DNA from: a virus
Length of the DNA stretch: 31,812 bases
Virus record (IMG/VR): IMGVR_UViG_3300031746_000105
Span: 1-31,812 of that record
Reading direction: 5' to 3' (one strand)
Position numbers and translations under genes: made by a program
Notes under the pieces: generated by a model
What the model saw: the letters and a program-made list of their open reading frames with translations, nothing else
Databases searched by the model: none
Told to the model about the DNA's origin: nothing
In this document: piece by piece, positions 1 to 31,812 of the stretch
Position numbering within the stretch: position 1 is the stretch's first letter
How the letters are laid out: the number at the start of each line of letters is the position of its first letter

Positions 1-846
1 TTGCTGGCTCGACCGGGAGGGACATAGTTTCGCTTGCGCCGAGAGCATATCCTCCATCTGCACGCCGATGTAGGCTTTGAACGTCATATCGACCGATTCG
101 TGCCCCATCAATCGCGCTATCGTCTCGATCGGAGTGCCTGCCCTCCAATGCCTGTTGCCGAAGGTCCTTCTCAGGTCGTGCGGCGCGAATCGGACGCCCG
201 ATGCCTCGGATATCTGCTTGAGCTTCCGATACATCTGCAACTTGTGGTAGGGGAACAAACGGGTCGCACCCTCTCGCCCCTCTAGATGCTTCGCAAGCGG
301 CGCTATCGTGTAGGAGTTGAGCGCAAGCGGTCTTACCTTGCCGCCACCCCGTCCCTTGCTCAGGATCATCGAGAGCTGACAGTTGAGCATTTCCTTGGCA
401 TTCTGCACCGTCATCCGCTCCATATCTATCAGGCGGCAGCCGTTGTCCACGGCGAGCGAATAGAGCAGCTCGTGATCGTTCGACAACCTTCTCGATACCA
501 GTCTTAGTGTCTCCACCGTTGGCTCGGACAGGAATACGCCATCCACCTTGGCCTGCGCCTTCGCCGAGATGGTCCAACGCATCGCGTCCCGGTTGCCCGA
601 CCAACGAAGGAACGTCCTTATCACGGAGCAGTATATCGCCCTGGTGTTGCTCGACCGCTTCATCGTGGCCTCCAGGCGGTGCATCTCTGCCAGACTCACC
701 TTGGACGGGTTCGGCCACTCCAATAGTCCCCCGGCCAGGTCCAGCGCCTGCGTGTAATGCGCCCTCGTCATCGCGCTGATGTGTGCCTTCTCTTTCAAGT
801 ATTCCCTCATCTGCCTGTGCCAAGCGTCCCTGCGCTTGTATGGCAT
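1..846 (-). CDS. int: Tyrosine recombinase (integrase), 3' end beyond window
   Basis: Site-specific recombinase expected to integrate or excise the viral genome. The frame is open from the ATG at 846-844 to the window edge (282 codons, no stop), so the C-terminus is missing. Catalytic residues seen: Arg138 (in NGCRLIDM), Lys170 in the beta-turn GGGKVRP, His223 and Arg226 (HDLRR), His249 (LMGHES) and the nucleophile Tyr259 (FKAYIGV). The core-binding N-terminal half is about residues 1-110, with many helices and basic residues. An in-frame TGA at 853-855 excludes a longer start. No strong Shine-Dalgarno lies close to this ATG; GGGAG sits about 13 nt upstream. The attachment site is not visible in the window. 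Confidence 0.95.
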   Translation of the reverse strand, partial: MPYKRRDAWHRQMREYLKEKAHISAMTRAHYTQALDLAGGLLEWPNPSKVSLAEMHRLEATMKRSSNTRAIYCSVIRTFLRWSGNRDAMRWTISAKAQAKVDGVFLSEPTVETLRLVSRRLSNDHELLYSLAVDNGCRLIDMERMTVQNAKEMLNCQLSMILSKGRGGGKVRPLALNSYTIAPLAKHLEGREGATRLFPYHKLQMYRKLKQISEASGVRFAPHDLRRTFGNRHWRAGTPIETIARLMGHESVDMTFKAYIGVQMEDMLSAQAKLCPSRSSQQ

Positions 847-905
847 TGGACATCATATCTCCCAACGGCATATTAGATTTGTCTTGAACTTGCATCCCAT
901 CCCTT

Positions 906-1229
906 CTATTTCGATGGACTCAACCGCCATGTTTCCAAGATCTCTCCAGCCATTGGACCGTCTTTCAATCGTGTCTTTCTCCGTTGGAATCCAGCGGCGC
1001 GCACGATGTGTTGCATGCGGCCCAGTGGTGTTGGCACTATGACGGTCTTGCCTTCTTTGAGGCATGACTGGACGAGTTCCTTAAAGTGTCCTTTGCCCGG
1101 AAATCTGGATTCAATGAAACTAATCCAAATTTCGTGGTCTTTCTCCCAGAGCCAGCCGGTAAACCGTTCACTGACGAATCCTAGTTCCTTCCCTCTCGGA
1201 GAATTGAGTTCAATCATTTTGTCAATCAA
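906..1229 (-). CDS. GNAT-fold acetyltransferase-like protein
   Basis: 107 residues resembling the small phage-borne GNAT (Gcn5-related N-acetyltransferase) proteins. Visible hallmarks are the strand/turn region FIESRFPGKGHFKEL (about 38-52), the beta-strand KTVIVPTPLG (61-70) and the terminal helix-strand ending AAGF (78-81), which is the usual GNAT order. Substrate unknown; the acyl-CoA loop is weak, so activity is not certain. The start is TTG at 1229, favoured because GGTGAG lies just upstream; an ATG at 1217 is the alternative. The TTG overlaps the TGA of the upstream doubtful frame. A TATA-like TTTATAAT on the minus strand near 1350 could give the gene its own promoter. Confidence 0.7.
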   Translation of the reverse strand: MIDKMIELNSPRGKELGFVSERFTGWLWEKDHEIWISFIESRFPGKGHFKELVQSCLKEGKTVIVPTPLGRMQHIVRAAGFQRRKTRLKDGPMAGEILETWRLSPSK

Positions 1230-1696
1230 TCTCTCACCACTTTCCCTTCTTTCTTGGGAATGTCGGGGGCGTGAGATTCCGAGCGAAGTTCACAGGGGCC
1301 GTGGCCCGCTCCGCTCCTAAACCCTCTCCTAGAACCGTCCCAAGCCGACATTATAAATCGGCGACTCGGCCGCAGCGCCCGAGGGCGAAAGGTGCGAATC
1401 ACCGGTGCGTATCCTTTGGGCGGTTCTCCGCCTGTCCCGTTCTCTTTGATACTAAATGATGACTGGTTCCGTGGCGAAGGGAAGTTATATTGGGGCACTT
1501 CTTCCTCCCTATTCTTCGGTCTGGGTTCCATACTCCGGCTAGCTGAGGTCTGGTTAGTCCCGGCGATACACCCTGTTTTTTGTCTCGTTGCCCCCACACC
1601 GGCACAAGGTCCGCTATCGCATCTGGGCCCTTCTATTTCGGGAGACACCTCGAACGGGTATAGCCCATGAACCGTCGCGATCACGCCAGTCATCAT
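1226..1696 (-). CDS. Doubtful hypothetical ORF
   Basis: A 156-codon open frame starting at an ATG right after the stop of the zinc-ribbon gene at 1699 and ending in a TTGA overlap with the GNAT-like gene, a layout that fits an operon. Against it, the translation is rich in Arg, Pro, Ser and Gly without a recognisable fold, two other frames are also open over much of the stretch, and the DNA contains several GC-rich hairpins. It may be non-coding. No family recognised. Confidence 0.22.
   Translation of the reverse strand: MMTGVIATVHGLYPFEVSPEIEGPRCDSGPCAGVGATRQKTGCIAGTNQTSASRSMEPRPKNREEEVPQYNFPSPRNQSSFSIKENGTGGEPPKGYAPVIRTFRPRALRPSRRFIMSAWDGSRRGFRSGAGHGPCELRSESHAPDIPKKEGKVVRD
1370..1435. repeat. 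Cluster of three short GC-rich hairpins
   Basis: Within about 65 bp there are three consecutive short stem-loops: CGCC-CGAG-GGCG, GGTG-CGAAT-CACC and GGCGG-TTCT-CCGCC. They sit inside the otherwise unexplained stretch 1230-1698 and next to a TATA-like TTTATAAT (minus) near 1350. They could be a structured RNA or regulatory DNA; they do not form a tRNA cloverleaf. Confidence 0.4.
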
Positions 1697-1697
1697 T
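1455..1697. repeat. 12-bp inverted repeat flanking about 220 bp
   Basis: AATGATGACTGG at 1455-1466 is matched exactly by its reverse complement CCAGTCATCATT at 1686-1697. The right copy coincides with the ATG of the doubtful ORF. Role unknown; the nearby integrase makes a recombination role conceivable but nothing shows it. Confidence 0.5.
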
Positions 1698-1698
1698 C

Positions 1699-2193
1699 TC
1701 ACTTTGGTTCCATCTCCTTGATGCTCGGTTGGCACTTGCTGTCGATGTTCAGGAAGATGCCGCAATCATAACACGCGCAAAACTTCCGCTTCTTGCCATC
1801 CTTTTCTGAGATGTGGTGGATATCCACCGAGCCGCAGTTGGGGCAGCAGACCCATCCGGGCTTGTTGCGATCAAACGCATCAATCTTCTTACCCTCAAAG
1901 TCGGTCATCTCCTGATCTGGCCCTTCCTTCTTCTTTTCGAGCGGCACGGGCGGCTCACATGGCGGCTGGATGATCGGCTTCTTTTCCTCCATCTTCCCCA
2001 GCTTGTCCGCAGGCACGAATCCCTCTGGACTTGATGGATCGCTCGCCCTCGGGTTGATCTGTTCCTTGCACGCCTCGATATAGATAGTGGAGGTGGCGTC
2101 CTGCCTCACGGCCTCGTCCTTTATGCATTCAAACTCAACATACAAGTCGCGCCAGAATTGACAGTTCTTGATTTTCCATTCGTCTGGGTTCAT
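1699..2193 (-). CDS. Hypothetical protein with C-terminal zinc ribbon
   Basis: 164 residues. The first two thirds are acidic and Lys/Pro-rich, probably partly disordered (about 45-105). The C-terminal third carries a zinc ribbon: Cys117 and Cys120 (CPNC) with Cys141 and Cys144 (CYDC), about 20 residues apart and separated by a His/Lys-rich strand pair. Such ribbons bind nucleic acid or protein partners; the specific role cannot be read. It lies 15 bp after the stop of the upstream gene (2209-2484), in the same direction. The stop TGA is followed directly by the doubtful ORF at 1696. Confidence 0.75.
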   Translation of the reverse strand: MNPDEWKIKNCQFWRDLYVEFECIKDEAVRQDATSTIYIEACKEQINPRASDPSSPEGFVPADKLGKMEEKKPIIQPPCEPPVPLEKKKEGPDQEMTDFEGKKIDAFDRNKPGWVCCPNCGSVDIHHISEKDGKKRKFCACYDCGIFLNIDSKCQPSIKEMEPK

Positions 2194-2208
2194 CCCGCAC
2201 GCCCCTTC

Positions 2209-2484
2209 TCAATTGGATAATGCCGCACCGATCGCGAGGACCGCAGCATCATAATCTCCGGTGTTTATCTCGGCGTCCTTGACCGCTCGGAGATTGTGCT
2301 TGATGTAATGCGACACCTCGCGGGCATCAGGTTTCTCAAGCAACTTCTCCAACTTCGCGGTGTTCGTCCGAAGTTTGAACTTGTCCGTCCCGATGTAATG
2401 GGGCGGTTCCTTCGGGTCGTCATCCCACTCACGCGTCTCGACGTTCTCGCCTTGCAGATTTATCTGCTGTGTTTCGGTGGTCAT
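2209..2484 (-). CDS. Small acidic hypothetical protein
   Basis: 91 residues with no family recognised. The N-terminal half is polar (DDDPKEPPHY), and the C-terminal half looks helical and amphipathic (TAKLEKLLEKPDAREVSHYI and onward). The start ATG at 2484 has a good Shine-Dalgarno, GGAGTGAG, 5 nt upstream. It is the first gene of the leftward transcript that appears to begin near 2648, so it is preceded by an unusually long (about 160 nt) and strongly structured leader. Confidence 0.75.
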   Translation of the reverse strand: MTTETQQINLQGENVETREWDDDPKEPPHYIGTDKFKLRTNTAKLEKLLEKPDAREVSHYIKHNLRAVKDAEINTGDYDAAVLAIGAALSN

Positions 2485-2510
2485 GTTCTCACTCCATTGA
2501 TGTTCGGGAA

Positions 2511-2648
2511 CGGACGCCAGGGATTAGGATGGGGGAAGGTCTGAACAAGAGGTGGCGAAACCGTGTGTGAAAAACCTTCGGGCGTCCGCAGATGCTGGGC
2601 TGGAGAGTGTGCATCCCTATTCGGTCCCTTCTCTTGCGCTAGCATCTG
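2511..2648 (-). ncRNA. Structured 5' leader RNA (candidate cis-regulatory element)
   Basis: Two abutting long-range helices lie in the untranslated region before the gene at 2484. P1 is CGGACGCC (2511-2518) with GGCGTCCG (2581-2588). P2 is CAGATGCT (2589-2596) with AGCATCTG (2641-2648), extendable by one G-T and one G-C pair. Inside P1 is a second helix, GAAGGT (2535-2540) with ACCTTC (2574-2579), and a small GGT/ACC hairpin. Inside P2, GAGAG (2603-2607) can pair with CTCTT (2631-2635). A minus-strand TATA box at 2669-2677 would start the RNA almost exactly at P2. It could be a riboswitch-like leader or a free-standing small RNA; no known class recognised. Confidence 0.45.
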
Positions 2649-2651
2649 TAG

Positions 2652-2730
2652 GGTGATTATCTAGTTATGTATATAATGATTATGCTTGTAATGAAACCGA
2701 GCGAGTGGTCGTGCTAGTATTGTAATCACC
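2652..2730. promoter_or_regulatory. 8-bp inverted repeat GGTGATTA...TAATCACC (possible operator pair)
   Basis: GGTGATTA at 2652-2659 and TAATCACC at 2723-2730 are perfect reverse complements 63 bp apart. They bracket the leftward TATA box and lie just upstream of the rightward one. The adjacent RHH gene makes a regulator-binding role plausible. Inferred from position only. Confidence 0.35.
2669..2677 (-). promoter_or_regulatory. TATA box, leftward promoter
   Basis: Minus-strand ATTATATAC fits the archaeal TATA/box A form. Its expected start, about 25 nt downstream, falls at the 5' side of helix P2 (2648) and would drive the leftward genes from 2484 down. Confidence 0.45.
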
Positions 2731-2753
2731 ATTCCGGGTGTTTTGTATGCAAC

Positions 2754-2763
2754 CTATATATAC
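2754..2763 (+). promoter_or_regulatory. TATA box, rightward promoter
   Basis: CTATATATAC lies about 45 bp before the ATG at 2807. The expected start near 2785 leaves a short leader of about 20 nt. A nine-codon frame from ATG 2781, ending in a TGA that overlaps the gene's ATG, is also present, but may be upstream of the transcript start. Confidence 0.5.
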
Positions 2764-2806
2764 AAGTATATCAGAATGATATGTTGGATGGGCAAGAGGC
2801 GAAGGG

Positions 2807-3058
2807 ATGACGGGGGGAACGGAGGCAAAGAGGAAGCCGGACAGAGGGCTTCAACTCAATTTCAGGCAGACGGTCGAGGAACGGACGGCCATGCTGGATG
2901 CCATCCAACTATCGGACGGATTATATAGGGGACTTACTGACCTGGCACGCGGGGCGATAAGGCGCGAAATAGAACGCATCAGATACGATGCTTATGCGAG
3001 AGAACTCACCCGACAACAACGAGTCACCTATGATGATGGAAAAGAGGGGCGAGCTTGA
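2807..3058 (+). CDS. Ribbon-helix-helix-like DNA-binding regulator
   Basis: 83 residues. After a basic N-terminal arm there is a short strand, GLQLNFRQT (14-22), then helix 1 (about 23-34), a turn with Gly38, and a long helix 2 (about 40-60). This is the order of RHH (Arc/MetJ) proteins, which dimerise and read DNA with the paired strands. It is the first of only two plus-strand genes and is divergent from the integrase-side genes, the usual place of a lysogeny or early regulator. The ATG overlaps the stop of a nine-codon upstream frame (ATGA). It could instead be another small helical DNA-binding protein. Confidence 0.6.
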   Translation: MTGGTEAKRKPDRGLQLNFRQTVEERTAMLDAIQLSDGLYRGLTDLARGAIRREIERIRYDAYARELTRQQRVTYDDGKEGRA

Positions 3059-3151
3059 CAAGTAGTTTGCTGACTTCGTTTACTATCGAATCATCCACCG
3101 TGCGGTCCGTTTCCAGGATCACACGAAAGAGTCCTGCGGGTCTGTCTAGCG

Positions 3152-3159
3152 TTTATATA
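3152..3159 (+). promoter_or_regulatory. TATA box before membrane-protein gene
   Basis: TTTATATA followed by a run of C. With the archaeal 25-nt rule, transcription would start near 3183, about 30 nt before the GTG at 3212. The stretch 3059-3211 shows no gene. Confidence 0.55.
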
Positions 3160-3211
3160 CCCCCCCATAGACAAGGAATACCGACCCTCATTATTAAGGT
3201 TATTACAGAAG

Positions 3212-3667
3212 GTGTCCGAAAGTGATTTACCAAGGGACAGAAATGAGATAGGCGAAGCAATGGCAATAAAACTGGTCCGCAAAGAGGCGACCGACAGCCT
3301 CAACCCCACCGAACTCTTAGCACTCGGTTCGGCCGGGCTGGTCATATTGGCCGCGCTTCTTCCTTGGGTCGAGGTGCAGTTCTTTGGGACCTACTCCCAG
3401 AATGGATTGGAACGGGGATATGGGATACTTACGGCCATCATGGGCCTATTGGCTGGAGGCGAAGTCCTTGCTGAACATGCAAGATTTGGGAGATACGCAC
3501 CCTCTAGCACGGTGAGCGCGATCGGTGCATTGGTCGCTGGAGTGGCGATCTATGCTGCCATAGAAATCAATGTAGGGCATATCGGTATCGGCGTGTGGAT
3601 GACCGCGTTCGCAGGGGTTGGTCTGTTTTTCGCTGGCCTTGGGTTCTTGGACCGTGACCATCGTTGA
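3212..3667 (+). CDS. Four-helix integral membrane protein
   Basis: 151 residues with four hydrophobic helices at about 35-52, 69-88, 99-119 and 124-145. The first helix ends in a PWVEV motif often seen in small archaeal and actinobacterial four-pass proteins of unknown function. The N-terminal 34 residues are polar and likely cytoplasmic. The start is either GTG 3212 (used here, 30 nt after the predicted transcript start) or ATG 3259, which has AGGCGA before it. It has its own promoter and is convergent with the late genes, so it may be expressed in the lysogen, for example for exclusion or envelope modification; that is speculation. Confidence 0.7.
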   Translation: MSESDLPRDRNEIGEAMAIKLVRKEATDSLNPTELLALGSAGLVILAALLPWVEVQFFGTYSQNGLERGYGILTAIMGLLAGGEVLAEHARFGRYAPSSTVSAIGALVAGVAIYAAIEINVGHIGIGVWMTAFAGVGLFFAGLGFLDRDHR

Positions 3668-3687
3668 CCCGACCCTAATGAGTTCCC

Positions 3688-3771
3688 CTACCCCATCGGG
3701 TTCTTCTCGATATCCAGTGCCAGGTACCGCAGTACGAACGGGATGGCCAGTTCACACGCCCCCTTTGCCAT
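3688..3771 (-). CDS. Possible 27-residue translationally coupled micro-ORF
   Basis: An ATG overlaps the TGA of the tail hub gene (TGATG) and opens a 27-codon frame, mostly hydrophobic with scattered charge (ACELAIPFVLRYLALDIEK). It would fill the only gap between the hub and the convergent membrane-protein gene. It is too short to judge and could be read-through sequence without function. Nothing else is seen in 3668-3770. Confidence 0.2.
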   Translation of the reverse strand: MAKGACELAIPFVLRYLALDIEKNPMG

Positions 3772-5792
3772 CACGCACTCAACCTGATATATATCGCGGG
3801 AAACACTATGCCCGTTCCATTCGTCGGGGTGGGGAACGTCCCGGGCAATGCACCGTAGGACCCAGCATAATAAAGGTGCGTGACCACTGATGTTCCGATT
3901 GCCGCGTCTATTCCTATGACATTGAATATGCTCGCAAGTGCTGGAACTCTGAATTGATGAGTTGCGTTGTTGCCGATAGCAGCTAACCAATATAGAACTC
4001 CTCCAGTGAGTGATTGACTTATGTTTATATATCTTAGACCAGTTGAGGATGTATCTACTGTTCCTGCGTCCAACAGAAGCGTTCCCGGTTCTCCATTCGT
4101 ATCAGAATATATCCCCAATCTCAATGCACCACTACCCACCGAAGTCGTGCAATACACCGAGATCATGTCTGCCGTCACCGTCTTTGGACAAACGAATGGT
4201 ATGGCATACAGTCTGTTATTCACCAGTGCCCCCGAAACCGTCATGTCGGTGGCTGCATGGGGCATCGTGTAATGTCTGGCCCTGGTTGCCCCATATCGTC
4301 TGAAATATTCGTAGGGATTAGGATCCACGGTTGAGGGTGGCGGCACAGTATCGCCATCTGATATGGGTGCTTTGACCAATCCCATGTCATAGCAGACACG
4401 GAAGTTCTGGACGTATGCCGTCGCCCCACCTCCTGCCTGAATGTGCGCCCAAATCTCAAGGGTGTCTCCTGGCTGCATGAAGAACGCGCAATCCACCGGA
4501 TATGTGACATATGTTGTGGAGTAAGTATAATGTTCAGTGCCGATGTTCACACCGTTCCAGTATATTTCACCATAGGCTAGATATGACACATTGCTCGTCT
4601 TCAGGTCGAACTTGACCCTGAACCGCGCTGGCAGACCAGCCGAGAATGTTATGGTCTTGAGCTTGACATAAGTCGTGGATGCGGTACTCGCCTCAACGTC
4701 GAGCGAGTGCTGCACCGTATCACTGACACGGGGGCAGAATGTGTCCTTGCTCAACCAAGTCATAGCGGAGCGCATATCATTCAAGAAGGATTGTGTGCTC
4801 GTGTATGGCATCCCGAAGGTCAGTTCATCTATGAATGATGGGTAGTGGAGGATGTGTTTGATGCACGTGTATGGTCCCATGCTCGTCTTGCCGACGGTCG
4901 CATCGGTCAATGTGTATTTTTGGTTCAGGACATCATAATGCGTTCCAGAGAACAATGAGTCGTGCATCACCTTCGCCGTGACCACTTCGAGCGGGGCCTT
5001 GAAATAAAAGACTATCTGATTGGCAATCAATGTCGCATCAGCGGCGGCGTTGATGTCTGGCCGGTTGATGATCATGTTCCGCACGCCATAGGTGGAGATG
5101 GACCCCGCATCGGTTGCGACATACGTTCCAGTGGTGTAGTTCACCGTGACAGTGTTGATGATTTGGTTCTCATCCTTCTGCCACGTCATTGGTTCGATTG
5201 CATGCGTCCCGACAGTGAGCGTGATCCCCGTGTCGTAACGCCCGAACTTGTCCCAGACAAATGTGACGTTGTCTCGTCCAGATTGGTAGAATACCCAAGG
5301 TGCGTTCGCACCATTCTGTGAAAGAAGGCAAAGCCACCTGAGCAGGTCGTACTTCCTCTCATTGTAACCATAGAACTCAGCGACGGTGTTGCCACACCAC
5401 CCACCACTGGGATGGGAGAAGGTCATCCCCGTGTCGAGTTCGGATATCTCCATGACAATGTTATCGCATGCCGTTGCAAATTGCGATGTGCTGAACGTCT
5501 GCTCCAAGAGTTTCTTGCTCAGGCTCTGAGCCTCGATATCATAGAATCCCCCAACCGGGTCAACCTTAGTGACATAGCCTTGGAACTCATATTCGGTCGT
5601 TGCATCGGAGCACGTGTAGTAGACGGTGAGTGTGTGCCGCAGGGCAGGGACATTCAAGGCATCGAGCGCGAGTCGCATGAACTTTCCAGAGAACACGTTG
5701 GGCAACCCATCAATGGTCTTGGTGATGTCGAACGAGAGGACGGCGGCCTTGCAGTCGACCCCGTTGATGTTTAGGTTCGTCAGGGTCGTCAT
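3771..5792 (-). CDS. Tail hub / baseplate protein with C-terminal receptor-binding-like domain
   Basis: 673 residues, beta-rich. Residues 1-340 look like the hub domains of phage tail-tip proteins (gpD/gp27-like folds): a strand-rich N-terminus, then an NTVTVNYTTG segment (about 213-222), SISTYGVRN (231-239) and an alpha/beta stretch to about 340. Residues 360-470 form a separate beta-sandwich. A Pro-rich linker (481-493) leads to a C-terminal module (about 520-673) with the strand pattern common in tail-fibre tips (ALRLGIYSDTNGEPGTLL). It follows the tape measure and the smaller tail protein by 5 bp and has the Shine-Dalgarno GAGGAG. Hub role strongly suggested by position; receptor binding inferred. 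Confidence 0.75.
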   Translation of the reverse strand: MTTLTNLNINGVDCKAAVLSFDITKTIDGLPNVFSGKFMRLALDALNVPALRHTLTVYYTCSDATTEYEFQGYVTKVDPVGGFYDIEAQSLSKKLLEQTFSTSQFATACDNIVMEISELDTGMTFSHPSGGWCGNTVAEFYGYNERKYDLLRWLCLLSQNGANAPWVFYQSGRDNVTFVWDKFGRYDTGITLTVGTHAIEPMTWQKDENQIINTVTVNYTTGTYVATDAGSISTYGVRNMIINRPDINAAADATLIANQIVFYFKAPLEVVTAKVMHDSLFSGTHYDVLNQKYTLTDATVGKTSMGPYTCIKHILHYPSFIDELTFGMPYTSTQSFLNDMRSAMTWLSKDTFCPRVSDTVQHSLDVEASTASTTYVKLKTITFSAGLPARFRVKFDLKTSNVSYLAYGEIYWNGVNIGTEHYTYSTTYVTYPVDCAFFMQPGDTLEIWAHIQAGGGATAYVQNFRVCYDMGLVKAPISDGDTVPPPSTVDPNPYEYFRRYGATRARHYTMPHAATDMTVSGALVNNRLYAIPFVCPKTVTADMISVYCTTSVGSGALRLGIYSDTNGEPGTLLLDAGTVDTSSTGLRYINISQSLTGGVLYWLAAIGNNATHQFRVPALASIFNVIGIDAAIGTSVVTHLYYAGSYGALPGTFPTPTNGTGIVFPAIYIRLSA

Positions 5793-5797
5793 CTAGC

Positions 5798-6433
5798 TCA
5801 ACTCCTCTCGGTGCACTGCAGGACATAGGAGACGATCATCTGCGTGGCATTGCGCTTATCGACGTTGACCTCCGCTCGGAGAGACGAAACATAGACCCGG
5901 TGGCATCTTCCTGCCCCATTGCGTTGTGGGAGGTATGGGAACAGGAGTGAAGGGTTGCTAATGGGCTGTGCGCCGGAGACGAGGGCCTCTAGGCCATATT
6001 CGGTCAATGATGCGGCGGCAATGGTATCGACTATATCCCCTTCGATGGTCACCTTCCTGATCGCCCCAGTCGCAGGCGTGACGATGACCCCAGTGGAATC
6101 CTGGAGGGGCATGATCATATCGCTCTGCCTCTCCTCCTTCTGGATGGTGTTGCGCTTCACCGAACCAAGGTCGTACTTGGTTGCCGAATAATAGAAATTG
6201 TACGTTCCGTTCGTCCCGCCATAGTTGCGGTCCAGCGTGATGTGCGATGAATCGGTGTATGTGGAAACGATGGCCGCAAACTCGGTGAAGTCCTTGAACT
6301 GGATGACCGCACCCACCATGCCCGCATTGAACTTCGCGGATGACGTTATCGCCGCGCTGCCGTTTGTCACCGTCGCCGTGTTGCCAGTGGCGAATGTGTA
6401 GGGTGTCGTGATGTACCATGAATCAACAGCCAT
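5798..6433 (-). CDS. Tail protein after tape measure (distal-tail-like)
   Basis: 211 residues. The N-terminal 85 residues are Thr/Ser/Gly-rich strands (NTATVTNGSAAITSS), resembling the small beta modules on tail proteins. The rest is alpha/beta, with a charged stretch KRNTIQKEERQSD (93-105). The gene sits between the tape measure and hub, where siphoviruses encode the distal tail protein, which fits but is not proved by a motif. AGGAGGTAATCAC directly before the ATG is a near-perfect Shine-Dalgarno. Confidence 0.6.
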   Translation of the reverse strand: MAVDSWYITTPYTFATGNTATVTNGSAAITSSAKFNAGMVGAVIQFKDFTEFAAIVSTYTDSSHITLDRNYGGTNGTYNFYYSATKYDLGSVKRNTIQKEERQSDMIMPLQDSTGVIVTPATGAIRKVTIEGDIVDTIAAASLTEYGLEALVSGAQPISNPSLLFPYLPQRNGAGRCHRVYVSSLRAEVNVDKRNATQMIVSYVLQCTERS

Positions 6434-6437
6434 GTGA

Positions 6438-7586
6438 TTACCTCCTGAAGTTGCTCCTCATCGCGTAGCCATCGATTATGCTAGTCATCTCCCGCCTCAG
6501 GTCCTCGACCCCGTAGATGTTCCCCACAGTGATGTTGAAGACCACACCTCCACCGAATCCGCCAGCTCTGGACAGTGGGACGACCGCCTCGGGACCAGAT
6601 TCGCCGATCATCGCAATATGCGGTGTCGTGAAAATACCCCCGGCCGCATGACCAGGCAAATATCTCATAGGACCACCAGAAACACTAGGCCACCTCGCCC
6701 CAGCAAACATGGTTTCTCCAAACCAATCGTGCTCGATGCCAAGTAGATCATTCAACCAATTCCCAAGTTGACTTGCAGCTTCTTGTGGAGGATTTGTGTC
6801 CCTTGGATTGGGCAGCATCATCCCTTCTATTAGTGCACGGGCTGCCTCGGAGAGACCGGCAATGATCGCCGCTAGTATGCTAGGAAGCCACGTCTTAATT
6901 GCTTCCGTCAACAGTGGTACTACATCATCGATGAGTGCTGGCAGATTATCTGTTATCACTGGTTCAATGGCATCAAAGAAATCTTGTAAGACCGGAGTAA
7001 TGTTTTTAAAGAGGATTCCCAGGTTACTCATTTGAGTGGACATCACATTCTGCAATAGTCCTAGTCTCTCATTCGGGTTCGCATCCTTCATCGCTGATGC
7101 GAAGCCAGCATAGGCTGTTGCACTTGCCATAGTGAATGTCATAAAGGCTGGCATCAGCATCATCGCGAGGGTGTCGCCAATCGGGCGCAGGACATTGTCG
7201 AACCCCATTTTGAGGACCTTGAGCACCCCCTGGAGCATGGGGCTCGCGTCTTTCAGTGCATCGAACATCTCCGTGACGGTGGATTGCATGCTCTGCCCGA
7301 TGTCCTTGAGGGCCATGACCCCCGTGAATATCCCCGTCAGGGCCGTCCCCATGCCGCCGCCCATCGCACTCGCTATGGATGTACCGAAACTAGCGAGCAT
7401 CGAAGCCCCGCCCCCGATATCCCCCCTTATCCCGGCAGCGATGGTCTGCCCGCCCGCACGTATGCCCCCGGGCATGAGTTGCTTGCCAAGTGATACCTTC
7501 TGCAGGCCATCCGCCTTGCGCTTGATGTTATCGAGGACCCTGCTCACCTGGTCGTCGGCCTTGACCCGAACGACTATGTCAGCCAT
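6438..7586 (-). CDS. Tail tape measure protein
   Basis: 382 residues from the ATG at 7586, which is chosen because AGGAGGCGACGAAAC precedes it; upstream codons in frame encode an Arg-rich shadow. The N-terminus (ADIVVRVKADDQVSRVLD) is typical of tape measures. Long Gly/Ala/Met-rich hydrophobic stretches follow (about 45-150 and 225-265). Residues 316-338 carry the classic C-terminal motif GGIFTTPHIAMIGESGPEAV with VPL after it. Tape measures set tail length at roughly 1.5 angstrom per residue, so the tail would be about 57 nm, short for a siphovirus. It follows the chaperone and the 36-residue membrane protein, in the canonical order. Confidence 0.92.
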   Translation of the reverse strand: MADIVVRVKADDQVSRVLDNIKRKADGLQKVSLGKQLMPGGIRAGGQTIAAGIRGDIGGGASMLASFGTSIASAMGGGMGTALTGIFTGVMALKDIGQSMQSTVTEMFDALKDASPMLQGVLKVLKMGFDNVLRPIGDTLAMMLMPAFMTFTMASATAYAGFASAMKDANPNERLGLLQNVMSTQMSNLGILFKNITPVLQDFFDAIEPVITDNLPALIDDVVPLLTEAIKTWLPSILAAIIAGLSEAARALIEGMMLPNPRDTNPPQEAASQLGNWLNDLLGIEHDWFGETMFAGARWPSVSGGPMRYLPGHAAGGIFTTPHIAMIGESGPEAVVPLSRAGGFGGGVVFNITVGNIYGVEDLRREMTSIIDGYAMRSNFRR

Positions 7587-7689
7587 GTTTCGTCGCCTCC
7601 TTTGCGCGTTTCTTGATACGAGAAATGACACAATCAAAGACCACGACGCAGGCCAACGCGGCGATGAAGATGACACCCTCTTCGGTCAT
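7579..7689 (-). CDS. 36-residue single-pass membrane protein
   Basis: A small gene with strong translation signals: AGGAGGCGACGAA before its ATG, which itself overlaps the stop of the frameshifted chaperone (AAATGA). The product has a short acidic N-terminus, a hydrophobic helix (residues 5-22) and a basic tail (RIKKRAKEATKHG). The stop overlaps the start of the tape measure by 8 bp, so it is translationally coupled on both sides. Function unknown; candidates are a holin-like or tail-assembly accessory peptide. Confidence 0.75.
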   Translation of the reverse strand: MTEEGVIFIAALACVVVFDCVISRIKKRAKEATKHG

Positions 7690-8143
7690 TTCGTCGCCTC
7701 CTGAGCCTTCCAATCAAGTGCCGCCAGAAGGAAACCAGTCTCTGCCTGCGTAGCCTCCGCTATCTCATGCGGGAGTTTGTTGAGGCTGAGGCAGAGGACG
7801 GCCATCGCCTTCCCCTCATCCGTCAGCTCGATCCACTTTCGGGCTTCTTGGCCCGAAAACCCGCCTCATCGATGAGCCGTTCCAGGAGACGGCCGAAGGT
7901 CTTTGAGTCCATCGCGGTCAGGTCTTCTTCGGTTATCTCGGGGTGCGCCTTGCTGATCATCATGTGTGTGGCCTTGAGCCCGAGCATGTCTACCGGTAGT
8001 TCCTGCCGTTCTATGACCATCATCTCCGCCGCCGTGAGGAGCTTGTATTCGACAAGTCCCAGTACGGGGTCATCGAAGGACCGCAGTTCGTCCGCCTTGG
8101 CCGCAAGTGCCTTGGGGTTGAATCTGATGACTATCTCACCCAT
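7686..8143 (-). CDS. Tail assembly chaperone, -1 frameshift fusion (gpGT-like)
   Basis: If ribosomes slip back one base on G_GGT_TTT (zero-frame codons GGT at 7861 and TTT at 7858), the product keeps the first 96 residues and continues from 7856 in the -1 frame for 56 more codons to the TGA at 7688-7686, about 152 residues. The extension (starting SGQEARKWIELTDEG, ending AQEATK) is stop-free, amphipathic and protein-like. It fills a stretch otherwise empty on this strand. The stop overlaps the next ATG. Alternatively the downstream part could start on its own at ATG 7805 (39 residues). Confidence 0.7.
7823..8143 (-). CDS. Tail assembly chaperone, short form (gpG-like)
   Basis: 106 residues, mostly helical (residues 10-20, 37-60, 70-95). 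It lies between tail tube and tape measure, where tail assembly chaperones are encoded. The N-terminus is a strand, GEIVIRFNPKAL. ATG at 8143 with TGAGGCGG upstream. Near its end the frame crosses a G_GGT_TTT heptamer (7862-7856), where a -1 shift would produce the longer product described separately. In lambda-like phages the short form coats the tape measure during tail assembly. Confidence 0.75.
   Translation of the reverse strand: MGEIVIRFNPKALAAKADELRSFDDPVLGLVEYKLLTAAEMMVIERQELPVDMLGLKATHMMISKAHPEITEEDLTAMDSKTFGRLLERLIDEAGFRAKKPESGSS
7837..7862 (-). promoter_or_regulatory. Programmed -1 frameshift signal
   Basis: Slippery heptamer GGGTTTT at 7862-7856 fits X_XXY_YYZ exactly in the zero frame. 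It is followed at once by a perfect inverted repeat: an 8-bp stem at 7858-7851 with 7844-7837 (TTTCGGGC / GCCCGAAA) and a 6-nt loop. The lower A-T pairs overlap the slippery site, so the working stem in front of the ribosome is CGGGC/GCCCG with almost no spacer, shorter than usual. Confidence 0.65.
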
Positions 8144-8153
8144 GTCAACCGCC

Positions 8154-8567
8154 TCAGGCCGTGCTCCTCGCCAATGCGCCAGTGCCCTGGAATGACACGC
8201 GGGTCTTCGCCAGGTCGCCCTTCGCTCCTGCCAGGATTGGGTAGCTAGTCAGGATGCAGTTCCCGTTGTATCCGGGGTTGGTCGTGCTCCTGTTGCCGGT
8301 CGCCGGTCTGACCTCTATTGCAAAGGCCGCCGCGCCGATAAGGCCGGTCAGGGTCGCATCTACCTTGGCGGATGCGAAGTCCTGTTGGAAATCCACGTCG
8401 ACCTTCCAAGATGTCAGTCCCGCTATGAAGCTCTTTGCCGCCGTCGTGCCCATTGCAGTTGTTTCCACGGCATCGGCCTCATAGGTCAATGTCACTTCCG
8501 TCACGTGGTCCGATAGGTCCACGGTGTTGACGAGACAATACTCGCCACTTACTACATATGTTGCCAT
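8154..8567 (-). CDS. Major tail (tube) protein 1
   Basis: 137 residues of alternating beta-strands with the pattern of siphovirus tail-tube proteins: N-terminal GEYCLVNTVDLSDHV, a segment ALTYEADAVETTAMG-like turn (about 30-43), SFIAGLTSWKVDVDFQQDF (46-64), and a C-terminal strand pair. The tube protein polymerises round the tape measure. GGTGAAAGAATG precedes the start. It shares its opening (M-A-x-Y-V-x-x-G) and architecture with the adjacent 245-residue protein, so the two are probably paralogous. Confidence 0.75.
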   Translation of the reverse strand: MATYVVSGEYCLVNTVDLSDHVTEVTLTYEADAVETTAMGTTAAKSFIAGLTSWKVDVDFQQDFASAKVDATLTGLIGAAAFAIEVRPATGNRSTTNPGYNGNCILTSYPILAGAKGDLAKTRVSFQGTGALARSTA

Positions 8568-8579
8568 TCTTTCACCTAC

Positions 8580-9317
8580 TTACTTTATCCCAACCCCGCA
8601 AATGAACGTGAACGAGGGGCTGGTCCCGCTGATCGTCCAACTCAGCCTCCAATATGTATCGGTTATCGGTCCATTGGCCGACTTCCACTCACTACCAATG
8701 GCCGTGAACGCCGTGTGCGTGATCTGCGCCACTGGACTTGACATTCCACCATTATCATCCGACTGGACTGCCACGGTCAATGTCGGCGTCCCCGTCCCCG
8801 ATATGGCCATGATGTGGAGGAACGAGTATACCTTTTGCGCCGCCGTGACTGCCCCGAGGGTGTATGCCGTCCCATTGCCTGTTGCGGTCTTGACGACCTG
8901 TCCCTCCATCGAGTTCACCTTGACCAGAACCGAACCGGACGACTTCGCCTTGATCGCGAACACTGCGATGTCCCCTATCTTGTTCTTCAGGTCGAGACTC
9001 GTCAGCAGGGAACGGAATGCATAGCCAGGAGCATTCGCCGCCGCACCATTCGGATATACCGACAGGGGTTTGTCCGCTACCGCCAAGTTTGCCCACAGGG
9101 TCGGTTCCGAATCGGTCAGGGCCGCATAGGACGTATAAACGTCCGCGTCGAAGTCCAGATCCTGCAACCCCGACATGAACGTCCTGGCGGCCACGACACT
9201 TATCGGCGTGGTTTCGAGCGCAGGGACCTTCGCCTCCAGTCCGACCTTGCTGATGTCACCCGAGCGGTCGTACTCGCCGATATAGAGTTTCTGCCCGCAT
9301 ATGACGTAGATCGCCAT
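8580..9317 (-). CDS. Tail tube protein 2, with extra C-terminal beta domain
   Basis: 245 residues. The first 130 parallel tube protein 1: MAIYVICGQKLYIGEYDRSG, ETTPISVVAARTFMSGLQDLDFDADV (33-60), then strands. Residues about 130-245 add a second beta-sandwich (SSGSVLVKVNSMEG, ITDTYWRLSWTIS) resembling the Ig-like or carbohydrate-binding decorations on tail tubes. The start ATG overlaps nothing but shares the GGCGGTTGACATGG context with the chaperone gene. It may be a second tube protein, a terminator, or a decorated variant. Confidence 0.65.
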   Translation of the reverse strand: MAIYVICGQKLYIGEYDRSGDISKVGLEAKVPALETTPISVVAARTFMSGLQDLDFDADVYTSYAALTDSEPTLWANLAVADKPLSVYPNGAAANAPGYAFRSLLTSLDLKNKIGDIAVFAIKAKSSGSVLVKVNSMEGQVVKTATGNGTAYTLGAVTAAQKVYSFLHIMAISGTGTPTLTVAVQSDDNGGMSSPVAQITHTAFTAIGSEWKSANGPITDTYWRLSWTISGTSPSFTFICGVGIK

Positions 9318-9318
9318 G

Positions 9319-9591
9319 TCAACCGCCCCTGAATGTCAATATCAAGGCGAAGTTCGATGCTATGGTCATCACAACGATGCCGACCGCCCACAGGATGAGT
9401 TCCCGCCTGCTGACGTTCTTATCCTTCCGCTCCTTCTCGACCCGCTCCTGTTCGGCGATGCGCTGCTCGTGGTCGGCGCACAGCGGCGAGGGGGACTTTA
9501 TCTGGTCGACCTTTGTCTCAATCGCGTCGACCTTGGTCTCGATGTTCGCGAGCCTGGTCGCCACCTCGACTATGACCATATCGGGCGTCAT
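9319..9591 (-). CDS. Coiled-coil, C-terminally anchored membrane protein
   Basis: 90 residues from ATG 9591. Residues 5-30 form a heptad-type coiled coil (ATRLANIETKVDAIETKVDQ), a charged helix covers about 40-62, and a membrane helix covers 66-86 (LILWAVGIVVMTIASNFALI). The layout resembles phage spanin/holin-associated or haemolysin XhlA-like proteins. There is no Shine-Dalgarno before the ATG, but a perfect one (GAGGTGATCAC) lies 27 nt upstream directly before an in-frame ACG at 9618, so translation may really begin there, adding nine residues. Confidence 0.65.
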   Translation of the reverse strand: MTPDMVIVEVATRLANIETKVDAIETKVDQIKSPSPLCADHEQRIAEQERVEKERKDKNVSRRELILWAVGIVVMTIASNFALILTFRGG

Positions 9592-9627
9592 CCCCTGGAA
9601 CTTCTCGCCGAATCCCGTGTGATCACC

Positions 9628-9924
9628 TCACCGGGTCAACGGTTGTGCCAGGGAACTTGCGCGGAGGTAGATGTTCACGAATCCGGCTGCCGTTCCGATG
9701 ATGGCCGCTACCATCACTGGTGTTATCCCGGCGAAGTATAGTCCCATCGTTACAAGTGCAAAGGCATTCGTCCAGAACATCTTTGACTTATACCAGGGCT
9801 TACCCTCAGCCGCGATCTCGACGCCGTTGGCTATCAGTTCATCGGCCATTTCTTCCAACTTCGCACTCATTGCCTCGTATTGTTCCTTCTTGGCGTCTAT
9901 TTCCGCCTGCGTTAGTTCTGCCAT
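9628..9924 (-). CDS. Small membrane protein, holin-like
   Basis: 98 residues from ATG 9924, chosen because GGTGAAAG sits 4 nt upstream, within the codons of the longer reading. Residues 1-40 form an acidic helix (EIDAKKEQYEAMSAKLEEMADEL), then KPWYKSKMFWTNAF, a motif widespread in small phage holin-type proteins, leads into two membrane helices (about 50-67 and 69-86). Holins permeabilise the membrane; in an archaeal virus without a recognisable lysin here, that role is only inferred. It ends just before the coiled-coil membrane gene and both may act together. Confidence 0.65.
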   Translation of the reverse strand: MAELTQAEIDAKKEQYEAMSAKLEEMADELIANGVEIAAEGKPWYKSKMFWTNAFALVTMGLYFAGITPVMVAAIIGTAAGFVNIYLRASSLAQPLTR

Positions 9925-9940
9925 TCTTTCACCCATCCAC

Positions 9941-10333
9941 TCATCTCACGTTCGAAAATCCTCCTTGAAGAATCACGTCGATGACGTAACGGTAGAATCT
10001 GGTGTATGACGCCATCTTCTTCCCGGAGGAGATTTGCATGTAATCGTAAGCGCTCCCGGTCGCGGCAGCGTATGTCTTGAGGATGCGGTATATCTCATCG
10101 CGCATCAACATGACATCGGCTCGGCCCTGCGACCAGAAATCTATGCTCACCCTGGCTTCGGTCTCGGAAAGCATGTCATCCGTCGTGCTGTCGACGGCAT
10201 ATATCTTCAGGCCGCGCTTCCCGTCGACCTCCTTCATGTCGTTGGTGTAATAGAGCGGGGGCTTCGTCACGGTGCCTCTGTTCCAGTAGGTATTCAGGAG
10301 GTTGTAAACAACGAGTTCCTCATCGACGGCCAT
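9941..10333 (-). CDS. Tail completion / minor tail protein
   Basis: 130 residues. The helix-strand order with a central ARVSIDFWSQGRADVMLMRDEIYRIL (about 60-85) is typical of the small tail-terminator or head-tail joining proteins that follow the connector in siphoviruses (gpU/gp17-like). GGTGATCTGAG before the ATG is an excellent Shine-Dalgarno lying within the end of the connector gene. Assignment rests mainly on position and size. Confidence 0.55.
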   Translation of the reverse strand: MAVDEELVVYNLLNTYWNRGTVTKPPLYYTNDMKEVDGKRGLKIYAVDSTTDDMLSETEARVSIDFWSQGRADVMLMRDEIYRILKTYAAATGSAYDYMQISSGKKMASYTRFYRYVIDVILQGGFSNVR

Positions 10334-10334
10334 C

Positions 10335-11009
10335 TCAGATCACCAACGCCCCCCTGAACTCCTTGCGATGTTCAAGAATTTTCTCAACGTCGTCGCGCCA
10401 CTTCTGCATGATGCTCGCCTTCGGCGACGCGAAGTCCTGCCCGTCCGGCAAGCCCAGGCGGTAGAAGTCACTCTCTAGATATTGGAGTCCTGCCAACATC
10501 TCCGCCGCTCGCTTGATGTCACCCGGCACTACCGTCTCGCCATAACGGTAGGTTACCCTGACCGTGTCCCTGCCTAAGAGCGGTCTCTGTGACACCAAGT
10601 AGATGATTCCATCTGTATAGCCGACCCAGTAGTCCTTATCTCGGGCCTCAGTGAATCCATTGGAGGACAAGACGAGGTCCTTCCACGCCGAGCCGTTCCA
10701 CAATTCTATCTTGTCTGTTCCAGATGTGAAGGCAATGACCGAGCGGTTCTGCAGGGTGACCGCGTACTCCAGATGCCCGAACCCATCCCAACGCATGTGA
10801 TGGTCATGCATCTCGTTGGTGACGGTGGTGGACCTCCATGCGTGGTGTGTCTGTTCATCGATGTAGTCCTCTGCCTCATTGATCCATGCCTCGACCTCAC
10901 TCCTTGCCGGTTCACTGGTCTCACTTAATTGGAGGCGTATGCTATTCTTGTCTATGAGCCTCAACATGGCCACCACCCGTTCTGGGGTCGTGTAGGTTGT
11001 TGTCATCAT
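10335..11009 (-). CDS. Head-tail connector (adaptor) protein
   Basis: 224 residues. Helical N-terminus (TPERVVAMLRLID ... ARSEVEAWINEAEDYIDEQT, to about 55) and helical C-terminus (VPGDIKRAAEMLAGLQYLESDFY onward) with a beta-rich middle (about 75-155). This helix-beta-helix plan matches gp6/gp15-type adaptors, with the inserted beta domain larger than usual. It begins with ATGATG overlapping the stop of the preceding gene. Adaptors extend the portal ring on the outer side of the head. Confidence 0.65.
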   Translation of the reverse strand: MMTTTYTTPERVVAMLRLIDKNSIRLQLSETSEPARSEVEAWINEAEDYIDEQTHHAWRSTTVTNEMHDHHMRWDGFGHLEYAVTLQNRSVIAFTSGTDKIELWNGSAWKDLVLSSNGFTEARDKDYWVGYTDGIIYLVSQRPLLGRDTVRVTYRYGETVVPGDIKRAAEMLAGLQYLESDFYRLGLPDGQDFASPKASIMQKWRDDVEKILEHRKEFRGALVI

Positions 11010-11350
11010 ACCACGCTCGAATGTATGATCGCCCGTCCACTGGTCACCGTGAACTCATTGCTGCTCCCGTCCACGATCTTCGCCTCATGATAGTAACATC
11101 CAGCAAGCGTGGCCGTGTCTGTATTAGTGATAGTGACTGTGAATATCCCACCCGATGGATTGGTCTTCACGATGCCAGTCCCAACGGCCTTTGATATTAG
11201 GGCGGTCGAGGATGTGGGTAGTAGTGTCAATTTCCAGAATATGGTGAAGTTTGTGAGGTTCACTGCAGCCCCATTCGAATCCGTGACCGTGACCACTATG
11301 TCCTTGCTGTCCCCCGCATATAACTCGAAATTCTGATCCTCTGATGTCAT
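11006..11350 (-). CDS. Ig-like virion protein (BppU N-terminal-like)
   Basis: 114 residues, almost wholly beta: FELYAGDSKDIVVTVTDSNG (8-27), FTIFWKLTLLP (35-45), GIFTVTITNTDTATL (68-82), CYYHEAKIVDGSS (85-97). This matches the Ig-type domain at the N-terminus of baseplate upper proteins and related small virion proteins that anchor appendages. It overlaps the stop of the giant repeat protein (ATGA), so the two are probably made together and may form one appendage. Confidence 0.6.
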   Translation of the reverse strand: MTSEDQNFELYAGDSKDIVVTVTDSNGAAVNLTNFTIFWKLTLLPTSSTALISKAVGTGIVKTNPSGGIFTVTITNTDTATLAGCYYHEAKIVDGSSNEFTVTSGRAIIHSSVV

Positions 11351-13857
11351 GCCTTGCCTCCACCCAATGAAACCGATTCTATCTCGCCCGCTATGCCCGT
11401 GATTGTCAGATCGCCCAGCAATGAGGAGGGTTCCGTTTCACCGCCGACCGATGAGAGTCCTTTCTCCCCCAACAATGAAAGACTGTCGCGCCAAATGAAT
11501 GATGTCTGGAGGCGGGCGTCACTCGCCTTATTGAGGATGGTAGTAACCCGAACCCTCGCCGAACTTACCATACTCAGTTCGATGCCCGTTCGCCTCAGTC
11601 GCGCATCAGTATTTTTGGTGTTGGTCCATGTCCTGAGTATCCTTGCATTGGAACTCGTTGTCAATTCAGCGGCGAGTTTCTTTAAGCGAGCGACTGATTG
11701 CTTTGAGGTGGTGTTGGTGAGGCGCAACCGAGCGATGCTATCCTTTGTCAATGTCACGCCGAGCTTCTTCAAGCGGGAGTTGGAATAGATGGTGCGGTCA
11801 TTGCCCAGCTTCTTGAGTCGTGTATCAGAATATTTCGTTTGGGTGATGCCCGCATTCCTCAAGCGGGCGTTGGAATATTTAATGAGTTCGTTGGCCAGCT
11901 TCTTGAGTCTGGTGTTGGAATACTTGGTGATCGTCTGTGTCCCGGTGGTGATTTGCAAACGGGCATCGGATGTCTTGGAGAGGGTTACACCCAATTTCTT
12001 CAACCGTGCTATGGAATCGATGGTCCTATCGTTCCCCAGTTTCTTGAGGCGGCCATTGGAGTATTTCGTAATGTCGGTCGTCTTCTTGAGTCTGGCATTT
12101 GAGAGTTTGCTCATCTCGTTCGCTAGCTTCTTCAGTCGGGCATCGGATGTCTTGTTGACCTCAGCACCCAACTTCTTCAAGCGGGCGACCGATGCCTTGC
12201 TGAGTCCGGTGGTTAGACGCAATCTGGCGCTGCTATTGACCGTGAGTTCCACGGCGAGTCTCTTGAGCCGGGCGGTCGAATAGCGGGTGACCTCAGCGCC
12301 TAGCTTTTTGAGGCGGGCATTGGAATATTTTGTGACGTCGTATGTGGTCGCGCCACCGAACGCCTCTGCAAACGCTGATGGTGTCGGCTCATTGGCCGTG
12401 TCCTTCCTGACCCGCACCCAATCTATCGTGGTCGTGTTAGTGGAAGTTTCCCACCAGGCGATATGAATATCGCCCGACGGCATGTTCGTGGCATAAGTCG
12501 TATTAGTGCCAGCAGGAACTTCATAATAGGATGATGTCGAGCGGTATTTTATCTTGAAAATGCCCGTCGCGCGTGTATTTGCCAAGGCAGTGTATGTTTG
12601 TGTCGTGCCATCGTTGTTGTATGCTCGGTCATTATAATTATAGAAGAAAACCCCCTTACTGCTAGCTGGAGAACAGAAGCCGGGGTTGTTCCATCCTTGA
12701 ATGTGGATGTTATTGCTCATGGCGGTGACACGATATTCGAGCGTGTGCCCCTGACCGAAGGCGGCGGTTTTGCTCCCGAACTTATACCAACTTCCACCAC
12801 CTGGGCCAGTTAGGGTCAATGCACCGCCACTGACGCTAACGCCCACCTCCTCACCGACCGCGTTCAACCATTTATCGTGGTCATAATCGGCCCCTGGGAA
12901 ATCATCGAAGAGGAGGAAGGTCGCAATGCCATCGCTCGCATCACTGCCGGAGTTCTTCCCATAGTAGATGAAGATGTCGGTCGTCGACGGCGATGCGGGT
13001 ATGGAGCCGACCTCGACCCACCACGTCCCGTCCGTCCCGTCGCTCTCCTCTCTCCATAAGTCTAGAAGCCCCTGCCCGGTTGAATCCGTGAATCGAACAT
13101 CGTAGGGCCAATTGAGCGCGTGACCATTCAGGTAGACGGTCGAACCCGAGTTCGTTCCTGATCCCTGCACTATTGAGAGTTTGATGGGGTAGTCCGTCTG
13201 TGCGCCGTCGGACGACCCCGCAATGTTGATTCTGGCACGGTAGTTATATCCTGACAGCCACGCGGTCGTGATGAGGTGCGCACCGCTGGCAGTGGTCTTT
13301 TCAACGCCGAGTTTCTTTAGGCGGGTCGCACTCGTCGGGCTGAGGACTTGGGTCTTCTTTAGCCGCGAAACAGAATATTGCGTGGTCTCCCGGGTCATGG
13401 TTATCCGGGCGAATATGACATCCATCGAGATGGTATAGGAGGTGGAGGAGTTCCCCTTCTTGCCATAGACGCGAACCTTGAAGTTCGTATCGTTGAGCTT
13501 GGTCGTGTCCCAGGATGTCGCTGATGTAACATCTAGCCAGAAGGTCGTGCTTTCAGAGGTCGTAGTTAGGTTGGTGGTGGAGATTATGATGGTGTCCGTG
13601 GACCAACTCGTCCCACCATCCCATGATACCTGCACCGTGACTGAACAATAGCTGTTATCGGCACTCTCCTTCGCCTGAATGCCGATCTCGACCTTGTTGA
13701 CTGTACCGCTCTCGCTTATCTGAAAGGTTTTCCAGATGCCCGATACCGAGCTGTTCTTTGCGGGGACGCAGGTCGTGAATGCTTCATCGTCGCTATATCC
13801 ATAATGGGGTGTCGTCCACGAGTTCGATTCGTTGGCGGTGGGATTATAGATGGTCAT
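11347..13857 (-). CDS. Giant appendage protein: ARLKK repeats plus DUF2341/jelly-roll insert
   Basis: 836 residues. 1-157: a beta-sandwich (VTVQVSWDGGTSW). 159-200: three repeats of the 14-15 residue type S-x-x-R-L-K-K-L. 201-302: a DUF2341-like domain (YNYRARINIAG, DYPIKLSIV, DIFIYYGKN). 316-485: a concanavalin-like jelly roll starting FDDFPGADYDHDKW. 509-789: nineteen further repeats. 790-836: Gly-rich tail with recurring S-L-L-G-(D/E). Domain types are those of archaeal surface and adhesion proteins, so a tail-fibre or capsid appendage binding host glycan is likely but unproved. GGTGAAGT precedes the ATG. It lies between connector genes and capsid genes, an unusual place for a fibre. Confidence 0.7.
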   Translation of the reverse strand: MTIYNPTANESNSWTTPHYGYSDDEAFTTCVPAKNSSVSGIWKTFQISESGTVNKVEIGIQAKESADNSYCSVTVQVSWDGGTSWSTDTIIISTTNLTTTSESTTFWLDVTSATSWDTTKLNDTNFKVRVYGKKGNSSTSYTISMDVIFARITMTRETTQYSVSRLKKTQVLSPTSATRLKKLGVEKTTASGAHLITTAWLSGYNYRARINIAGSSDGAQTDYPIKLSIVQGSGTNSGSTVYLNGHALNWPYDVRFTDSTGQGLLDLWREESDGTDGTWWVEVGSIPASPSTTDIFIYYGKNSGSDASDGIATFLLFDDFPGADYDHDKWLNAVGEEVGVSVSGGALTLTGPGGGSWYKFGSKTAAFGQGHTLEYRVTAMSNNIHIQGWNNPGFCSPASSKGVFFYNYNDRAYNNDGTTQTYTALANTRATGIFKIKYRSTSSYYEVPAGTNTTYATNMPSGDIHIAWWETSTNTTTIDWVRVRKDTANEPTPSAFAEAFGGATTYDVTKYSNARLKKLGAEVTRYSTARLKRLAVELTVNSSARLRLTTGLSKASVARLKKLGAEVNKTSDARLKKLANEMSKLSNARLKKTTDITKYSNGRLKKLGNDRTIDSIARLKKLGVTLSKTSDARLQITTGTQTITKYSNTRLKKLANELIKYSNARLRNAGITQTKYSDTRLKKLGNDRTIYSNSRLKKLGVTLTKDSIARLRLTNTTSKQSVARLKKLAAELTTSSNARILRTWTNTKNTDARLRRTGIELSMVSSARVRVTTILNKASDARLQTSFIWRDSLSLLGEKGLSSVGGETEPSSLLGDLTITGIAGEIESVSLGGGKA
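11491..12333 (-). repeat. Coding repeat array, 19 units of 14-15 codons
   Basis: Codons 509-789 of the giant protein. Consensus T-K-x-S-x-A-R-L-K-K-L-x-x-E-L; examples TKYSNARLKKLGAEV, NKTSDARLKKLANEM and TKYSDTRLKKLGNDR. Units of 15 with LKKLG alternate irregularly with 14-residue units with LRLTT or LKKTT. The Ser and the Arg-Leu pair are the most constant. Confidence 0.85.
13258..13383 (-). repeat. Three further units of the ARLKK repeat, upstream of the DUF2341 domain
   Basis: Codons 159-200: TQYSVSRLKKTQVL, SPTSATRLKKLGVE and a degenerate third unit ending HLITTAW. They show the array is interrupted by the 300-residue DUF2341/jelly-roll segment. Confidence 0.75.
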
Positions 13858-14092
13858 ACTTCACCCCCGAGCGGTAATCTCTGGACGAGTTCCACCATTC
13901 AGGAGGATATTCCACCGCTAGCAGGCCCCCCACGGTCAGGATGAGGTAGGGTAGGTGAATATCGATGTATTTGGTGTCCCCAAGTGAAATATGAATCCCA
14001 AGGTTCAGCGGTCCAGCCCATTCGGTGAACTGGACCATCCAATGATTGCCCTTCCAGCAGTGGTATCCATCCTCGTTATGTATCGCCTTCAT
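13844..14092 (-). CDS. Small hypothetical virion-region protein
   Basis: 82 residues from ATG 14092. Aromatic-rich (HCWKGNHWMVQFTEW) with a hydrophobic beta-like segment KYIDIHLPYLILTVGGLLAV (about 40-59). It overlaps the preceding gene by 17 bp and its end overlaps the ATG of the giant protein by 14 bp. The longer upstream reading lies entirely in the previous gene's coding sequence and is rejected. No family recognised; the location suggests a minor structural or chaperone role. Confidence 0.55.
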   Translation of the reverse strand: MKAIHNEDGYHCWKGNHWMVQFTEWAGPLNLGIHISLGDTKYIDIHLPYLILTVGGLLAVEYPPEWWNSSRDYRSGVKYDHL

Positions 14093-14429
14093 GTTTCGAA
14101 CCGACGATGAAGCAACTATCCCGACCGATCTCCTGTCCGAATGAGTTGATGTAGATACGAGTCCGCCTGATGGTCGTAAGTCGGTGTCCCTCGGGTATCC
14201 AATAATCAATGTCTGGGTTGCGCGTACCCCATTCTATGATCGCCTGATACGTCACCCAGGGCAACCGATCGCCGTTGATCACCACGCCCTCGTTAGCATT
14301 CGCTGATGATAAGAGGAAACGATGTGCCGTCCTTCGCGCACCGTCATTGGGAAACACGTCGTTCCCGTTGGTAGTCGCCCCATCGCGGGCTATCAGTTTC
14401 CAACTGAACGACTCGCACACCACCGCCAT
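14076..14429 (-). CDS. Hypothetical structural-region protein
   Basis: 117 residues from ATG 14429, preceded by AGGAGGGCCACCA, a strong Shine-Dalgarno; the frame extends upstream only as a shadow of the neighbour. Alpha/beta composition, with VCESFSWKLIARDG at the start and a DIDYWIPEGHRLTTIRRTRIY segment (about 75-95). Two Cys (5 and 108). No family recognised. It sits in a run of small genes between the capsid and the giant appendage protein. Confidence 0.6.
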   Translation of the reverse strand: MAVVCESFSWKLIARDGATTNGNDVFPNDGARRTAHRFLLSSANANEGVVINGDRLPWVTYQAIIEWGTRNPDIDYWIPEGHRLTTIRRTRIYINSFGQEIGRDSCFIVGSKHEGDT

Positions 14430-14440
14430 TGGTGGCCCTC

Positions 14441-14938
14441 CTACTGTTCGTCGTACTGGATGGTGAACGTCTTCTGATTCACGTCCCCGGCGGGGCTGCT
14501 GCCCGTGGTTGCCATCTGTATCTTCCAGTAGTCGGAATAGCCCACTGCGGTCAACGCCCCCGACAGGCTTGCCGCGATGCCCAGATTTGCCGTCGTAGGA
14601 TCGGCGGTCGGCATGGTCACATTCGTATAGGTCGTTGTCGTAGGCGTAGCGTAGGAAACCTGAGAGTAGCTTGAGGTCTTCAGATTCGTCTGTTCGTCCT
14701 CGCCAGTCACATAGTTCCCCGCGCTTTTCCAAATCTGGATGTTGTCGATCTTGTTGGCTGCGCCACTTGTCCAATGTACGCGAATATATTTCTCATACGA
14801 GTTCGAGCCGCAGTTGATCGGATAGGTCGCCACCACGATGTTCGGTGCGTCCGTGCTCCCGAAGTTGATGTTCGAGATGTTGTGGGTGACCGTTTCACCC
14901 GCTCCGTTGGATTCGCATATTTCCACTGTTGCTACCAC
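14441..14938 (-). CDS. Beta-rich virion protein
   Basis: 165 residues, Thr/Ser/Asn-rich with strands through its length (VATVEICESNGAGETVTHNI, YEKYIRVHWTSG, NIQIWKSAGNY, YWKIQMATTG). It looks like a jelly-roll-type decoration or appendage protein. The start is GTG at 14938, clearly marked by GGAGGTGAG 5 nt upstream. The gene between it and the capsid gene is the 54-residue protein at 15019; the gap 14939-15018 holds only the ribosome-binding site. Confidence 0.65.
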   Translation of the reverse strand: MVATVEICESNGAGETVTHNISNINFGSTDAPNIVVATYPINCGSNSYEKYIRVHWTSGAANKIDNIQIWKSAGNYVTGEDEQTNLKTSSYSQVSYATPTTTTYTNVTMPTADPTTANLGIAASLSGALTAVGYSDYWKIQMATTGSSPAGDVNQKTFTIQYDEQ

Positions 14939-15018
14939 TTACTCACCTCCTCTTGTTGATTCGTTCCTTGGAATATGAAACGGAAAGGGTTTGAGGGATG
15001 CTGCCAAGCACATCGCGC

Positions 15019-15183
15019 TCACGCATCCCTGTACGTGATGAGGACGCGGATGCGGGAACCACCAGTGATGATGGATATGTTGGGCTGGCTGCTCGCCGCT
15101 ATCGTCAGTCCTGCCAGGTATGTGGTGAGATCGGCGGCAAAGGTGTTGTCGTTGGCCTCGAATACCCGCGCTTGCTGTGCCAT
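15019..15183 (-). CDS. 54-residue small structural-region protein
   Basis: ATG at 15183 preceded by GTGAGGTAG, which is formed by the end of the previous gene; TGA at 15021-15019. The product begins AQQARVFEANDNTFAADL and ends in a strand GGSRIRVLITYRDA. It reads as a compact alpha/beta protein. It shares the small-protein neighbourhood of the capsid gene and the next gene upstream (93 residues), so it is likely a virion or assembly component. The opposite-frame 86-codon reading is His/Pro-rich and rejected. Confidence 0.7.
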   Translation of the reverse strand: MAQQARVFEANDNTFAADLTTYLAGLTIAASSQPNISIITGGSRIRVLITYRDA

Positions 15184-15188
15184 CTACC

Positions 15189-15470
15189 TCACGCTCCATA
15201 CACCCGGACCCGGTGCACTCCCACGTTGCCCGATGCCTCCGTGCCGGTCGCGGTGTGCACCCGGACGGCCACGGTGGCCGAGATGAACATGTCCATGTAT
15301 CCAGTGGTCCCGGCTGGCAAGGGGATTATGTCCTCTATCTTCACCAGGCCGAACTCCGCCGGTGTGAGCAGTTCTCCGCTGGCGGTGTACGTGCTGATGG
15401 TCAAGTCTGCAACAACATATCGGTTGTTGCCCATCCGACTCTGCTTCACTATCGCCGTTGTGTGGGTCAT
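15189..15470 (-). CDS. Capsid-associated small beta protein
   Basis: 93 residues: strands NRYVVADLTIST (15-26), LVKIEDIIPLPAG (42-54), MDMFISATVAVRVHT (59-73) and GVHRVRVYGA (84-93). It follows the major capsid gene by 10 bp, with GAGGTGGGGTAA in front of its ATG. Its size and position fit a capsid decoration or stabilisation protein, and similar small proteins sit behind capsid genes in many phages. Role inferred from position. Confidence 0.65.
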   Translation of the reverse strand: MTHTTAIVKQSRMGNNRYVVADLTISTYTASGELLTPAEFGLVKIEDIIPLPAGTTGYMDMFISATVAVRVHTATGTEASGNVGVHRVRVYGA

Positions 15471-15480
15471 TTACCCCACC

Positions 15481-16695
15481 TCACTTCTGGCCGGTGATCA
15501 TGCCTTGTGCCTTGAAGCAGTCGCACCAGACCTGTCCCTGCAGGAGATACGCTCCCCTGCGGGTCAGCGAGCCGGTGAACATGGCGGTGTTGATCACGTC
15601 CGGGCCGGTATCGAAGGCCATGAGCGGCGTTATGAGCGCCACGCCCAGGTGGTCCTTGTCGACCAATGCGATACGACTGATCGTGTCAGCGACCATGTTG
15701 TAGTCGCCGATGACCGGGATGCTGTTGTATTGCGCGATCATCATGTTGGCCGTCTGCCCTGGCAGTGTCTTGATGCCGTTCACGTCGACCGATGCGCCTT
15801 CATAGCCCTTCCAGATAGCTTGGGCCATCATCAGGGCCTGCATCCTGTTCAGCATATCGTAGCCGGTGATGAACACCTTGTTGGCGATCGAACCATTCTT
15901 CCACCACGGGATGCATGCGGCGAACAGCGTGTCCACGTTGGCCAGCGCGAACGTCAGGTCGGTCTCAGCGTCGCCGGATACCGTTCCGGTGACCATCTGC
16001 GCGTCCGCCCACGATGCGGCTGCGTCCCGGTCTTGCGTCGACCAGGGGTCGAGTTCGTTCGCCGCCGGTTCGGCCGTCAGGTAGGCATAGTTGGCGATGA
16101 GCCTCTGCAAACTGTCGAACCCAACGCTGTATGCGCCCGTGCCCGCGATGTTCTTCAGGACGTTGATGTCCGTGTATCCCATGAACTCGTCGCCCATGTA
16201 GGCCATCAGTTCCGCGAAGGTCGTGACATCATCCTTCCCTTCAAGGGCCATCTCCAGCGAACCCATGTCGAAGTTCACCCAGTGCAGTCCCGGCTTCACC
16301 TGGACCTGCGCCAAGGTCGGCTTCTTGCTGTCGCCCGTCGCCGCACCTTCAGCCAGCGCGATCGTCGCACCGGACTTCGCGGTCACAGCCCTGTACCCAC
16401 TCTTCTTGTAGGGCATCATCCCCAGCACCGCAAAGGCATTGGCGGAGTTGATGACCTGCGCCATGATCTGCGCGCTGTAGAAGGGGTTGTATGCTCCAAC
16501 GGTGGCCACCAATACGGGCGCATCCACCTTCGCCACTTCCAGCCCGCCCATCCCATAGTAGTAGTCGAACATCGCCTGGATGGGCATGTTCTGGAACGAT
16601 TTGCATATCTCCAGGGCTCTCGGTCCCACGACCGAACTTCCACCTGCCTGGACCAGGTCTTTCCCCGATTCTGGGGCAGTCTTCACTTCTGTCAT
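15481..16695 (-). CDS. Major capsid protein (HK97-fold)
   Basis: 404 residues, usual size for HK97-fold shell proteins. It follows the protease/scaffold gene directly. Features: a helical N-terminal arm, then MMPYKKSGYRAVTAKSG (93-109, E-loop/spine region), GLHWVNFDMGSLEMALEG (135-152, the start of the long spine helix) and an A-domain-like alternation through residues 250-370 (KVFITGYDMLNRMQAL, IPVIGDYNMVADTISRIAL). The C-terminal strand is RRGAYLLQGQVWCDCF. GAGGTAAAGGAA precedes the ATG. The fold assignment rests on size, order and secondary structure pattern rather than a signature motif. Confidence 0.85.
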   Translation of the reverse strand: MTEVKTAPESGKDLVQAGGSSVVGPRALEICKSFQNMPIQAMFDYYYGMGGLEVAKVDAPVLVATVGAYNPFYSAQIMAQVINSANAFAVLGMMPYKKSGYRAVTAKSGATIALAEGAATGDSKKPTLAQVQVKPGLHWVNFDMGSLEMALEGKDDVTTFAELMAYMGDEFMGYTDINVLKNIAGTGAYSVGFDSLQRLIANYAYLTAEPAANELDPWSTQDRDAAASWADAQMVTGTVSGDAETDLTFALANVDTLFAACIPWWKNGSIANKVFITGYDMLNRMQALMMAQAIWKGYEGASVDVNGIKTLPGQTANMMIAQYNSIPVIGDYNMVADTISRIALVDKDHLGVALITPLMAFDTGPDVINTAMFTGSLTRRGAYLLQGQVWCDCFKAQGMITGQK

Positions 16696-16700
16696 TTCCT

Positions 16701-18218
16701 TTACCTCGTTCTTTGTCTTGACAATTTCAATGTGTCCTCATAGCTCAGGGACATCAGTTCTTTAGAACCGAACCCCGCGCCACGCACTCGTTCCTCCAAG
16801 GATTTCTCCACGACCTCGTCGGGCACCGGCCTCGGGGTGACGATACCATTCGCCACCGCTGCCTGCGCCTGCTCCTTGCGCACGATCTCGTCCGCCTTGA
16901 TCTCCGCCGCCTTCGCGACGGCATCCTTCAGGTCCGCGTCCGTCTTCTGCACCGGGGCCTCCGGCTTCTGCTCGGGCGGTTGTTCCACGGGGTTCGGTTC
17001 GGGCGGATTCGGCTTCGGCGCTTCGGGCGCGGCGAACTTCGTCGAGAGTTCGTCCACCTTGTGCGCCATGTCCGAGACCAGGGCGAACAGTTGGTTCACC
17101 TTGTCCTCCAGCGTGGCCTTGGGTTGCGGCCCTCCGCCATCGCTCACCGGCTCGGCCGCCTGCTCATCCGTGGCCTTTTCTAGGTCCGCCTCTGGGAAAA
17201 TATCGGCAATCTTCATGAGCGCCTCGGTCATGATCGTGTCGATCATCGCCTCGGTCGAGGCGTCCTTTCTGATGCGCGTATACACCGTATCCTTCCACTT
17301 AGAGTGAGTCTCATCTTTCCAGTGGCTTTTGCCCCGCTTCCGATAAAGTTTGTTCACATCCTCTTCCTTGGGTGATTTCGCCCCGTCCTTCTTGATGTCC
17401 TTCGTCTTGTCACATTTCTCTTGATCCTGTTCCGTCATGTGCTCCTCCTCGCCCTGCTTCGCCATCGCCGCCTTTGCCAGTGGCGCGAGATGTTCCTTCG
17501 CCACCGCCTCGGGCACGCCTGAGTCAAGCAGGACTTGGTATATCCCCGCGCATCTGGGGCACTTACTTACCATCTCATCTGCGCCTTGAGAAAAGAATGA
17601 AGTTGGATCCGATTTCGCCACGGCGTTGAACTCCGTGACCTTGGCCTGGGGGCACGCGCCCTTCGGCACGCCCGATATCTCCGTAACCAGGCGCATCTTG
17701 AGCACGTTGAAACAGCGATGCTCATCGCACCTGATTGTCGAACCGACCGCATCCCTGAACCCGCCGATGCTGAACTCGGACAGCTCGCCTTTCTTGAGCG
17801 CGTCCCAGCAACGGTCGTAGAACTCGTCGCCCTTGAAGACGACGCCGTAACAGTAATTGCCCATGACCCCGGGCGAGTATTCCCTCAACTCGTGGTCCAC
17901 GACCGAGGCATAGGAATGGTTCGAGTGCTGGGCCTGCATCTGCCCCCCGCGCTCGATGAACTTGGCTATCTCGTCAAACAGCACCTTCTGGTCGGTCAGT
18001 TCATGTTGCTTATCCACTAGCCCCACGTTCGCCCAGAACTCGAAGGAACGGCAATCGGCGCTCTTGCGCACGGCTGCCCACGCCACCTTGAAGGCGGTCT
18101 TCTCGTCCTTGTATTCCTGCAGGGCGGCATTGAACGCCTCCCTGAATTGGTCCTGGTCCTTATCCGATAGCGAACTCCTCACCGCGGCCGGGAGTTCCGC
18201 GTTTGAACTGTATGGCAT
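16701..18218 (-). CDS. ChaB-like / prohead protease (XkdF-type) / scaffold fusion
   Basis: 505 residues. 1-52: a ChaB-like helical domain (SSNAELPAAVRSSLSDKDQ, AFKVAWAAVRK). 55-205: an XkdF-type serine protease core, with QAQHSNHSY (95-103; His98 a likely catalytic residue) and GELSEFSIGG (144-153; Ser150 the likely nucleophile). 220-223: a lone CPRC. 260-340: a Lys/Glu-rich stretch. 385-425: Pro-rich linker. 426-505: helical scaffold-like tail. Such proteins cleave the capsid and scaffold during head maturation. A strong Shine-Dalgarno AGGAGG precedes the ATG. The zinc-like CPRC and the ChaB fusion are unusual. Confidence 0.8.
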   Translation of the reverse strand: MPYSSNAELPAAVRSSLSDKDQDQFREAFNAALQEYKDEKTAFKVAWAAVRKSADCRSFEFWANVGLVDKQHELTDQKVLFDEIAKFIERGGQMQAQHSNHSYASVVDHELREYSPGVMGNYCYGVVFKGDEFYDRCWDALKKGELSEFSIGGFRDAVGSTIRCDEHRCFNVLKMRLVTEISGVPKGACPQAKVTEFNAVAKSDPTSFFSQGADEMVSKCPRCAGIYQVLLDSGVPEAVAKEHLAPLAKAAMAKQGEEEHMTEQDQEKCDKTKDIKKDGAKSPKEEDVNKLYRKRGKSHWKDETHSKWKDTVYTRIRKDASTEAMIDTIMTEALMKIADIFPEADLEKATDEQAAEPVSDGGGPQPKATLEDKVNQLFALVSDMAHKVDELSTKFAAPEAPKPNPPEPNPVEQPPEQKPEAPVQKTDADLKDAVAKAAEIKADEIVRKEQAQAAVANGIVTPRPVPDEVVEKSLEERVRGAGFGSKELMSLSYEDTLKLSRQRTR

Positions 18219-18643
18219 TACTTGATCCTCCTGATTTTTGTGTGTGAGGCTAGAAAACCCGTGTCCTCATGCCCGGTCTCTGAAAGTATCTCCCCCGCCC
18301 TGGCCACCACCGCGTCGCAGATGGCGCGGTAGCCGTCCGCGTTGTTCGCCAGGATGCTCGCCGCCTTTTGCCGTATCTCGTCGACGGCGGGGCGGACGAA
18401 GGGATGCGCATCGGTGCCATGCTTCCTGATGTTCCACATGATGGCGTTGGCGACCTCCTCGGCCTTCTTACCACTGAGTCCCAACTTGCGTTGCACCCAC
18501 GCCAGGATGTTGGCTTGGCCTTCCTCGGATATGCCATGCGGGCCAGTCCCCCACTCCACCCACTCAGCATAGGGCATCTCCCAACGGACCTCCCACTCCT
18601 GATCGAGGCGGGCCTTCAATTCGTCCAGTGTATCCTCAGCCAA
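18218..18643 (-). CDS. HK97 gp10-like neck / virion morphogenesis protein
   Basis: 141 residues. YAEWVEWGTGPHG (25-37) and GTDAHPFVRPAVDEI (75-89) are the hallmark motifs of the gp10/minor-tail 'virion morphogenesis' family, in which the W-x-x-x-G-T and the H-P-F-x-R-P-A segments are conserved. It starts at TTG 18643, supported by GGTGAGGG 4 nt before it. It overlaps the portal stop by 3 bp of coding space. The family normally lies near the connector genes; here it lies between portal and protease. Confidence 0.8.
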   Translation of the reverse strand: MAEDTLDELKARLDQEWEVRWEMPYAEWVEWGTGPHGISEEGQANILAWVQRKLGLSGKKAEEVANAIMWNIRKHGTDAHPFVRPAVDEIRQKAASILANNADGYRAICDAVVARAGEILSETGHEDTGFLASHTKIRRIK

Positions 18644-20903
18644 CGACCCTCACCACCCTGTGCCTTTCATTCGGATGCAATACCCAATCGCGCGGTTTCA
18701 TGCCGTGCGACTTCGCCACCGTGTGCAGGTATTCCTTGAGGTCTTGCAGCCTCATGCCTTTCTTCGAGCCTATGACGGCCTCGCGGCATGCGTCGGTCGT
18801 CCTCTTGTCGTCCGGACCCTGCCATTTGTAAATTGCATCAGGCGGGTTGTTCTCCTGGAAATCGAGTTCTCTCGCCGTGCCTGCTATCACCATCGATTCG
18901 GTCCTTGCGATCACTTCGGCGTTGGCGTCGGGAAGTTGCGGGTAGGTGCGTTGCAGGGCGGCCCTGACCTCTTGGACCGTCCACTTCGCCTTGGACATGA
19001 TGTCGATTATCTTGCCATACGCCCCCTCCGCCTCCTGGGGCGAGAGGTTCTGGAAGCTGCTCATGCGTTGCGTGAGGCCGAGCGCTTCGAGCAGTCTCTG
19101 GCGTTTCGTCCTGTCCTTGAAGAACGCCTTTGATACCAATGAGTCACAGTATTCCTCGTCGGTCATCTCGCCCTCGGAGATGTCTTCGATGCCTGCGGTC
19201 ATGGCCTTGGTGACCTGGGGCGTTGATCCGATTATGTCCTTGGCGCGCTGCTCGAATGAGATGGGCTGGGAGGTCGGAGCGCCGTTCATTGGTGCGGATG
19301 GACCTTGAGAATCTGAGGCGCGCAATGCGGTGATTTCCTCATTCGTCAAAGGTTCTTGACCCAGCCTTTCCCTGATTTCATTGGCCGTCCCTGTATGCGT
19401 CTCGAACAACGCCCTCGCCTGGCTCGCCTCAAGGTAGCCCATACGTGGGGTTGCGCCCCCGACGGTTGCCGTTGCCGTCGCCTTGACCTCGCCGCTCGCG
19501 AACCTCCAATTCCCGTCGATGTATTCGGTCCCTATGCCCATGTCCGCGAGCGTCTTCGCGTACTCGGCCTCCTTCTGCTTCATCGCCAGCTCGGCCGCTT
19601 TATCCTCGTCGTCGTCCGGCGTGATGATGAGGTCGTGGTCCTCGATGCCGAAGGCCCTTACAAGCGGCCGGAGCATCTTGCCGTTGACGAATCCGCGCAT
19701 GCGCTCGATGGTGTTGCGCGTTACTCTGATGAGGTTCAAATCGTTCTTCAGCCCGCCACTGTTGGAGGTGTCGTTCTGATAGATGATGGAGACGCCGAAC
19801 AACGAGCCATGACGTTGCCGTATCTCCTCTTTCATCGGCAGCACGTAGGCGTTCAGGTCCTGCATGAGGTTGACATAGGTGATCGGCGACCCGGACCCGG
19901 CCGCGTCGCAGGCGATGATGGGGACGTAACTAGGGTCCTCCTTCATCTTCGCCTGTATCTTCTGCCACTCCGCATAGAGCGATGCGGGGTTGCTCGATTT
20001 GACCCCGATCATGCCCGGCGGGCGGCCCTTCTCGAAGTTCTTGCGGACGCGCTTCTCGATGTAGTGGTAGGCGAACATGTCGTCCGCCATCTTCAGGATG
20101 AGGGGGTAGCCGGTGATGAGGAAGGGATGATAGAGCGAGCCGGTGATGACCTCGCCCTCGACATATGAACGGGCTGCACCAGTGGCGACCGAACGATACT
20201 GGATGTCGTAGAGCTTCATGCCGCAGGTCTTGCACTTGTCGCCCGCCTGCGATTCGTCGCGGTGGCGGAGGCATACCCTCGTGCCGTTCCCGAAGCGGCC
20301 GCTGTTGCGGTCGTAGATCGGTTCGACGTATCGTGGGTCCAGGGCGAGGAGTTCCTGCGGATAGACCCGGTCCACCTCCCCGGTCGGCTTGGTGACGTAG
20401 GCGTTGATGAGCAGCCACACCGGCTTGTCGAAGACGACGGTGTTGCGGACCGCCAGGTTCAGCACGTCCATCAATGACTGCCCGTTGTCATTGGCCTTGT
20501 CGATGAACGATGTGCCGTCGAGGCGGGAGAACAGGCGGAGCTCGCTCTTGTTCGGCTCACGTAGTTGGTCCGAGCCGCAGTTGGGGCACTTGTCGATCTC
20601 CTCCTGCGATTCGAAGTCGCATAACTTGCACTTGGATGCGAATCTCGGCTTCCACTCCACGCCGTTGCGCAGCGTCTCCTGCACGATCGTCTGCACCGTG
20701 TCGGCGAAGATGCTCACTTCCTGCTCAAAGAAGGCCGCGAGGTACATGGCTGGACGCGCGACCGTGGTGTTGAATGATTCGATGGGGTCCAGTCCCGGCC
20801 TCTGATTGTAGAGATCCCGGAACAAAGGGTCCCCGGCCATCGGCCCGAAGTCCTCGTGCGCCGCCTTGCGCAGGACCTGCCCCTCGAACTCCATCAGGTT
20901 CAT
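18636..20903 (-). CDS. Portal protein fused to Mu gpF-like (MuF) domain
   Basis: 755 residues from ATG 20903, which overlaps the previous stop (ATGA). Residues 1-480: portal, with the wing/stem features NYQRPGL-like start, KPVWLLINAYV (160-170) and RKNFEKGRPPGMIGVKSS (288-304). Residues 645-755: MuF domain (SPP1 gp7 family), seen as ARTESMVIAGTARELDF (666-682), YKWQGPDDKRTTDAC (692-706) and HPNERHR (743-749). Two zinc-knuckle-like insertions lie in the portal part: Cys92/95/106/109 and Cys211/His214/Cys224/Cys227. The portal forms the DNA channel; MuF proteins act in packaging or as internal proteins. Confidence 0.92.
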   Translation of the reverse strand: MNLMEFEGQVLRKAAHEDFGPMAGDPLFRDLYNQRPGLDPIESFNTTVARPAMYLAAFFEQEVSIFADTVQTIVQETLRNGVEWKPRFASKCKLCDFESQEEIDKCPNCGSDQLREPNKSELRLFSRLDGTSFIDKANDNGQSLMDVLNLAVRNTVVFDKPVWLLINAYVTKPTGEVDRVYPQELLALDPRYVEPIYDRNSGRFGNGTRVCLRHRDESQAGDKCKTCGMKLYDIQYRSVATGAARSYVEGEVITGSLYHPFLITGYPLILKMADDMFAYHYIEKRVRKNFEKGRPPGMIGVKSSNPASLYAEWQKIQAKMKEDPSYVPIIACDAAGSGSPITYVNLMQDLNAYVLPMKEEIRQRHGSLFGVSIIYQNDTSNSGGLKNDLNLIRVTRNTIERMRGFVNGKMLRPLVRAFGIEDHDLIITPDDDEDKAAELAMKQKEAEYAKTLADMGIGTEYIDGNWRFASGEVKATATATVGGATPRMGYLEASQARALFETHTGTANEIRERLGQEPLTNEEITALRASDSQGPSAPMNGAPTSQPISFEQRAKDIIGSTPQVTKAMTAGIEDISEGEMTDEEYCDSLVSKAFFKDRTKRQRLLEALGLTQRMSSFQNLSPQEAEGAYGKIIDIMSKAKWTVQEVRAALQRTYPQLPDANAEVIARTESMVIAGTARELDFQENNPPDAIYKWQGPDDKRTTDACREAVIGSKKGMRLQDLKEYLHTVAKSHGMKPRDWVLHPNERHRVVRVVG

Positions 20904-21109
20904 TGGCGCTTCCCCCTGGCCGCCCACATGTCGGGGATCTGGCGCAGTTCGTTCCTTGGGTCGACCCAGTATGTCATGCAGTCCTGGCAGAGCTGGAAGC
21001 CATACTTGTACGCGAAGTCGAATGCGTTCTCTGGAAAGTCCACGACCTCTTCCCGTCCGCATCTCTCGCAGACGATCCTCACCGAGCGTTCAGTATCGAA
21101 GGACCCCAT
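20900..21109 (-). CDS. Zinc-ribbon small protein, 69 residues
   Basis: Start ATG 21109 with GAGGCGGTGAAC upstream; the longer reading lies in the neighbouring gene. Four cysteines in two pairs, Cys14/Cys17 (CERC) and Cys41/Cys44 (CQDC), separated by a strand-helix segment, form one zinc-ribbon site. Ends in a basic AARGKRQ. It overlaps the portal ATG. Possibly a nucleic-acid or terminase partner; no function recognised. Confidence 0.75.
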   Translation of the reverse strand: MGSFDTERSVRIVCERCGREEVVDFPENAFDFAYKYGFQLCQDCMTYWVDPRNELRQIPDMWAARGKRQ

Positions 21110-21111
21110 GT

Positions 21112-21492
21112 TCACCGCCTCAGACGCAACGATTGGAAGAAGGTGGGTTTGCGGCAGACGTTGCATGCGTCCGGTGGTAGCCCCATATACCTCGTGCCGC
21201 ACTTCGGGCAGATGTAGGGGGAGTTGGGGCGGAGGACCAGGCCGAGCTTGTCCAGCGCCAGCTTCTGGATGGGCATGTTCTGAGGAAGGTCGGTCCAGTC
21301 GAACTTGCCTAGCTCTCGCCCCTTGGGGTTCGGGACCTGTGCGGTGACCTTGCTGAGCCGCCTCGCCTCCGAGTCGATCTCCCTGAGTGCGTCCTTGCGG
21401 AACTTGTTGAGGATTGCCTCATAGTTGGGGATGCGCTTCTGTACGTTCTTGCCGTGCTTGAACTGATAGACGTGCCCTATGCCTTCGGTCAA
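21112..21492 (-). CDS. Zinc-ribbon protein with N-terminal helices
   Basis: 126 residues. N-terminal 50 residues are basic and helical (YEAILNKFRKDALREIDSEA). The C-terminal part holds a ribbon: Cys95/Cys98 (CPKC) and Cys110/Cys113 (CNVC). The start is TTG at 21492, overlapping the TGA of the upstream gene (GATTGA); no other start lies near. Function unknown. Two nucleotides separate it from the next gene. Confidence 0.7.
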   Translation of the reverse strand: MTEGIGHVYQFKHGKNVQKRIPNYEAILNKFRKDALREIDSEARRLSKVTAQVPNPKGRELGKFDWTDLPQNMPIQKLALDKLGLVLRPNSPYICPKCGTRYMGLPPDACNVCRKPTFFQSLRLRR

Positions 21493-21749
21493 TCCCGCAG
21501 CCTCCGCTCCTTACGCTTCTCGTTGCATTCCGGGCACTCGTCCAGAAAGTCGTTCTTCCATGCGGTGTGGATCTCGTAGGACTTGCCGCACGCGATACAA
21601 CGATTGAAAACGAACCTTTGAGGCTGGAACTCGGCACATTCGAACCGATAGCCCGAAGGACTGATGCAACCGCTCTTGAGCGTGCATTCGTCGCAGAGGT
21701 TTCTCCGGCTGATGTGAACGAATTCCTCACCGACCATCCCGAAAGGCAT
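21489..21749 (-). CDS. Double zinc-binding small protein
   Basis: 86 residues from ATG 21749, preceded by AGGAGGCGGGTTG. Eight cysteines: Cys19/22/28/38 and Cys51/54/72/75. This suggests two separate metal sites, the second a classic CxxC...CxxC ribbon. The first (CDECTLKSGC) could alternatively hold an Fe-S cluster. Highly charged C-terminus (KRKERRLRD). No family recognised. Confidence 0.75.
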   Translation of the reverse strand: MPFGMVGEEFVHISRRNLCDECTLKSGCISPSGYRFECAEFQPQRFVFNRCIACGKSYEIHTAWKNDFLDECPECNEKRKERRLRD

Positions 21750-22006
21750 CAACCCGCCTCCTGGATCGGCGCGTCGCAGAAGCTGCAGGACTTCCAGCCT
21801 AGAAGCATTATGAAGTTGCCAAAACTATCGCTCTCCGATTCTTCGACGGGGATATATCCGTCTTGACAATAGGGGCAAGGTTCTGGCATTAAACCTGAGT
21901 GAGGGGGTGCGCCGCACCCTCGGTTGAGGATGCGGAACGCGCTACCTTGTAAGTGTCCCTCACTAGATATATAGGTAAGGTTTACAACTAGAGGTTCACT
22001 ACTCAT
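21749..22006 (-). CDS. Zinc-ribbon small protein, 85 residues
   Basis: Two pairs: Cys44/Cys47 (CPYC) and Cys74/Cys77 (CSFC), with an acidic then hydrophobic stretch between (EESESDSFGNFIMLLG). The N-terminal 25 residues form strands. ATG overlaps the TAG/ATG junction of the upstream gene and the stop overlaps the next ATG. Function unknown. Confidence 0.7.
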   Translation of the reverse strand: MSSEPLVVNLTYISSEGHLQGSAFRILNRGCGAPPHSGLMPEPCPYCQDGYIPVEESESDSFGNFIMLLGWKSCSFCDAPIQEAG

Positions 22007-22289
22007 TCGCGCACTGCAGGCATCCCTGATACGTCACATCAATGATCGGGCCGGATACGCCGGTTTTCGATGGATAGACCACGAACCAATACCCATGTCG
22101 CCGAGCAACGCCCCAAAGTAGGGATTGTGTCTTATTCTCAAGGGCGTCCTCAACAATATGCCACAACGTCATCAGAGGAATACCCGTGGCATCTTCCAAC
22201 CCCGGGAACGATTGATACTCCCCCCGATGCTTCGAACAATAAGAGAGCAGGACTAGGCAGTCATCCACCATCTTGTAGTGCGCTTTCAC
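21999..22289 (-). CDS. Small helical hypothetical protein downstream of terminase
   Basis: 96 residues from GTG 22289; an internal ATG at 22271 is an alternative start. Helical N-terminal half with DDCLVLLSYCSKHRG and LMTLWHIVEDALENK (about 39-53), followed by strands (HGYWFVVYPSK). The helix-turn-helix-strand order resembles a winged-helix domain, which would suit a DNA-binding role, but no signature is seen. CLQC at the end is a half zinc site. It lies 18 bp after the large terminase. Confidence 0.55.
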   Translation of the reverse strand: MKAHYKMVDDCLVLLSYCSKHRGEYQSFPGLEDATGIPLMTLWHIVEDALENKTQSLLWGVARRHGYWFVVYPSKTGVSGPIIDVTYQGCLQCANE

Positions 22290-22307
22290 ATTCCCATCCG
22301 TCTGATA

Positions 22308-23507
22308 TCAGAGATCGAAGTCGATACCCCCGACCATCTCGAAGTTGAGACCCTTACTGAGCATCGAGAACGCACCGCTTAACGCATCTACCTGGTCGTC
22401 GTGCGCCCCATTTGGGAACAATAGCAACTCATCTAAGAAGGCTTGAACCCACGCGGCCCGCATCAACTTGACATTACCGGCCTGTGCGGCGGCACTGACA
22501 GGTCCTGCCCTCATCACCTTATTGCCCGTTACCCTATCGGCACGGAAGTCCATCCCCTTCAACACCTCGCGCGCATAGTGATCGATCGTATTGACGCCAG
22601 ATGAGCCGGGTTCTTGCTCCATATATATCTTGGTCGACGGACCATCCATCTCGGCGCATTGTCTGACCAGTCGTTCTATTTCCCCCGGTGTTGCTCGCGT
22701 GCGCGCTATGTCGATGACGTAGAACACGCCTTGAATCTCCGCCAACAATGCGCCGACCGAGTAATCGCCTTCGGGCGTGGCTGCCAAGTCCCAATACCTG
22801 ACCTTCCTTGCGTTGCGCGGATAATCGTCAACTATCTCGAACCACTCGCGCTTGAAGAACCCGCTTCCCGCTATGTCAACGAATTGCCCCATCAGTTCTT
22901 GCTGATAGAACGCGCCACCATATTGCTTTTCCAAGGTCGAGACGTAGTCGGGCGGGAGATTGGCCGCGTTCTCTGCGGTCGAGGAGAATACGACGAAATG
23001 GTCCGGGGTCGCGTTCACAATGAACTCGTCATAGAGCCAGGTCATGCCCTTGGGAGTTGTTGTAACGATCGCCCTGCACGGCATATTCTTTTGAGAAAGC
23101 CTGCCTATCCCGCGCTTCCACGCCTCGTCGGTTCGGGCCTTTGCTAGTTCGTCCGCCCACAACCAACCCGCTTCCATGCCTCGAATTGAATCGGGGTCGT
23201 CTGCGCTGCGGTAAAGGATCTCCGAGCCATTGGATAGTTTCCACTTGTGCTTCTGCTCGTTCTTGTCGATTATGAGGTGTTCGGGGATTATCAGGTCTAG
23301 CGTCAGCAGCGTGCTCTCCATCAGGATAGGATAGGTGGGGCTGATGACTAGGACCCTTAGGCCGGGATGATTCACCAATGCCAGGAACGTCTCCCACGCG
23401 CCTGCGAACGTCTTGCCCGATCGTATGCCGCCTATGAAAGCACGATACTTCGCTTGCGATTCTTGGAATATTACCTGTTTAGGATTGGGGGTGTAGATGA
23501 TGTTCAT
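22308..23507 (-). CDS. terL: Terminase large subunit (packaging ATPase/nuclease)
   Basis: 399 residues. ATPase: Walker A GGIRSGKT (26-33), Walker B WLWADE (115-120), coupling motif VTTTPKG (148-154). Nuclease (RNase H fold): YWDLA with Asp240, YMEQEPGSSG with Glu298, and HDDQVDA (369-375). All key residues are present. It pumps DNA into the prohead and cuts it. The gene follows TerS after an intergenic region of about 100 bp with repeats. No clear Shine-Dalgarno before ATG 23507. The closest recognisable type is the phage T4/P22-like TerL_nuc family. Confidence 0.97.
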   Translation of the reverse strand: MNIIYTPNPKQVIFQESQAKYRAFIGGIRSGKTFAGAWETFLALVNHPGLRVLVISPTYPILMESTLLTLDLIIPEHLIIDKNEQKHKWKLSNGSEILYRSADDPDSIRGMEAGWLWADELAKARTDEAWKRGIGRLSQKNMPCRAIVTTTPKGMTWLYDEFIVNATPDHFVVFSSTAENAANLPPDYVSTLEKQYGGAFYQQELMGQFVDIAGSGFFKREWFEIVDDYPRNARKVRYWDLAATPEGDYSVGALLAEIQGVFYVIDIARTRATPGEIERLVRQCAEMDGPSTKIYMEQEPGSSGVNTIDHYAREVLKGMDFRADRVTGNKVMRAGPVSAAAQAGNVKLMRAAWVQAFLDELLLFPNGAHDDQVDALSGAFSMLSKGLNFEMVGGIDFDL

Positions 23508-23611
23508 ACTTTGCCTGCGATATTAGACGTTTGTCTAGTTTTCAGAGAACTACCCTCGGGAGAGTCATCAGAATTGCATACATTCATTAGACAAATGAGC
23601 GGTTTTTGTGT
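23508..23611. promoter_or_regulatory. TerS-TerL spacer with TAGAC/GTCTA repeats (candidate packaging site)
   Basis: The largest gap in the packaging region. It contains an inverted repeat TAGAC-GTTT-GTCTA at 23523-23536 and another TAGAC at 23588-23592 (GTCTAAT on the minus strand twice). Terminase recognition sites often lie in or near terS, so a cos/pac or TerS-binding role is possible. A 15-codon frame overlapping the TerS stop (ATGA) is also there but is too short to support. Confidence 0.3.
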
Positions 23612-24067
23612 TCATGATACGCGTTCCCTGCACTTCGGGCATTCTTTAACAATCGTAATTTCTACGGGTTCGGGATTGGGGTTCGCGACCATCTCGTAAG
23701 CCCCGGTCACCCTGAGCCACTCCTTGAGCAGTTCCCTGCATGCCTGGGACCACAGCATAGCGGCCTTCTCGTCGGATGGGTCGTTGGTCGCCTCATACCG
23801 GCCGATCGCGTCATCATAGCGCGTGGTGGCCTCTTCCGTCTGCTTCGACAGCTCGCCAAAGGCATTCTCCCGGCTGATCTTGCGGCTGGCATTTTGACGG
23901 AGCGTCCTAGTTTCATCAGATGTTGCAAGCAACTTCCTCCACGCATAATAGGCATGCTTGGATACCCCCAATTCACTGAGTATGACTTTGGTAGACTTTC
24001 CGTCCGTGAGCATCTTCAGGGCCTTATCCTGCAGGTCCCGCCTGATGATGGGGTTCACCTGGGGCAT
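23612..24067 (-). CDS. terS: Terminase small subunit-like DNA-binding protein
   Basis: 151 residues. N-terminal helix-turn-helix at about 10-45 (DKALKMLTDGKSTKVILSEL, GVSKHAYYAWRK). Central helices follow (50-130) for oligomerisation, then a C-terminal CPKC. The HTH is of the resolvase/homeodomain-like type used by small terminases. GGTGAG precedes the ATG. Position directly before TerL makes TerS the best call. The C-terminal CPKC single pair is odd and may pair across the oligomer. Confidence 0.75.
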   Translation of the reverse strand: MPQVNPIIRRDLQDKALKMLTDGKSTKVILSELGVSKHAYYAWRKLLATSDETRTLRQNASRKISRENAFGELSKQTEEATTRYDDAIGRYEATNDPSDEKAAMLWSQACRELLKEWLRVTGAYEMVANPNPEPVEITIVKECPKCRERVS

Positions 24068-24068
24068 T

Positions 24069-24419
24069 CTAACTCACCCGAAACACGGCCTCGGGATTCG
24101 CTATCGCCCAACCCAAAATGATACTTAGAGCGTGTCCTGCATTACCTCGCGTAGCCTTCCAATAATCCTCGTCCCGCTCAATGCCAAGAACCCTAACCGC
24201 GTGTTCAAGGACGTCGATCACATCCCGCGCAACCTTACCGTCTAATGCCTCTTTCAGTGTCCTCTCGCCAAGAAGTCCGTTGTAAACCCGGCCATAGTTG
24301 TAGGTCACGTTTAGTTCCGCAAGTGAGATTCCTCCCACGCAGTGTGTTCCGCCCTCTTGATGGCGTCCGACTTCGACGGGATCGCCGTTCTCATTCTCAA
24401 GATACACCCAATAACTCAT
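24069..24419 (-). CDS. Conserved phage/archaeal hypothetical protein (AELNVTYNY family)
   Basis: 116 residues from ATG 24419, which has GGAGGGGGAGAT in front; the upstream part of the frame is shadow. The segment EGGTHCVGGISLAELNVTYNYG (residues about 22-43) looks like a recurrent motif in small phage and archaeal proteins that start SYWVYLE. The C-terminal half is helical (ARDVIDVLEHAVRVLGI). The biochemical role is unknown. Confidence 0.7.
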   Translation of the reverse strand: MSYWVYLENENGDPVEVGRHQEGGTHCVGGISLAELNVTYNYGRVYNGLLGERTLKEALDGKVARDVIDVLEHAVRVLGIERDEDYWKATRGNAGHALSIILGWAIANPEAVFRVS

Positions 24420-24420
24420 C

Positions 24421-24894
24421 TCATCTCCCCCTCCTTCGTTCCTCCCATTCCGCCCAGATGTCCCATGCGACCCGATAATCAGCCAGATTGAAATACGCAC
24501 CCCATTCGGAGTCGTCTATCGTTCGCACGGTGTAGGTATAGTTGCAATGGTCTATGAGTGCGCTTGTCGTGTAGTGTGGCATGTGGTAGGATGTGCCGTC
24601 GATGTTCTGTGGCACGATCTTGTCAAGTTCGGGGAAACGGCGCGGCATTGTACGTTTTTGTGAGATTCTCGAGACCTGAGTCTTAGCAATACTCGCCTTC
24701 GCCTGTCTGGACCCCATGCAAAGACAGCTATCGTTTAACTTTATGTCAAACTTCCCACATAACGGACACTTCGGCGGCGCGAGTTCTAGAGATTCAAATC
24801 TGACTGGCGTAGTCCCATCAGATTCGACTAAGTTGAGGGCATCGAAATCCCCGCGCTTCAATCTAATTACCCGCTCCTCTTGGTCGTCGGTCAT
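24421..24894 (-). CDS. Hypothetical protein with N-terminal EER motif and zinc knuckle
   Basis: 157 residues. It opens TDDQEERVIRLKRGD, almost the same as the openings of the genes at 24891 and 25605. Cys43/Cys46 (CPLC) and Cys57/Cys59 (CLC) form a possible zinc site. The rest is aromatic-rich (YHMPHYTTSALIDHC, WDIWAEWEERRRGR). GGTGAGCAA before the ATG. No family recognised. Confidence 0.65.
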   Translation of the reverse strand: MTDDQEERVIRLKRGDFDALNLVESDGTTPVRFESLELAPPKCPLCGKFDIKLNDSCLCMGSRQAKASIAKTQVSRISQKRTMPRRFPELDKIVPQNIDGTSYHMPHYTTSALIDHCNYTYTVRTIDDSEWGAYFNLADYRVAWDIWAEWEERRRGR

Positions 24895-25301
24895 TTGCTC
24901 ACCTTCAACTGAACTTCCAGTTCCTTGATGCGGCCTTCTCGGGCCTCCAACACAGCCAATCTATCAATCATTCCCCTTCGTTCTTCTTCCAGTTCCTCGA
25001 TGCGAGCCTTCTGCCTGTCTGTCTCTTCAAGAAGTGCTGAATACCGCGCTGCCATTACTTCCAGTTCCTTGACGCGGTCCCTGAGTTCGTTGTTGTCTCT
25101 AACTTTTTGGTGCATCACTTCATCCAAGTCATCATATTCCTCGTCCGTGTGCTTGGGGACGGGTTCGAGCTTCCCGAACTCATTACCATAGAGATACCAA
25201 ACCCATTCTGGCATCGGACCATTATCATCTGCCCATTTCCCAAATTCCTCTACCATAGTCTCCGTTATTCGCAGCATCCGTTCCTCTTGTTCTTCGGGCA
25301 T
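24891..25301 (-). CDS. EER-family protein with long C-terminal coiled coil
   Basis: 136 residues. Opens PEEQEERMLRITE; a Trp-rich middle (PMPEWVWYLYG) and PVPKHTDEEYDDLD (about 47-60), a segment shared with the gene at 25605. From about 66 to the end it is a continuous coiled coil rich in Glu, Arg and Leu. GGTGAACTAAC precedes the ATG. Likely an oligomerising accessory protein. Confidence 0.7.
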   Translation of the reverse strand: MPEEQEERMLRITETMVEEFGKWADDNGPMPEWVWYLYGNEFGKLEPVPKHTDEEYDDLDEVMHQKVRDNNELRDRVKELEVMAARYSALLEETDRQKARIEELEEERRGMIDRLAVLEAREGRIKELEVQLKVSK

Positions 25302-25302
25302 G

Positions 25303-25608
25303 TTAGTTCACCTTCCTGAACTCATGGAACCAAATTCTCTTGTGGGGCTCCCAGCCGTTGCGGGGATGAAGTTCCTTCCAACATCCGATGAAGGCCGCTG
25401 GAGAATCGAAACCTTCTTCCGTGAAACGAACCTCGGCGACGGTGCTGAGATATTGAGGAGTGACGTCGGTCAGTTCAAATAGACACGCAGAAATGAGAAA
25501 TATGTCACCGACTTTTCCATAACATTTATTGCGACTGGTAGAAGTCTTCCTCCCCTCAAGAGCGGCTTTAGCCATATCATCTCTGAACGGTATGTCGACT
25601 TGGGTCAT
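25303..25608 (-). CDS. ASCH-domain protein
   Basis: 101 residues. The pattern F-R-D-D-M-x-K-A-x-L-E-G-R-K-T-x-T-x-R (residues 8-26), KVGDIFLI (32-39) and the later EEGFDSPAAFIGCWKE (65-80) matches ASCH (PUA-like) domains, small RNA-binding-type folds found in phages and prokaryotes; some are N4-acetylcytidine amidohydrolases or bind RNA. GGTGGTTCG precedes the ATG. It is inserted between two EER paralogues. Confidence 0.8.
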   Translation of the reverse strand: MTQVDIPFRDDMAKAALEGRKTSTSRNKCYGKVGDIFLISACLFELTDVTPQYLSTVAEVRFTEEGFDSPAAFIGCWKELHPRNGWEPHKRIWFHEFRKVN

Positions 25609-26042
25609 TTACGAACCACCTTCTCCCGCCCCTTCATAAAGCTGACTTTCGCTTTCTCTAACCAAGCACAGGGGTTAAGCAATTCTTGACAATCATAACA
25701 CCGCTCTTCCTGAAAACACAACGGCTTAAATAATTCCAGTTCCTTGATGCGGACTTTCAAAACAGCAACTTCCTTATCAAGTTCTGAAACCCAATGGTCG
25801 CGTTCGTTTATCATCGTATTCAAAATCCTATCATTATAATCATATTCATCGTCCGTATGCTTGGGGGCGAGGGGGAGAGTTGCAACCACAAACCACAACC
25901 AACTCTTGGTCTGAACCCATCTGTCTTCACCTTTCGAATTATGTGCGAACCCATCGAAACTGACTCTTATTCGTTCAACGCCTCTGTTCACTTTCAGAGG
26001 AACTGAAACGTCTAATATCCGTTCTTCCTTGTCGTCGGTCAT
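25605..26042 (-). CDS. EER-family coiled-coil protein with Cys-rich tail
   Basis: 145 residues from ATG 26042, chosen for the Shine-Dalgarno GAGAGTGAG directly upstream. Opens TDDKEERILDV. The segment APKHTDDEYDYNDRIL (about 60-75) matches the gene at 24891, and VAVLKVRIKELEL (about 94-106) continues the same coiled-coil type. Differs at the end: Cys-rich CFQEERCYDCQELLNPC, perhaps a metal site. Paralogue of 24891. Confidence 0.65.
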   Translation of the reverse strand: MTDDKEERILDVSVPLKVNRGVERIRVSFDGFAHNSKGEDRWVQTKSWLWFVVATLPLAPKHTDDEYDYNDRILNTMINERDHWVSELDKEVAVLKVRIKELELFKPLCFQEERCYDCQELLNPCAWLEKAKVSFMKGREKVVRK

Positions 26043-26070
26043 TTTCTCACTCTCCTTGTCGTGGTTCTCC

Positions 26071-26499
26071 TTATTCTGGGACATCTCTCCTCCGATACTT
26101 GCTCACGAAAATGGGGGCATTTATCCCTGGATGCTGCCTAACCCAACACTTCTCCAGCTGAGCTTCGTGCGTTCCCCATATCCACGGAGCCATCAGATAG
26201 AGGACTGGGGCCACGCGCATCGCTTCCTTACAGAAGGCGGCGCACTTTGCTTTCATCGTGGAATCCCACGGTGGATCGGAAAAGATTGCAGCGAAAGTAT
26301 CATCCTTGAAAGGAAGAGCGGCCATATCCCCACGCGCATCAGCTGGAAAGAATCCCGCCAATATCTCAACGTCCATACGCACATCTCCAAGCGGCGAATC
26401 CCCACAACAGACATTTAGAATAGGCCGCTCGGTGAGCTCCGCTCGAACGAAGTCCTCAATATACTGAGGCCATGAAAACGCGGGAATATATCGTGTCAT
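26071..26499 (-). CDS. Class I SAM-dependent methyltransferase-like protein with DPPW
   Basis: 142 residues. ILNVCCGDSPLGDVRMDVE (27-45) is the SAM-binding motif I with the acidic end of strand 2. GDMAALPF (57-64) follows, then SDPPW (74-78), the catalytic motif IV of amino-methyltransferases acting on adenine or cytosine. It is shorter than usual DNA methylases and has no target-recognition domain. Probably modifies viral DNA or RNA. GGTGACAG before the ATG. Confidence 0.75.
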   Translation of the reverse strand: MTRYIPAFSWPQYIEDFVRAELTERPILNVCCGDSPLGDVRMDVEILAGFFPADARGDMAALPFKDDTFAAIFSDPPWDSTMKAKCAAFCKEAMRVAPVLYLMAPWIWGTHEAQLEKCWVRQHPGINAPIFVSKYRRRDVPE

Positions 26500-26528
26500 C
26501 TGTCACCTTCTCGCCTGGAACGTGCCAC

Positions 26529-26735
26529 TCACTCTTTCACTTCCTTCGCTCCTGCTTCCTGCATGATCTGCTTGATGTCGGCGAGTTCTGACTCAACGCT
26601 AAGTAGAATGTTCTTGAAGGGCGGACCTGGTGGCAATGTTGCGAGATTGAATAGGGCGATCGCGTGCTGCATGTTGTCGTCCATGCTTGCAAGCCTAGAT
26701 GCGAGCGCGCGAATCTCCTTCTTGGTTAGGGTCAT
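26529..26735 (-). CDS. Small helical hypothetical protein
   Basis: 68 residues from ATG 26735, overlapping the upstream stop (ATGA). Wholly helical: TKKEIRALASRLASMDDN and an acidic second helix, ending QEAGAKEVKE. No family recognised. May be a small interaction or oligomerisation module. Confidence 0.6.
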   Translation of the reverse strand: MTLTKKEIRALASRLASMDDNMQHAIALFNLATLPPGPPFKNILLSVESELADIKQIMQEAGAKEVKE

Positions 26736-26956
26736 ACGCTCCCCCTCCCAGCACTGAGCCACGCCGCATTGAGCATCTCATAGAGTTTCGCAGCGATTTC
26801 GTTGGCGTGGTTCAGGTCATAGATGCAGTCCTCATACCAACCGGGCGGGTCTTCTGGGCATTCCTTTTTTAGTTTGTTACCCTCGTGAATGATGTCGGCC
26901 CAGAGTTGGTCGGCCTGGTTCGCCAATAGGTCGAGGCGTTCTTGCAGGGGCGTCAT
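26732..26956 (-). CDS. Small helical hypothetical protein
   Basis: 74 residues, helical throughout (MTPLQERLDLLANQADQLWA; ANEIAAKLYEMLNAAW) with a Pro-rich turn ECPEDPPGWYED (33-44). The ATG overlaps the previous stop and its own stop overlaps the next ATG. No family recognised. Confidence 0.6.
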   Translation of the reverse strand: MTPLQERLDLLANQADQLWADIIHEGNKLKKECPEDPPGWYEDCIYDLNHANEIAAKLYEMLNAAWLSAGRGSV

Positions 26957-27117
26957 GTCTTTGCCTCTTGGTCAGGCAGGGGGCATTCCTCGTCGATGCC
27001 GTTCTTGAAGACGTGCTTTAGATTGAGTTCGCTGCAACGCCCCGCCTCGAAGGGGTCGCGCGGATAGCAGTATGAGGGACACTCGCGGCAGTTATTTATC
27101 GTGATGTGTTTCGGCAT
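26953..27117 (-). CDS. Cys-rich microprotein, 54 residues
   Basis: ATG 27117 with GGAGGCCTGAACGA upstream. Cysteines at 10, 13, 17, 28 and 45 (CRECPSYC ... ECP), a pattern of compact Zn or Fe-S proteins. The longer frame reading uses sequence of the neighbouring gene. The stop overlaps the next gene (ATGA). Function unknown. Confidence 0.65.
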   Translation of the reverse strand: MPKHITINNCRECPSYCYPRDPFEAGRCSELNLKHVFKNGIDEECPLPDQEAKT

Positions 27118-27121
27118 TCGT

Positions 27122-27460
27122 TCAGGCCTCCAGGACGACCTTGGCCTTGCACCGGTGGCATCCAAGTTCTACTATCTCACACGCGGTCAGTGCGGGCGTC
27201 CTCTCGTGGTTGCAGCACCTGATCTCCAGCAGTTTCGCGAGCGCCTCGGCGACGGCCCAACTCTTCTCTTTCTTGAGGTCGAGTTCATCCCCGCAGTCCT
27301 TGCAGAATCCTATGTCTGGACCTTCCATCGCCCCGACCCGTTCGATCGCCTTCGCATCCCGGTAGGCTTCGACGAGCGCGCGGTACATCTTGACGCGGTC
27401 GGGTGCGTCCTTCGAGATGACGAAGTTCGCAGGGGCGATGATGGTGGTTGATTCGGCCAT
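27122..27460 (-). CDS. Zinc-binding hypothetical protein, 112 residues
   Basis: Helical N-terminal half (DAPDRVKMYRALVEAYRDAK), then Cys53/56 (CKDC), Cys82/83 and Cys101/104 (CHRC). The first and last pairs could form one ribbon with a helix between, or there may be two sites. GTGGAGTGAC precedes the ATG. No family recognised. Confidence 0.65.
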   Translation of the reverse strand: MAESTTIIAPANFVISKDAPDRVKMYRALVEAYRDAKAIERVGAMEGPDIGFCKDCGDELDLKKEKSWAVAEALAKLLEIRCCNHERTPALTACEIVELGCHRCKAKVVLEA

Positions 27461-27461
27461 G

Positions 27462-27710
27462 TCACTCCACCCCTAGGTTACCCTTCTGTTCTCCATATAT
27501 CTCAATGAATCTGGCAGCCAAACCAGGCCAGTGGTTGATGCAATGCTTACAGGTCGGGGCCGCATCTATCGGATACAATCCAGACCGTCCTGACCATTGC
27601 CCGCACATCGTTACCGATGAACCCGCGGAACGAATATGAACCTTGATTCCAGAACGTCCAGCCTTGACGGTCTCATGCCACATATCGGCATATCCATTCA
27701 CCCGGGTCAT
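27462..27710 (-). CDS. Small zinc-binding protein (HxnC...CKHC type)
   Basis: 82 residues. VHIRSAGSSVTMCGQ (24-38) and PTCKHCINHW (52-61) give a His25/Cys36/Cys54/Cys57 arrangement that recurs in small phage/archaeal proteins of unknown function. The start ATG 27710 is chosen because GGTGATTGAGC lies before it; a TTG at 27716 is the alternative. It overlaps the end of the 33-residue protein gene by none and follows it by 2 bp. Confidence 0.6.
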   Translation of the reverse strand: MTRVNGYADMWHETVKAGRSGIKVHIRSAGSSVTMCGQWSGRSGLYPIDAAPTCKHCINHWPGLAARFIEIYGEQKGNLGVE

Positions 27711-27712
27711 GC

Positions 27713-27814
27713 TCAATCACCTCTCAGGTTACACTTGAAGCACATCAGCTCGGCCTTCGTCTTGCATCGCACGCACATCTCGGGGGTTTGCTTGCTTGAG
27801 TTGATTTGTTTCAT
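27713..27814 (-). CDS. 33-residue zinc-ribbon microprotein
   Basis: ATG 27814 to TGA 27713. Encodes a minimal ribbon, Cys14/Cys17 (CVRC) and Cys25/Cys28 (CFKC), flanked by a polar N-terminus and a basic end. The four cysteines at exact spacing and the overlap of its TGA region with the next ribosome-binding site (GGTGATTGA) suggest it is real. No Shine-Dalgarno is obvious before its ATG, so it may be weakly translated. Confidence 0.55.
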   Translation of the reverse strand: MKQINSSKQTPEMCVRCKTKAELMCFKCNLRGD

Positions 27815-27839
27815 GTCTATCAGTTGTCTACCAATTGTC

Positions 27840-28073
27840 TTATGGCCTATTTAATGGTTCTTCTTCGTCTATATAAATGGTTTGGTTCTTGAGTTTGAAC
27901 AACATCTCGATGCCATCCCTGAACTCTGGATGAGGGTAGGCATGATGAGGGCAGGGGCCGCAGCCTTCGCATGATTCCTTCTTGATCCAAACGCACCGCT
28001 TGATGAGGCGGAGGCATAGTTCCTGTCCCACGCAGTTGTCGCAGCAATCTGGCTTACCGGGGGTCATAGGCAT
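27840..28073 (-). CDS. Cys-rich protein (eight cysteines)
   Basis: 77 residues. Cysteines at 10, 11, 14, 20, 27, 35, 38 and 41: CCDNCVGQELC and CEGCGPCPHH, a density typical of Fe-S or multi-Zn binding. The C-terminal 30 residues are not Cys-rich (MLFKLKNQTIYIDEEE). The start ATG 28073 has GAGGACGA upstream; ATG 28067 is possible. It overlaps the HExxH gene's end. No family recognised. Confidence 0.65.
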   Translation of the reverse strand: MPMTPGKPDCCDNCVGQELCLRLIKRCVWIKKESCEGCGPCPHHAYPHPEFRDGIEMLFKLKNQTIYIDEEEPLNRP

Positions 28074-28381
28074 TCGTCCTCGACCCATTCGGCCATGCGC
28101 TCAATGATGCTAACCTCCGACCAACGATTATAACCTAGTTTTTTCAGGTTCGCCGCATAGAGGCCGCTCTCGATCATTATCTCTCGGTTGGTCAAGCCCA
28201 GGGTTTGCGCCCAGTGTGTAATCTCATGAACTAAGGATGCGATGACGTTATCTTCGGTGCATAGTGGCGTGAGCATGAGTTGGTTGTCTTCGCTTCGGTA
28301 AAGGGCCACATATTCATTCTGCTCGTCTTGCCGCTCGTCCGTATCCGCGAATGTTACCCTGGGATGCGGTCTGCATGTCAT
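28064..28381 (-). CDS. Putative zinc metallopeptidase (HExxH protein)
   Basis: 105 residues. LVHEITHWAQ (50-59) carries the zincin signature HExxH at His52-His56, in a helix preceded by small residues; Glu71 in the following helix (REIMIESGLY) is a possible third ligand. Small zincin-like proteins of this length occur in phages and archaea, with proteolysis or peptide processing as the usual inference. It overlaps the next and previous genes by 4-10 bp. Substrate unknown. Confidence 0.65.
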   Translation of the reverse strand: MTCRPHPRVTFADTDERQDEQNEYVALYRSEDNQLMLTPLCTEDNVIASLVHEITHWAQTLGLTNREIMIESGLYAANLKKLGYNRWSEVSIIERMAEWVEDECL

Positions 28382-28530
28382 GCGCGTTTCGTTCTCCTCT
28401 TGCCGTGTTCTTTAGGAAGGACCTTGCCACAGTTCTTGCACTCGAATCCTATTACTTTACCGACGCTGATGCTCACGCGGAATATCGTGCCGCCACAGGT
28501 CGGGCAGGGGTAAAGGCAGAGTTCGCTCAT
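28378..28530 (-). CDS. 50-residue zinc-ribbon protein
   Basis: ATG 28530 overlaps the stop of the upstream gene (ATGA), and its own TGA overlaps the ATG of the HExxH gene (ATGA). Cys9/Cys12 (CPTC) and Cys31/Cys34 (CKNC) form a classic ribbon with a strand pair between (TIFRVSISVGKVIGFE), and the end is strongly basic (HGKRRTKRA). This looks like a small nucleic-acid-binding ribbon, similar to Mu Com or TFIIS-type ribbons. High confidence as a gene. Confidence 0.8.
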   Translation of the reverse strand: MSELCLYPCPTCGGTIFRVSISVGKVIGFECKNCGKVLPKEHGKRRTKRA

Positions 28531-28964
28531 GCATACCCCCGGTCGTCCTTCGCTGGCGGCATGCTAGGCATCATATTCCTGATGCCCTCTCCCGCCCGGA
28601 TGCATTCCTGCCACGAGTCGAGCGTCTTCAGCGTATTATTCCAGAGGAGGATGTGGTAGAGGAGCGCGTAAAAGAACTCTATCCCGGCGTGCATGTCGTC
28701 GGCGTTCTCCGCGGTGAACTTGTCGATCCTGCGGACCTCCTTGAGTATGCCGTCCCTCAGCGTGTGCCATTCCTTCGAATCGTGCATGACCCCGATCCAG
28801 ACGGCGCTCACGGCCGAGATATGCTCGAACTGCGGGATGAGGACGTATTGCAGTTGGTCCAGGTCGGCCATTATCTGTGCGTCGGATATGTCTTTCAGCG
28901 CATGCAGCGGCGAAGGCATACTGACGGGCGCAGGCTTCTTCTTGCGTCTCGAACCGAATATCAT
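28527..28964 (-). CDS. Helical hypothetical protein, basic N-terminus
   Basis: 145 residues from ATG 28964, marked by GGTGAGACG. N-terminal IFGSRRKKKPAP is basic; the rest is helical, with SDAQIMADLDQLQYVLIPQF and AENADDMHAGIEFFYALLYHIL. The lengthening at the start to an earlier codon would overlap the RHH gene and is rejected. No family recognised. Overlaps the next gene (ATGA). Confidence 0.65.
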   Translation of the reverse strand: MIFGSRRKKKPAPVSMPSPLHALKDISDAQIMADLDQLQYVLIPQFEHISAVSAVWIGVMHDSKEWHTLRDGILKEVRRIDKFTAENADDMHAGIEFFYALLYHILLWNNTLKTLDSWQECIRAGEGIRNMMPSMPPAKDDRGYA

Positions 28965-29401
28965 CGTCTCACCTTCTGTGTTTGCAGCCAATCGACCGCA
29001 TCCTTGACGCCCTCGAAGCCGCAGTCCGCTATTATATCAGCTCTGGAATCCAGCCACCGATCCCATTTCACGCTTGGGTTGTCGTTGGCGAATTCCAGCA
29101 GCTTGATCCGGGCATCTTGGCTCTTGGAGTGCCTTACTGCCGCTATTCGTTGTAATGCATCCAGACTTGTGCGGCGTTCTTCCAGGGATAAGAGCTTCCT
29201 TTTGAGGTCGGTGACGTCGTGGTCTATCTCCGCGATCTGAGCATTGAGTAGCTCGCTACTATGGAGTTCTAGTTCCATTTCGACGAGGGAGCGGACAAAT
29301 TCGGGTGCGCCGGGGATCTCCTTGAGTCGGGAGATTATCCTCTTGGGCAACCTGACCGCATAAGACCCCATCGGTTCTGAGCGGAGGCGTCTGCGAGACA
29401 A
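28961..29401 (-). CDS. RHH-like / coiled-coil DNA-binding protein
   Basis: 146 residues from TTG 29401, chosen because GAGGGGGGG lies 5 nt upstream; ATG 29371 is the alternative. SYAVRLPKRIISRLKEI (13-29) and APEFVRSLVEMELELHS (32-48) match the strand-helix-helix of RHH regulators; a coiled coil follows (about 48-92). A repeated GTTTAC sequence lies just upstream at 29421-29450. That layout suggests an autoregulator of the downstream accessory/late genes. It could alternatively be a chromosome-partition-like protein. Confidence 0.6.
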   Translation of the reverse strand: MSRRRLRSEPMGSYAVRLPKRIISRLKEIPGAPEFVRSLVEMELELHSSELLNAQIAEIDHDVTDLKRKLLSLEERRTSLDALQRIAAVRHSKSQDARIKLLEFANDNPSVKWDRWLDSRADIIADCGFEGVKDAVDWLQTQKVRR

Positions 29402-29418
29402 TCTAGCCCCCCCTCAAA

Positions 29419-29450
29419 AGTAAACGTTTACTTCTACGTTTACGTTTACA
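29419..29450. promoter_or_regulatory. GTTTAC operator-like array
   Basis: A perfect 16-bp palindrome, AAGTAAACGTTTACTT (29419-29434), is followed by two direct copies of GTTTAC at 29439-29444 and 29445-29450. In all, four GTTTAC half-sites (one inverted) fill 30 bp of the only gap between the methyltransferase and the RHH-type gene. Best read as regulator-binding sites, probably for the adjacent RHH protein. Confidence 0.6.
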
Positions 29451-29464
29451 ATAACTTACTCTAC

Positions 29465-31252
29465 TCACTCACTCACCTCCGCAAAACTATCAAGTGCAAC
29501 ATGGCTAGTCTCGCATCTCTTGCGTATCAGTTTGACGTATTCGGGGTTCAGTTCGATGAGGATGCTTGACCGGCCCATCGACCGAGCTACCGCTCCGGTC
29601 GTGCCGCTTCCGGCGAATGGATCTAAAACTACGCATGGCACAGTTTCGCTTTCGTTGCATGAACAGGTAGGTTGCCAGCCGAGGGTTCGATACTGTGCGG
29701 TCGCTGATGGATAATTCTCCGCCTTTGTCTCTCCAAACCTTCCATTTCTCCAGTCCTTTGTGGCGAAGCCTTTTCCACCGAGATTCTTCTTATAATCTTC
29801 AGTCGGCTCAACAATCCTCTCCCACGGACTTCCGCACTTCGGGCAACATCCCTTCTCGGATGTGCCAGCCCTGATGCAACGCCTTGGTAGTTCTTCGGGG
29901 AAGGTGGCGAAATGTGCGGCTGCGTATGGCTGAGTAGCTATCTCCCAGACGGTGCGGGAGTTGCGGCCAGCGGGATGAGAGCGCCCACCATCGTGTTTAT
30001 CAATTCCAAATCTTGTCTCGATTGACCCCCCAAAACTATGGCCAAGTTGTTTTTGATATTCTTCCCATGAATAGGGGTCTGCTGACTTCTCTCTCACCGC
30101 TTCCTGGTCATAGAAGTATCTAGGCGACTTGCTCAATAGGAAGATGTATTCGTGTGCCTTGGTCGGACGATCTGTTACCGATTCGGGCATTGGGTTGTTT
30201 TTTGCCCATATAATATCCGAGCGAACATACCATCCAGGCTCCCATAAGTCTTTTAGATTTGGTTCGGGGAAATCAATGGTGGTTTCTCCCCCATTATGTA
30301 GGGAGATTAGACTTTGATGCGCCTTTTCTGCGTCCGGCCCCGAACTAGGGCATGATAACAGCAAACGAGCCTGATGCTTCTTTGCAGTTAGATAGGGGTA
30401 GATTTCTCTGATTATATCGCGGCATTCGTTGGTTCTCAGATTCCAACGATAGAGTTTCTGTTTGCGTCGTCCGTTTTCTTCAGGCCCCTGATCGCAGATA
30501 CTTCCCGAACCTGCAATTACCATGCACCTATCGACTATCGCTTTGTGGGTATTGCAGACTTCGAGGCCCGCCCCATAAGTGGCGTTCTTTCTGGCGTATC
30601 CTTGCCCGTTGCTTTGCCCTTCCTTACGGCAATGAATGAACATACATCCTTCGGCTTCAATCATTGCCGCTAACCAGATGCGGTCGTGTTCGTTCTGGAT
30701 TCTTCCCAGATAGTAAGGCTGCTGCAAAGCGAAGGCTAGACGCCAGGGTTGGCCTACGAGGTCTTTGGGCTTGAGCGTTTCAACTCTTGGCCTTACTGGT
30801 TTGCTATCATCACAAACACCATACTTATCAGGCTCTTGGTGCGCGCCGCCTCCAGCATAGCAATCTCCCATATTACACCAAAGCGTGCCGTCCTTCCTGA
30901 GTACGCGCTTGACCTCGTGAAATGCCGCTGTCATGTTGGCGATGTATTGCTCAGGCGTTGGTTCGAGTCCTAATTGACGTTCAGTTCCGGCTATCTTGCC
31001 TGTGCCGTGGCAGATGGGGCAGAGCGGGGCAAATTGGACGAATGCGCCGAGATTCGATTCCCGCTCTGCCCATCCTGCGGGCGGATTTGGCAGTTCGTCG
31101 CGTGTACGCCCAACACCACACCCACATCTCGAATAATCCCTCAAGCCCCAATATGGCGGACTAGTAACACAGCAATGCACCGAGTCGTCTGGAAGTCCTC
31201 TGAGATGATCTAGAACGTCACCGTTGAGGATTCGGACGAATGGCGCGGTCAT
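29465..31252 (-). CDS. N4/N6 (beta-class) DNA methyltransferase with LAGLIDADG-type insert
   Basis: 595 residues. Catalytic motif TSPPYW (30-35) first and the SAM-binding motif DPFAGSGTTG (544-553) near the C-terminus give the beta-class motif order. DIIWAKNNPMPESVTDRPTKAHEYIFLLSK (346-375) is the conserved core. Between FALQ (174-177) and GWYVRSDI (340-347) is an insert of about 160 residues with the LAGLIDADG homing-endonuclease pattern. Zinc-like Cys clusters (43-45, 78-81, and CCPKC near 455) are also present. The enzyme methylates viral (or host) DNA at an unknown site. AAGGAG precedes the ATG; no restriction partner is seen. Confidence 0.92.
   Translation of the reverse strand: MTAPFVRILNGDVLDHLRGLPDDSVHCCVTSPPYWGLRDYSRCGCGVGRTRDELPNPPAGWAERESNLGAFVQFAPLCPICHGTGKIAGTERQLGLEPTPEQYIANMTAAFHEVKRVLRKDGTLWCNMGDCYAGGGAHQEPDKYGVCDDSKPVRPRVETLKPKDLVGQPWRLAFALQQPYYLGRIQNEHDRIWLAAMIEAEGCMFIHCRKEGQSNGQGYARKNATYGAGLEVCNTHKAIVDRCMVIAGSGSICDQGPEENGRRKQKLYRWNLRTNECRDIIREIYPYLTAKKHQARLLLSCPSSGPDAEKAHQSLISLHNGGETTIDFPEPNLKDLWEPGWYVRSDIIWAKNNPMPESVTDRPTKAHEYIFLLSKSPRYFYDQEAVREKSADPYSWEEYQKQLGHSFGGSIETRFGIDKHDGGRSHPAGRNSRTVWEIATQPYAAAHFATFPEELPRRCIRAGTSEKGCCPKCGSPWERIVEPTEDYKKNLGGKGFATKDWRNGRFGETKAENYPSATAQYRTLGWQPTCSCNESETVPCVVLDPFAGSGTTGAVARSMGRSSILIELNPEYVKLIRKRCETSHVALDSFAEVSE
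30239..30721 (-). other. LAGLIDADG-like domain inside the methyltransferase
   Basis: Codons 178-338. Hallmarks: DRIWLAAMIEAEGCMFIH (190-207; the LAGLIDADG helix with the acidic residue), an adjacent strand pattern (GAGLEVCNTHKAIVDRCM), then LYRWNLRTNECRDIIREIYPYL (267-288) with T-A-K-K-H-Q-A-R-L after it. No intein splice-junction residues (N-terminal Cys/Ser or C-terminal His-Asn) are present at the ends, so it appears to be retained in the protein. Confidence 0.75.
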
Positions 31253-31522
31253 CTAGAACTCCTTGAGCTTCGCCTGTTGCGCTTCTATCAATTCTTCCTT
31301 TTTGTGTCCGCACTCGCATTCATAGAGCCCGTGATTCACCGCGTCCAGGTAGACCTCCAACTTCTTGGTGTGATAACCCTCTGGATACCTGCTTAGTGAG
31401 TCCTGGTAGTCCTTGAGCATCATCTGTGCAATGAATTTGAATGTCGGGAACAACGCCTTCTTGTCTTCTTCGCTCAACAGATGCCAATCGAAACGATAGC
31501 CCGATCGCGCGGGAGCGGTCAT
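31253..31522 (-). CDS. Small hypothetical protein with CxC motif
   Basis: 89 residues, helical: EEDKKALFPTFKFIAQMMLKD (18-38) and the C-terminal helix. CECGHKK (69-75) is a half zinc site. The ATG overlaps the previous stop (ATGA) and its own stop TAG lies directly before the methyltransferase ATG. No family recognised. Confidence 0.65.
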   Translation of the reverse strand: MTAPARSGYRFDWHLLSEEDKKALFPTFKFIAQMMLKDYQDSLSRYPEGYHTKKLEVYLDAVNHGLYECECGHKKEELIEAQQAKLKEF

Positions 31523-31665
31523 CCCTTACCCTCCAACTTATCCTCCCAACACAACGTGCAGCACTCATCGAAGTCCAGGCAGACGACTATCCCGTTAGAT
31601 GCGGTGAAATATCCGTCTTGATTCTTGTGGCCCTCGGGGCAGTTTGGTGGCCGAATCTCGCTCAT
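31519..31665 (-). CDS. 48-residue Cys/His-rich protein
   Basis: ATG 31665 overlaps the stop of the gene before it, and its TGA overlaps the ATG of the next (ATGA both sides). Cys9/His13, Cys29, Cys35/36 and Cys39 could bind one zinc (CPEGH ... ECCTLC). The pattern is not a standard ribbon. Likely a real small gene given the double coupling. Confidence 0.7.
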   Translation of the reverse strand: MSEIRPPNCPEGHKNQDGYFTASNGIVVCLDFDECCTLCWEDKLEGKG

Positions 31666-31808
31666 TTCTTCCGCCCTCCGATCTTGTGCTTCGGACCATC
31701 ATTCCGATAACCTTCGGCCTTGCCGTCAATGATTAGATAGAAACCACCCTGAACTGCTGGATATGTGTTCGTTTGCCTGAGGTATTCTAACGCATACGGG
31801 TCGAACAT
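31662..31808 (-). CDS. Hypothetical protein, possibly truncated at window edge
   Basis: Reading from ATG 31808 gives 48 residues (FDPYALEYLRQTNTY, then a strand-rich GGFYLIIDGKAEGYRND and a basic end KHKIGGRKK). The frame is open to the window edge, so the true start may lie beyond. The stop overlaps the next ATG (ATGA). The GGFYLIIDGK...Y segment suggests a small beta domain. No family recognised. Confidence 0.6.
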   Translation of the reverse strand: MFDPYALEYLRQTNTYPAVQGGFYLIIDGKAEGYRNDGPKHKIGGRKK

Positions 31809-31812
31809 GCCG

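Follow-up and report, generated by a model that had tools for sequence, protein, structure and literature searches.

The tail assembly chaperone locus of this virus very probably encodes a G/GT protein pair produced by a -1 ribosomal slip at G_GGU_UUU, a site that most likely descends from an NNN_UUU_CGN +1 shift site of related archaeal viruses. The window analysed here is the whole 31,812-nucleotide stretch of IMG/VR record IMGVR_UViG_3300031746_000105 (positions 1 to 31,812). In the proposed mechanism, most ribosomes would end translation with the 106-aa G protein, and a minority would slip back by one base, the P-site tRNA-Gly moving from GGU to GGG and the A-site tRNA-Phe from UUU to UUU. 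The slipped ribosomes would read 56 further codons and release GT, a protein of 152 aa. By analogy with lambda, its T domain should join the tail-tube subunits to the tape-measure complex. What we infer here is that slippage occurs, how efficient it is and what GT does.

The gene order and the reading frames can be read directly in the DNA, as can the heptamer and the T homology. The chaperone locus lies on the minus strand, where the major tail gene is followed by the 106-codon ORF, a 36-codon ORF and the tape-measure gene (Table 1), and the chaperone thus occupies the position between major tail and tape-measure genes that is expected of a G/GT pair. The first gene after T is the 36-codon ORF (7689-7579) and not the tape-measure gene (ATG at 7586); the TGA of the T frame (7688-7686) overlaps the ATG of this small ORF at 7689 as ATGA, with GGAGG upstream. 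The arrangement of tube, chaperone, small ORF and tape measure resembles that of HRTV-29, which has a hydrophobic 50-aa ORF where the window has the 36-aa ORF. In family searches, the 106-aa G protein had no family match of its own, and no homology was detectable between the G domain of the window and those of its relatives. At the major tail end of the locus, two adjoining genes (8154-8567 and 8580-9317) each match families of major tail proteins (phrog_4574/phrog_9522).

Table 1. Features of the tail chaperone locus (positions in the window)
Feature	Position	Strand	Remarks
Major tail (tube) protein, 137 aa	8154..8567	-	phrog_4574 major tail protein, E = 4.7e-23
Zero-frame tail assembly chaperone (G-type), 106 aa	7823..8143	-	ATG at 8143, between major tail and tape-measure genes
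-1 slippery heptamer G_GGT_TTT	7856..7862	-	in phase in the zero frame
TTT_CGG codon pair, +1 shift motif of relatives	7853..7858	-	TTT_CGN in 21/21 comparable archaeal genes
8-bp hairpin overlapping the heptamer	7837..7858	-	perfect stem; probably not a stimulator
T-type extension in -1 frame, 56 codons + TGA	7686..7856	-	open frame
T-domain core DEGKAMAVLCLSLNKLPHEIAEATQAETGFLLAALDWKAQ	7701..7820	-	archaeal T profile E = 5.7e-11; vir524 match
36-aa ORF with hydrophobic stretch	7579..7689	-	overlaps T stop and tape-measure start
Tail tape measure protein, 382 aa	6438..7586	-	PHROG tape-measure matches, best E = 2.8e-11

Across the shift site (window sequence GGGTTTTCGGGCC), the zero frame of the 106-codon ORF reads GCG_GGT_TTT_CGG, which contains a canonical X_XXY_YYZ heptamer. 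A -1 shift at this point gives a product of 152 aa, with 56 codons past the junction. The zero and -1 frames overlap by 40 nt, and GGGTTTT is the sole in-phase slippery heptamer within this overlap. In twelve other window genes, in-phase X_XXY_YYZ heptamers were found at 7 of 5407 codon positions; the probability of one arising in the 13-position overlap is therefore ~0.017, or 0.007 if YYY is restricted to AAA or TTT. Counted as a string anywhere in the window, GGGTTTT was not enriched (3 seen vs 2.5 expected). On mammalian ribosomes, G_GGU_UUU ranks among the most shift-prone -1 heptamers (PMC5009743). A preliminary description of this DNA had pointed to a G_GGT_TTT heptamer in the zero-frame chaperone and to a -1 run of 56 codons ending in a TGA overlapping the start of the following gene; both were borne out, the heptamer being in phase at 7862-7856 and the frame, the stop and the start being those given above.

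The same description had placed a perfect 8-bp stem with a 6-nt loop immediately after the heptamer. The perfect stem exists (TTTCGGGC at 7858-7851 pairs with GCCCGAAA at 7844-7837, loop 6 nt), but it overlaps the heptamer rather than following it, and the heptamer's final three T's form part of the first 3 of its 8 pairs. A stimulatory stem would stand ~5-9 nt after the heptamer, whereas this one begins inside it. Because three of its pairs lie within the heptamer, it is badly placed to act as a stimulator: a ribosome decoding the heptamer would already have melted it. Furthermore, the region of heptamer and stem folded no better than shuffled sequences (z = -0.38); a longer 86-nt region gave z = -2.1. 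The hairpin was thus rejected as a stimulator.

Judged by its sequence, the -1 extension does encode protein and shares homology with the T domains of archaeal viruses. A profile built from eight archaeal viral T domains, with the window left out, was run with hmmsearch against 1092 six-frame ORFs and matched the -1 frame of the window at E = 5.7e-11, the next best match having E = 1.5. Thus, the ORF that overlaps G in another frame encodes a T domain. In addition, the fused chaperone matched that of vir524, a Methanomicrobiales virus, with 42% over 38 residues, in the -1 part only (E = 6.8e-4). Codon usage scored +16.3 bits for the T body, and in the 12-codon linker it favoured the -1 frame (+7.0 bits) over the zero frame (+3.3) and the +1 frame (-0.7). 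Searches with the T extension gave no convincing Pfam or PHROG match.

Archaeal relatives of the chaperone were gathered from whole-genome searches and from IMG/VR. Most were found via T, G or terminase homology and not via the shift motif; for BLv36, the T frame was taken from the position of the motif. All 21 comparable archaeal chaperone genes carry TTT_CGN near the end of the zero frame and an extension of 45-112 codons in the +1 frame; these 21 include close kin (Serpecor1, HJTV-2 and HF2 form one group) and leave out psiM2, which is without this T domain and presents a -1 case of its own. The TTT_CGN pair was present in 11/11 genes with clear coordinates, and TTT accounts for 27 of 1799 codons. 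The codon that precedes TTT is TCC in vir524, L054, L060, L062, L058, L079 and HSTV-2, GGG in HRTV-29, HRTV-4, HFTV1 and BLv36, and AAG, AAA, AAC, GCC, TCG or GAA among other relatives. A -2 shift was also considered for these genes, and +1 was preferred because UUU re-pairs perfectly at +1 (UUC) but not at -2. In GenBank, the chaperone fusions of HRTV-25, HRTV-27 and HJTV-2 (L075, L076, L078) are called -2 frameshifts; in all three, the zero frame contains TTT_CGN, consistent with a +1 slip of tRNA-Phe from UUU to UUC. Likewise, the HRTV-29 gene (L084, 21392-22071) is annotated as -1, but the frame in which it is homologous to the extensions of HRTV-4 and HFTV1 is +1 and follows GGG_TTT_CGC. 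Some GenBank entries that name these shifts -2 or -1 deserve to be rechecked.

The window departs from this pattern. It keeps TTT_CGG in the zero frame at the junction (7858-7853), but its T domain lies at -1 and not at +1, and it was not filed as a member of the UUU_CGN +1 class. Only 12 codons can be read in its +1 frame before a stop, against 56 in its -1 frame. Among the 22 archaeal genes, only the window has T at -1 and only the window has an in-phase heptamer; the zero/-1 overlaps of the 21 relatives, all of them distant, contain none (0/21). Close relatives were sought in IMG/VR with the fused chaperone, terminase, major capsid, portal and a degenerate site pattern, and none of the sequences found was close. 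The preliminary description had put forward conservation of the heptamer as a check; the heptamer is not conserved among the 21 distant relatives, which keep the T domain and reach it by +1 at TTT_CGN. Such conservation would support a G/GT pair but does not define one, as shift sites vary from one phage lineage to another. Relatives that retain the -1 frame and lose the heptamer had been named as evidence against a shift; this is in part what we see, but the frame in which the relatives carry T is +1.

A comparison with L062 suggests how the direction of the shift might have switched from +1 to -1. The distance from TTT to the DEG residues of T is 35 nt in the window and 10 nt in L062, and the linker, longer by 25 nt, shifts T into the -1 frame with respect to G. 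Directly ahead of UUU there is now a GGU codon, itself preceded by G, and this creates the -1 heptamer. It is reasonably probable that UUU, the +1 codon in related archaeal viruses, was turned into a -1 site here when the preceding bases became G_GGU, after an indel that altered the phase of T, and that the resulting hybrid GGGUUUUCGG may still slip both ways, so that a single gene would yield three different C termini. Should the -1 reading be true, this would be a natural frameshift site whose direction has been reversed with its position and downstream domain unchanged, which would suggest that the fusion is conserved and not the mechanism.

Different explanations of the locus have to be weighed against a -1 slip. 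The T frame might be open merely by chance, with no T gene at all, as its length of only 56 codons and the want of a convincing Pfam or PHROG match would allow; given the profile match to independent archaeal T domains (E = 5.7e-11) and the codon usage of the T body (+16.3 bits), this is extremely improbable. It is also very unlikely, if somewhat less so, that T is translated separately and without fusion. An in-frame ATG at 7805 with GAGGGG ~6 nt upstream could serve as its start, but the -1 codons upstream of this ATG already look coding, the homology begins upstream of it, at DEG, and the T domains of the relatives have no Met at this place. A separate start would, moreover, leave the in-phase heptamer unexplained.

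The least improbable of these alternatives, though still unlikely, is that the virus uses a real +1 shift at UUU_CGG as its relatives do, that a one-base assembly artefact, such as an extra G in CGGG, has displaced the T frame, and that the heptamer is coincidental. The window keeps TTT_CGG, and the other archaeal genes (21/21) shift +1 at TTT_CGN; with one G removed after TTT_CGG, the +1 reading becomes F-GQEARKW..., which is like F-GQSPAG of vir524. Against this, a heptamer would fall in phase by chance with a probability of ~1.7%, and the ~45 tightly packed genes of the window include no obviously broken frame. The codons of the linker also fit the -1 frame, although an extra G right at the site would leave that unchanged. 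We thus prefer the -1 slip at G_GGU_UUU.

The host of the virus is likely archaeal. The window terminase is closest to those of psiM2/psiM100 (36% over almost all of its length) and vir524 (48% over half of it), and the T-profile matches came from archaeal genomes; in 201 genomes of one bacterial phylum there were none. Terminase neighbours in bacterial genomes were uninformative on the host, and within the annotated collection the major tail protein was closest to those of bacterial phages. Taken together, T homology, gene order and terminase support the earlier proposal of a -1 frameshift that joins G-type and T-type chaperones in a probable archaeal virus. Four IMG/VR sequences of bacterial type, related to the window through the major tail protein (L002, L003, L004 and L005), carry heptamers rich in A (AAAAAAA/AAAAAAC), with -1 extensions ahead of the tape-measure gene, and their T domains did not match the archaeal T profile. 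Their T region differs from that of the window while the major tail protein is related, which suggests mosaicism.

Elsewhere in the window, a gene at 18636-21062 encodes a portal protein (808 aa) apparently fused to a Mu F-like head morphogenesis domain, and a 505-aa head-region protein (16701-18218) has a ChaB domain at its N terminus (Pfam E = 1.6e-11). An 836-aa protein (11347-13857) has numerous repeats that follow the pattern S(N/D)ARLKKLG. The Pfam match of a DNA methylase at 29465-31252 falls in three stretches, with a possible homing-endonuclease- or intein-like insert (AAMIEAEGCMFI...).

The locus resembles lambda gpG/gpGT in its place before the tape-measure gene, its short overlap, its in-phase -1 heptamer towards the 3' end of the G gene and its short C-terminal T. 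The lambda heptamer is G_GGA_AAG and differs from that of the window, whose T belongs to an archaeal group and whose GT is a predicted product. Another comparison is psiM2, a methanogen virus and the best full-length terminase relative. Its ORF19 (L028, NC_001902, 13209-13948) has a single in-phase heptamer (A_AAA_AAG at 13712). Precisely at this site the -1 frame becomes open, and it continues for 76 residues into a stretch that bears no annotation; this is likely to be an unannotated GT product. The psiM2 heptamer differs from that of the window, and psiM2 has no match to the T profile.

Frameshifting in archaeal tail chaperones, the mechanism that the preliminary description had suggested for an archaeal virus lineage, is not new: such shifts have been published for HVTV-1, HCTV-1/2/5, HSTV-2, Hardycor1 and the HF1 group. 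Shifts to -1 are known in HVTV-1, HCTV-1/2/5 and Hardycor1, and a +1 shift in HSTV-2 (PMC5009743, PMC8211752, PMC7911831). The -1 cases share with the window a -1 shift in the chaperone of an archaeal tailed virus, a comparison of mechanism and not of T sequence; their hosts are haloarchaea, and the Hardycor1 heptamer, G_GGA_AAT, differs from that of the window. For the HF1 group of haloviruses, a +1 shift at TTT-CGn was put forward in 2020 (PMC7230728). UUU_CGN also serves as the +1 motif in influenza PA-X, where peptide sequencing has shown it (PMC3498833), and in amalgaviruses (PMC5052127).

In the papers that our literature search covered, we found no description of a wide spread of TTT_CGN, nor of a relative that keeps TTT_CGN yet uses -1. 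The motif is present in methanogen viruses and proviruses and in those of several haloarchaeal families: to HSTV-2 and the HF1 group, our comparison adds HFTV1, HRTV-4/29, vir524 and proviruses. With these +1 chaperones, the window shares a zero frame that ends with TTT_CGN and a homologous T domain in the KLPHE group; it differs from them in having T in the -1 frame and a -1 heptamer that takes in the TTT. By its sequence, the locus thus seems to combine a known mechanism with an unusual change in the direction of the shift.
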